Positions 1 through 40,476 of a stretch of DNA of 40,476 nt are shown here, in pieces. A program made the position numbers and the translations under genes. The stretch comes from a virus, in the IMG/VR virus record IMGVR_UViG_3300044720_000108, positions 1-40,476 of that record; one strand, 5' to 3'. Positions within the stretch are counted from its first letter, which is position 1. Each line of letters starts with the position of its first letter. The notes under the pieces were generated by a model that saw only the letters and a list, made by a program, of their open reading frames with translations, was not told the origin of the DNA and made no database searches.

Positions 1-1083
1 TCAGGGGCCATCTTCCGCGACGGTCCTCGTCCCCGCCTCGTCCCAGAGGTCGTCGAGGACGGCGCGGGTCTGCGCCTCGGCGGTCGGGAACAGGTGCGCG
101 TAGGTGTCCATCTCGGCCAGCGACGCGTGCCCGAGCAGCCGCTGGATCTCAGCCGCCGGGCGGCCCCGGTCGATCAGCGACGCCACGTAGAAGTGCCGGG
201 TGACGTGGAACCCGTAGGTGGCGGGGAGCCCGGCGGCGGCCAGCGCTGGTTTCCAGATGGCGCGGTTCCAGGTTGAGCCGCGCCACTGGCCGCGCGCGGA
301 GCGGAAGACGAGGTCGTCGGACGGCCAGGTGGCGAGGTGCGCGGCCAGCTCGTCGGCGACCCAGCGGGGCAGCGGGACGGTGCGGTGCGACGTCGCGGTC
401 TTCGGCTTCTTCCGCTCCCCGGGCCGCCGGGGGTCGATCTGCTCCTCGACCCGGACCCGGCGGCGCAGGAAGTCGACCCGGGAGACGGTGAGCCCCAGCA
501 CCTCGCCCTGCCGCAGCCCGCAGCCGAGGCCGACCGCGATCGCGGCGCGCCCGCGCGGCGCGGCGGAGTCGAGCAGCTGCCGCGCCTGCGCGGGGGTGAG
601 GACGACGATCTCCTTGCGCCGGACCTCCGGCAGCGGCACCTGCGGGGGCCGGGGGGCGAGGCGGCGGCGCTGGGCGCGGCGCAGCACCATCGCCACGAGG
701 ACGAGGATGCCCCGCCGGTAGGAGGGGGCGAGGCCCTTGCGGATCAGCGCCCGGGCGACCGCGTCGACGTCGGCCTCGCTGAACCGCCCGACCGCGACGT
801 CGCCGACCACCGGGAGGACGTGCAGCCGCAGCCGGGACTCGTAGAGGGCGCGGGTGCTCTCGTCCTCGACCCCGGCGACGAGGTCATCGGCGACGGCGCG
901 GAACGGGACGCGCATGTCGGCCGGCGCGACGTACTCACCCCGCCGCTGGTCGACCCGCATGTCGTCCTCGAGGGTCTCGGCGGCGGCCTTGGTCGGCATC
1001 CGCCTGGTCCGCCGCGGCGCGCCCCGGCCGTAGCCCTCGCGCCACTCGGCGATCCAGCGGCCGTCAGAGTCGCGGCGGGCCAT
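1..1083 (-). CDS. int: Tyrosine-type site-specific integrase
   Basis: Catalyses integration and, with excisionase, excision of the phage by strand exchange between attP and attB. The 360-residue length is normal for a phage integrase. An N-terminal arm-type/SAM-like region (residues about 1-150) precedes the catalytic domain. The catalytic set is visible: R191 (GLRQGE), K228 (KTATSHR), H293 and R296 (HVTRH), H319 (LLGH) and the nucleophile Y328 (DTYAHLF). The ATG overlaps the stop of the upstream membrane-protein gene (ATGA), so it appears to be the last gene of the leftward operon headed by the repressor. The gene is complete; its stop is the first three bases of the window, so attP probably lies just outside on the left. 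Confidence 0.97.
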   Translation of the reverse strand: MARRDSDGRWIAEWREGYGRGAPRRTRRMPTKAAAETLEDDMRVDQRRGEYVAPADMRVPFRAVADDLVAGVEDESTRALYESRLRLHVLPVVGDVAVGRFSEADVDAVARALIRKGLAPSYRRGILVLVAMVLRRAQRRRLAPRPPQVPLPEVRRKEIVVLTPAQARQLLDSAAPRGRAAIAVGLGCGLRQGEVLGLTVSRVDFLRRRVRVEEQIDPRRPGERKKPKTATSHRTVPLPRWVADELAAHLATWPSDDLVFRSARGQWRGSTWNRAIWKPALAAAGLPATYGFHVTRHFYVASLIDRGRPAAEIQRLLGHASLAEMDTYAHLFPTAEAQTRAVLDDLWDEAGTRTVAEDGP

Positions 1084-1634
1084 CAGGCGGCCTTGCAGAT
1101 CGCAACGATCGCCCTGAGGTCGGCGACGAACTCGTCGTAGTCGCCAGTGATGTCGCCCGTGCCCTCGACCAGCATGACGCGCAGTCGCGCCGCGCTCGCC
1201 GAGGCAGAACGGGCGTGTGTAGCCAGCGCGGCGTCGTCAGCGATCGAGGCGACATCATCGAGGTCCCGGCTGATGCGAGCGAAGGCCGACGCGGCATCCG
1301 CCGACGTGACGGTCTGCTGCCTGAATCCCGTTATCAGGTCGTCGGCGCGGACCGCGGCCTGCTCGGCCTGGGCGCAGCCGTGAGGCGCGGTCTTCGTGTT
1401 GACGACTACGAGGGCGAGGCCGCCAATGCCGAGCACCGACAGAGCGGCGACGACGATAGCCCTGCGGGACGATCGCGCGGGCCGAGGTTGAGGAGTGCCC
1501 CACGGGAGACGCGGCAGGTCGCCCCCGGCGGGGACCTCGCGGTACGGCGTCGGGTTCGGCCAGCAGTAGTACCAGCCGTCGTTGGCCCGGTACCACTCGC
1601 CGGGGCCAGGCGGCGGTTCAGGGTGCTGTTGCAC
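1083..1634 (-). CDS. Single-span membrane protein, paralogue of the gene upstream
   Basis: Predicted 183-residue protein of unknown function. A short N-terminal cytoplasmic module holds GEWYRANDGWYY and PTPYREVPAGGDL (residues about 13-40). One transmembrane helix (about 59-79) follows, then a helical, Ala-rich C-terminal domain. The module matches that of the next gene upstream (GEWYRASDGKFY, PTPYDEVPLGGDL), so the two arose by duplication; it loosely resembles the W/Y-rich DUF2510 motif. I chose GTG at 1634 because GGAGG lies 6 bases upstream and the overlap with the upstream gene is then only 17 bases; an in-frame ATG at 1709 would overlap by 92. Position between repressor and integrase suggests expression in the lysogen, perhaps in superinfection exclusion (inference). 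Confidence 0.8.
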   Translation of the reverse strand: MQQHPEPPPGPGEWYRANDGWYYCWPNPTPYREVPAGGDLPRLPWGTPQPRPARSSRRAIVVAALSVLGIGGLALVVVNTKTAPHGCAQAEQAAVRADDLITGFRQQTVTSADAASAFARISRDLDDVASIADDAALATHARSASASAARLRVMLVEGTGDITGDYDEFVADLRAIVAICKAA

Positions 1635-2109
1635 GCGCTGCCTCCACGGCCACGGTCGTGGTGTACTCGACGGCGACTCCGTCGCTGCCGTGACAGTCGT
1701 CGTCGCCACACGCCAGCCCGCGGCTCTCCGCGCAGCGTTTCGCGTCGTCGTCGATCGTCAAAAGCAGGTTGTACGCCGCCTGGTCGGACGCAGCGGGTCG
1801 GCGAAGTTCGTCGGCCCACCGGGCGACGGCGACGACGGCGCAACTGTCGATGATGCGGCGGGCCTCAGCGGCCTGGATTCCCTGCGAGTGGTGGCGGAGG
1901 GCTAGCGTCGCAGCGAGCACGAGGCCGACGCCGAGCGCGGCGGCCAGCGTCCGGCGCGCGAGGCGTGAACGGCGCGGGTACGCAGGCGCGGGGAGCGGCG
2001 CCAGGTCGCCGCCGAGCGGAACCTCGTCGTAGGGCGTCGGGTCCGGATGCCGGTAGAACTTCCCGTCGCTGGCCCTGTACCACTCGCCCTGGCGCAGTTC
2101 CCCCGTCAC
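1618..2109 (-). CDS. Single-span membrane protein, paralogue of the gene downstream
   Basis: Predicted 163-residue protein of unknown function. It has the same plan as its downstream neighbour: an aromatic N-terminal module (GEWYRASDGKFY, then PTPYDEVPLGGDL, residues about 8-40), a basic stretch, one transmembrane helix (about 54-71) and a helical tail with several cysteines (RCAESRGLACGDDDC), absent from the paralogue. The start is GTG at 2109, 10 bases after the stop of the gene upstream. It belongs to the leftward lysogeny operon. The membrane anchor plus lysogenic position fit a lysogenic-conversion or exclusion protein, but no catalytic motif is visible. Confidence 0.8.
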   Translation of the reverse strand: MTGELRQGEWYRASDGKFYRHPDPTPYDEVPLGGDLAPLPAPAYPRRSRLARRTLAAALGVGLVLAATLALRHHSQGIQAAEARRIIDSCAVVAVARWADELRRPAASDQAAYNLLLTIDDDAKRCAESRGLACGDDDCHGSDGVAVEYTTTVAVEAARATAP

Positions 2110-2119
2110 GGTGACTCCC

Positions 2120-2470
2120 TCACTCGGCGTTGTCGTACTGGACGAGCCTCAGGTCCGGCTTCGTGGGCGGCGGCTCGAAGTGGTCCGACGCGAGGAGGTC
2201 CCGGTCGTGCCAGCCGAGCCGGTAGACGACGCCGATGATCTGCGTCGTGCTGAGGACTTTCCCGTGGATCATGTTGCCGAGCAGCCAGAACCCGCCGAGG
2301 CCGAGGACCGCGATGAGGATGAGGAGCGTGGCGACAGCGATGTCCCCCTCCAGATGCTTCCCGTTCCCGGTCACCTCGATGTAGAGGTGGCCGAGCTGGA
2401 GGAGGACCGTCAGGGCGAGGAGGCCGAGGGCGAGCCACGCCGTCCAGGGCTTCGGGTTCTTGAACGTCAT
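2120..2470 (-). CDS. Two-span membrane protein of the lysogeny operon
   Basis: Predicted 116-residue protein with two hydrophobic helices (about residues 10-29 and 44-66) joined by a short polar loop, and a soluble C-terminal tail of about 50 residues. I do not recognise a family. Its ATG overlaps the repressor stop (ATGA), implying translational coupling to the repressor and expression in the lysogen. Small two-span proteins in this position often act at the envelope against superinfecting phage; that role is inference here. Confidence 0.82.
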   Translation of the reverse strand: MTFKNPKPWTAWLALGLLALTVLLQLGHLYIEVTGNGKHLEGDIAVATLLILIAVLGLGGFWLLGNMIHGKVLSTTQIIGVVYRLGWHDRDLLASDHFEPPPTKPDLRLVQYDNAE

Positions 2471-2907
2471 GCATCGCGTGATGCCCGCTCTGTGGGCTCG
2501 GCATTCGCGGCCCGCGTGGCCGGTGGGTTCTCGCGCAGCAGACGGAGGAACGCTTCGACTGCGTCGCGCTCGCTCGGATGAACCGCAAGTCGGACGTCTT
2601 CAATCGTCGCGGTCTCGGGCATAGCACGCAGCAACGCAGCAGCGTCGGACCGACCGGCCGCCGTGAGCGCGGCAGGTGTGACGCCTACCGCACGTGCCAT
2701 GCGGGCGAGTGTTGCGGCGGGACCAACGACAGGCACGCGCAGCCCGGGTGAGGGCGAACTGTAGCCGGACTCGATCTGCCTCCACCGACCTTCGGATATC
2801 CCGGCGGCGACAGCCGCCTGCCGGATCGAGATGGGAGGCACGGCCTGGCCTCGCGCCTCGCGTAGCAGGAGCCCCTCGGGTTGCTGGTACGAGTCAGTCG
2901 CGGGCAC
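2467..2907 (-). CDS. XRE-family HTH immunity repressor
   Basis: Probable CI-like repressor that keeps the rightward early promoter silent. A helix-turn-helix is visible in ISIRQAAVAAGISEGRWRQI with the following ESGY, about residues 27-50 from the start used here, followed by a second helical region (LARMARAVGVTPAALTAAG). Translation probably begins at GTG 2907: a promoter-like pair (TTGACT, 17-base spacer, CATCGT) ends 6 bases upstream, which would make the mRNA leaderless, exactly like the Cro-like gene opposite. A longer reading from TTG at 2961 would run through the operator boxes and is less likely. The gene heads the leftward operon that ends with the integrase. Confidence 0.85.
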   Translation of the reverse strand: MPATDSYQQPEGLLLREARGQAVPPISIRQAAVAAGISEGRWRQIESGYSSPSPGLRVPVVGPAATLARMARAVGVTPAALTAAGRSDAAALLRAMPETATIEDVRLAVHPSERDAVEAFLRLLRENPPATRAANAEPTERASRDA

Positions 2908-2913
2908 ACGCCA

Positions 2914-2942
2914 ACGATGCGTGCGAAGTCTTGCGAAGTCAA
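2914..2942 (-). promoter_or_regulatory. Repressor promoter (leaderless), leftward
   Basis: Reading the minus strand: TTGACT (2942-2937), a 17-base spacer, CATCGT (2919-2914), then 6 bases to the GTG at 2907, so the predicted transcript starts at or next to the start codon. The spacer carries two TTCGCA boxes 10 bp apart (2937-2932 and 2927-2922). The -10 hexamer is weak, which could mean activation by a bound regulator. Sequence seen; promoter activity inferred. Confidence 0.55.
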
Positions 2943-3062
2943 TCAAGGCCCGGGGTCGCAAATCTTCGCAATGACAGCCTTGGGGTTATCGAACATCGCA
3001 GGTCAGAGGCTATGTTCGCACTACTTCGCGCGAAGTGCTTGACCTTCGCACTCCTTCGCACT
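2921..3062. promoter_or_regulatory. Operator array of TTCGCA boxes phased at 10 bp
   Basis: Between the divergent regulators lie many copies of TTCGCA. On the plus strand: 2965, 3015, 3045, 3055, with variants GTCGCA at 2955, ATCGCA at 2995 and TTCGCG at 3025, all starting at positions that differ by exact multiples of 10. On the minus strand: 2927-2922 and 2937-2932, again 10 bp apart, plus CGCGAA at 3029-3034. The two promoter-spacer pairs are 10-bp tandem repeats (3043-3052/3053-3062 and 2921-2930/2931-2940). ACTTCGCGCGAAGT at 3023-3036 is a perfect palindrome. One helical turn between boxes suggests cooperative repressor binding on one face of the DNA. Confidence 0.75.
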
Positions 3063-3067
3063 ACTGT
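3039..3067 (+). promoter_or_regulatory. Early rightward promoter (leaderless)
   Basis: TTGACC (3039-3044), a 17-base spacer and TACTGT (3062-3067) form a good promoter. Six bases separate the -10 from the ATG at 3074, so the transcript should begin on the start codon. The spacer consists of two CCTTCGCACT repeats, so a regulator bound there would block polymerase directly. This would be the main promoter of the early lytic operon. Confidence 0.75.
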
Positions 3068-3073
3068 CCTCGC

Positions 3074-3337
3074 ATGGCCAAAGCCCCTCCGAAGACCCGA
3101 ACGACGCGGCGCTCGCCGCTCGACCACGAGCCGGAGGCAGTCGCCTACGCACGCGAGAAGGCGGGTCTAAACCGCGCCCAACTCGCCGAGCGAGTCGGCT
3201 GCGCGCCGAGCCTCATCACCGAGATCGAGGGCGGCACGCGCAACGCCAACCCGGCGATGCTGCTCCGGCTCGCGGAGGCGCTGAACTGTCCGGTCGTCGT
3301 GCTGGAGCGCAAGCGCCCCTCGGCCGGTGCCGCATGA
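3074..3337 (+). CDS. Cro-like XRE-family HTH regulator
   Basis: An 87-residue protein, almost entirely one HTH_3 domain: AYAREKAGLNRAQLAERVGC, APSLITEIEGGTRNANPAML and LRLAEALNCPVVVLERK (about residues 24-80). It is the first gene rightward from the switch, the place of Cro in lambdoid-type circuits, and probably binds the same TTCGCA boxes to shut off the repressor. The ATG at 3074 sits directly at the predicted transcription start. An in-frame GTG at 3035 would put the promoter inside the gene and is rejected. Its stop overlaps the next start (ATGA). Confidence 0.9.
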   Translation: MAKAPPKTRTTRRSPLDHEPEAVAYAREKAGLNRAQLAERVGCAPSLITEIEGGTRNANPAMLLRLAEALNCPVVVLERKRPSAGAA

Positions 3338-3756
3338 CGCACGACCTCGCCACCGAGTACGTCCGAGCCGAGGCGACGCTCCGTTCGCTAGCCGCCTTCG
3401 TTGCGGAGAGCGAGCTGGCGCAGGAACTCCTGACGCTCGCCCGCGCCAGGGCCAGCCGCCACGTCGAACACGTCGAGGAGCAGAAGCAGCGCGCCCTGCG
3501 CGATCAGGCCCAGGTCAACGAGACCCGCGAGCAGACCGGGGAGCGCGGGAGCGATGTCACCACCCGCGACGGCCGCGAGGACGGCGTGCTGCATCGGCGC
3601 GAGCACCTCACCGAACAGAGCACCCTCCAGCGCCTTGTCCTCGGTGACCAGAGCGGTGAGCAGTTCCAGAGCCCGTGCGCGTGCCTCGTCCACGAGATCG
3701 CACGCTACTCCGCGCAGATCAGCGCCCTCGTCGCGGGTGGCGGGAGAGCCGCATGA
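3334..3756 (+). CDS. Hypothetical early protein with a doubtful middle
   Basis: Open frame of 140 residues, ATGA-coupled to the Cro-like gene upstream and to the next gene downstream, which supports its ends. The first 40 or so residues and the last 25 look protein-like (helical, Ala/Leu rich), but residues about 43-115 are almost devoid of hydrophobic residues (E, Q, R, H, D, S rich), as expected from the wrong strand. The codon-aligned minus strand there encodes a plausible hydrophobic protein (3388-3693). Either this gene was interrupted by a counter-oriented gene and stayed open by chance, or the two overlap. Function unknown. Confidence 0.45.
   Translation: MTHDLATEYVRAEATLRSLAAFVAESELAQELLTLARARASRHVEHVEEQKQRALRDQAQVNETREQTGERGSDVTTRDGREDGVLHRREHLTEQSTLQRLVLGDQSGEQFQSPCACLVHEIARYSAQISALVAGGGRAA
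3388..3693 (-). CDS. Counter-oriented small protein A inside the early operon
   Basis: A 101-residue protein starting with GTG at 3693, rich in Leu, Ala and Val with evenly spaced acidic residues, so probably a helical bundle. It shares a pattern with protein B (3978-4328): GDIAP, then L..LVDL, A.GAL and D..D here, against GDVEP, LIDL, ADGAL and D..D in B, aligned by eye with a 3-residue gap. GGAGTAGCGT lies exactly 8 bases before the start, as in B and C; TAGCGT can serve as a -10 for a leaderless or nearly leaderless mRNA. Function unknown. It would be read against the early lytic transcript, so expression in the lysogen is likely. Confidence 0.55.
   Translation of the reverse strand: MDEARARALELLTALVTEDKALEGALFGEVLAPMQHAVLAAVAGGDIAPALPGLLAGLVDLGLIAQGALLLLLDVFDVAAGPGAGERQEFLRQLALRNEGG
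3702..3711 (-). promoter_or_regulatory. GGAGTAGCGT start-proximal element, copy A
   Basis: Minus-strand GGAGTAGCGT ends 8 bases before the GTG at 3693. The same 10-mer at the same distance precedes counter-oriented genes B and C, and I found no other copy in the window. TAGCGT fits the TANNNT -10 of actinobacterial promoters; no -35 is conserved between the copies. Interpreted as a leaderless-type promoter. Confidence 0.5.
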
Positions 3757-4364
3757 GCCGCGACCGCATCCCGGTCCCGGAGGGTGTGACGTTCCTCCGC
3801 CCGACCCCGCTGGAGTACCGGCTGGCCGACGCCGACCCGACCGACCAGGCCGCGCTGCTGCGGCTGTGGCGCGAGGCCGGCGACATGGTCCGCGCCTTCG
3901 AGGACAGCGGACCGGCCCGTCGCGCGATGGCCGAGGAGGACCGCAAGGCCGACTGCGAGCTGTACGTCGAGCGGTACCTACACCTGGCCCGGTCCTGCGG
4001 GCGCTTCGATATCACCCGCGACCAGCTTGAGGCCGACTTCGCGGCTCGGTACCACCCCGTGTGTGACGAGCAGGTCGACCGCGTCGCGGACGAGAACCAG
4101 CGCCCCGTCCGCGAGGTCGATGAGGTAGGTCAGCATCCGGAAGACCGGCTCGACGTCGCCGTTGTCGAGGCCAGTCAGCTTGACACCGTCGCGGAACCGC
4201 GCGGAGGCGGCGAAGTCGTCCTCCAGCGCTCCACGGATGCTGTCGAAGTCCAGCGGGCTCACGGCCCACGTCTCCAGCATGTTCTTCGCAAGGTGCGCTC
4301 GCTCGTACACGTCACGTCGATCGGTCATGCCCTCGGACGCTACTCCCGCCGCGGTGCCGCATGA
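3753..4364 (+). CDS. Hypothetical early protein, 3' half probably non-native
   Basis: Open frame of 203 residues from ATG 3753 (ATGA overlap with the gene before). Residues 1 to about 100 look like a genuine soluble, acidic helical protein (VTFLRPTPLEYRLADADPTD, LLRLWREAGDMVRAFE, FDITRDQLEADFAARYH). After about base 4055 the composition becomes that of an antisense reading of gene B, and the frame ends in ALGRYSRRGAA, encoded by the 39-bp repeat. A +2 reading would meet TGA right at the junction (GTGTGA near 4060), so an ancestral stop may have been lost. Function unknown. Confidence 0.55.
   Translation: MSRDRIPVPEGVTFLRPTPLEYRLADADPTDQAALLRLWREAGDMVRAFEDSGPARRAMAEEDRKADCELYVERYLHLARSCGRFDITRDQLEADFAARYHPVCDEQVDRVADENQRPVREVDEVGQHPEDRLDVAVVEASQLDTVAEPRGGGEVVLQRSTDAVEVQRAHGPRLQHVLRKVRSLVHVTSIGHALGRYSRRGAA
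3978..4328 (-). CDS. Counter-oriented small protein B inside the early operon
   Basis: A 116-residue protein from ATG 4328. Codon third positions are almost all G or C through residue 90, and the sequence has normal alternation (YERAHLAKNMLETWAVSPLD, VFRMLTYLIDLADGALVLVR), so this strand is the coding one for 4060-4328. The last 25 residues overlap the believable part of the plus-strand gene and may not be native. GGAGTAGCGT lies 8 bases before the ATG. It resembles protein A around GDVEP...LIDLADGAL; similarity to C (AV[DE]xL...GV) is weak. Function unknown; likely expressed from its own promoter rather than from the early operon. Confidence 0.65.
   Translation of the reverse strand: MTDRRDVYERAHLAKNMLETWAVSPLDFDSIRGALEDDFAASARFRDGVKLTGLDNGDVEPVFRMLTYLIDLADGALVLVRDAVDLLVTHGVVPSREVGLKLVAGDIEAPAGPGQV
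4326..4364 (-). repeat. 39-bp direct repeat, copy 1
   Basis: Runs from the start codon of gene B to the stop/start junction of the plus-strand genes and recurs at 5029-5067 with a single mismatch (38 of 39). It contains the GGAGTAGCGT element (4337-4346) and ends in the CGGTGCCGCATGA junction motif. In the plus frame it encodes ALGRYSRRGAA at the end of two otherwise unrelated open frames. Confidence 0.9.
4337..4346 (-). promoter_or_regulatory. GGAGTAGCGT start-proximal element, copy B
   Basis: Minus-strand GGAGTAGCGT, 8 bases before the ATG of gene B at 4328. Probable -10 (TAGCGT) of a leaderless-type promoter shared with genes A and C. Confidence 0.55.
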
Positions 4365-4594
4365 TCGAGGCCACGTACGTTCTTGACACTCCGTGCCCCG
4401 CGCGGCTTGGGACGGCGCTGCGCTTCTGCGGCACCGACCACCTGCTCGGGACCGAGGTCGTCGTCGAGGCGCTTCACACCTACCCCGAGCGGGTCGTCGA
4501 GGGCGACGTGCTCGCGGAGGTCCGCTGCGCCCTCGACGGGCAGTCGTACGGGGCGGCGTTCTTCATCCCCCTGACCGACCTGGCAGCCGCATGA
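4361..4594 (+). CDS. Hypothetical small early protein
   Basis: A 77-residue protein (ATYVLDTPCPARLGTALRFC, VVVEALHTYPERVVEGDVLA) with beta-rich alternation and no recognised family. Both ends are ATGA overlaps with the neighbouring plus-strand genes. It sits between the two counter-oriented cassettes B and C and reads normally throughout, with no competing minus-strand gene. Confidence 0.75.
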   Translation: MIEATYVLDTPCPARLGTALRFCGTDHLLGTEVVVEALHTYPERVVEGDVLAEVRCALDGQSYGAAFFIPLTDLAAA

Positions 4595-5067
4595 CCACCG
4601 CCGATGCGATCTACGCCATCGCCACTGACCTGATGCCCTGCCACCTGACGAACGCCACCATGTTCCGCTGGCGCTTCGGCCGGGACGGCACCCCCGAGGA
4701 GGTCGCGGCGTTCATCGCCGACCCGGCGTCATTCCTCCGCGAAGTGCGCGCCGAGCTCGGCGAGGACCGTCTCGACGGTCACGCCCCGGCAGTCCGCCAG
4801 CCACTCGACGGCCCGCTTGGCGACGTTCCCGACCCCGTACACGAGGTGCATCGCATTCGCTGCGGCGCGCATCTCCTCGGTCTGGGCCTGCGGGTGCTGG
4901 TCGGTCAGCGGGTTCGCGTCCAGCACGATCCGCACGAGTGCGTCTCGCATCGCAGGACCGCCGCCGGCGAACCCCGCCGTGACGACCTCCAGCCCAAGAC
5001 GCCCAGCGCTGCGCGTCGCCTCGTCCGCCATGCCCTCGGACGCTACTCCCGCCGGGGTGCCGCATGA
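4591..5067 (+). CDS. Hypothetical early protein, 3' two thirds probably non-native
   Basis: Open frame of 158 residues, ATGA-linked at both ends. Residues 1-50 are convincing (MTTADAIYAIATDLMPCHL, FRWRFGRDGTPEEVAAFIAD). Beyond about 4745 it becomes R, H, D, V rich, the antisense image of gene C, and it ends in the same ALGRYSRRGAA tail as the frame at 3753-4364 because both finish in the 39-bp repeat. Probably a short gene whose 3' end was replaced when the counter-oriented cassette arrived. Function unknown. Confidence 0.5.
   Translation: MTTADAIYAIATDLMPCHLTNATMFRWRFGRDGTPEEVAAFIADPASFLREVRAELGEDRLDGHAPAVRQPLDGPLGDVPDPVHEVHRIRCGAHLLGLGLRVLVGQRVRVQHDPHECVSHRRTAAGEPRRDDLQPKTPSAARRLVRHALGRYSRRGAA
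4729..5031 (-). CDS. Counter-oriented small protein C inside the early operon
   Basis: A 100-residue helical protein from ATG 5031 (MADEATRSAGRLGLEVVTAG, EEMRAAANAMHLVYGVGNVA, EWLADCRGVTVETVLAELG). Composition and third-position G/C favour this strand over the plus frame. GGAGTAGCGT ends 8 bases before the start, within copy 2 of the 39-bp repeat. It is similar in size to A and B, with only a weak match to B near the C-terminus. Function unknown; transcription would oppose the early operon. Confidence 0.62.
   Translation of the reverse strand: MADEATRSAGRLGLEVVTAGFAGGGPAMRDALVRIVLDANPLTDQHPQAQTEEMRAAANAMHLVYGVGNVAKRAVEWLADCRGVTVETVLAELGAHFAEE
5029..5067 (-). repeat. 39-bp direct repeat, copy 2
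   Basis: Second copy of the repeat at 4326-4364, with one mismatch. It spans the start codon of gene C, its GGAGTAGCGT element (5040-5049) and the GGGTGCCGCATGA junction. The 13-bp junction alone also occurs at 3325-3337 and 5390-5402. Confidence 0.9.
5040..5049 (-). promoter_or_regulatory. GGAGTAGCGT start-proximal element, copy C
   Basis: Minus-strand GGAGTAGCGT, 8 bases before the ATG of gene C at 5031; third member of the set at 3702-3711 and 4337-4346. Confidence 0.55.
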
Positions 5068-5402
5068 CCGGCGTTCGCGTGCCGGGCGAGGCGTGGCCGT
5101 CGCCGAGGCTGTACCCCGACCTGTGCGACTACGACTCCATCGACCCTGGCATCGTCGGCCCGCTGCGGGTCCTGCGGCAGTCCGGGATCGAGACGTTCGA
5201 GTCCTGCGAGGGCGGCCCCGGCCACGCCTACGCGGAGCCGAGCATCCGGTTCCACGGCAACCGGTCGGAGGGCTGGAAGGCGCTCGCCGCCGCGCGTGAC
5301 GTGAACCTCCCGGTGACCGCGCTGCGCCGCGTCTGGACCGTCCACGACGGGGAGCCGGACGGGCCGGTATGGGAAATCGTGTTCCGGCGCGGTGCCGCAT
5401 GA
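5064..5402 (+). CDS. Hypothetical phage protein with SCEGGPGH motif
   Basis: A 112-residue soluble protein. The signature TFESCEGGPGHAYAEPSIRF (about residues 40-59), followed by RFHGNRSEGWKAL, is of a kind seen in many actinophage early proteins of unknown function; the cysteine and histidine suggest metal binding. A similar signature (SCCGHGHRPG) is in the last gene of the window. ATGA overlaps on both sides place it firmly in the early operon. Confidence 0.82.
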   Translation: MTGVRVPGEAWPSPRLYPDLCDYDSIDPGIVGPLRVLRQSGIETFESCEGGPGHAYAEPSIRFHGNRSEGWKALAAARDVNLPVTALRRVWTVHDGEPDGPVWEIVFRRGAA

Positions 5403-5614
5403 CCACCCCCGCCCGCTGCCTCGCCATCGCCGAGGCCGCCGCCTACCTCGGCGTCGGGGAACGCTGGCTCGCCGACAAGGTCACGGCCCGCCTCGTCCCG
5501 CACCACCGTTTCGGCAAGCACGTCCGTTTCACCCCCGCCGACATGCGGGCCATCGAAGCCGACGCTGCCGAGCCGACCGTCGCCGACCACGCCCGAGAGC
5601 TGAGGTCCGCATGA
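5399..5614 (+). CDS. xis: Excisionase-like HTH_17 DNA-binding protein
   Basis: A 71-residue protein with a winged helix of the MerR/excisionase type: AIAEAAAYLGVGERWLADKV, then LVPHHRFGKHVRFTPADMRA (about residues 9-52), the classic tyrosine-recombinase directionality-factor fold. The start is ATG 5399 in an ATGA overlap. Being in the rightward operon while the integrase is in the leftward one fits the expected logic: excisionase is made only on induction. Confidence 0.85.
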   Translation: MTTPARCLAIAEAAAYLGVGERWLADKVTARLVPHHRFGKHVRFTPADMRAIEADAAEPTVADHARELRSA

Positions 5615-5718
5615 CCCGCCTCCTGCGGCTCCTTGCCGACGCCGCTGTCCTCGCCTCCCTCACCGTGTCCCGTCTGGCCCGTGAGGTCGACGGCAACTCG
5701 TGGCTCGGTGCGTCGTGA
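5611..5718 (+). CDS. Tiny hydrophobic early protein
   Basis: A 35-residue frame (MTRLLRLLADAAVLASLTVS...) with an ATGA overlap at its start and a GTGA overlap at its end, which supports translation despite its size. It has an amphipathic or membrane-seeking helix at residues about 3-24. No family recognised. Confidence 0.6.
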   Translation: MTRLLRLLADAAVLASLTVSRLAREVDGNSWLGAS

Positions 5719-6335
5719 CGGCCCCCGACTCCGGCTGCCCGGCCGCAGGTGCCCTGGCACCTCGACCGGCTTCGGGCACCACTCGCGGTGGCCGGGCAGC
5801 CGGGACCAACCTCGTAGTTCCTCCGAACTCCGGCGTCATAGGTGATCCGTCGTATGGGCCGCTGCGCTGCCGCACCTGCGACGGGCTGATCCACGCGGAC
5901 GAACCGCACGTGCTCGCCGTGCACTGGTGGTCTCGCTGGAGCCGCCGCGCCTACCGGCACACCGCCTGCCCGCCCGGCGCGCACCTCCACGTGTTCGGAC
6001 TCCATCGTCACGGTCCGTGGCCCGGCCATAAGCCGCATCCGGAGCGGCGCCACGCGCACGTGTGGTGGCGTCACACGCACCCCAGGGACGGCGTCGCCCG
6101 CATCGCCGCAGAACACGACGCCGACCATGACGACGGGCTGTTCGCTCGCGAGGCGAGCATCTACCTGCGCTGGGTCGCTGACGTGCTGCAAGGCAAGGCG
6201 ACGAACGCGGCGAAGCCGTCCGATTGGCCCGCGAGCGGGTGTGCCTGGAAGCCGACGACGCTGCTCCGGGCGCTGGAGAAGGCGGGCGCGCTGGCAGCCG
6301 CCGAGATCGATCGCATCGGGGACGGCACCTCGTGA
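5715..6335 (+). CDS. Hypothetical zinc-ribbon early protein, His/Trp rich
   Basis: A 206-residue frame from GTG 5715 (GTGA overlap). The first 45 residues are low-complexity and encoded across a long inverted repeat. Then comes a zinc-binding candidate (CRTCDGLIHADEPH ... HTAC), a His/Trp-rich stretch (GPWPGHKPHPERRHAHVWW) and a helical C-terminus (REASIYLRWVADVLQGKATN, LLRALEKAGALAAAEIDRI). No family recognised. The N-terminal portion may not be native; no better start codon exists in frame. Confidence 0.65.
   Translation: MTAPDSGCPAAGALAPRPASGTTRGGRAAGTNLVVPPNSGVIGDPSYGPLRCRTCDGLIHADEPHVLAVHWWSRWSRRAYRHTACPPGAHLHVFGLHRHGPWPGHKPHPERRHAHVWWRHTHPRDGVARIAAEHDADHDDGLFAREASIYLRWVADVLQGKATNAAKPSDWPASGCAWKPTTLLRALEKAGALAAAEIDRIGDGTS
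5731..5803. repeat. Long inverted repeat just after the excisionase genes
   Basis: Outer arms CCGGCTGCCCGGCC (5731-5744) and GGCCGGGCAGCCGG (5790-5803) are a perfect 14-bp match. Inside lie GGTGCC (5748-5753), GGCACC (5756-5761) and a second GGCACC (5775-5780), so alternative hairpins are possible. It overlaps the start of the 5715-6335 frame and could be a transcript structure or a protein-binding site. Confidence 0.75.
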
Positions 6336-6514
6336 CCGCCCTCTACACCCTGACCGACGTGGCGATCGTCACCGGGCTCGGCATCGTGGCCGGGGTCGTG
6401 GGCGGGCTGGCGATCCTCGGCGTGCGGCGGCTGGCCAGTGGCCGGCGCGGGGCGTGGCGCAGGTCTGACGGGCGCCGCTACGTCGCGCAGGACCGCCCGG
6501 GCGGCACACCGTGA
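6332..6514 (+). CDS. Small single-span membrane protein
   Basis: A 60-residue protein from GTG 6332 (GTGA overlap). One transmembrane helix (TDVAIVTGLGIVAGVVGGLA, about residues 8-27) is followed by a basic tail (RRLASGRRGAWRRSDGRR), giving a C-terminus-in topology. No family recognised. Confidence 0.7.
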   Translation: MTALYTLTDVAIVTGLGIVAGVVGGLAILGVRRLASGRRGAWRRSDGRRYVAQDRPGGTP

Positions 6515-6903
6515 CCGCCCCCCAGAACGGCTCCCGGGGTGCCTCCCCCGTCGCCCCGGGAGCCTCCACCCCCGACCACGACTACCTCGGCGCGGCTGCT
6601 TGCGGCCATGCCTGCGCCCCCGACGACCTGACCGGCGGCCTGTGCCCGTCCTGCGCCGACCTCGACGCGGCAGCGCTGGCGCAGGACCCCCGCGACGAGG
6701 ACACGTCCTGGGCGGACCTGCCCACGACTTGCTCCTTCTGCGGCCTCCCGTCCCAGCACTTCTACGACCGCTACGCCGCGTGCCGCCTCCACATCCGCTC
6801 CCTGGCGGTGTTCCGCGACGACGACGAGCGCGCGGCCCGCCGCGCCCGCGAGACCGCCGCCGCGTCCGCCGCTGTCGACGCCGCAGTTCGGAGGACCGCA
6901 TGA
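6511..6903 (+). CDS. Hypothetical protein with two Cys/His zinc motifs
   Basis: A 130-residue protein from GTG 6511. Two clusters, CGHACAPDDLTGGLCPSC and CSFCGLPSQHFYDRYAAC with a following RLH, suggest two zinc ribbons; the C-terminal third is a basic/Ala-rich helix. Small zinc-ribbon proteins recur throughout this operon. GTGA at the front and ATGA at the back. Confidence 0.75.
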   Translation: MTAPQNGSRGASPVAPGASTPDHDYLGAAACGHACAPDDLTGGLCPSCADLDAAALAQDPRDEDTSWADLPTTCSFCGLPSQHFYDRYAACRLHIRSLAVFRDDDERAARRARETAAASAAVDAAVRRTA

Positions 6904-6971
6904 TCGAGCCCCTGTCCGACGAGACCCTGGCCCGGGTTCTGGCCGACCTGGATGACGGGGTGACGTGGTGA
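6900..6971 (+). CDS. Micro-protein, 23 residues
   Basis: Frame MIEPLSDETLARVLADLDDG plus three residues, an acidic amphipathic helix, with an ATGA overlap upstream and a GTGA overlap downstream. The double overlap in an operon built this way is the main evidence that it is translated. Function unknown. Confidence 0.5.
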   Translation: MIEPLSDETLARVLADLDDGVTW

Positions 6972-7177
6972 CGGCCGTCGAGGGACGTGTCGTGATGGCC
7001 CGGCCCAACATGCTGGCAGTCCTCAGGTCGGCTCTGCGTCACCCCTGTGTCGCGGCGTTGGGTGCGTGGCAGTTCCGCCGCGCGTTCGGGGTCCGCTACG
7101 GATCGGGTCGACGCGACGCGTACGACGCGGGATGCGAGTTGGCACACCTGCTCACCTTCCGGCGGTACGACTCATGA
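6968..7177 (+). CDS. Hypothetical small basic protein
   Basis: A 69-residue protein from GTG 6968 (GTGA overlap; a GTG one codon earlier is possible). It contains WQFRRAFGVRYGSGRRDAYD and ends AHLLTFRRYDS. Basic and aromatic, no recognised family. ATGA overlap with the next gene. Confidence 0.65.
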   Translation: MTAVEGRVVMARPNMLAVLRSALRHPCVAALGAWQFRRAFGVRYGSGRRDAYDAGCELAHLLTFRRYDS

Positions 7178-7353
7178 CGGCACCCCACGGCCCCCGACGC
7201 TGCGCCACCGCGGCCTGCCCTGCGCCAGTGGTGGCCCGCGCCGGCGAGACGGCGCTCTGCGCCCGCTGCTACATCACCGCCACGGTCCGCTCCAGCGCGG
7301 TGGTGTGGAACTTCGCCTGCTTCCTCGGCGCCGCCCTGAACGCCCACCCCTGA
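7174..7353 (+). CDS. Small zinc-ribbon protein
   Basis: A 59-residue protein from ATG 7174 with the pair CATAAC and CARC (about residues 10-32), a likely treble-clef or ribbon zinc site, then a hydrophobic C-terminal helix (SSAVVWNFACFLGAALN). Function unknown. After it comes a 76-base gap with an imperfect GC hairpin (CCCGCCCC/GGGACGGG), the first clear break in the overlapping gene chain. Confidence 0.65.
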   Translation: MTAPHGPRRCATAACPAPVVARAGETALCARCYITATVRSSAVVWNFACFLGAALNAHP

Positions 7354-7429
7354 CAGCGCGAGACCCGCCCCGCAGCAACGGGACGGGCCGGACAACGCAA
7401 CCCGAGAGTACCCCGAGAGGACGACGCGA

Positions 7430-7789
7430 ATGGCCGCCACGACCACCGATCCGAGGGCCGCGATCCTGGCGGCCTGCGACGAGACGGAGCGGCTGGCGAA
7501 GGCGGCGACCGACGGCGACGGCGTGTGGATCGCGACCGGACGCGACGTAGAGACGCGCTCGGGTCGGACGGTCGCGATTCCGACGCACCCCGAGATCGAG
7601 GAGTACGTCGCTGCTCACGACCCCGCCACGGTGCTGCGTGAGATGGCCGCCCTCCGCGCGTTCGTGACGCTCCACCTCGGCGAGACGGACATCTTCACCT
7701 GCGTTTGCACGGACGAGGACGGCGACTACTGTTTCGACCTCGCGGCTCTGGCTGACGGGCTCGCTCCCGGCTGGCGGGAGGCGCCGTGA
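7430..7789 (+). CDS. DUF6221-like phage protein
   Basis: A 119-residue protein from ATG 7430 with upstream GAGAGGA. The core PEIEEYVAAHDPATVLREMA (about residues 54-73), followed by a Cys pair (CVCTDEDGDYC), resembles the DUF6221 family of actinobacteria and their phages (HDP.RVLRE core); function unknown. Family call is from memory of the motif, moderate certainty. GTGA overlap with the Rad52-like gene. Confidence 0.75.
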   Translation: MAATTTDPRAAILAACDETERLAKAATDGDGVWIATGRDVETRSGRTVAIPTHPEIEEYVAAHDPATVLREMAALRAFVTLHLGETDIFTCVCTDEDGDYCFDLAALADGLAPGWREAP

Positions 7790-8559
7790 CGGACTACCTG
7801 TCGGCGGAGCAGGTCGCCAAGTTGCTGGAGCCGATCCACCCCGGTCGCGTGTCGCACCGGGACGGGCAGTCGCACCTGGAGGCGTACGACGTCCGGGCGC
7901 ACCTGAACCGGGTGTTCGGCTTCGGCCGCTGGTCCGCCGACCTCCTCACCCTGGACATGCTCTACGAGCAGGCGACGGAGACGAAGAACGGCAAGCCCGC
8001 GTTCGCGGTCGGCTACCGGGCCACTGTCCGGCTGACGGTCTGCGCCCCTGACGGGACGGTCCTGGCCACCTACACGGAGGCGGCGTGCGGGGACGGCTTG
8101 ATGCCCGACTACAAGCGGGCCGACACCCACGACTTCGCGGTCAAGACCGCCGAGTCACAGGCGCTGAAGCGGTGCGCGATCAACCTCGGCGACCAGTTCG
8201 GGCTGTCCCTCTACCGGGGCGGGTCGACGGATGCCGTCGTGGTCAAGACGTGGGTCATGCCGGACAGCGCCGAGGACGCGACTGACGCCCCGGCCTTCAC
8301 TGAACCGGCCGTCGTGCCGGAGGTCGCAGGCGGCCTGACGCCGGAGGAGCAGGTCGCAGCGGACGACGCGAAGGCCACAGGCATCCGCGCGGCGGCGCTA
8401 GCGGACGGGGTGACGCCGCAGCAGATCGCTGGCCTGCAACTCCAGGCGAAGAACCTGCGGGACCACCCGGTGACCGGCCGGCTGGGCGGGACCACGACGC
8501 TGGGTGAGTTCCTGGCGGACTGCGCGGACGCGCTGTCGAAGGGACGGGCGAGCGCATGA
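7786..8559 (+). CDS. Rad52/22-like single-strand annealing protein
   Basis: A 257-residue recombinase of the Rad52/Rad22 double-strand-break repair type, expected to anneal complementary ssDNA in phage recombination and replication. The annealing domain covers about residues 3-145: LSAEQVAKLLEPIHPGRVSH, YDVRAHLNRVFGFGRWS, then the hallmark DYKRADTHDFAVKTAESQAL followed by KRCAINLGDQFGLSLY. The C-terminal half is an acidic linker plus a helical region. GTG 7786, GTGA overlap. No partner exonuclease is evident. Confidence 0.88.
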   Translation: MTDYLSAEQVAKLLEPIHPGRVSHRDGQSHLEAYDVRAHLNRVFGFGRWSADLLTLDMLYEQATETKNGKPAFAVGYRATVRLTVCAPDGTVLATYTEAACGDGLMPDYKRADTHDFAVKTAESQALKRCAINLGDQFGLSLYRGGSTDAVVVKTWVMPDSAEDATDAPAFTEPAVVPEVAGGLTPEEQVAADDAKATGIRAAALADGVTPQQIAGLQLQAKNLRDHPVTGRLGGTTTLGEFLADCADALSKGRASA

Positions 8560-9179
8560 GCGGCTGGCGCTGGGTGTGGGTGGACGACGACGAGCCGCCC
8601 TCCGACGCGGGAGGTGCAGTCGCCATCTACGCCGCCCTCGCTGACGCCGTTCGCGCCATCGAGCATGACGCCACCCTGCACGCCTTGGAGGACGAGGCGA
8701 TGGCGCTGGCCGAGCGCCGCGCCGACCCCGAGCTGCGCATCGCGGTGGCCCGCGCCCTCGCCCTGCACCTGGCGGAGGTCCGGGCGCAGCGGGTGACGCT
8801 GGCCCGCGCCGAGGCCGGGATCGAACGCGCCCTGGCCCGGGTCATGCCGACGAACACGCTCGACCTGGAGGGCGTGCACGTCGAGCGGCACAGCGGCCGC
8901 AAGCGCACCGAGTGGGACCACGACGGCCTCCTCCATGCTCTCGCGGACTGCTTCGCGGTGGACCCGGAGACGGGCGAGGTTGACGAGACGCTGCGGCCCC
9001 TGTTCGCGGACGCGGTCCGGTTCTTCACCCGTGCCGCTCAGGTGTCCGGCTACCGCACCCGCTCCGGCCTGGTGCCGCTCGGGGTCGACCCGGACCAGTA
9101 CTGCCGGACGGAGCCGGGGCGGCCGAGCATCGAACTGGTCGTCGGCGAGAGCGCGGCTGCGGGCGGTGAGGCGGCGTGA
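8556..9179 (+). CDS. Hypothetical early protein downstream of the annealing protein
   Basis: A 207-residue acidic protein. Residues about 35-105 are long helices (ADAVRAIEHDATLHALEDEA, ELRIAVARALALHLAEVRAQ), probably coiled coil. Then VHVERHSGRKRTEWDHDGLL and a C-terminal helical part with a short YRTRSGLVPLG segment. Its place beside the Rad52-like gene suggests a recombination accessory role, but no family is recognised. Confidence 0.75.
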   Translation: MSGWRWVWVDDDEPPSDAGGAVAIYAALADAVRAIEHDATLHALEDEAMALAERRADPELRIAVARALALHLAEVRAQRVTLARAEAGIERALARVMPTNTLDLEGVHVERHSGRKRTEWDHDGLLHALADCFAVDPETGEVDETLRPLFADAVRFFTRAAQVSGYRTRSGLVPLGVDPDQYCRTEPGRPSIELVVGESAAAGGEAA

Positions 9180-9769
9180 CGGTCGCACTGTTCCCGCCGG
9201 TTCGCTGGGGCGGACGTCCGCCTGAGGCCACGCCGCTACTTGACGCGCCGCGCTACGTCCGTACCCGAACCATGGCCCGCTGGCACCGTCCCCGCTCCGG
9301 GTACGTGTTCGACCGGGACGACCGCGCGGTGCTGCACCTCTGGTGCGGACAGGGCATCAGCACGCCGACGAGGCGCTCGGACGAGACGGAACCCCCGACG
9401 ACGGGGCACCTGTCTGCGGCACCTGTGAGGGCCGCGCAGCCGCTACCTGACCGGACCCTCGTGTTCTCACCCAAGGCGGCGATCGACGTGCCGCGCGTGT
9501 GCCCCGGCGCGTCGCGCAGCGGGCTGTACGCCGAGCAGCCGGGCGGCCGGACCGGACTCTGCCTGGCTTGCGGTCAGACGCAGCGCATCGTCGGCGGTTC
9601 GTGCGGCGGCTACGGCTGGCGCCCGCTGCGACTCACGACGCACGAGCCGGGACCCGATCTGATTCAGCCGTGCTGGTGGCACGGCTGGGCTGAACTCGTC
9701 GCGCGTGACGGACATGCGGTCTGCGGCCCCTGCGCGGTCGCGGGCTGGCCCTCGGCGGGTGCCCCGTGA
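9176..9769 (+). CDS. Hypothetical zinc-ribbon protein
   Basis: A 197-residue protein from GTG 9176. Features: WHRPRSGYVFDRDDRAVLHL with WCGQ (about residues 36-60), and in the second half CLACGQTQRIVGG, CWWHGW and CGPC, giving several candidate zinc ligands. The middle is proline/threonine rich. No family recognised; small Cys-paired proteins of this kind are frequent in actinophage early regions. GTGA overlaps at both ends. Confidence 0.7.
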   Translation: MTVALFPPVRWGGRPPEATPLLDAPRYVRTRTMARWHRPRSGYVFDRDDRAVLHLWCGQGISTPTRRSDETEPPTTGHLSAAPVRAAQPLPDRTLVFSPKAAIDVPRVCPGASRSGLYAEQPGGRTGLCLACGQTQRIVGGSCGGYGWRPLRLTTHEPGPDLIQPCWWHGWAELVARDGHAVCGPCAVAGWPSAGAP

Positions 9770-10218
9770 CCTACGTCCCCCTCCCCCGCCGCGCGGTCAG
9801 GCCGAAGCCGAAGCGCCACCCGATGCCGACGAGCCGCCGGGACGAGGTCGCGGCGCGGGCGCAGGGCCGCTGCGAGGGCTGCGGCGTCCCGCTGGACGGC
9901 TCGTGGGAGTGCCACCACCGGCAGGGCCGGGGCATGGGCGGCTCGGCACGTCCTGAGGCGCACGCCCTGTCGAACCTGCTGGCGCTGTGCAGGCCGTGCC
10001 ATGCGGACGCGACGAGCGAGCAGCCGTGGGTGGTCTCTGCGGGGCTGGTGGTGCGGCGCTGGCAGTCCCCGTTCGCGGTGCCGGTCCGGTACCGGCAGGG
10101 CCGCTGGGTGTTCCTGGATGACGACGGGTCGCTGGTCGCGGCCCCGGCTGACGAACTGATGCGGGCCGCTGTCGCGGCCGAGCGAGAGAGAAGGACAGCG
10201 TGCGCTCCTCGACCGTGA
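9766..10218 (+). CDS. HNH endonuclease
   Basis: A 150-residue protein. The HNH motif is clear: structural C36/C39 (CEGC) and C75/C78 (CRPC), the H50-H51 pair (ECHHRQGRGMGG) and N70 with H79 (LSNLLALCRPCHADA). The N-terminus is basic; the C-terminus adds a small beta domain (VRYRQGRWVFLDDDGSLV). Such nucleases cut or nick DNA during replication, recombination or as homing-type enzymes. GTG start with GTGA overlap. Confidence 0.88.
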   Translation: MTYVPLPRRAVRPKPKRHPMPTSRRDEVAARAQGRCEGCGVPLDGSWECHHRQGRGMGGSARPEAHALSNLLALCRPCHADATSEQPWVVSAGLVVRRWQSPFAVPVRYRQGRWVFLDDDGSLVAAPADELMRAAVAAERERRTACAPRP

Positions 10219-10295
10219 GGCGCGCCAGTTGCGTACGTGACGCTGCGACGCGGACGCTGGAAGCCCTGCCCGCCCCTTCGCAGGTCGCGTCATGA
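10215..10295 (+). CDS. Micro-protein, 26 residues
   Basis: Frame VRRASCVRDAATRTLEALPA plus six residues. It starts at GTG 10215 (GTGA overlap with the HNH gene) and stops in the ATGA that begins the next gene, filling exactly what otherwise looks like a 73-base gap. This matches the tiling of the whole operon and is the only support. Confidence 0.4.
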   Translation: MRRASCVRDAATRTLEALPAPSQVAS

Positions 10296-10522
10296 GGCCC
10301 TCGGACCCCTGGTGGGGCGAGCCGCTCGGCCTCCTGCTGCTCGTCCTGCTGGGCGTGCTGCTCGCGGGCGGCTGGGCGTTCGCCCGCGCGGTCCGCGACA
10401 CGCGCCGGGAGCGCCGCCGCCGCCGGACCGTCGTGCGCGGCTACGACGTGCAGGCCGAGCGGCGGCGGCGGGTGGAGCGGCTCGTCGCTGAGTCGCGCGA
10501 GCGGGACCGGAGGGCGTCGTGA
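10292..10522 (+). CDS. Single-span membrane protein with basic tail
   Basis: A 76-residue protein. One transmembrane helix (EPLGLLLLVLLGVLLAGGWA, about residues 9-28) is followed by a highly basic, probably cytoplasmic coil (RDTRRERRRRRTVVRGYDVQ). No family recognised. GTGA overlap with the DUF5131 gene. Confidence 0.75.
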   Translation: MRPSDPWWGEPLGLLLLVLLGVLLAGGWAFARAVRDTRRERRRRRTVVRGYDVQAERRRRVERLVAESRERDRRAS

Positions 10523-11508
10523 GCGACGGCAGCAAGATCGAGTGGACCGAGGCGACGTGGAACCCGGTGACGGGCTGCACGAAGGTCTCCCCCGGCTGCG
10601 ACCACTGCTACGCGGAGCGGGTCACGGAACGCTTCCACGGCAAGGGCTCGTTCGCCACGGTGACGCTGCACCCGGACCGGCTCGACCAGCCGATCCGCTG
10701 GCGCCGGCCCCGCCGCATCTTCGTCAACTCCATGTCCGACCTGTTCCACGACGCGGTCCCGGACGAGTTCGTCGCGGACGTGTTCGCGGTGATGGCGATG
10801 GCGGAGCGGCACACCTTCCAGGTGCTGTCGAAGCGGCCCGCGCGGATGCGGAGCCTGCTGTCCAGCAGGGCGTTCCTCGACCTCGTGATGGACCGGGTGC
10901 TGCGGGAGGACCCGGCGGCGCGGCGGAGGTTCGCGGAGACCCGGTGGCCGCTGCGGAACGTGTGGCTCGGCGTCTCCGTGGAGAACCAGCAGTGGGCGGA
11001 CATTCGCGTACCGGCGCTGCTCGGAACCCCTGCAGCCGTGCGATTCCTGTCCTGCGAGCCGCTGCTCGGGCCAGTCAACCTGCACCGAGGGCACGCGACC
11101 TGTCCCGTCCACGACTTCTCGGGCGGGTTCTGCACCGGCCCTTGCCCTGACCGCTACACGATCGACTGGGTGATCGCTGGCGGCGAGTCGGGCCAGGGCG
11201 CGCGTCCGATGCACCCGGCGTGGGCGCGCACCCTGCGCGACGAGTGCGCGGCGGCAGGCGTGCCGTTCTTCTTCAAGCAGTGGGGCGAGTGGGCACCGGA
11301 GTCGATGCTTGTACACAAGGACGCCGCGCCCGCGGCCTACGTCGGCATCGACGGCGTCGTGCGACCTCTCGTCAACGGCACTCCCGCCGCGCCACCCAGG
11401 GCGCGTGGCGTCGACCCGACCGTGCGTCGCGTGGGCAAGAAGGCGGCCGGGCGGCTCCTTGACGGCCGCACCCATGACGACTACCCGACCCCGGAGGCGG
11501 TGCGCTGA
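10519..11508 (+). CDS. DUF5131 (phage Gp37/Gp68) family protein
   Basis: A 329-residue protein with the family hallmark at its start: KIEWTEATWNPVTGCTKVSP then GCDHCYAER (CxxC, radical-SAM-like arrangement; about residues 6-34). It continues FVNSMSDLFHDAVPDEFV, LSKRPARM, WLGVSVENQQWADIRVPAL and WVIAGGESGQGARPMHPAW, then the FFFKQWGEW end. The family is widespread in phages and plasmids; its reaction is not established, though a radical SAM-related fold has been suggested. It is complete and carries about 70 extra C-terminal residues. Confidence 0.9.
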   Translation: MSDGSKIEWTEATWNPVTGCTKVSPGCDHCYAERVTERFHGKGSFATVTLHPDRLDQPIRWRRPRRIFVNSMSDLFHDAVPDEFVADVFAVMAMAERHTFQVLSKRPARMRSLLSSRAFLDLVMDRVLREDPAARRRFAETRWPLRNVWLGVSVENQQWADIRVPALLGTPAAVRFLSCEPLLGPVNLHRGHATCPVHDFSGGFCTGPCPDRYTIDWVIAGGESGQGARPMHPAWARTLRDECAAAGVPFFFKQWGEWAPESMLVHKDAAPAAYVGIDGVVRPLVNGTPAAPPRARGVDPTVRRVGKKAAGRLLDGRTHDDYPTPEAVR

Positions 11509-11849
11509 TGGCGCAGTACGACGACGACCTGATGCACGTCCTCCGCGACGTGCTGGACGACGAGGCGGACCTGCTTCACATCGCCTCCGGCGCGCGGACC
11601 GCTCTCGCGCTCCGCCTCGCCGACGCCGCTGCCACGCAGGTGGACAAGGAGGGGCAGCGCAGGCGGCGGCCCGTGTACGACGCAGTCGGCAACAAGTTCT
11701 GCTCGCATTGCTTCGGGACGGGCTGTAACCGGTCCGGCGAGCGGCCGACGCCGCCCGAACCCCGGGCGTTCGGGCGCGCCTGCACCTGCACCGAGCCGAC
11801 CCCGTACCTCCCGGCCCGTGAGACCGAGCCTGCCGGGAGCCCGTCGTGA
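11508..11849 (+). CDS. Hypothetical Cys-rich protein
   Basis: A 113-residue protein from ATG 11508 (TGATG overlap). The N-terminal half is an acidic helix (DDLMHVLRDVLDDEADLLHI). The second half has a zinc-ribbon pattern (CSHCFGTGC ... CTC). Proline-rich C-terminus. Function unknown. Confidence 0.7.
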   Translation: MAQYDDDLMHVLRDVLDDEADLLHIASGARTALALRLADAAATQVDKEGQRRRRPVYDAVGNKFCSHCFGTGCNRSGERPTPPEPRAFGRACTCTEPTPYLPARETEPAGSPS

Positions 11850-12352
11850 CCGCTCTACCTCAGGAGGTGATGCCCTCGTCCGGTGAGACCCGGGTCCCTT
11901 TCGCGTCAACGATGAGGCCCCGAAGCCGGCGGGCTGGTGCTGGGGAAGCCCAGCCCGCCGGCGTGGCCGCGTTCCGCTGGCAGGCGCAGGCGTTGTGCCG
12001 CGACGAGCCGGCGCAGCTCGTGGACCCGGCCGAGGGCGAGGGCGATAGGGCGACGCTGCGCCTCGTCGTGAACGTGCTCTGCGGCCGGTGCCCGGTGCAG
12101 GCCGCGTGCCGGGCTGCGGGGCAGCATCCGTCCCGGCACATGCCGCCCGACCGGCCGGTGCGGAAGGTGAAGCGCCGCCCCCGGCCCCCGGTCGGTCCGG
12201 ACTGGTCGACGCCGGACCTGCGTGCCCTGCACACCACGTACACGAGGTGCCGGGTGAACGGCTGGCCGGTGCCGACCCAGGTACGCGAGGGCGAGCGGGA
12301 GTACCAGCGCCGTCGCGCCGCCTGGCGCCGCGCGTCCCGGGTGGCGTCGTGA
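11846..12352 (+). CDS. Divergent WhiB-like iron-sulphur regulator
   Basis: A 168-residue protein. Four cysteines in WhiB order, C51 (LCRDEPAQLVDP), C79 and C82 (CGRC) and C88 (PVQAAC), give the C-x2-C-x5-C core that binds a [4Fe-4S] cluster in this actinobacterial family. The usual GVWGG turn after the last cysteine is absent; a basic Pro/Arg tail (PVRKVKRRPRPPVG) takes its place and could bind DNA. Phage WhiB proteins can interfere with host WhiB genes and block superinfection. GTG 11846 is supported by a GTGA overlap; a perfect AGGAGGTGAT at 11862-11871 lies inside the frame. Confidence 0.7.
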   Translation: MTALPQEVMPSSGETRVPFASTMRPRSRRAGAGEAQPAGVAAFRWQAQALCRDEPAQLVDPAEGEGDRATLRLVVNVLCGRCPVQAACRAAGQHPSRHMPPDRPVRKVKRRPRPPVGPDWSTPDLRALHTTYTRCRVNGWPVPTQVREGEREYQRRRAAWRRASRVAS

Positions 12353-12702
12353 TCGGCGCCCGCAGGAACCACGACAGGCCTGGCCGGATGACCGCGATAC
12401 CCGCGCGACTGCCCTGGTCGCCGGGCGCCCTGGGCGATGCGCCTGCCGCCGCCCGGACCCGGGGCCGGGGCCGCGCGGTCCTGAACACGCTGTACGACTG
12501 CCCGAAGTGCGGCCGCGAGGTGCGCCGTGCCTTCGCCTCCGGCTCGGATTGCGCGGTGCTGCTCGTCGCTGACCCTCGGGGCGGCTACTACGTGGACCGG
12601 GGCAGGGTCCAGGCTCTCGGGCTGGTCGCGTTCGGTCCAGGTGACGTGCCGCAGCGGTACGCGCTGCACCGTGTGGCGTGCCGGGCGGGTGAGGACGGGT
12701 GA
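12349..12702 (+). CDS. Hypothetical zinc-ribbon protein
   Basis: A 117-residue protein from GTG 12349 (GTGA overlap). A basic, Pro/Ala-rich N-terminus precedes a CPKCGREVRRAF ribbon; a second pair may be HRVAC near the end. The C-terminal half has beta alternation (CAVLLVADPRGGYYVDRGRV). No family recognised. Confidence 0.7.
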   Translation: MIGARRNHDRPGRMTAIPARLPWSPGALGDAPAAARTRGRGRAVLNTLYDCPKCGREVRRAFASGSDCAVLLVADPRGGYYVDRGRVQALGLVAFGPGDVPQRYALHRVACRAGEDG

Positions 12703-13181
12703 GCCGCCTCATGTCGGTCAGCCTGACCGAGCCGCAGGTCCGGGACCGCTCCAAGACGGTGACCCGCCGCCTGGGCTGGCTGGTGCTGAAGCCCGGCGAC
12801 CGGCTGACGCTCTGCCGCAAGGTGATGGGCCGCCGCAAGGGTGAGCCGCTGGTGCGCCTCTGCGACGTCGAGGTCGTGTCCGTGCGTCGAGAGTGGCTGG
12901 GCCTGATCACTGAGGCCGACGTCCGCCGCGAGGGCTTCCCGGACATGACCCCGGAGCAGTTCGTGGAGTTCTTCTGCCGCACCCACAAGGGCTGCACGCG
13001 CGCGACGGTCGTGACCCGGATCGAGTGGCGGTACGTCGAGGTGCGGTGCTGTCCCGAGTGCGGCGGGAGCGGAACGTTCCCCGCCGACCCGGGCGGGGAT
13101 GCCCGGCGAGCCTTCCACCTGAGCCGCTGCTCCCGGCTCGGCGAGTTCGCACCCGCGCCGATCGAGGGGGGGCCGTGCTGA
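12699..13181 (+). CDS. ASCH-like RNA-binding domain phage protein
   Basis: A 160-residue protein. MSVSLTEPQVRDRSKTVTRR (residues 5-24), followed by LGWLVLKPGDRLTLC and VRLCDVEVVSVRREWLGLIT, matches the ASCH-type phage family, which adopts a PUA-like beta barrel and is thought to bind nucleic acid. EGFPDMTPEQFVEFFCRTHK and VVTRIEWRYVEV complete the core. A CPECGGSGTF cysteine pair follows as an added ribbon. Role in the phage unknown. Confidence 0.82.
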   Translation: MSRLMSVSLTEPQVRDRSKTVTRRLGWLVLKPGDRLTLCRKVMGRRKGEPLVRLCDVEVVSVRREWLGLITEADVRREGFPDMTPEQFVEFFCRTHKGCTRATVVTRIEWRYVEVRCCPECGGSGTFPADPGGDARRAFHLSRCSRLGEFAPAPIEGGPC

Positions 13182-13182
13182 C

Positions 13183-14097
13183 GTGCCGTGGACAAAGGGC
13201 GACGACGGCGCCGAGTCCAACCCTCGTGTCATGAGACTGGAGCAGGGGAACCACATGCGCGCCTCGCTCGGCTACGGCGACCCCGAGCTCCAGCGCGGGG
13301 CCGCGTGGGGCTACCTGACCCTGCTCGCGTCGTGGTCGGGCCGCCACTTCACCGACATGCACTTCCCCGAGTTCATGGTCCGCCGCGTGTGCGGACGTCA
13401 CGCCGAGTGGTTCGTGAAGGCGTGCCAGGCAGCCGGCCTCCTCGCGAAACGGAAGACGAAGAGCAAGGACGGCGACCTCGGCTGGCAGTTCGTGGACAAC
13501 GGCGACGACCTGCTGTCGGTGCTGACGAAGGAGCAGGTCGAGGCGAACAAACACCGCAACGCCGGCCGCCGCAACGGCATGAAGGTCGCGGTCCGGGTCC
13601 GCGACGGGGACCAGTGCCGCTACTGCGGGCGTGCCGTCGAGTTCGCGCAGCGGCGGGGCTGGATGCGCGGCACCTACCTGCCGGGCCACATGGAGCACCC
13701 CGACCCGGAGGCGCACGAGCGGCTCGTCGTCGCGTGCGGCTGGTGCGACGAGGCGAAGGGGAAACGCACCCCGGAGGAGTGGGGCGTGACGCTCCGCGAC
13801 GTCCCCGCCCAGCCCATCTACAACGCCTCCACGCTGAACCTGTTCGCCGAACACGGCATCACCGACCCGGTGGCGGAGCGTGCCCGCGTTCTGGTCGCAC
13901 TTGGTGACGGTTCTAGTTCCGGTTCTAGTTCCGGTTCTGGTGCGGCGCACCTAGAACGGAGCTTGGGTGTGGCAGTTCTAGCTCCCCCGGGTCGGGTCGG
14001 GTCGGGCTCAGGTCGGGACGGTACTGGTCAGGTCGGTGCCGGTTCGGTGGCGGCGCTGAGGCCGGTACCGGACGGAGACGGGCCGGTGGCGTCGTGA
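13183..14097 (+). CDS. Replication-type winged-helix/HNH-like protein
   Basis: A 304-residue protein. The N-terminus (residues 1-110: MPWTKGDDGAESNPRVMRLE, WGYLTLLASWSGRHFTDMHF, WFVKACQAAGLL) resembles the winged-helix modules of phage replication proteins. Residues about 130-205 form an HNH-like zinc fold (VRDGDQCRYCGRAVEF, then ERLVVACGWCDEAKGKRTPEEW) in which the usual first His is replaced (GHMEHPDP nearby). The last 65 residues are Ser/Gly low complexity encoded by DNA repeats, as in phages whose origin lies inside the initiator gene. The GTG start follows the ASCH gene by one base. Confidence 0.72.
   Translation: MPWTKGDDGAESNPRVMRLEQGNHMRASLGYGDPELQRGAAWGYLTLLASWSGRHFTDMHFPEFMVRRVCGRHAEWFVKACQAAGLLAKRKTKSKDGDLGWQFVDNGDDLLSVLTKEQVEANKHRNAGRRNGMKVAVRVRDGDQCRYCGRAVEFAQRRGWMRGTYLPGHMEHPDPEAHERLVVACGWCDEAKGKRTPEEWGVTLRDVPAQPIYNASTLNLFAEHGITDPVAERARVLVALGDGSSSGSSSGSGAAHLERSLGVAVLAPPGRVGSGSGRDGTGQVGAGSVAALRPVPDGDGPVAS
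13909..13981. repeat. TTCTAG iteron cluster, candidate replication origin
   Basis: Tandem 12-mers GGTTCTAGTTCC at 13909-13920 and 13921-13932, a third partial copy (GGTTCTGG) to 13940, an inverted CTAGAA at 13951-13956 and a further TTCTAG at 13976-13981. CTAG is rare in this GC-rich DNA, so the clustering is striking. Location inside the 3' end of a replication-like gene parallels the lambda O-gene origin. Function inferred. Confidence 0.55.
13989..14006 (+). repeat. G-quadruplex motif
   Basis: Four GGG runs at 13989, 13994, 13999 and 14004, separated by TC, form a canonical short-loop G4 on the plus strand. It lies directly beside the TTCTAG iterons and within coding sequence. Could affect unwinding or replication start; inference. 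Confidence 0.6.
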
Positions 14098-15473
14098 TCG
14101 ACGTCGACCTGTTCGCCGGTCCGGGCGGCTGGGAAGAGGGCGTGGCTCCGCTCGGTGTCCGCCCGGTCGGCTTCGAGTGGGACGACGCGGCGTGCCGTAC
14201 GGCGATGGCAGCCGGACATGCGCGGGTCAGGGCGGACATCGCCCGGTTCCCGGTGGAGCACCTGGCGCGGCGGATCAGGCTGCTGCTCGGCTCCCCGGTC
14301 TGCACCGTGTTCTCGGCCGCTGGGGAGGGCGGGGGGCGGCTGGTGCTGGCCGAGCTGGAGGCGGCGATCGTCGACGCCCTGGCGGGCCGGCGGCGGATGG
14401 CGTGGCACCGGAAGCGCTGCGCCCGGGTGCTGATGGCCGCCGAGCCGCACAAGGTCTACCGGCGGGGTCGCTGCATCGCCCGGTCGAGGGCGGAGCGGCA
14501 GGCGCGGGCGTGGGCGGCGGCCCGGACCGCGATGCTCGTGGTGGAGCCGGCGCGGTGGATCGCCGCGGCCCGGCCGGACTACGTGGCGCTGGAGCAGGTC
14601 CCCCAGGTGCTGCCGCTGTGGCGCGTCTACGTGCGGGTGCTGCGGACGATGGGCTACGACGCGACCTGCGCGGTGCTGCACGCGGAGGAGTACGGGGTGC
14701 CGCAGACCCGCACCCGCGCGATCCTCGTGACGTCGCGGGTGGGTCCGGCGCGGCTCCCGTCCCCGACGCACCAGCGTTACCGCAAGGGCGTCGACCCGCA
14801 CCACCCGGGCACCCTGTGGTCGCTGCCGCCGTGGGTGTCGATGGCCGACGCCCTCGGCTGGGGCGACGTGGAGACCGTCTCGAACTACGGGACGGGCGGC
14901 GACCCGCGCAACCGCGGACGACGCGGCTCGAACCAGCCCGCCTCGACTGTCACGTCGAAGTTCGACCGGACGATGGTCGTCGTCCCGGTCACCGAACGAG
15001 CCGTCACCGACCCGGCGCCGACCGTCACCAGCATGAGCATCGGCCAGTGGGCGTTGCTCCGGGCGAACAGCCGGAGCAACGCCTCCGTGCGGGAGGTGGA
15101 CGAGCCGGCGCCGACGATCACCGCAGGGCATGACAGCGGCGACCGCGTCTGGCTCCCGGCCTCGTGGGTTCACGAGCGCCCCGCAACGACCGTCGTCGGC
15201 TCGTTCGGCGCCGACGTGATCTCCGCCCCCGGCTACCGCACCCGCGGCGGTCCGTCCCGCCAGAACGCCCCCGGCGGCGTCAAGGTCACGTTGGAGGAGG
15301 TCTCGATCCTTCAGGGCTTCCGCCGCGACTACCCCTGGTTCGGAAGCCGCAGCCAGCAGCACCAGCAGGCCGGGAACGCCGTCCCGCCACCACTGGCGTG
15401 CGCCGTCGTCGGCGAGCTGCTCGGACTCGACTGGCGAGCCGCGCTCGCCGCGCCTTTGGAGGAGACGGCATGA
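14094..15473 (+). CDS. DNA (cytosine-5) methyltransferase
   Basis: A 459-residue enzyme that would methylate cytosine C5 using S-adenosylmethionine. Motif I is DLFAGPGGWEEG (residues 5-16). Motif IV is SPVCTVFSAAG with catalytic C70, a change from the usual PPCQ. Motif VI is EQV (167-169) in place of ENV, motif VIII is QTRTR (204-208), and motif X is GNAVPPPL near residue 433. The target-recognition region contains repeated units (PASTVTS, PAPTVTS, PAPTITA, PATTVVG). Probably protects phage DNA from host restriction. No matching restriction gene nearby. GTG start in a GTGA overlap. Confidence 0.92.
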   Translation: MIDVDLFAGPGGWEEGVAPLGVRPVGFEWDDAACRTAMAAGHARVRADIARFPVEHLARRIRLLLGSPVCTVFSAAGEGGGRLVLAELEAAIVDALAGRRRMAWHRKRCARVLMAAEPHKVYRRGRCIARSRAERQARAWAAARTAMLVVEPARWIAAARPDYVALEQVPQVLPLWRVYVRVLRTMGYDATCAVLHAEEYGVPQTRTRAILVTSRVGPARLPSPTHQRYRKGVDPHHPGTLWSLPPWVSMADALGWGDVETVSNYGTGGDPRNRGRRGSNQPASTVTSKFDRTMVVVPVTERAVTDPAPTVTSMSIGQWALLRANSRSNASVREVDEPAPTITAGHDSGDRVWLPASWVHERPATTVVGSFGADVISAPGYRTRGGPSRQNAPGGVKVTLEEVSILQGFRRDYPWFGSRSQQHQQAGNAVPPPLACAVVGELLGLDWRAALAAPLEETA

Positions 15474-15751
15474 CGCTGAGACTTATGGACGTGCGCCACG
15501 ACTGTGGACCGCCGGAACTCCAGAGCGTCCTACCTACGTACGGCGCCAGGCATCAGGTCATGGCCCGGTGGCGCTGTCCGGAGTGCGGGGCACGCTGGCG
15601 GTACGAGGCCGAGTTCATGGATCACGACCGGATGCACTGGAAGCGGTCCGCGCCCGCGCGGTGGCGCTGGCGGCGTGCGGAACGTCGGCAGATTCTGCGC
15701 ACGGCGGCGCTGGACGCCCGCATCGAGCGGGGTGAGCACCTTGGCGACTGA
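15470..15751 (+). CDS. Small zinc-ribbon protein
   Basis: A 93-residue protein from ATG 15470 preceded by GGAGGAG. HDCGPPE and then WRCPECGARWRYEAEFMDHD make a likely four-ligand zinc ribbon (about residues 9-60), followed by a basic helix (RWRWRRAERRQILRTAALDA). Suggests nucleic-acid binding. Function unknown. Confidence 0.75.
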   Translation: MTLRLMDVRHDCGPPELQSVLPTYGARHQVMARWRCPECGARWRYEAEFMDHDRMHWKRSAPARWRWRRAERRQILRTAALDARIERGEHLGD

Positions 15752-16604
15752 CCGCGAGCCGACGCACGACAAGTGCGGACGGCCCTGGAGCGAGCACACG
15801 ACGCCGGTCAACGACGCTGACATGATGCCGCCGGAGTGCCCGAGCCCGTCGCCTGACCGCGACCCCACTGGGACGCCGGGCTGGCGGGAACGGCTGGCGG
15901 CGGTCGCGGCGCACGCACTGAACGTTGACGTGCGGAGCGCCGCCGAGCGCGGCTACCCTTCGCGGCCCTACTACGAACTCGGCGCAGCCCTCGCCGCCGA
16001 CCTCCGCGCCGCTCTCGCCGCCTCCTCGCCAGGCGTCGTGACGACGGAACTCCTGGCCTGGGCGTTCGACAGGGCGGCGGGCGTCGAGTTCACCGATGAC
16101 GACGGCAACCCGGTCGGCCGCTTGCCGGGTGCTCACGCGCACGCGCTCATGGCGGTCGGAACGCTCGTAGAGGCCGGGCTGCTCTGCTGGGGGCACGCCG
16201 ACATGGACGCCCTCCTCGTCGCCGCCCCCTCACCACAAGAGGGAGGGGGCGGGCGCTGCGCGTGCGGCAAGACGTACGCGGACTGCCGCCAGATGGCGCG
16301 AGTCGCGGCGCAGTGCTGCTCACGGTGCGACGCCCCGCCCCCTCCCGGTGTGCAGGTAGACCGGGAGGCGCTGAAGCGGCTGTCGCGGCTGCACAAGGCG
16401 ACACCGGTCTGGCACTGGCCAGGCACCGAGGGTGTAGCCCGCTTCGGACCACCACCCGCCAACGCGGACGCCGCGCCTTCGTACAGCGTCTGCCTGACGT
16501 GCCACGGCAGTACCGATGCCGGACCGTACCAGGCTCACCCGTGTCGCACCGCCGCCGCCCTCGCTCCTCTGCTCGGTACCCCGGACGCGGACGGTGCGTC
16601 GTGA
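15732..16604 (+). CDS. Tandem modular protein, copy 1
   Basis: About 290 residues; start GTG 15732, or TTG 15741 with GGTGA 5 bases upstream. Shares several blocks with the next gene: a GWRERL block, a RAALAASSP block, SPQEGGGGR, PPPPGVQ.DREAL and ALAPLLGTP near the end. Between SPQEGGGGR and PPPPGVQ it has its own insert with zinc-type cysteines (CACGKTYADCRQ, CCSRCD). The block DNA is nearly identical between the genes and includes G-rich inverted repeats. A C-terminal CLTC...HPC pair is a further ribbon candidate. Function unknown. Confidence 0.75.
   Translation: MSTLATDREPTHDKCGRPWSEHTTPVNDADMMPPECPSPSPDRDPTGTPGWRERLAAVAAHALNVDVRSAAERGYPSRPYYELGAALAADLRAALAASSPGVVTTELLAWAFDRAAGVEFTDDDGNPVGRLPGAHAHALMAVGTLVEAGLLCWGHADMDALLVAAPSPQEGGGGRCACGKTYADCRQMARVAAQCCSRCDAPPPPGVQVDREALKRLSRLHKATPVWHWPGTEGVARFGPPPANADAAPSYSVCLTCHGSTDAGPYQAHPCRTAAALAPLLGTPDADGAS
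16228..16255 (+). repeat. G-rich repeat, left arm, copy 1
   Basis: A 28-bp sequence identical to 16992-17019, encoding SPQEGGGGR. Its GGGAGGGGGCGGG part (16241-16253) is the inverse of the right arm ending at 16346, so the two arms can pair across 80 bases. Confidence 0.9.
16336..16356 (+). repeat. C-rich repeat, right arm, copy 1
   Basis: CGCCCCCTCCCGGTGTGCAG plus one G, identical to 17220-17240, encoding PPPPGVQ; near-identity continues about 17 bases further. Inverse complement of the left arm at 16241-16253. Confidence 0.9.
16553..16584 (+). repeat. 32-bp direct repeat at gene 3' ends, copy 1
   Basis: Perfectly identical to 17383-17414; encodes AALAPLLGTP close to the C-terminus of both tandem genes. 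Recent duplication or gene conversion. Confidence 0.9.
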
Positions 16605-17437
16605 ACGCGACCGAGCGGGCGATTCTCACCAAGGTCTATAAGGACACGGTCCCGATGACGACTGACCCGGCAGGCTGGCGGGAACGGCTGATCAACCTCG
16701 CCGACAACTATTCCCGCGTCGTCGGCGACGACCACATCGTTGGCGGCTTCAAGGAAGGGCCAGTCCTCCTGCTCGGTGATCTGCGGATGCTCGCCGAGTC
16801 GCTCCGCAGCACGACGGCACCTGATCCCGACCACAGAGGGGCGGGTTGGCGGGAAGGGCTGGCAGCGTGGCTCGCGGTTTGGGACTCACTCGGCTGCGAT
16901 CCCGCCGATGAGGACGCCACGGCGTTGTCGTGCTCGTTCCAGTCCGCGCCGTTGTACGTGAGCCACCTCCGCGCCGCCCTCCTCGCCGCCTCCTCACCAC
17001 AAGAGGGAGGGGGCGGGCGGGAGGTCGATTACGACCGGGGCTACGAGGACGGCTACTGCGCGGGCTGCGCGAACATGTCGCACCCGGTCAAGACGCCCCT
17101 TCATCGGTTGCCGCTGACGATCACTGCGACTGCGTCCGGCCATCAGACGGAAGGTGTGCTTGTCGGGATTCTCGCGGCGGAACTGGATGCGCTTGAGGCC
17201 GAAGTCGCACGGCTCCGCCCGCCCCCTCCCGGTGTGCAGGGCGACCGGGAGGCGTTGGAACTCGTGCTACGGCACCACCTGCCGGTGAAGACGCCGGACG
17301 GGTCGGTCATCTGCCTCTGCGACGTGACGGCGACATTCGACGGTCCGGTCGGCCACCGCCTGCATGTCGCCGACGCACTTCTCGCCGCCCTCGCTCCTCT
17401 GCTCGGTACCCCGGGTGGCGGAGGTGAGAAGCGGTGA
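16601..17437 (+). CDS. Tandem modular protein, copy 2
   Basis: A 278-residue paralogue of the previous gene, starting at GTG 16601 in a GTGA overlap. Two GWRE.L blocks (AGWRERLINLADNYSR and AGWREGLAAWLAVWDSLG) precede RAALLAASSPQEGGGGR; then comes a longer insert than in copy 1 (DYDRGYEDGYCAGCANMSHP and LVGILAAELDALEAEVARLR), then PPPPGVQGDREALE and a terminal ALAPLLGTP. The insert is bounded by a 16-bp perfect inverted repeat. Function unknown; the mosaic build suggests a fast-evolving protein. Confidence 0.78.
   Translation: MNATERAILTKVYKDTVPMTTDPAGWRERLINLADNYSRVVGDDHIVGGFKEGPVLLLGDLRMLAESLRSTTAPDPDHRGAGWREGLAAWLAVWDSLGCDPADEDATALSCSFQSAPLYVSHLRAALLAASSPQEGGGGREVDYDRGYEDGYCAGCANMSHPVKTPLHRLPLTITATASGHQTEGVLVGILAAELDALEAEVARLRPPPPGVQGDREALELVLRHHLPVKTPDGSVICLCDVTATFDGPVGHRLHVADALLAALAPLLGTPGGGGEKR
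16992..17019 (+). repeat. G-rich repeat, left arm, copy 2
   Basis: Identical to 16228-16255. Its G-rich part (17005-17020) is a 16-bp perfect inverse of 17215-17230, 194 bases further on, enclosing the variable insert of the second gene. Confidence 0.9.
17220..17240 (+). repeat. C-rich repeat, right arm, copy 2
   Basis: Identical to 16336-16356 and inverse to the left arm at 17005. Encodes PPPPGVQ. Confidence 0.9.
17383..17414 (+). repeat. 32-bp direct repeat at gene 3' ends, copy 2
   Basis: Perfect copy of 16553-16584, encoding AALAPLLGTP at the end of the second tandem gene. Confidence 0.9.
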
Positions 17438-18096
17438 GCGCGGCCGGGCTCGTTCTGTCGCTCTGCGACCGGACCGGCGTCATGGTGCAGCCGTGGCGGG
17501 AGGCCGGGTACCGCTGCATGATCGTGGACACCCAGCACCCCCGGGGTGAGACGACGGACGGGCTGCTGACCAGGGTCGGCGCGGACGTGACGACGTGGCT
17601 GCCGCCACTGACGGAGTACGCCGCCGCGTTCGCTTTCCCGCCCTGCACGCACCTGGCGAAGTCAGGCGCCCGCTGGTGGAGGGACAAGGGCCTGGCGGCG
17701 CTCATCGAGGGTCTGCAGGTGGTGGAGGCGTGCCGCCGCATCTGCGAGTGGACCGGGGCGCCGTGGATGCTGGAGAACCCGTCCGGCGCGATCTCGTCGC
17801 ATTGGCGGAAGCCCGACCACACGTTCGACCCGTGCCACTACGGCGGGTATTTGGAGCCGCCAGGCGACGCGTACACGAAGCTGACGTGCCTGTGGGCCGG
17901 CGGCGGGTTCGTCATGCCGGAGAAGCGCCCTGTCGAACCCACGGAGGGCAGCCGCATGCACCTGGTCGGCCCGGGCCCACGCCGGTCGGACATCCGTTCC
18001 GTCACGCCGGAGGGCTTCGCCCGCGCCGTGTTCGAGGCGAACGGCCCGGCCGGGATGGCTACGCGGCTGCTCAGTACCTTGGACGGCTCCCCGTGA
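17434..18096 (+). CDS. Dcm-like phage DNA methyltransferase
   Basis: A 220-residue protein of the short phage cytosine-methyltransferase type. An N-terminal SAM-binding start (LVLSLCDRTGVMVQPWREAG, CMIVDTQHPRG) is followed by FPPCTHLAKSGARWW (PPC motif IV, about residues 68-82), LENPSGAI (ENP, motif VI) and a KLTCLWAGGGF segment. Compared with full C5 methyltransferases it lacks an obvious separate target-recognition domain. Second DNA-modification gene of the operon. GTG start, GTGA overlap. Confidence 0.85.
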   Translation: MSAAGLVLSLCDRTGVMVQPWREAGYRCMIVDTQHPRGETTDGLLTRVGADVTTWLPPLTEYAAAFAFPPCTHLAKSGARWWRDKGLAALIEGLQVVEACRRICEWTGAPWMLENPSGAISSHWRKPDHTFDPCHYGGYLEPPGDAYTKLTCLWAGGGFVMPEKRPVEPTEGSRMHLVGPGPRRSDIRSVTPEGFARAVFEANGPAGMATRLLSTLDGSP

Positions 18097-18896
18097 CCAC
18101 CGACTGCGCGTCCTGTCACCGCGTCCCGGTCACGGACAACGCGACCCTCTGCTACGGCTGCACGTCGGCGCTCCGGGAGGCGTTGCTGGACTGCGTCGTC
18201 TACGCGGCAGAGCTGGAGGTCACGGCGTCCCGGCAGACGGCGAGCGGGCGGGCGGGCGGCGCTGCGGTAGACCAGCCGCTCCCCTTCGACGAGAAGGCGT
18301 CCGACGCCGCCCACGCGCTTCGGAACATGCTGACCGGCTGGGTCCGCCTCTGTGGCGAGGCGGACGACATGACGGGGCCGTTGCCGGCCGACACCAGTTC
18401 GGCGTGTGCGGACTGGCTCGCGGCTCGCGTCCCGGCCCTGCGCCGCTTCGAAGTGGCGGCCGAACTGCTCGCCGACGTGCAGGGCGCGGTCCGTCAGGCG
18501 AAGCGCCTGGTCGACCACCACCCGCCGGAGCGGGTGTTCCTCGGCCCCTGCAACGCGGAGTCGGAGGACCGCTGCTGCCTGGCCTGGCTCTACGCCCGCC
18601 GCGACGCGGCGAGGGTGGTCTGCTGGAACTGCGGCGCTGAGCACGACGTGGAGGTGCGGCGGGCGTGGCTGCTGAAACTCGCGGAGGACCGCCTGGCCCC
18701 GGCGTCGGAGATCAGCCGCGCCCTGCACGGCTGGGGTGTGGACGTGAAGCCGAGCCTGATCTGGAAGTGGGCCGAGCGCGGCCGGCTGGCGGTCAAGGGC
18801 ACTGACGCGCGGAACCGCCCGCTCTACCGGGTCGGGGACGTAAGGTCGCTGGTGGTCGAGGCGGAGGTCCGGTACGCGCAGGGGAGGACGGCATGA
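18093..18896 (+). CDS. Zinc-finger/HTH DNA-binding protein
   Basis: A 267-residue protein. The N-terminal ribbon (CASCHRVPVTDNATLCYGC, residues about 5-23) and a second Cys set (CCLAW ... VVCWNCGAEHDVE) surround a helical middle. The C-terminal domain (ASEISRALHGWGVDVKPSLI then WKWAERGRLAVKGT, RPLYRVGDVRSL) is a MerR/excisionase-like helix-turn-helix with wing. Common in actinophage early regions as a putative regulator. ATGA overlap downstream. Confidence 0.82.
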   Translation: MTTDCASCHRVPVTDNATLCYGCTSALREALLDCVVYAAELEVTASRQTASGRAGGAAVDQPLPFDEKASDAAHALRNMLTGWVRLCGEADDMTGPLPADTSSACADWLAARVPALRRFEVAAELLADVQGAVRQAKRLVDHHPPERVFLGPCNAESEDRCCLAWLYARRDAARVVCWNCGAEHDVEVRRAWLLKLAEDRLAPASEISRALHGWGVDVKPSLIWKWAERGRLAVKGTDARNRPLYRVGDVRSLVVEAEVRYAQGRTA

Positions 18897-19114
18897 GGAT
18901 CACGCGCGTTGGCGACCGCCTCGTGGGCGAACGAGGAGTGGGAAAGCAGCAGCCCATGCACGACTCGTGGCCCGACGAGGCGGTACAGCGCCTCGCGGAG
19001 GAGGCACAGTACCAGGCGACGTCACTGCGTCGCGCCGCCCGCCGCATGGCCGAGGACGCCGACTTCTACACCAGCGTCATCGCGTACCGCGCCGCAGAGC
19101 GAGAACAGTCATGA
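18893..19114 (+). CDS. Hypothetical small early protein
   Basis: A 73-residue protein from ATG 18893 (ATGA overlap). After a short beta-like start (RITRVGDRLVGERG) comes one long amphipathic helix (DEAVQRLAEEAQYQATSLRR and on to YRAAEREQS), probably a dimerising coil. No family recognised. Confidence 0.75.
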   Translation: MRITRVGDRLVGERGVGKQQPMHDSWPDEAVQRLAEEAQYQATSLRRAARRMAEDADFYTSVIAYRAAEREQS

Positions 19115-19263
19115 TGGAGGTCGCCTGCGACTGCGAGGACGGCTTCGGCGTCCCGCACACGCACCTCACTGAGTGCTACGCCGTGGACGTTGGCGCCTTC
19201 CCCCGCCAGGCGACAGGCTGGGTGCGTCTGTGGGTGGACTGGAAGGCGGTGGCGCGAGCGTGA
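19111..19263 (+). CDS. Hypothetical small Cys-containing protein
   Basis: A 50-residue protein from ATG 19111 (ATGA overlap with a second ATG right behind). VACDCEDGFGVPHTHLTECY (residues 4-23) offers Cys/His ligands for one metal. Ends with WVRLWVDWKAVARA. Function unknown. Confidence 0.65.
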   Translation: MMEVACDCEDGFGVPHTHLTECYAVDVGAFPRQATGWVRLWVDWKAVARA

Positions 19264-19623
19264 CGCGGCGGCGTGTGCCCCCACCACTCGAATGGCATCC
19301 CGCCTACGCAGATCGGACGTGGTTGTACGACTGGCTCCAGAGCCAGGGACCCTACGCGAGCCAGGACACGATCCGCGTGCCCGTCTGCCGCAAGACGGTG
19401 GCGACACTCGCACTTGGCGACTCTGCGGAGTCGCCAAGGACCGAGGTGCAGACGTTGCGCCGCGAGCGGTGTCGAGGGCCAGCCCCCGTACGTTGGCCAC
19501 CCTTTCGCGTACGAGTGGTTCGTCGCCAGCGACGCCCTCGGCCGATGCATCGCTGGCGAAGCAGACCGGGTCTACTTCGACGCCGTCCCGCACCGCGACA
19601 CGCCCAAATCGGACGGTGCGTGA
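19260..19623 (+). pseudogene. Frameshifted early gene (homopolymer indel)
   Basis: GTG 19260 (GTGA overlap) opens a natural frame (PPLEWHPAYADRTWLYDWLQ, IRVPVCRKTVATLAL) that loses its character near 19480, while the +1 frame carries the natural end (YVGHPFAYEWFVASDALGRC through DTPKSDGA, stop at 19623) and has no start of its own. Removing one C from the CCCCC run at 19483-19487 joins both halves into a 120-residue protein. So this is a mutated gene, a sequencing indel, or a recoded or phase-variable one. A perfect 11-bp-stem hairpin (19413-19438) lies just upstream. Function unknown. Confidence 0.65.
19413..19438 (+). repeat. Perfect 11-bp hairpin inside the frameshifted gene
   Basis: Arms CTTGGCGACTC (19413-19423) and GAGTCGCCAAG (19428-19438) with loop TGCG. 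No T-run follows, so it is not a classical terminator. It could be a transcript structure; a frameshift-stimulating role is not supported by an upstream slippery heptamer. Confidence 0.7.
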
Positions 19624-19727
19624 CTCTCGCCCGACCGCATGTCAGGGTCCATTTACCCCAACACCACTATGTCCGGAGCCCGACGCCTGAGCACAACGGC
19701 GCCGGGTTCTGTCGTTCGGGAGGCGTC

Positions 19728-19922
19728 GTGGACGAGGTGACCCTGCTCCGCTCCTCGAACGAGGCCCTGACCTCCGAGGCCGCCGACCTGGCCCAGGCCC
19801 TCGTGGACGTGATCGTCGTCGCCGACGAGGCCGACGTGATCAAGCGGACCCTGGCCGCTGCTCTCGCCAGCCCCCTCGCCCTCGACAACCTTCGTGCCCG
19901 CCGTGGAGAGCTGGAGCCGTGA
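19728..19922 (+). CDS. Small coiled-coil protein
   Basis: A 64-residue acidic helical protein from GTG 19728, preceded by GGGAGG at good spacing (DEVTLLRSSNEALTSEAADL, ALVDVIVVADEADVIKRTLA). The 104 bases before it (19624-19727) look non-coding; I see no clear promoter or terminator there. The GTGA overlap with the next gene supports its end. Function unknown. Confidence 0.7.
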   Translation: MDEVTLLRSSNEALTSEAADLAQALVDVIVVADEADVIKRTLAAALASPLALDNLRARRGELEP

Positions 19923-20332
19923 CCCCGCCCATGCTCGTCCACGCCAGCATCGGCGAGACCCGCTCGTCGTGGGGCCTCCGGCCGCTGTCGCCCCTCGGCC
20001 AGGCGCTGCGCGGCCGGAACCCCAGCCGCGACGCCCGCCTGCTCATGCTGGCGATCGGCGCGCGTGCCAGAGCCAGGACCCTGCTGCGCTCACCGCTTGA
20101 CCGCATCCGCTACCGCCCGCGTCACCGCCAGGCCCCTCTGATGCGCCTCCTCGCGGCCCGCCTGCTGTCGCTGCTCACCCCACACACCCCCTGGCACGTC
20201 GATGGCAAGGACGGGACCACAGCCCTCGTCTGGCGGGGCCGCGCGATGCGAGGCCAGCGCCTCGACCCGTCCGACCCAGCCGCAGCCGAGGCGCTGTCCG
20301 GCATCGACTGGCGCTACTTCGACGAGCCCTGA
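19919..20332 (+). CDS. Hypothetical basic protein
   Basis: A 137-residue Arg-rich protein from GTG 19919 (GTGA overlap): LGQALRGRNPSRDARLLMLA, ARTLLRSPLDRIRYRPRHRQ, LLAARLLSLLTPHTPWHVDG and a C-terminal GIDWRYFDEP. Basic and helical; no family recognised. It sits just before the HNH gene that leads into the packaging genes. Confidence 0.68.
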   Translation: MTPPMLVHASIGETRSSWGLRPLSPLGQALRGRNPSRDARLLMLAIGARARARTLLRSPLDRIRYRPRHRQAPLMRLLAARLLSLLTPHTPWHVDGKDGTTALVWRGRAMRGQRLDPSDPAAAEALSGIDWRYFDEP

Positions 20333-20339
20333 CCCGCCC

Positions 20340-20627
20340 GTGCCCTGGTCCCGCTCCCGTCCCGGGACGAAGCCGGTCTACCGCACCCCCGAGTACCGCG
20401 CCACCGTCAAGCGCCTCTGGGCCGAGCTGCGCCGGAACGGTCACGGCACCTGCGCCGAGGTCCGGTGCGTCATGTCGTCCCGGCTCATCACGCCGGCCAT
20501 GCGCCTCCACGCCTGCCACGACTCCACCGGGACCGTCGTCCTCGGCCTCGGCCACGCACAGTGCAACCTCACCGACGCCGCGAAGCGTGCCCGCGCACGG
20601 CAGACCGCCTCACGGCTCCGCTGGTGA
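20340..20627 (+). CDS. HNH-type endonuclease near terminase
   Basis: A 95-residue protein from GTG 20340. The layout fits small terminase-associated HNH nucleases: CAEVRC, then RLHACHDSTGTVVLGLGHAQ, then CNLTDAAKRARAR. The first His lies in LHACHD, and HAQCN supplies the N-containing end. Structural cysteines are reduced compared with the early HNH gene. In many siphophages an HNH protein beside terminase is needed for packaging cleavage. Confidence 0.75.
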   Translation: MPWSRSRPGTKPVYRTPEYRATVKRLWAELRRNGHGTCAEVRCVMSSRLITPAMRLHACHDSTGTVVLGLGHAQCNLTDAAKRARARQTASRLRW

Positions 20628-20647
20628 CCGGCGAGAGGAGACAGGAC

Positions 20648-20929
20648 GTGCCTGCTCCGCCACGTAAGGCCCTACCGAGGGCGCCGTTGCGACCCACGCC
20701 GATGGCCACCCTGACCTTCACGCGACGGGGCGACGACGTCTTCGTCCACGTCCCGCTGCCCAAGGTCGCCGAGTTCGACCGCTCCACCATCGAGCCCCTG
20801 TTCCGGACCAGCGAGGACACCGACGGCGACATCATCACCATCCGCTGCACGAACGGGACGTTCCGGTACGTCATCCTCCAGCGCGACTGGCGCACACGAA
20901 CCGTAGTCGGCGCGCTCCTCGACACGTAG
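20648..20929 (+). CDS. Hypothetical beta-rich protein before the packaging genes
   Basis: A 93-residue protein; GTG 20648 chosen because GAGGAG lies 7 bases upstream (ATG 20702 and GTG 20624 are alternatives). Core: MATLTFTRRGDDVFVHVPLP, TIRCTNGTFRYVILQRDWRT, beta-rich with no recognised family. It is the last gene before the likely terminator that separates early from structural genes. Confidence 0.65.
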   Translation: MPAPPRKALPRAPLRPTPMATLTFTRRGDDVFVHVPLPKVAEFDRSTIEPLFRTSEDTDGDIITIRCTNGTFRYVILQRDWRTRTVVGALLDT

Positions 20930-20933
20930 GGGT

Positions 20934-21002
20934 GGGGGGGTAACCCCGAGACCACCACGCGCAGGACCCGCCAGTCCTCCTCGTCTCTCCCCGGTCTTTT
21001 TT
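20934..21002 (+). terminator. Candidate terminator between early and structural genes
   Basis: A GGGG-TAA-CCCC hairpin (about 20936-20946), an AGACC/GGTCT pairing that encloses a small AGGAC/GTCCT hairpin, and a run of six T (20997-21002). T-runs are rare in this DNA. The stems are not ideal, so an intrinsic terminator is plausible but not certain. Confidence 0.45.
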
Positions 21003-21023
21003 CCACGCGAGGGGGCTGCCGTC

Positions 21024-21347
21024 GTGGCAACGCGCAAGCCAGGGGGGCGCACGGCCCCGCTGCGCGCGGTGGCACCCGACGAGAAGGCAGCGTCGAAGCC
21101 GAAGGCTCGGTACACCGTCGCCGAGGCGGCAGAGAAAGGCACCCAGCGGGATCTGCTGGTGGCGATGCGCGAGCGGATCGCCAAGGCCGTCGCCGACGTC
21201 AACTGCCCGCCGCGGGACCTCGCCGCGCTGACGCGGCGGCTGCAGGAGATCGCGCGGGAGATCGAGGCGATCGACGCCCGCGCGAACGAGGAGGCGATCG
21301 AGGGTGGCGCCGTCCCCGACGAAGCGTGGGACGAGGAAGCTCTCTGA
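21024..21347 (+). CDS. terS: Terminase small subunit
   Basis: A 107-residue protein. Basic N-terminus, then a helical body (RDLLVAMRERIAKAVADVNC, LAALTRRLQEIAREIEAIDA) and an acidic end, as in short actinophage small terminases that recognise the pac or cos site and load the large subunit. Assignment rests on this layout and on position directly before the large subunit, which it overlaps by 44 bases. GTG start. Confidence 0.8.
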   Translation: MATRKPGGRTAPLRAVAPDEKAASKPKARYTVAEAAEKGTQRDLLVAMRERIAKAVADVNCPPRDLAALTRRLQEIAREIEAIDARANEEAIEGGAVPDEAWDEEAL

Positions 21348-22713
21348 CGTAGCACGGCACGTCGTCGTGCCGGACGGCATCGTGTCCACGGGCTACCCGG
21401 CGGTGGCGGCGAAGTGCCGCGACATGGGGATCGGCCACGACGACTGGCAGCAGGGCTTCGGCCGGCTGGCGCTGGGAAAGCGGTCGAACGGGAAGTACGC
21501 CGCGACGGTGGGCGGCGTGGTCATCTCGTGGATGCGGCAGGTCGGCAAGACGTACACGGTCGGGTCGATCCTCTTCGCGCTGTGCATCTTGTTCCCGCGG
21601 CTGACGGTGCTGTGGACGGCGCATCACTCGCGGACCACCGACGAGACGTTTCAGGCGATGCAGGCGATGGCGAAGCGGCGCAAGGTCGCCCCGCACATCG
21701 CCTACGTGCGGGCGGCGAACGGGCAGCAGGCCATCGGCTTCGTGAACGGGTCGCGGATCATGTTCGGCGCTCGGGAGCACGGGTTCGGCCGGGGGTTCGC
21801 CGCGGTTGACGTCGTGGTGTTCGACGAGGGGCAGATTCTCTCGGTGAAGACCCTGGAGGACATGGTTGCCGCGACGAACCAGTCGAGGCATCCGGCCGGT
21901 GCGCTGTTGTTCTACATGGGTACCCCGCCGAGGGCGACCGACCCGGGGGACGCGTTCCGGAGCAAGCGGGCGAAGGCGCTGTCCGGCAAGTCGCGGGACA
22001 TGGTGTACGTGGAGATCAGCGGCGATCCCGACGCGGATCCGGACGACGAAGAGCAGTGGAAGCACAACCCGTCCTACCCGCACCGCACGCCCCGGGAGTC
22101 GATGCTGCGGCTGCGGGAGAACGTCGGCTCGGACGAGTCGTGGCTGCGTGAGGGTCTCGGCATCTGGGATGAGCTCGGCGCGATCGAGGTGTTCGGCGGA
22201 CGGTGGCCTGACTTCATCGACCCGAATGCCGAGCGCGGTACGGCCGTGGCGTTCGGGGTCGCGGTGGCGCCAGACAGGTCCTGGGCGGCGGTGGCGGTCG
22301 CGTGGCACCGCGACGATGGGAAGATCCAGGTCCAGCTCGTGGACGACGGCTACCGGCCGGGTACGGCGTGGGTCACGGAGCGGGCTGAGGAGCTGCGGCG
22401 CCGCTGGGGCGGTGCGGTGATCGCGTCGACCACGGCCCGCGGGCTGATCCCGGACGCGGTGGAGCCGTCGCAGGGTGAGCAGGCGCTCGCGCACACCCGG
22501 ATGGACGACGAGGTCATGGCCGGCCGCGTGCGGCATGGCAACGACGCGGCGCTGAACACGGCGGTGCGGGCGGCGCGGTGGAGGGCGCACGGCGACACGC
22601 GCATGTTGGACCGCAAGGGTGCCGCGGACATCAGCCCGCTCGACGCCGCCGCGCTCGCCCTGCACGGACATCTGACAGCACCGGCAGCAGGAGGGTGGGC
22701 GTTCGCGATATGA
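21304..22713 (+). CDS. terL: Terminase large subunit
   Basis: The 469-residue packaging motor and nuclease. ATPase domain: a Walker A-like WMRQVGKT (residues 77-84), Walker B with catalytic Glu VVVFDEGQ (170-177), and a coupling-type motif in LLFYMGTPPRATDP. The C-terminal RNase H-like nuclease begins near GTAVAFGVAVAPDRSWAAVA. GTG 21304 gives a 44-base overlap with the small subunit, as is usual. Its stop overlaps the portal start. Confidence 0.93.
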   Translation: MAPSPTKRGTRKLSDVARHVVVPDGIVSTGYPAVAAKCRDMGIGHDDWQQGFGRLALGKRSNGKYAATVGGVVISWMRQVGKTYTVGSILFALCILFPRLTVLWTAHHSRTTDETFQAMQAMAKRRKVAPHIAYVRAANGQQAIGFVNGSRIMFGAREHGFGRGFAAVDVVVFDEGQILSVKTLEDMVAATNQSRHPAGALLFYMGTPPRATDPGDAFRSKRAKALSGKSRDMVYVEISGDPDADPDDEEQWKHNPSYPHRTPRESMLRLRENVGSDESWLREGLGIWDELGAIEVFGGRWPDFIDPNAERGTAVAFGVAVAPDRSWAAVAVAWHRDDGKIQVQLVDDGYRPGTAWVTERAEELRRRWGGAVIASTTARGLIPDAVEPSQGEQALAHTRMDDEVMAGRVRHGNDAALNTAVRAARWRAHGDTRMLDRKGAADISPLDAAALALHGHLTAPAAGGWAFAI

Positions 22714-24197
22714 CCGACCTCCTCGCCAGGCTGTCCGCCAAGCTGGACGGGAACCGGGCGGCGCTGAAGCGTCTCGACGACTACTACGAGGGCAAGCAGG
22801 CTGTCGCGCTGCTTGCCGACGAGGTCAAGGAGCTGGTCGGCGACCGGTTGACGGACCTTGTGCTCAACTGGCCCGCGCACGCGCTCGATTCGCTGGAGCA
22901 GCGCCTTGACGTGGAGGGCTTCCGCCTCGGTGGCGCCACTGAGGCGAGCGAGCCGCTGTGGCAGATATGGCAGCGGAACGGCCGGGACGAGGAATCGTCC
23001 GTCACGCACACCGAGGCGATGCTGTACGGCTACACGGCGGTCAGCGTGTGGGCTGATCCGGACGACGATACTGAGCCGGTTATCGCCACGGAGACCCCGC
23101 ATCAGGTGGCGTTCGATTTCGACCCGGCGACCCGTGCGGTCCGGGCCGCGTTGAAGCGGTGGAGCGACGGAGAGGACTCGTTCGCCACCCTGTACCTGCC
23201 GGACCGGCTGGTACGGCTGCGCGCGAAGGCCATCGGGAACACCTACACCGATCCGTCTGGCGACTACACGTCGGCAGTCGGGGGCTGGAAGCAGTACGGC
23301 GAGGTGGCCAATCCGCTCGGTGTGCCGCCCATGGTGCCGTTCCGGCATCGGAAGCGGACCCGCCGACCGGACGGGCGAAGCGAGCTGGAGAGCCTTCTGC
23401 CTCTGGCGGACGCGATCAACAAGCTCGCGACGGACCTGATGGTCTCGTCGGAGTTCCACGCGCTGCCGAAGCGGTACATCACCGGCCTGTTGCTGACCAC
23501 CGACCCGGCTGAGAAGGAGCGGCTGCGCGCCGAGGTCACGCAGTACATCGACGCCCTGTCGAAGGGCCGGACGATGCTCGGCGGCAAGGATGTCCAGTTC
23601 GGCCAGCTCGCCCCGGCTGACTTGGCCAACTTCGTCGGCGCGATCCGGATGCTCGTCGCCTTCCTCGCGGCGATGGGCGCCATGGCCCCGCACGAGGTTG
23701 GGATCACGACCGACAACCCGGCGTCGGCTGAGGCGATCAAGTCGTCCGAGACCGGCAAGGTGAAGCGTGCGGAGCGGATGCAGAGGGCGTTCGGCGGGTC
23801 GCACGAGGACGTGATGCGACTCGCGGAAGCGGTGCGTCGCGGTGTCGCCGTCGCCGACCTGCCCAAGGAGTTCCACGCGATGGAGACGGTCTGGCGCGAC
23901 GCGGCGACGCCGACCGTTGCGCAGGTCGCCGACGCCGCCGCGAAGCTCGTGCCGATCGGCGTCTACGACGTCGAGTTCGCGCAGGAGAAGGTGGGCATGT
24001 CGCCGCAGCAGCGGCAGGAGATCAGGACCCGCCGCTCCGAGGCGCTGGCGACGGCCGCGACGGCCGACGTCGAGGCGCGCATGGCCCTTGCCCGTCGGCT
24101 CGTCGCCGAGGACGGCATGACGCTCAACGCCGCGTTGGCGGTCGTCGGGTACCCGATCGCCGCGACGGCGAACGCGGTCCCTGCCCCGGCCGCGTAG
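22710..24197 (+). CDS. Portal protein (SPP1 gp6-like)
   Basis: The 495-residue dodecameric head-vertex channel through which DNA is packaged. Typical segments: LKRLDDYYEGKQAVALLADE, LVLNWPAHALDSLEQRLDVE, EAMLYGYTAVSVWADPDDDT, PPMVPFRHRKRTRRPDGRSE and ITTDNPASAEAIKSSETGKV, all characteristic of Gram-positive siphophage portals. ATG 22710 overlaps the terminase stop. Length is normal for the family. The C-terminus includes helical RLAEAVRRGVAVADLP and TRRSEALATAATADVEARMA. Confidence 0.93.
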   Translation: MTDLLARLSAKLDGNRAALKRLDDYYEGKQAVALLADEVKELVGDRLTDLVLNWPAHALDSLEQRLDVEGFRLGGATEASEPLWQIWQRNGRDEESSVTHTEAMLYGYTAVSVWADPDDDTEPVIATETPHQVAFDFDPATRAVRAALKRWSDGEDSFATLYLPDRLVRLRAKAIGNTYTDPSGDYTSAVGGWKQYGEVANPLGVPPMVPFRHRKRTRRPDGRSELESLLPLADAINKLATDLMVSSEFHALPKRYITGLLLTTDPAEKERLRAEVTQYIDALSKGRTMLGGKDVQFGQLAPADLANFVGAIRMLVAFLAAMGAMAPHEVGITTDNPASAEAIKSSETGKVKRAERMQRAFGGSHEDVMRLAEAVRRGVAVADLPKEFHAMETVWRDAATPTVAQVADAAAKLVPIGVYDVEFAQEKVGMSPQQRQEIRTRRSEALATAATADVEARMALARRLVAEDGMTLNAALAVVGYPIAATANAVPAPAA

Positions 24198-24207
24198 AAC
24201 ACGCCAG

Positions 24208-24257
24208 CCCGCGACGCGCGATGCGCGCGGGTCCGTACGTCCCGGCGCGATGCCGGG
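24208..24257 (+). repeat. Two GC hairpins between portal and scaffold genes
   Basis: Hairpin 1: CCCGCG (24208-24213) with CGCGGG (24226-24231). Hairpin 2: CCCGGC (24241-24246), loop GCGAT, GCCGGG (24252-24257). No T-run. They fill the 81-base gap before AAGGAG and the scaffold ATG, and may act as attenuators or RNA-stability structures that adjust head-protein ratios. Confidence 0.55.
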
Positions 24258-24278
24258 CTCACCCGAAGGAGTCGCGCG

Positions 24279-24941
24279 ATGCGACCTGTCCTGATCCACC
24301 CCTACGACTTCGACGCGGTGCTCGCGTTCCACCGGGCGCAGTTCGGCGCCCTCCGGATGGAAGGCGACGACGACAAGCCGGACGACAAGTCCGACGACGA
24401 CAGGCCGGACGACAAGCCCGACCTCGACGCGGACCTGTCCGACGCGGGCAAGAAGGCGCTCCGTGAGGAGCGCGCCCGCGCGGCGAAGGCCGAGAGGGCA
24501 GCGAAGGACGCCGCCCGGGAACGCGACGCGCACCGCGCCGAGCTGGAGAAGCTGCGCGGCGACTCGAAGTCGGAGAACGAGAAGGCCGTCGAGGCGGCGC
24601 GCAAGGAAGCCTCCGAGGCGGCGACCAAGGAGGCGACCGACAAGGCGAACCGGCGCATCCTCACCGCTGAGGTGAAGGCGGCGGCGGGCACGAAGCTCGC
24701 CGACCCGAACGACGCCGTCCGGCTCCTCGACCTCACCGAGTTCGAGGTGGACGACGACGGCAACGTCGACGACAAGGCGATCAAGGACGCGATCGACGCC
24801 CTGCTGAAGGACAAGCCCTACCTCGCCGCCGACGACGGCAAGAAGTTCAAGGGTGGCGCCGACCAGGGCGCCCGCGACAAGGACACCAAGCGCGCCACGT
24901 CCATCGAGGACGCGGTCGGCGCGCACTACACGTCCCGCTGA
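24279..24941 (+). CDS. Capsid scaffolding protein
   Basis: A 220-residue highly charged protein with an Asp/Lys-rich stretch (residues about 28-55), a long coiled coil (EERARAAKAERAAKDAARER, AHRAELEKLR) and a conserved-type C-terminal domain (FEVDDDGNVDDKAIKDAIDA, LLKDKPYL). This is the usual layout of phage scaffolds, which guide procapsid assembly and then leave. ATG with AAGGAG upstream. Sits directly before the major capsid gene. Confidence 0.9.
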   Translation: MRPVLIHPYDFDAVLAFHRAQFGALRMEGDDDKPDDKSDDDRPDDKPDLDADLSDAGKKALREERARAAKAERAAKDAARERDAHRAELEKLRGDSKSENEKAVEAARKEASEAATKEATDKANRRILTAEVKAAAGTKLADPNDAVRLLDLTEFEVDDDGNVDDKAIKDAIDALLKDKPYLAADDGKKFKGGADQGARDKDTKRATSIEDAVGAHYTSR

Positions 24942-24985
24942 CGACGTACGTCACGGGCCACCTCGAAGACTGAAGGAGTACGGCC

Positions 24986-26272
24986 ATGCCCGTGACCCTC
25001 GCCCAGGCGAAGCTCAACGCGACGGACGACGTCGACGTGACGGTGATCGACGAGTTCCGCAAGAAGTCCGCCATCCTCGACGCGCTGACGTTCGACGACG
25101 TCGTCAACCCGGCCGGCGGTGGCGCGACCCTCACCTACGGCTACCAGCGCCAGATCACGCAGGGCACCGCGGCGTTCCGCGCGATCAACGCCGAGTACAC
25201 GCCCGGCGAGGTCACGAAGCAGCGCTACACCGTCGACCTGAAGCCGCTCGGCGGGTCGTTCCAGATCGACCGCGTGCTCGCCAACATCGGCGCCCGCAAC
25301 GCGGAGGTCGGGTTCCAGCTCCGCGAGAAGATCAAGGCGACGGTCACGAAGTTCCAGGACGCCGCGATCAACGGCGACACCGACGTCGACTCCAACGGCT
25401 TCGACGGCCTGAACAAGGCGCTGCGCGGCACCGCGACCGAGTATCGCGCCGACGCGATCACCGACTGGACGGCGATCGACACGAAGGCCGACGCCCTGGC
25501 TGCGATCCAGGCGATCGACGAGTGGCTGGGCCTCATGGACGGGCAGCCGGACGCGATCTTCGGCAACAAGTCGGCGCTCGCCTGGTTCCGCATGATCGCG
25601 TCGTACGCCGAACTGATCACCCGCGACTCCAACGAGTTCGGGATGCAGACCGTGAAGTACGGGAACATCACCCTCATCGACCCGGGCGAGGTCGCCGGCT
25701 CGTCCGCGCAGATCATCCCCGTCCGCACCGTCGACCCGGACTCGACCGTCTACACGATGTCCGTGACCGGCTCGCCGGCCGGCGGCACGTTCAGCCTCAC
25801 GGTGACGTTCGACGGCGACGCGCAGGAGACCACGGCCCTCGCCTACAACGCCGACGCGGCGACCGTGCAGGCGGCGCTCATCGCCCTGTCGAACGTCCCG
25901 GCCGGCGGCGTGACGGTCACCGGGACCTCGACGAAGACCGTCACGTTCCTCGGCGCCCTGCAGGACACGGTGGTCACGCTGGCGCTGACCGACAACGACC
26001 TGACCGGCGGCACCACGCCGTCCGTGACGGTCACCGAGTCCGCGACGACCACGAACTACACCGGCACCACCGACCTGTACGCGGTGCGGTTCGGGCTCGA
26101 CGGCTTCCACGGCGTCTCGATGGCGGGTTCGCCGCTCGTCCAGACGTGGCTCCCGGACTTCTCGACGGCCGGCGCGGTGAAGACCGGCGAGGTCGAGATG
26201 GGGCCGGTCGCCGTCGTGCTCAAGGCGACGAAGGCCGCGGCCGTGTACCGCAACATCAAGGTCGCCGCGTGA
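24986..26272 (+). CDS. Major capsid protein with inserted beta domain
   Basis: The 428-residue HK97-fold shell protein. HK97-type parts: EFRKKSAILDALTFDDVVNP, TKQRYTVDLKPLGGSFQIDR, LREKIKATVTKFQDAAINGD and WLGLMDGQPDAIFGNKSALA, with YAVRFGLDGFHGVSMAGSPL at the end. Residues about 250-360 are an insertion, Thr/Val rich and beta-stranded (GGTFSLTVTFDGDAQETTAL, ADAATVQAALIALSNVPAGG), of the Ig-like type found as add-ons in other phage structural proteins; it probably projects from the capsid surface. AAGGAG lies 7 bases before the ATG. Confidence 0.93.
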   Translation: MPVTLAQAKLNATDDVDVTVIDEFRKKSAILDALTFDDVVNPAGGGATLTYGYQRQITQGTAAFRAINAEYTPGEVTKQRYTVDLKPLGGSFQIDRVLANIGARNAEVGFQLREKIKATVTKFQDAAINGDTDVDSNGFDGLNKALRGTATEYRADAITDWTAIDTKADALAAIQAIDEWLGLMDGQPDAIFGNKSALAWFRMIASYAELITRDSNEFGMQTVKYGNITLIDPGEVAGSSAQIIPVRTVDPDSTVYTMSVTGSPAGGTFSLTVTFDGDAQETTALAYNADAATVQAALIALSNVPAGGVTVTGTSTKTVTFLGALQDTVVTLALTDNDLTGGTTPSVTVTESATTTNYTGTTDLYAVRFGLDGFHGVSMAGSPLVQTWLPDFSTAGAVKTGEVEMGPVAVVLKATKAAAVYRNIKVAA

Positions 26273-26667
26273 TGGCGACGTACGAGGAGGTTCCCGCCGT
26301 CGTGCGGGGGCCGGAGTCGAAGGACGCCGCGGTGGTCTCGGACGCGGGCGGGCCGGAGTCGGACGCGTTCCTGCCGCCGACGAACGCCGGTCTCGCCGAC
26401 CCGCATGGTCCGCTCGTCGTCTCGCCGTCCGTCCACGCGGAGGGGCCGGGGCCGATCGTGCCCGGTCCGGTGACCGACGCGGGGCAGCAGGAGCGGGAGA
26501 CCGAGGCCGCGCGCCGCGCGCTGGTGGAGAACCAGCCCGCGGGCGAGGTGATCGCGGCGCTGACCGGGGCCGAACCGGCTCCGGAGCCCGCGAAGCCGGA
26601 CCCGGTGGCCGCGCAGGAAGCGGCGAAGTCCGCGTCCCCGCGGCGCCGGACCGCCCGCAAGAAGTAG
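26272..26667 (+). CDS. Hypothetical Pro/Ala-rich head-region protein
   Basis: A 131-residue, largely disordered protein (GPESKDAAVVSDAGGPESDA, HAEGPGPIVPGPVTDAGQQE) with a short helix (AARRALVENQPAGEVIAALT) and a basic end (SPRRRTARKK). ATG 26272 overlaps the capsid stop (TGATG). Short proteins here often serve as head accessories; nothing specific is visible. Confidence 0.75.
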   Translation: MATYEEVPAVVRGPESKDAAVVSDAGGPESDAFLPPTNAGLADPHGPLVVSPSVHAEGPGPIVPGPVTDAGQQERETEAARRALVENQPAGEVIAALTGAEPAPEPAKPDPVAAQEAAKSASPRRRTARKK

Positions 26668-26680
26668 CAAGCACGCACGT

Positions 26681-26722
26681 CCGCTGGGACGGGTCCACCT
26701 CGACCATGGCCCGTCCCAGCGG
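26681..26722 (+). terminator. Strong 13-bp stem-loop downstream of the capsid genes
   Basis: Arms CCGCTGGGACGGG (26681-26693) and CCCGTCCCAGCGG (26710-26722) pair perfectly, with a CCA/TGG extension inside the 16-base loop. No T-run follows, so it may be a partial terminator or a 3' stabiliser for the capsid mRNA. Confidence 0.6.
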
Positions 26723-26756
26723 CCCCCCACAACTCCAGAGCGGAAGGCGGTGAGCG

Positions 26757-29360
26757 ATGACCCGCGCGTACTTCTTCCCGTCGCACGACGTGTTCGCCCG
26801 CCAGCCGTACTACAACTCCCCCGTCACCTCGACGGCGACGCTGGAGTGCGTGTACTTCACCGACGAGGCCATGACGGCTGTCGCGGACGTGGCGTACACG
26901 GCGGACGGCGACGCGCTCGCGGGCGGGGTCGCGGTCGTGAACAGCGAGTCGCAGGTCGCGGGCCTCTACGCCGCCGTTGACACCCTCTACGAGCTGGCGC
27001 CGGGGAAGACCGAGCCGTACGCGATCTTCGCGGCGACGGACGCCTCCGAAGTTGCGGCGGCGCTCGCGGCCGAGGTGAACGCCCGGGTCGCGGGCGACTC
27101 GGGCGCGACGGCTGCGCTGGGCGCCCACGTCGCCGCCCCGGACCCTCACGGTGATCGCGCGGACGCGGCTGGCAGGTACGTGCCGCTGACGCAGCGCGAC
27201 GCGCCGAGCGGCTACGCGGGCCTCGACGGGTCAGGGCACGTCCCGGACGCTCTGATCCCGTCCACGGTGACGCGTGACAGCGAGCTGGCGAACGCGCTCG
27301 CCGCTCTCGTCAACGCCTCGCCCACCACGTTGGACACGCTCGGCGAGATCGCGGCCGCGATGGGCAACGACCCGAACCTGGCCGCGACGCTGACGGCATC
27401 GATCGGGACGAAGCTCGCGACCACAACGGCAGCCGCGACGTACGAGGCGGGCACGACCGCCGTCCTGCACGTTTCCGCGACCGGCTCCGACGCAGCGTCC
27501 GGCGCCAACTTCTCGACCGCGAAGGCCACCATCGCCGCCGCCTACGCGGCGCTGCCCGCGACCGGCGGCGTGATCGAGGTCGGCGCTGGGACATTCAGCA
27601 CCGCCACCACGCCGACGACCTCGACGGCCAGCAAGCATGTGACGATCCGCGGCCGGGGCATCGGGGTCACGACCCTGACCCGCTCCGCTGCGGTGCAGGT
27701 GCTGAACCTCAACGGCGCGGGCGCGAACGTCGTCCTGGAGCACCTGACCGTGGACGGCGCGGCGCTCGCCGCGTCCTGTGTGCGCATCTCGGGGCTCAAC
27801 CGCTTCGAGGCGTCCCGGGTCCGCTTCAAGGGCGCCGGTGTGCCGGGCTTCGCCGCCGGGCACTTCTCCGGCTTCGACGGCCTGTTCGCCTCGGCCGGGG
27901 ACGGGCAGACGGACACGGTCGTTCTGCGGGACTGCACGTTCGAGGACTGCGAGCGCGACGGGCTGTTCGCGTTCGGCGGCATCAAGCACTTCTACGAGTC
28001 GGGCACCCGGTACGCGGGCTGCGGCCGGTTCGGCTCGGCGCTGTCCCAGAACTCGGCGAACACGTTCGGCCCGCAGACCGTCCGCCGCCGCGCGGTCGTG
28101 GCGTCCGGGTGCGGCGCGGGCGGGTTCTCCACCGAGACCCACGCGTCCCTGACGATCTGCGAGCTGGACGACGACGTCGTCGTCCTCGACTGCGGGAACA
28201 ACGACTGGACGTACGGCTGGGGCTACGCGGCCGGGGTCAACACGCAGGGCAAGGTCCGGGCGACGGGCCGCCGATGCGGGAAGACGAACGTCGGCGCGTA
28301 CCCGATCGTCGGGGTGCTGCTGATCGACAGCGGCGGGCCGGTCACGGTCGACGCTGACGTGTCGGAGTCGCAGAGCCACGGCGTGTTCGTCAACCGCTCC
28401 GGCGCGCTGGCCCCCTTCACGCACACCGTCAACGTCCGCAGCAGGGCGAACACCGCCTGCGGCGTCTACGCCTACAACACCGCCGCACCGGTCGTCACGG
28501 GCAGCGCCGTCCTCAACGGCCAGCACGGCGTCTACGCGGAGCTGTGCACCGGCGCCGTGATCGGGCCGATGGAGCTGCGGGACAACAGCCAGAGCGCGGC
28601 GAACACGTACGCGGCGGTGAAGACGAAGGACGGCGACGGCCCGGTCCTCACCGGCCTCCACATCGTCGGCACGTCGCACAAGTACGCCTGGGAGAACGTC
28701 AACTGCGCCTACCCGACGTGGGAGGGCAACAGCCCGCAGTCGTGGGGCACGGCCTGGTTCAGCGACGCGGGCGGCACCGACGCGACCGGCACGGTGAACC
28801 GGGGCCGGCGCGCGTTCTCCGGTCTCGCCAAGGCCCCGACGACGGGCACCTGGTCCGTGGGCGACACCATGACGGCGCCCGGCGGGGAGCGGTTCACCTG
28901 CACCGTCGCCGGCACGCCCGGGACGTGGGTGTCGAGCATGCCGGGCCATGTCGAGGTGCACGCGGGCGCGACGCCGGACGCGAACACGAACTGGCCCGGG
29001 ATCGTGGGCCTGTCCGCGACCGCCTACCTGAACATGTCGATGGACACGCAGGGCGGGCCGACGGTCAACGACACCATCTCCTACGACCTGCCCATCGGCG
29101 CGGGGACGTGGACGCTCGACCTGCTGCACCTCGCCGGGACGAACCGCGGCATCTACACCGTGGCGGTGGACGGGGTGACGGTCGGCACGGTGGACGGCTA
29201 CAACGCGGTGCTGTCCGCCGTGCGGGGCCAGGTCACCGGCATCGCCGTGGCGACGGGCGGGACGCACCGGGTGACGCTGACGGTGGCGACGAAGAACGCC
29301 ACGTCCACGAGCTACCGGGGCTCGGTCTCGGCGATCATGCTGACCCGGACGGCGCCGTGA
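26757..29360 (+). CDS. Beta-helix receptor-binding or head-fibre protein
   Basis: An 867-residue protein with GGAAGG upstream. The N-terminus (1-130) is a beta-rich attachment domain (AYFFPSHDVFARQPYYNSPV), then a helical/stalk part with YVPLTQRDAPSGYAGLDGSG. Residues about 236-650 form a pectate-lyase-type right-handed beta helix (HVSATGSDAASGANFSTAKA, GGVIEVGAGTFSTATTPTTS, VVLEHLTVDGAALAASCVRI). The last 140 residues look like a carbohydrate-binding jelly roll (GTWTLDLLHLAGTNRGIYTV). Such proteins bind or depolymerise surface glycans. Its place among head genes, not after the tape measure, is unusual and suggests a capsid- or neck-attached fibre. Confidence 0.85.
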   Translation: MTRAYFFPSHDVFARQPYYNSPVTSTATLECVYFTDEAMTAVADVAYTADGDALAGGVAVVNSESQVAGLYAAVDTLYELAPGKTEPYAIFAATDASEVAAALAAEVNARVAGDSGATAALGAHVAAPDPHGDRADAAGRYVPLTQRDAPSGYAGLDGSGHVPDALIPSTVTRDSELANALAALVNASPTTLDTLGEIAAAMGNDPNLAATLTASIGTKLATTTAAATYEAGTTAVLHVSATGSDAASGANFSTAKATIAAAYAALPATGGVIEVGAGTFSTATTPTTSTASKHVTIRGRGIGVTTLTRSAAVQVLNLNGAGANVVLEHLTVDGAALAASCVRISGLNRFEASRVRFKGAGVPGFAAGHFSGFDGLFASAGDGQTDTVVLRDCTFEDCERDGLFAFGGIKHFYESGTRYAGCGRFGSALSQNSANTFGPQTVRRRAVVASGCGAGGFSTETHASLTICELDDDVVVLDCGNNDWTYGWGYAAGVNTQGKVRATGRRCGKTNVGAYPIVGVLLIDSGGPVTVDADVSESQSHGVFVNRSGALAPFTHTVNVRSRANTACGVYAYNTAAPVVTGSAVLNGQHGVYAELCTGAVIGPMELRDNSQSAANTYAAVKTKDGDGPVLTGLHIVGTSHKYAWENVNCAYPTWEGNSPQSWGTAWFSDAGGTDATGTVNRGRRAFSGLAKAPTTGTWSVGDTMTAPGGERFTCTVAGTPGTWVSSMPGHVEVHAGATPDANTNWPGIVGLSATAYLNMSMDTQGGPTVNDTISYDLPIGAGTWTLDLLHLAGTNRGIYTVAVDGVTVGTVDGYNAVLSAVRGQVTGIAVATGGTHRVTLTVATKNATSTSYRGSVSAIMLTRTAP

Positions 29361-29941
29361 GCACCCCAGCGACCGCCCTGGGGATCGTGACGCTGGGCGA
29401 GGTCAAGGCGCACCTGCTGATGACGGCGACGGAGACGCCGAACGACGCCGCGCTCCAGCAGGCGATCGACGCGGTCACGAAGATGCTGGAACGCCGCGGC
29501 TACTCCGAGACCAAGGAGTACACGCAGGACGTGTACTCCCCGCGGAGCGTCATCATCTTGTCGCACTACCCGGTGGTGGCGATCGTCTCCGTGACGGCGT
29601 ACTCCGGCGGGGTGCCGCGCGCGTATGCGCTGGCCGACCCGACCGCTGCGCCGGCGAACGACACGTACACGGCGAACCTCGGCGGCGGGCTCGTGACACC
29701 GGACGGGTCCTGGCCCTACGGGTCCACGGTTCGCGTCGTCTACACCGCCGGGTACACCGGGGACCCGGACCTCGCGTGGGCCGTCAAGGAGCAGGTCCGG
29801 CGGTGGTTCATGGAGCCGTACGGCCTCGGCTCGGAGACCTACGGTCCCGCAGACGCCGCCGCTCGGCTCCCCGCTCAAGCCGCCGGCCTGGACCCGGACG
29901 TAGAGGCCATGCTGCCCGTACGCGTCTCGCAGGTGGGTTGA
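29357..29941 (+). CDS. Head-tail connector (gp6-like adaptor)
   Basis: A 194-residue protein from GTG 29357 (GTGA overlap). GIVTLGEVKAHLLMTATETP, AALQQAIDAVTKMLERRGYS, VVYTAGYTGDPDLAWAVKEQ and VRRWFMEPYG follow the phage head-tail adaptor plan (HK97 gp6/SPP1 gp15-like): an N-terminal helix pair, a central beta part and a C-terminal helix. It attaches below the portal. Confidence 0.85.
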   Translation: MSTPATALGIVTLGEVKAHLLMTATETPNDAALQQAIDAVTKMLERRGYSETKEYTQDVYSPRSVIILSHYPVVAIVSVTAYSGGVPRAYALADPTAAPANDTYTANLGGGLVTPDGSWPYGSTVRVVYTAGYTGDPDLAWAVKEQVRRWFMEPYGLGSETYGPADAAARLPAQAAGLDPDVEAMLPVRVSQVG

Positions 29942-30321
29942 TGTTGCTGCTGTCCATCCAGGACGCGAAGGCCGAGCTGTTCGCCCTGCTGGCCCCTGAC
30001 GGCGTCTCGGCGGCCGAGAGCGTCAGCGAGGTCAAGCCGCACGACGGCCCGGTGAGCTGGCCCGAGGCGGGCAAGGCGGTCGTGACCGTGGCGACGGGCG
30101 GCATGGCGCCGCTGGACTGGATCGTCACCGTGCGTGTGTACGCGCACGCGGCTAACGATCCTGCCGGGGCGGCGGACCTGATCGACCGCGCCATGCCCGC
30201 CATCGACGAGCTGTTCGGTGCGCGCTTCGGCCGGCAGGTCTGGCGCGGCCCCGAGTACCGCGAGGACTTGAAGGCTCTCGTCGCGTCCTGCGACGTGGCG
30301 ATGCCCAGGGAGGACTTCTGA
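29941..30321 (+). CDS. Tail terminator-like protein
   Basis: A 126-residue protein from ATG 29941 (TGATG overlap). LLLSIQDAKAELFALLAPDG, WIVTVRVYAHAANDPAGAAD and the final DLKALVASCDVAMPREDF suggest the small alpha/beta fold of tail terminators/minor tail proteins that cap the tail tube at the neck. Assignment rests on size, pattern and position between connector and gp10-like genes. Confidence 0.68.
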   Translation: MLLLSIQDAKAELFALLAPDGVSAAESVSEVKPHDGPVSWPEAGKAVVTVATGGMAPLDWIVTVRVYAHAANDPAGAADLIDRAMPAIDELFGARFGRQVWRGPEYREDLKALVASCDVAMPREDF

Positions 30322-30497
30322 TGCCAAGGTCGGTCTACGTCGCGCCAGACGGAACGCACTGGATGCCGACGCACCCGGACAGCCTGGGCTGGACCGGCTG
30401 GGTTCCGGGCGAGGACGGCGTCTGGCTCCGCACTGACGCGGAGTTCCACGCCTCGTACCCCGACGCGCCGAAGTGGCGGACTGACGATGCACGCTGA
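30321..30497 (+). CDS. Small Trp-rich protein
   Basis: A 58-residue protein from ATG 30321 (TGATG overlap) with five tryptophans spread along it (YVAPDGTHWMPTHPDSLGWT, GWVPGEDGVWLRTDAEFHAS). It overlaps the methyltransferase start by 11 bases. No family recognised; it could be a small virion or enzyme-partner protein. Confidence 0.65.
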   Translation: MPRSVYVAPDGTHWMPTHPDSLGWTGWVPGEDGVWLRTDAEFHASYPDAPKWRTDDAR

Positions 30498-30975
30498 GGC
30501 CCGCGCGTTCGTCGCGGATGCAGTCGCGGGGCGGACGTTCGGTCGTGTCGTGGAGGTCGGCTCTCGCGATGTGAACGGCGTCGTCCGTGACCTGTTCGGC
30601 GACTGCGAGTACCTCGGCATCGACATGACGGACGGCCCTGGCGTCGATCTTGTCGCGGACGGGGCGACAGTGCGGCTGCCCCGCAAGGCGGACGCGGTGG
30701 TGTGTTGCGAGGTGCTGGAGCACACGCCCGACGCGGAGGCGATCGTGAAGAACCTCCTGCGGCTCGTCCGTAGGGGAGGGCTCGTAATCGTCACGGCGGC
30801 GTGTGACCCGCGGCCTCCGCACTCGGCGACCGATGGGGGGCCGGTGCGCGACGGCGAGTTCTACGCCAACGTCAGCCCGGCAGACCTCGACCGCTGGCTG
30901 AACACGGGCGACGGGTCCGGCTACATCACCGCCAACGAGACGCGCGGCGACGTGTACGCATGGGTAGAGCGCTGA
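30487..30975 (+). CDS. SAM-dependent class I methyltransferase
   Basis: A 162-residue Rossmann-type methyltransferase. Motif I is GRVVEVGSRDVNG (about 19-31). CEYLGIDMTDGPGVDLVADG holds the second-strand acidic residue, ADAVVCCEVLEHTPDAEAIV is motif IV of the Methyltransf_11 type, and LLRLVRRGGLVIVTAACDPR is the following strand. The substrate is unknown. Placed among neck genes with a glycosyltransferase two genes on, so it may methylate a sugar or a virion protein (inference). Confidence 0.85.
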   Translation: MHAEARAFVADAVAGRTFGRVVEVGSRDVNGVVRDLFGDCEYLGIDMTDGPGVDLVADGATVRLPRKADAVVCCEVLEHTPDAEAIVKNLLRLVRRGGLVIVTAACDPRPPHSATDGGPVRDGEFYANVSPADLDRWLNTGDGSGYITANETRGDVYAWVER

Positions 30976-31430
30976 TGCGCACAGTGGCCGACCTGCCGAT
31001 GATCGCCAAGCAGGTGACCCGTGCCGTGAAGGGCGCCGACGCCGCGGCTGTCAAGGAGGCCACGGCGGTCATCGGCGCGGCGGCGAAGCGGTCGGTCGCA
31101 ACGGTCGTCACCTCGGGTCGGCTGCGCGGGGTCGGGACGGACGGCGCTGCGGTCGGTGTCCGGGTCCTGTACTCGGCGCGCCCGTCACCTCGGGGAGCGA
31201 TCGCCGCCAAGGGGCCTCTGCACCTGATCGAGTTCGACAACCGGCCGCACCGGATCGTCCCGAAGCGCGGCTCCGCGCTCAGCTTCGGCGGCAGGGCCGT
31301 CGCCTCGGTGGCGCACCCGGGCACGAAGGGCAAGCACCCGTTCGGCAAGGGCATCGCCGAAGGGGTCGCGGTCGGCAAGCGTGCCGGGGCTGCGGCGGCG
31401 GCGGCGCACGTCGCGCGGAGCCTCCGGTAG
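30975..31430 (+). CDS. HK97 gp10-like head-tail/neck protein
   Basis: A 151-residue protein; start ATG 30975 by TGATG overlap (ATG 30960 also possible). TRAVKGADAAAVKEATAVIG, LIEFDNRPHRIVPKRGSALS, then HPGTKGKHPFGKGIAEGV: the H.GT....PF end is typical of HK97 gp10-like neck proteins. Basic and Ala-rich. Completes the connector set with the genes at 29357 and 29941. Confidence 0.83.
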   Translation: MRTVADLPMIAKQVTRAVKGADAAAVKEATAVIGAAAKRSVATVVTSGRLRGVGTDGAAVGVRVLYSARPSPRGAIAAKGPLHLIEFDNRPHRIVPKRGSALSFGGRAVASVAHPGTKGKHPFGKGIAEGVAVGKRAGAAAAAAHVARSLR

Positions 31431-32449
31431 TGCGCGTCCTCCTCGCCCAGCCGGGTCCCAGTTTCTCCGTCTCGGACGTCGCAGAGGGGTGGGTCGAGGG
31501 CCTGCGTGAGTGCGGCGCCAAGGTCGGCGTGTTCAACCTCGCTGACCGCCTGACGTTCTACGGGTCGGCGATGCAGAAGCGCGGGCGCCGGTACATGCCC
31601 ATGCTCGATCAGGACTCGGCGCAGCGGCTCGCCGTCAACGGGCTGCTGTCCCACTGCTTCCAGATGGCGCCCGACGTGCTGGTCGTCGTGTCGGCCTTCT
31701 ACACGCCGAACGATCTGCTCGACCTGATCCGCGCGCGCGGTGTGAAGGTCGTCGTCCTGCACACCGAGTCCCCGTACCAGGACGACGAGCAGGCGGACCG
31801 GGCGCTGCACGCGGACCTGAACATCGTCAACGACCCGACGAACCTCTCCGCGTTCCCTGCGGGCACCTACTACCAGCCGCACTCCTACCGGCCGTCCGTG
31901 CATCACCCGGACGGCCGGTCCCGGGAGGTCGACTTCGGGTTCGTCGGGACCGGCTACCCGTCGCGCGTGGAGTTCCTGGAGCGCGTCGACCTGAGCGGCC
32001 TGCGGGTGCTGCTCGGCGGGAACTGGCAGGGCCTCGCCGAAGGCTCGCCGCTGCGCGACCACCTGGCGCACCCTGTCGGCGACTGCATGGACAACACCGA
32101 CACGGCCGACCTGTACCGGTCGTGCCGCGTGTCGGCGAACCTGTACCGCCGCGAGGCGAACCGTCCCGACCTGTCGGCCGGTGTGGCGATGGGGCCGCGC
32201 GAGGTGGAGCTCGCCGCGTGCGGCGCATTCTTCCTTCGGGACCCGAGGCCCGAGTCGGACGAGGTGCTGCCGATGCTGCCCTCGTTCTCCTCCCCGGAGG
32301 AGCTCAGCGACCTGCTGCGCTGGTGGCTGGCCGACGACGCGCGACGCGAGGCGGCTGCCGCCTGCGCCCGGGCTGCTGTCAAGGACCGCACGTTCAAGCA
32401 CGCCGCCGCGCGCCTTCTGCGCCGGCTCGACACGGCCAAAGCGGCCTGA
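31430..32449 (+). CDS. Glycosyltransferase (CgeB/GT-B-like)
   Basis: A 339-residue enzyme of the GT-B fold. N-terminal half: RVLLAQPGPSFSVSDVAEGW, LNIVNDPTNLSAFPAGTYYQ. C-terminal half: VDFGFVGTGYPSRVEFLERV, LLGGNWQGLAEGSPLRDHLA, and VAMGPREVELAACGAFFLRD with FSSPEELSDLLRWWLADD, the nucleotide-sugar-binding end seen in CgeB-like proteins. Likely transfers a sugar onto a virion protein; glycosylated capsids and tail tubes are known in actinophages. GTG 31430 in a TAGTG overlap, directly before the major tail gene. Confidence 0.85.
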   Translation: MRVLLAQPGPSFSVSDVAEGWVEGLRECGAKVGVFNLADRLTFYGSAMQKRGRRYMPMLDQDSAQRLAVNGLLSHCFQMAPDVLVVVSAFYTPNDLLDLIRARGVKVVVLHTESPYQDDEQADRALHADLNIVNDPTNLSAFPAGTYYQPHSYRPSVHHPDGRSREVDFGFVGTGYPSRVEFLERVDLSGLRVLLGGNWQGLAEGSPLRDHLAHPVGDCMDNTDTADLYRSCRVSANLYRREANRPDLSAGVAMGPREVELAACGAFFLRDPRPESDEVLPMLPSFSSPEELSDLLRWWLADDARREAAAACARAAVKDRTFKHAAARLLRRLDTAKAA

Positions 32450-32464
32450 CCGGAGGAGAGCACC

Positions 32465-32863
32465 ATGGGACGGATCGCAGGCGACAAGGGTCAGGTGTAC
32501 TTCGACGTGGCGGGAGGCGGACAGGCGTCCCCGCTGCCGTTCATGGCGAAGTGGAAGATCAGCTTCAAGACCGACCGCTACGACCAGACGGCGATGGGCG
32601 ACAAGAACAAGGTCCGGACGCAGGGCCTGCCCGACGCCACTGGTGACTTCTCCGGGCACTACGACGACGCCACGGCGCAGACCTACACCGCGGCGGTCGA
32701 CGGGGCCGGGCGGAAGTGGTACCTGTACCCGAACCGCAACACGCCGGGGCAGTACTTTTTCGGCATGATCAACGCCGACTACGAGGTCGACGGCGGCACC
32801 GGCACGGGCGTCAGCGTCGCGTGCTCCTGGGACGCTGCGGACGTCATCCAGAAGGTCGGCTAG
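32465..32863 (+). CDS. Major tail (tube) protein
   Basis: A 132-residue protein with a strong GGAGGAG before the ATG, consistent with high expression. Beta-rich: KGQVYFDVAGGGQASPLPFM, AKWKISFKTDRYDQTAMGDK, SGHYDDATAQTYTAAVDGAG and YFFGMINADYEVDGGTGTGV. The immediate followers are the frameshifted chaperones and the tape measure, the fixed order of siphovirus tails. Confidence 0.85.
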   Translation: MGRIAGDKGQVYFDVAGGGQASPLPFMAKWKISFKTDRYDQTAMGDKNKVRTQGLPDATGDFSGHYDDATAQTYTAAVDGAGRKWYLYPNRNTPGQYFFGMINADYEVDGGTGTGVSVACSWDAADVIQKVG

Positions 32864-32865
32864 CC

Positions 32866-33243
32866 GTGCCGTTCACGGTGAAGGTCGACGGAATTGTGCA
32901 CAGCGCGGACGACCTGACCGTCGCGGAGGCCACGGCGATCGAGGCTGCCGTGCGCGCGGCGGGCGTTGAGTCGAGCGGGTGGGGGCAGCTCAACCCGTTC
33001 CGCTCGATGCCGGTGGCGGCGGCGATGCTGGCGACCTTCTTGGTGCGCCTGGGCCGGTCGGACGCCGAGGCACAGGCGGAGGTGTCGAACCTGACCATCC
33101 GCACGATCAACAGGGTGTTCGGCTATGTCGAGGACGACGACCTGCCGGACATGTTCGCGGACGGCATCCCAAAAGGGGAGGGCGGACCGGCGACGAGTGG
33201 GTCTGCTGGTGCGCCGAGCGGTTCGGATGGGCCCCGGACGTAA
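32866..33243 (+). CDS. Tail assembly chaperone, short (G-like) form
   Basis: A 125-residue protein from GTG 32866. Helical body (EATAIEAAVRAAGVESSGWG, MLATFLVRLGRSDAEAQAEV, TINRVFGYVEDDDLPDMFAD) and a low-complexity Gly/Ser end after the slippery site. Acts with the longer frameshift product to wrap the tape measure during tail assembly. Confidence 0.85.
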   Translation: MPFTVKVDGIVHSADDLTVAEATAIEAAVRAAGVESSGWGQLNPFRSMPVAAAMLATFLVRLGRSDAEAQAEVSNLTIRTINRVFGYVEDDDLPDMFADGIPKGEGGPATSGSAGAPSGSDGPRT

Positions 33244-33305
33244 CCCGTCGTCAGACGTTCCGCGACCTGCGGCTTCTGTCAGAAGCAATCGACAGCATCG
33301 AGTGA
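32866..33305 (+). CDS. Tail assembly chaperone, long form by -1 frameshift (G-T)
   Basis: Reading shifts back one base at CCCAAAA (33168-33174, zero frame ATC CCA AAA). The -1 frame then continues with natural sequence (GDEWVCWCAERFGWAPDVTR, RQTFRDLRLLSEAIDSIE) to the stop at 33303-33305, giving about 146 residues (join 32866..33174, 33174..33305). The WCAERFGW-like segment with its helical end is typical of the T domain. This conserved siphovirus recoding sets the ratio of G to G-T. Confidence 0.85.
33168..33174 (+). promoter_or_regulatory. Slippery heptamer for -1 frameshift
   Basis: CCCAAAA in the right register (C CCA AAA) at the end of the first chaperone frame, followed by GGGG; both tRNAs can re-pair after slipping. 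The alternative A AAA GGG one codon later is less favourable. Confidence 0.82.
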
Positions 33306-33326
33306 AGTAGGGAGGGGTCGGTCGAC

Positions 33327-35615
33327 GTGGGTCTCACCATGGAACGGCTCCTCTACATCATCGAGTCGAAGCTCGACGGCAAGGGGATGGACGAGTTCTC
33401 GACGAAGGCCGAGAAGATCGCGGACCGGGCGACGCTGGCGAAGGCGGAGGTCCGCGATCTTCAGCGCCAGGTCGACACCAAGCCCAACGCGAAGAACGCG
33501 GAGCAGACGGCGGCGAAGCTCGGCATCGCACAGCGGGAGGCAGCCAAGGCAGAGGCGGCTCTGGCGGCGCTTGGGGCGCAGTCCGGTCGGACGAATCAGA
33601 TGATCGGACTGCTCGGCCCGAAGGCCGAGCAGCTCGCCGGCAGCCTGCGATCCACGGCAGCCCCGGCCGCTGCCGCCAGCGCCGCGATCGGCCTCGCCTC
33701 GAAGGTGATCGGCGAGGGCATCAGCACGTACGTCGCGGCTGCGTCGGAGGTGCGGGCGTACCAGCGCGTGACCCTCGCGTCCGCCAAGGACTCGTCGATC
33801 CTTGCGTTCCAGTTCAAGGAACTGGGCATCGACGCGGACACCGGCACGACCGCCCTGTTCCGGCTCAACAAGACCTTGGGGACCACGCCCGAGAAGATCA
33901 CTGGCCTTGGCATCGCCGTTGCAAAGACGAAGGACGGCCAGGTAGACACGATCGGCACGCTGCACAACCTCGCCGACGCGTACAAAGGGACCGAGGACCC
34001 CGCGCGCCGTGCCGCGATCGTGCAGGCAGCGTTCGGCCGGGGCGGCCAGGAGGCAGCCAAGTACCTCGCATCCTCCAACGAGCAGCTCCGGGAGTTCGCC
34101 CACGAGGCGGAGGCGACGAACCACATCTTCAGCGGCGACGACACGGCGCTGGCAAAGCAGTACCAGCTCGCCACGCGCGAGCTCCACGCGTCGTTCTCGG
34201 GACTCAGCGTCGAGGTCGGCAAGGTGGCGACGCCCGCCGTCCTCGACTTCACCCGAGGGCTCGTCAAGGTCGTCGAGGTGGCGGACCGCCTGGCAAGCCA
34301 TGTCGGCGGGCTCGGCAAGGTGTTCTCCGCAGCGGTCTCTCTCGCGGTGCCGTTCGCCGGACCGCTCATGGCGCTGGGCCACGAGTCCGACGAAGCCGCG
34401 AAGAAGTCCGCCGCGCTCGCCGACGCACAGGCGGCAGCCGCCGACGCGGCCCGGTACGAGCAGGAGAACGAGGCCGCCCTGGCGGCGACCCTCGACGACC
34501 AGGCGACCAAGTCGCTCGCCGCCGCGAACGCCACACTGGCCCACTCCCGCGCGCACCTGACGCTGGAACGGTCCGGTCTGTCCGTCCAGCAGGCGCAGCA
34601 GGCCGTCAACGACCTGAGCCTTCAGGGCGAGCAGCGGACCCGCGCGCTCCGCGACGCCGAGGAGCGGCTCACCGACTCCCGCGCCCGGCTCGGACAGGCG
34701 ACGCGCGCGACCGCGCAGAAGCAGCAGGAGTACGACCGGATCGTCAAGGGCTTCGGCGCCAGCAGCCGCGAAGCCGCCGCGGCCCAGCGAGAGCTCTACG
34801 ACGCGACCCTGTCCGCGCAAGGCGCGAGCCTCGACCTAGCGGACGCCCGCCAGCGCGTCGCGGACGCCCTCAACGACTACAACCAGGCCCGGGCACAGTT
34901 CGGCACCGGCTCCGCCGAGGAGGTCGCGGCCCAGCGAGCCCTCCAGCGCGCGCAGCTCGAGGTCACCCTGGCGACGGAGCGCAAGACAGACGCCCAGCAG
35001 GCCGAGGCCGACGCCGGGAAGAACGCCAACGACGTCGTGAACGGCACCGGCCCGGCATCCGACAAGGCCAAGACGGCGCTCGCCGCGCTCACCGAGGCGC
35101 AGAAGGCGGAGCGTGATGCCTCCCGCGGGGTCCGCGACGCGGCCCAGGCCGTCACCGATGCCCACCGCGCGGGTGCAGGCGCCGCTCTGCAACGGCGGTC
35201 CGCCGAGCTGGCGCTGCGCGAGGCGTACGTGTCCCAGACCGAGACCTACGCCAACTACGCCAAGGCGCTCACCGACGAGCAGAAGGCGCAGGCCGCCGCG
35301 AACGGCACGACGTGGACTGCGGCGCAGTACAACGGAGCGCTGCTGGCGAACCTCAAGGGGATCGTCACTGCGGCTCCCGCCGCCCGCGATGCCCTGCGCG
35401 AGTACGTCGCGCTGCTCCAGACGCTCTCTCCGACCGCGGAGGCGAAGCGCGCCGAGACCCGGGCGCGGCTCAGCGACCGCCTCGACGGGGTGGGCGGCAA
35501 CTCGACGCTGACGGTCGTGCTGACCCTCGACGGCGCGGTGGCGGCGCAGGCCGTCGTCCCCCACCTTCCGGCAGCCCAGCGGACGAGCTTCGGGCGGGGA
35601 GCCGCGAGGTCATGA
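33327..35615 (+). CDS. Tape measure protein
   Basis: A 762-residue, Ala-rich, mostly helical protein that sets tail length. N-terminal coiled coil (KAEKIADRATLAKAEVRDLQ), a central Gly/Ala membrane-active segment (SAAIGLASKVIGEGISTYVA and LGKVFSAAVSLAVPFAGPLM), then long heptad-rich coils (ERLTDSRARLGQATRATAQK, ALQRAQLEVTLATERKTDAQ). GTG 33327 chosen with GGAGGGG upstream; ATG 33339 is an alternative. From the usual 1.5 angstrom per residue the tail would be a little over 100 nm (inference). Confidence 0.93.
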   Translation: MGLTMERLLYIIESKLDGKGMDEFSTKAEKIADRATLAKAEVRDLQRQVDTKPNAKNAEQTAAKLGIAQREAAKAEAALAALGAQSGRTNQMIGLLGPKAEQLAGSLRSTAAPAAAASAAIGLASKVIGEGISTYVAAASEVRAYQRVTLASAKDSSILAFQFKELGIDADTGTTALFRLNKTLGTTPEKITGLGIAVAKTKDGQVDTIGTLHNLADAYKGTEDPARRAAIVQAAFGRGGQEAAKYLASSNEQLREFAHEAEATNHIFSGDDTALAKQYQLATRELHASFSGLSVEVGKVATPAVLDFTRGLVKVVEVADRLASHVGGLGKVFSAAVSLAVPFAGPLMALGHESDEAAKKSAALADAQAAAADAARYEQENEAALAATLDDQATKSLAAANATLAHSRAHLTLERSGLSVQQAQQAVNDLSLQGEQRTRALRDAEERLTDSRARLGQATRATAQKQQEYDRIVKGFGASSREAAAAQRELYDATLSAQGASLDLADARQRVADALNDYNQARAQFGTGSAEEVAAQRALQRAQLEVTLATERKTDAQQAEADAGKNANDVVNGTGPASDKAKTALAALTEAQKAERDASRGVRDAAQAVTDAHRAGAGAALQRRSAELALREAYVSQTETYANYAKALTDEQKAQAAANGTTWTAAQYNGALLANLKGIVTAAPAARDALREYVALLQTLSPTAEAKRAETRARLSDRLDGVGGNSTLTVVLTLDGAVAAQAVVPHLPAAQRTSFGRGAARS

Positions 35616-37555
35616 CCATGCCCGCCGTTCGTGTCGAGGTGTCCTTCAACGCCCCCACGGACCCGGAGGTCTGGACCCAGCTCGGCGAGGTCCGCTCGAG
35701 CGACGGGACCCGGGGCCGGCAGTCCGGCCTCGACCACTTCGACTCGGGGAAACGGACGTGGGTCGTCGGCGACGTCGACCGGCTGCTCGACCCGGAGAAC
35801 ACGGCCAGCCCGTACTACCCGCACGTCAAGTCCAACCGCCGCATCCGCGAGGTTCACACCTACCTCGGCGTCGACCACGTCCGGTTCTACGGCTACATCG
35901 ACGGGCTGCCGAGGCGCTGGCAGCAACCCAACGACGCCTACGTGACGATCACGGCGACAGACGGCTTCAAGCTGCTGGAACGCGCGCGGCTGCTGTCCTC
36001 GATCAAGCACGAGTACCTGCTCGACAGCCCGGTCGCCGCGTACATGCTGGACGACCAGCAGGGCTCGACCTCGGCCGTCGAGCTGACGGGCGCGTACCCG
36101 GCCGCGCCGGTCGTCTACGGCAAGGGGCCGACATCGGGAACGTTCGCCTTCGGCGACAACGCGCTCCCCGGCGACGACGAGCACACGACCCTGACCCTGA
36201 CCCCGCACATTCTCACCTCGTTCACGACGATCAGCGACGGCGGCTACGTCGTGAAGCCCCGCGACGCAGGCGTCGGCCCGGTGCTGAGCGTCGCGGGCGG
36301 GGTGACGGTCGAGTGCGCGTTCCGCACGTCCGAGACCCGCTTCGACCAGGCACTCTGGGGACAGTGGGACCGGTTCGGCCGCCGCCAGTTCTACCTCCTC
36401 CTCGGCGCGCTCGGACAGCTCTACTTCTACTGGGGCGAGGGCTACTCCGGCTTCACGCTCGTGACGACGACCCTGGGTAACCCGAGCTACGCGGACGGCC
36501 AGTGGCATCACGTCGCCGCCACGCTGGGAACGGACGGCAAGTCCGGGAAGGTGTATGTGGACGGTGGTCTCGTCGCCTCCGGGACAGGTTCCACGGCAGC
36601 GACCGTAAACACGGCCGACACGTACGGGTCGCAGATCGGCGCAGTCGTCCTGCCGACGAACTTCGGCGCCTACCTCAACGGCCAGGTCGCCACGCTCGGG
36701 CTCTACCAGGCGCCGCTGTCGGCGGCGAGGATCGCGCAGCACGCGGACGCGGTCCTGACCGGCTTCGCCGGCGAGCTGTCCGGCACCCGGGTCAACAGGC
36801 TGCTCGACTACGCGGGCTGGCCGGCGGCGTTGCGCGACGTCGACCCCGGGGTGTCGACGCTGGCGAAGCAGACGCTGAAGACCACTGCCCTGTCCGCGCT
36901 CCACCAGGTCGAGGACTCCGAGGCCGGCGCACTGTTCATGGCGGCGGACGGGCCGGTGCGGTTCCGGGACCGCTACGCCCCGCTGACGCAGGCGGTCCAC
37001 ACCACGGTCCAGGCGACGTTCGGAGACAACTTCCTGAGCGACCCGTCCGAGCTGCCGTACAGCCCCGACCTCACCCTCGGCTACGACGAGCAGCAGGTCC
37101 GCAACAGCATCGAGGTGAACCGCGTCGGCGGCGTCGTTCAGCCCGCCCGCGACGAGGCCAGCATCGACGACCTCGGCGAGATGGCCTACACGCCCGGCGG
37201 CGACCTGCTCAACGAGACCGACGACGAGACCTACCAGCACGCCCACTGGCTGCTGGCGCAGTTCAAGGGCTTCACCGGCCGGATCGAGACGCTGACCGTG
37301 AACCCCGGCCGCCGGCCGGCCGCTCTGCTCCCGGTCCTGCTGGCGCTCGACATAGGGCACCGGGTGCGTGTGCTGCGGACCGAGCCGGGCGGCGGTGCCC
37401 GGAGCGAGAAGGTCGCGCTGGTCGAGTCCGTCCGGGACGTGATCCGGCCCGGCATGTGGGAGTCGACGTCCTACGCCCTGTCGGCCGCCGACACGAAGAC
37501 CTACCTGATGTGGACGGCCGGCTCCGAGGAGTCGACAGCCGCATGGGCCTACTGA
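35612..37555 (+). CDS. Tail hub/minor tail protein with LamG insertion
   Basis: A 647-residue baseplate protein, ATG 35612 (ATGA overlap). N-terminal domain (VEVSFNAPTDPEVWTQLGEV through FYGYIDGLPRRWQQPNDAYV) and C-terminal domain (VNRVGGVVQPARDEASIDDL, LLAQFKGFTGRIETLTVNPG) form the actinophage siphovirus tail-hub type. Between them, about residues 230-380, is a laminin-G/concanavalin-like domain (VECAFRTSETRFDQALWGQW, YADGQWHHVAATLG, GKVYVDGGLVASG), probably sugar binding and used in host contact. Confidence 0.88.
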   Translation: MTMPAVRVEVSFNAPTDPEVWTQLGEVRSSDGTRGRQSGLDHFDSGKRTWVVGDVDRLLDPENTASPYYPHVKSNRRIREVHTYLGVDHVRFYGYIDGLPRRWQQPNDAYVTITATDGFKLLERARLLSSIKHEYLLDSPVAAYMLDDQQGSTSAVELTGAYPAAPVVYGKGPTSGTFAFGDNALPGDDEHTTLTLTPHILTSFTTISDGGYVVKPRDAGVGPVLSVAGGVTVECAFRTSETRFDQALWGQWDRFGRRQFYLLLGALGQLYFYWGEGYSGFTLVTTTLGNPSYADGQWHHVAATLGTDGKSGKVYVDGGLVASGTGSTAATVNTADTYGSQIGAVVLPTNFGAYLNGQVATLGLYQAPLSAARIAQHADAVLTGFAGELSGTRVNRLLDYAGWPAALRDVDPGVSTLAKQTLKTTALSALHQVEDSEAGALFMAADGPVRFRDRYAPLTQAVHTTVQATFGDNFLSDPSELPYSPDLTLGYDEQQVRNSIEVNRVGGVVQPARDEASIDDLGEMAYTPGGDLLNETDDETYQHAHWLLAQFKGFTGRIETLTVNPGRRPAALLPVLLALDIGHRVRVLRTEPGGGARSEKVALVESVRDVIRPGMWESTSYALSAADTKTYLMWTAGSEESTAAWAY

Positions 37556-37574
37556 GAGGCGTGGGGGTGCCGAC

Positions 37575-38120
37575 GTGACGTACACCACGCCCGTTACGGG
37601 GACGGTCGGGTACCCGACCGGCGCGTCCGTCTGGAACGCGGGCGTCCGGGACAACATGGAGTTCCTGGCCCGCAAGCCGCTGTGCAAGGTGCGGGCGACG
37701 GTTGCGCAGACGTTGACCTCCGGGGCGTTCGCTGCGCTGCTGTTTGACACCGAGGACGTCGACGACCCGGCTGGGTCCCACTCGACCACGTCGAACACGG
37801 ACCGCATCGTGGCGCCGGTCGCGGGCTGGTACCGCGTCACGGCGCACGTCGAGTTCGCCGCGAACGCGACAGGCAACCGGTTCCTGCGGGTGCGTCGCAC
37901 GGTCGCGGTCGGCGGCGTCACGACCGACTTCAGGCTCGACGCGAAGGTGACCATGGGCGGCGCGCAGGGCGTCGACCTCGGTGGCACGGAAGTCGTCCAG
38001 ATAGCGACGGCTGGTGACTACCTGACGGTGATGGCGCGGCAGGACTCGGGCGGCAACCTCGACACGGTCGTAGCCGAGTCCACGCCGTCATTCAGCATCG
38101 CACTAGACCGGATCATCTGA
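37575..38120 (+). CDS. Minor tail protein, C1q/TNF-like fold
   Basis: A 181-residue protein from GTG 37575. A short N-terminal tail-binding part (TVGYPTGASVWNAGVRDNME) is followed by a jelly-roll pattern (LTSGAFAALLFDTEDVDDPA, RIVAPVAGWYRVTAHVEFAA, GDYLTVMARQDSGGNLDTVV) like the C1q-type domains at the ends of phage tail proteins. Likely trimeric and exposed at the tail tip. Confidence 0.8.
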   Translation: MTYTTPVTGTVGYPTGASVWNAGVRDNMEFLARKPLCKVRATVAQTLTSGAFAALLFDTEDVDDPAGSHSTTSNTDRIVAPVAGWYRVTAHVEFAANATGNRFLRVRRTVAVGGVTTDFRLDAKVTMGGAQGVDLGGTEVVQIATAGDYLTVMARQDSGGNLDTVVAESTPSFSIALDRII

Positions 38121-38121
38121 G

Positions 38122-38538
38122 GTGAATGTGGAGTCGAACGTAGAGGGCGGGCCGATCTCTGGCCGCCGCGATAGCGAGGGTCGGTGGCTCTGCTCTGTCG
38201 CCAAGGCGTGCGACGCGGTAGCCACCAAGCAGGTAGCCGTGACGTGCCGCTCTTGCGGCGACGTGGCAAAGACGGCGACCAGCGCCGCTGCGGCTCGGCA
38301 GGGCGACGCTGCCACGCAGCAGGCGATCATCGACCAGCTCGCCCAAACGTGCGGACTGGAGGGGCGCGGCCCGACAGAGGATGAGCGCACAGCGTTCCGG
38401 CTTGCGGAGACAGCCATGGCGCGTCTCACGGCCGAGGCGCGGCGCCTGCGCGCTGTTGCGGATGCCCACGAGAGCGAGCACACGCACCCAGCATTCGCGT
38501 GCGACAAGCACGAGGGAAGCCTCACCGCCTCGTCCTGA
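38122..38538 (+). CDS. Hypothetical Cys-containing protein in the lysis region
   Basis: A 138-residue protein from GTG 38122. ISGRRDSEGRWLCSVAKACD, then a CRSC pair and a helical body (TAFRLAETAMARLTAEARRL) with HTHPAFACDKH near the end, so perhaps a zinc protein. No family recognised. Weaker G/C bias at third positions than its neighbours hints at a separate origin. Confidence 0.65.
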   Translation: MNVESNVEGGPISGRRDSEGRWLCSVAKACDAVATKQVAVTCRSCGDVAKTATSAAAARQGDAATQQAIIDQLAQTCGLEGRGPTEDERTAFRLAETAMARLTAEARRLRAVADAHESEHTHPAFACDKHEGSLTASS

Positions 38539-38595
38539 TCCTCGCAACAGCCCGCGCCCGAACCGCGCGGCGCTTGACCTAACGGGAGGACGTGT

Positions 38596-38859
38596 GTGGC
38601 CACAGCCACGGACGGGTCCGGCGCGATCGTCGTCGCGCTCATCGCCGCGTGCAGCGCTGTTCTCGTGGCCGCTTTCGGTTACGCGGCGACCCGCCGCCGT
38701 GACCGGGAGGCGGTGGCGGAGAAGCGCCGCTCGACACCGAGGAAGGCAGGCGACGACCTCGTGACCCTGCTCGTGAACGACCTCCGCGCCGAGCGCGCCG
38801 ACCTGCTCGCCGAGGTGGAGCGGCAGCGCCGCGAGCTGGACCGGAGGGACCAGCGGTGA
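38596..38859 (+). CDS. Single-span membrane protein with coiled coil (holin candidate)
   Basis: An 87-residue protein from GTG 38596 with GGGAGGA upstream. One transmembrane helix (AIVVALIAACSAVLVAAFGY, about 10-29), a basic turn (RRRDREAVAEKRR) and a C-terminal coiled coil (LVNDLRAERADLLAEVERQR). Position just before a second membrane protein and the endolysin fits a holin or holin partner. GTGA overlap downstream. Confidence 0.7.
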   Translation: MATATDGSGAIVVALIAACSAVLVAAFGYAATRRRDREAVAEKRRSTPRKAGDDLVTLLVNDLRAERADLLAEVERQRRELDRRDQR

Positions 38860-39254
38860 TCCGCCTCCTCGACCGCACCTGGCGTCCCGTCGCGGCGGTG
38901 CTGTTCTGCGTGGCCCTCGTCGCGTTGTGCGTCGCGGTGCTGTACCAGGCGGCGGCGATCCGGGCCGCGACGGCGGTCAGCCGGGCGCAGCTCGCCGAGG
39001 TTGCGCGGCTCCGTGAGCAGGTCCGTGCTCTCGGCGGGAACCCCGACCTGGGCGGCATGACGGTGAACGTGACTGTGGTCCCGGTGCCGGCGTCGCCGAC
39101 GACCCGCGCGGACCGCACCCCTGCCCCGCAGCAGACCCCTTCGCCGGCCCCGTCGACCAGCCCGCCGCCCCCGCCCCCGCCGACGTCGCGTCCGCGTTCC
39201 ACGCCTCCCTCCCCGTCCTGCCTGCTCACCGTCGCCGGGAGGTGCGTGGCGTGA
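38856..39254 (+). CDS. Single-span membrane protein with Pro-rich tail (lysis candidate)
   Basis: A 132-residue protein from GTG 38856. One transmembrane helix (PVAAVLFCVALVALCVAVLY, about 11-30), a short coil (SRAQLAEVARLREQVRAL) and a long outer Pro/Ser/Thr-rich segment ending in a CLLTVAGRC pair. The periplasm-like Pro-rich arm and its place directly before the endolysin suggest a holin or cell-envelope-spanning lysis factor. Confidence 0.7.
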   Translation: MIRLLDRTWRPVAAVLFCVALVALCVAVLYQAAAIRAATAVSRAQLAEVARLREQVRALGGNPDLGGMTVNVTVVPVPASPTTRADRTPAPQQTPSPAPSTSPPPPPPPTSRPRSTPPSPSCLLTVAGRCVA

Positions 39255-40165
39255 CCGTCCAGGGACTCGACTACGCCTACGGGCGCCCCGCGCCGGCCGG
39301 GATCCGCGCCGCCGGCTACGCGTTCGTCTGCCGCTACGTCTCCACCCCGGGCAACGGGAAGAACCTCACGAAGACCGAGGCGTCCGCGCTGCGCGCCGCC
39401 GGGGTCGACGTCGTCGTCGTGTTCGAGCGGTCCGCCTCGCGGCCGCTCGGCGGCGCGACGGCGGGGAAGGCGGACGGTGCGGCGGCGCGGTCGCAGGCGC
39501 AGGCATGCGGCGCCCCGGCGGCGTCGGCGATCTACGCCGCTGTCGACTTCGACCCGCAGCCGTCCGAGATGCGGACGGTGCTCGCGTACCTGGCCGCGTT
39601 CGCCCGTGCCTGCGCCCCGCATCCGTGCGGCGTCTACGGCGGCTGGCGCGTCATCGACGCCGCGTCGACCGCCGGCGTGGGCCGCTACCTCTGGCAGGCC
39701 GGCGCGTGGTCGACGTTCCCCAACCCGGCCACCGGCCGCCGCGCCTACCGCCTGCACCCGGACGCGCACCTGCGGCAGTTCGCCGGGACCGTCGTCGTGG
39801 ACGGGGTGACGTGTGACCGCGACGTCGCGCTGGCCGCCGACTACGGCGGCTGGGCTCTGCGTCCCGCGAAGCCCAGCAAGCCGAAGCCCGAGAAAGCGAA
39901 GCCCAGCAAGCCGACCCCGGCCCCGAAGCCGGTTCCCAAGCCCCAGCCCCCGACAGTGGAGGACGACATGGCCACCCTCGTACAGGCCGAAGGCAGCCCC
40001 GAGGTCTACCTCGTGTGGCCGGCCGGGATGCGGCACGTCGAAGACCAGGCCGAGCTGGGCGCCGAGCGCGCCGCCGGTCTCGCCCCGGCCGGTGTCCGCA
40101 CCGTCTCCCCGCACGACCTGGCGCTGCTCGCGCAGGCGCGCGGCTACGACCTGCCGGAGGGCTGA
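39251..40165 (+). CDS. Endolysin with DUF1906 glycoside-hydrolase-like domain
   Basis: A 304-residue lysin from GTG 39251 (GTGA overlap). Residues 1-205 form a TIM-barrel-type DUF1906 (Rv2525c-like) domain: QGLDYAYGRPAPAGIRAAGY, AFVCRYVSTPGNGKNLTKTE, ALRAAGVDVVVVFERSASRP, IYAAVDFDPQ. A Lys/Pro linker (PAKPSKPKPEKAKPSKPTPA, about 208-240) leads to a 60-residue C-terminal domain (EVYLVWPAGMRHVEDQAELG) that may bind the cell wall. Expected to cleave peptidoglycan glycan strands at lysis. Confidence 0.9.
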   Translation: MTVQGLDYAYGRPAPAGIRAAGYAFVCRYVSTPGNGKNLTKTEASALRAAGVDVVVVFERSASRPLGGATAGKADGAAARSQAQACGAPAASAIYAAVDFDPQPSEMRTVLAYLAAFARACAPHPCGVYGGWRVIDAASTAGVGRYLWQAGAWSTFPNPATGRRAYRLHPDAHLRQFAGTVVVDGVTCDRDVALAADYGGWALRPAKPSKPKPEKAKPSKPTPAPKPVPKPQPPTVEDDMATLVQAEGSPEVYLVWPAGMRHVEDQAELGAERAAGLAPAGVRTVSPHDLALLAQARGYDLPEG

Positions 40166-40170
40166 CGCCG

Positions 40171-40476
40171 ATGTGCGAGTGGGGCACGACCGAGAAGGTG
40201 CGGGTCCGCGTCCCGGCGGACCTGTCCGCGACGGGCACGGAGCGATGGAAGGAGGCCGACGTGGACTCCTGCATCGCCCCGCTCGTGGCCGCCCTCCAGG
40301 GCGTCGGGACGCTGGCCTCGTGCTGCGGCCACGGCCACCGGCCGGGCAACGTCGCCCTGGCGGACGGACGTGAGCTGCTCGTGTTCGCGTCGTTCGCGGA
40401 CGCCCGCGCGGCGGACCTGCTGTTCCCCGATATCCATGGCGAGGCCGTGCTGCGCACGGCGGAGGCGACGCCGTGA
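40171..40476 (+). CDS. CCGHG-motif hypothetical protein
   Basis: A 101-residue protein from ATG 40171. VDSCIAPLVAALQGVGTLAS followed by CCGHGHRPGNVALADGRELL is a signature recurring in actinophage small proteins of unknown function; C, C and H residues suggest metal binding. It echoes the SCEGGPGH gene at 5064-5402. The gene is complete and its stop is the last three bases of the window. Confidence 0.85.
   Translation: MCEWGTTEKVRVRVPADLSATGTERWKEADVDSCIAPLVAALQGVGTLASCCGHGHRPGNVALADGRELLVFASFADARAADLLFPDIHGEAVLRTAEATP

Follow-up and report, generated by a model that had tools for sequence, protein, structure and literature searches.

The stretch of DNA analysed here (the window) corresponds to one virus record, 40,476 bases long, with a GC content of 71.8%. 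It reads as a temperate tailed phage, with an integrase, a candidate repressor and an immunity region on the left (Table 1), a rightward early operon, and structural and lysis-type genes that fill the right part up to the right end. The recombinase encoded in the early operon has its kin in phages of Streptomyces, Rhodococcus, Microbacterium and Arthrobacter, so that the host is probably an actinobacterium. Beside the integrase, two leftward neighbours (1083-1709 and 1618-2109) are tandemly duplicated genes with the common motif EWYRA.DG...PTPY, and a 103-nt direct repeat, 76% identical between its copies, occupies positions 1504-1606 and 1991-2093. Farther into the early region, positions 10519-11508 encode a DUF5131 family protein (E = 2.4e-102). 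A search for RNA families across the window returned none.

The promoter of the cro-like gene that opens the early operon is of a clear TANNNT type and was used as an internal positive control. Repeats of the form TTCGCAC / GTGCGAA are clustered around this promoter, at 2917-3069, and are probable repressor operators. Beyond the cro-like gene, three counter-oriented open reading frames, A, B and C, are embedded in the operon among the plus-strand frames P1 to P5. They had been proposed in an earlier, sequence-only reading of the window, and their coordinates are correct in all three cases. The sequence GGTGCCGCATGA occurs exactly at four junctions between plus-strand genes (3326-3337, 4353-4364, 5056-5067 and 5391-5402), with near copies at 3745 and 4583; at these junctions, the stop and start codons overlap as ATGA, and GGTG is the apparent Shine-Dalgarno sequence. 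GGTGCCGCATGA looks like a forward start-associated boundary sequence.

Table 1. Coordinates of the features of the window discussed in the text
Feature	Positions	Strand	Remarks
Tyrosine integrase	1-1083	minus	PF00589
Helix-turn-helix repressor candidate	2467-2961	minus	PF13560 match just below the cut-off
Immunity region	2917-3073		
cro-like gene	3074-3337	plus	first in the early operon; apparently leaderless: TTGACC-N17-TACTGT-N6-ATG
P1	3334-3756	plus	reads through A, ends at ATGA junction
Gene A	3388-3693	minus	GTG start, 101 aa; start element and similarity to B; codon statistics ambiguous
Start element of A	3702-3711	minus	GGAG + TAGCGT, 8 nt before GTG
P2	3753-4364	plus	coding up to about 4060; tail beyond it antisense to B; ends at ATGA junction
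Gene B	3978-4328	minus	ATG start, 116 aa; codon log-ratio and six-frame scan
47-nt repeat, copy 1	4321-4367		B start codon, 32 nt, P3 start codon
Start element of B	4337-4346	minus	candidate leaderless -10, 8 nt before ATG
P3	4361-4594	plus	ordinary early gene, divergent from B; log-ratio +0.39 per codon
P4	4591-5067	plus	coding 4591-4728, then tail antisense to C, ends at ATGA junction
Gene C	4729-5031	minus	ATG start, 100 aa; codon log-ratio and six-frame scan
47-nt repeat, copy 2	5024-5070		C start codon, 32 nt, P5 start codon
Start element of C	5040-5049	minus	candidate leaderless -10, 8 nt before ATG
P5	5064-5402	plus	ordinary early gene, divergent from C; log-ratio +0.48 per codon
Recombinase	7786-8559		in the rightward early operon

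The coding strand was assessed with a codon table trained on well-supported genes, by comparing every codon with its own reverse complement and expressing the outcome as a log-ratio per codon. Ordinary plus-strand genes, cut into 60 pieces of 100 codons, score +0.59 ± 0.18 per codon, with a minimum of +0.23. The values of B (−0.23) and C (−0.33) fall on the minus-strand side. A six-frame scan agrees with these log-ratios and reveals strand switches inside two plus-strand frames, in P2 near position 4080, which lies within B some 30 codons from its 3' end, and in P4 near position 4735, at the end of C. B and C are firmly minus-strand genes. For A, the log-ratio is −0.03 per codon, favouring neither strand, so that the codon-phase check on both strands, suggested earlier for all three genes, came out for the minus strand in B and C and was ambiguous in A.

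Nevertheless, A is probably a minus-strand gene as well, because its protein similarity to B is present only on that strand. On the minus strand, the comparison of A with B yields a Smith-Waterman score of 54, compared to 29 ± 5 for codon shuffles (p about 0.0015) and to 37 for the best of 107 antisense control pieces; when read on the plus strand, the same comparison is at chance level. The common motif GD[IV].P...L[IV]DL...A.GAL, previously noticed in A and B, is accordingly real on the minus strand by the Smith-Waterman test and absent on the plus strand. The A-B similarity was not significant by BLASTP. A single family comprising all three genes was rejected given that only the A-B pair is significant by shuffling, B-C and A-C both being at chance.

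The suggestion that the plus-strand frames across A, B and C are antisense sequence stands for the tails of these frames but not for their 5' parts, which are well-supported coding sequence in P2 and P4 and include a short coding part in P1. P1 is forward-coding at both ends, with neither strand favoured across A. Homologues of P5 were found in loci L118 (48%) and L037 (37%); no homologues of P1, P2 or P4 were detected in phage records, nor any of the 5' part of P2 in viral contigs. One weak match to P2, comprising 66 residues at 14 bits within a 741-aa frame that contains a stop, was dismissed as chance. The open read-through of P1, P2 and P4 is striking at first sight but largely expected, given that 91% of codon-aligned antisense frames in this genome stay free of stops over 103 codons, compared to 18% and 9% for the other two alignments. 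The codon alignment of the three overlaps was considered as evidence of selection and rejected, because three open frames are expected by chance with an estimated probability of about 0.06, which is not significant.

Two further claims of the sequence-only reading concern the start of these genes, and both were borne out: GGAGTAGCGT lies exactly 8 nt before the start codon in all three copies, and with exactly three occurrences it has no further exact copy in the 40 kb. Three copies of a bare 10-mer at a fixed offset are in themselves unremarkable, given that simulations produce 0-4 and that two other GC-only 10-mers likewise occur three times. The extraordinary aspect of GGAGTAGCGT is its TANNNT content, not its copy number. 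A TANNNT box 5-9 nt before a start codon is present at eight sites on both strands of the 40 kb, four of which belong to cro, A, B and C; the remaining four precede one long open reading frame (7395, TTG start, overlapping plus-strand genes) and three short frames, and none of the 46 other called plus-strand genes has such a site. The distance from the box to the start codon is 8 nt in A, B and C and 6 nt in cro. No Shine-Dalgarno 4-mer was found 4-10 nt before the start in any of these four genes; 31 of the 46 others have one. Between the end of GGAG in the element and the start codon lie 14 nt, a distance too large for ribosome binding. A −35 hexamer was sought at the A, B and C promoters and not found.

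This arrangement is familiar from actinobacteria. In Mycobacterium tuberculosis, 73% of the primary transcription starts have a TANNNT −10 motif upstream, which is not accompanied by a −35 motif and frequently follows an SRN triplet. One gene in four is leaderless, and promoters with TANNNT but no −35 motif predominate in mycobacteria (PMC3898074). Many leaderless mRNAs have been reported in Streptomyces coelicolor as well (PMC4681348). In the window, GAG precedes the TAGCGT box, matching the SRN triplet. We favour the reading of the element as a −10 box of the actinobacterial type (TAGCGT, an instance of TANNNT) that would drive a leaderless mRNA.

The same 10-mer could, in principle, be a plus-strand coding sequence, specifying Arg-Tyr-Ser, that was duplicated together with the C-termini of P2 and P4 and is present by chance in P1, in which case A, B and C would be antisense open reading frames opened by the high GC content. 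Consistent with this view, the complement, CGC TAC TCC, is in frame in P1, P2 and P4, codon-aligned antisense frames are commonly open here, as described above, and the sole match of the extended motif in viral contigs (L191), antisense within an rdgC-like gene, was attributed to chance. However, none of the 60 plus-gene pieces scores below +0.23, in contrast to the negative values of B and C, cro is the only other called gene preceded by a TANNNT box, and homologues of P1, P2 and P4 were not found in phage records either. We consider this explanation very unlikely.

Repeated start-proximal sequences with a translational role are known from cluster K phages. There, the start-associated sequence (SAS), GGGATAGGAGCCC, is typically located 3-7 nt before the start codon and contains AGGAG as the ribosome-binding site (PMC3203893), and the ESAS also holds a putative SigA-like promoter (PMC11373665). 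The element in the window might similarly be a phage-specific start-associated sequence that functions in translation rather than as a promoter, which would fit both the repetition of a short conserved sequence in front of start codons in the non-structural region and the presence of GGAG. Nevertheless, the SAS typically places AGGAG in the ribosome-binding position, at 3-7 nt (PMC3203893), which the GGAG of the element does not occupy, and a perfect TANNNT is contained within the sequence. This possibility appears most improbable, and GGAGTAGCGT was rejected as a copy of the cluster K SAS itself on account of its different sequence and the 14-nt distance of its GGAG from the start codon.

The elements of B and C lie inside one 47-nt repeat and hence amount, together with that of A, to two independent observations rather than three. 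The two copies of this repeat (family D3) are 91% identical, and each extends between two start codons, that of the backward gene and that of the forward gene next to it. A further interpretation, which we entertain tentatively and regard as rather unlikely, is that these are two-strand loci, in which P1, P2 and P4 would be translated from authentic 5' parts through their antisense tails to the ATGA junctions that couple the next gene, while the minus strand encodes a lysogenic protein expressed from a leaderless promoter, and the 47-nt block would serve unrelated gene pairs as a divergent start module. In that case, backward genes would be tolerated in the operon by virtue of the open codon-aligned antisense frame.

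Taking these lines of evidence together, we consider it likely that A, B and C are small backward accessory genes that possess their own leaderless sigma-A-type promoters and would be expressed in the lysogen. Under this model, each gene would be transcribed from a sigma-A-type promoter whose TAGCGT −10 box ends 8 nt before the start codon; the mRNA would begin at or a few nucleotides from the start codon and would be translated without a Shine-Dalgarno sequence. The promoters are located outside the cluster of operator-like repeats, and no copy of the TTCGCAC repeat of the immunity region was found at any of the three, so that they are predicted not to be silenced together with the early operon and would be active in the lysogen, in which the rightward operon is shut down. 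The common element thus looks like a candidate promoter independent of the repressor. During early lytic growth, transcription from the two directions would collide: transcripts of A would cross cro in the antisense orientation and could reach the repressor gene, those of B would cross the start of P2, and those of C the start of P4. On the minus strand, a search for intrinsic terminators downstream of A, B and C was negative, and folding past each stop codon is no better than in shuffled sequences. Lysogenic expression and interference are both predictions from the sequence, and an antisense role for the transcription of these genes is possible.

Carried further, the antisense argument suggests an alternative in which the leftward transcripts themselves block or degrade the early operon mRNA and the proteins matter little. 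The phage lambda promoter pRE is a leftward promoter beyond cro that produces a transcript antisense to cro, heading to the repressor gene. The transcript of A would likewise be antisense to cro and continue into the repressor gene; the analogy is a positional one and holds for the promoter of A only, which is situated about 360 bp past the cro stop codon, and the layout differs from lambda in that no CII-like activator was identified and in that A is itself a gene. Two further observations are compatible with this alternative, namely, that the search for intrinsic terminators was also negative in the interval separating A from the leftward repressor gene, and that lysogens of phage Adephagia show reverse-strand expression antisense to genes 37-39 (PMC11373665). 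However, a pure antisense RNA requires neither the minus-strand codon usage of B and C nor the protein similarity between A and B, and the exact placement of the element 8 nt before the start codon at all three promoters also argues against it. We judge it clearly unlikely.

As to what accessory proteins A, B and C might encode, searches of Pfam, PHROGs, PADLOC and PDB produced no match at a credible E-value, and the defence-family models of PADLOC produced none at E up to 0.1. Two candidates were discarded: PF21415 for gene A (E = 0.02, below the family cut-off) and a PDB match of gene C to k-cTRP5, which covers 23 residues of what is apparently a designed repeat protein. The structural models of B and C are both all-helical and of low confidence (pLDDT 54 and 57, respectively). 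No homologues of the three proteins were found in phage records by tblastn, sequence patterns derived from them gave empty or chance-level results in viral contigs, and a pattern scan for B in the contigs of species genomes detected none. Protein searches for B in 19 whole genomes and in 397 genomes of one actinobacterial phylum, and a search of the latter with an A+B profile, were likewise empty or at chance level; run without a positive control, these whole-genome searches constitute weak evidence. A protein function for A, B and C and a role in immunity are thus unsupported by the sequence comparisons.

The TANNNT signature could be evaluated more broadly in about 180 related loci that were gathered via the recombinase and the capsid protein. 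Short minus-strand genes located between plus-strand genes were picked blind to promoters, and after removal of two near-duplicate loci from 25, the sample included 23 genes. A TANNNT box 5-9 nt before a plausible start was found in 16 of the 23, compared to 4.4 ± 1.8 expected from local shuffles; any in-frame start that left at least 60% of the open reading frame was counted, with the same latitude given to the shuffles, and since a few of the 23 genes lie on contigs that are close kin, somewhat fewer than 23 are independent. The TANNNT signature therefore marks counter-oriented genes generally in this phage group. The products of these 23 genes include two Phd/YefM-type antitoxins (one just under the cut-off), one GntR-type regulator and one acetyltransferase. 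Backward, apparently leaderless genes for Phd/YefM-type antitoxins are located inside plus-strand operons at L064:16377-16661 and L066:7658-7864. In a capsid-related phage, the minus-strand gene at L128:9829-10182 has GGAGTATCGT, which is the element of the window with one base changed, six nucleotides before an in-frame ATG at 10131. The nearest relatives by recombinase (L024-L027), which are distant, with 61% in that protein, have an early operon without such genes. A scan of the relatives for read-through plus-strand frames was abandoned as too unspecific, with 208 hits in 129 loci.

The presence of backward, apparently leaderless genes inside an early operon is a real, unusual combination of known parts. 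What is unusual is, first, that several such genes have one exact start element and are nested in read-through forward genes and, second, that a near-identical divergent start block is common to two unrelated gene pairs. A simple rule follows, namely, that a gene opposing the operon, with TANNNT 5-9 nt ahead of its start, is a candidate lysogen-expressed gene in actinobacterial prophages, and this rule should be useful where homology fails to recognise most accessory genes. The locus also offers a concrete case in which to study possible tuning of early gene expression by opposing transcription, as well as the capacity of phage operons for long antisense-coded tails.

Compared to known systems, A, B and C resemble the actinobacterial leaderless TANNNT genes in that the box is near the start, the −35 motif and the Shine-Dalgarno sequence are missing, and an SRN triplet is present; they differ in that three genes have one exact 10-mer and are oriented backwards in a phage early operon, and their transcription start is a prediction from the sequence. 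Like the SAS and ESAS of cluster K, GGAGTAGCGT is a short sequence repeated before the start codons of different genes, but its sequence, spacing and position are different, and no 17-bp inverted repeat was seen. In Adephagia, gene 90 is predicted to give a leaderless lysogenic transcript, and a leftward lysogenic transcript comes from gene 40 (PMC11373665). Both the leaderless lysogenic expression (gene 90) and the reverse-strand antisense expression (gene 40) have counterparts, here only predicted, in A, B and C, although those of Adephagia involve single genes, with no element common to three genes and no nesting in read-through plus-strand frames. In their predicted workings, A, B and C are like leaderless accessory genes of actinobacterial prophages. 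A further parallel is with prophage morons and lysogen-expressed accessory genes, such as the defence genes of mycobacteriophage Sbash (PMC6426596) and Gordonia phage CarolAnn (PMC6426606). A, B and C differ from these in overlapping plus-strand genes on the opposite strand instead of being intergenic and in that no terminator was found; because an own terminator is a defining feature of morons, we call them moron-like rather than morons. In being small, with a candidate promoter of their own and apparently outside repressor control, they resemble morons, and we conclude that A, B and C are most likely moron-like accessory genes expressed independently of the repressor.
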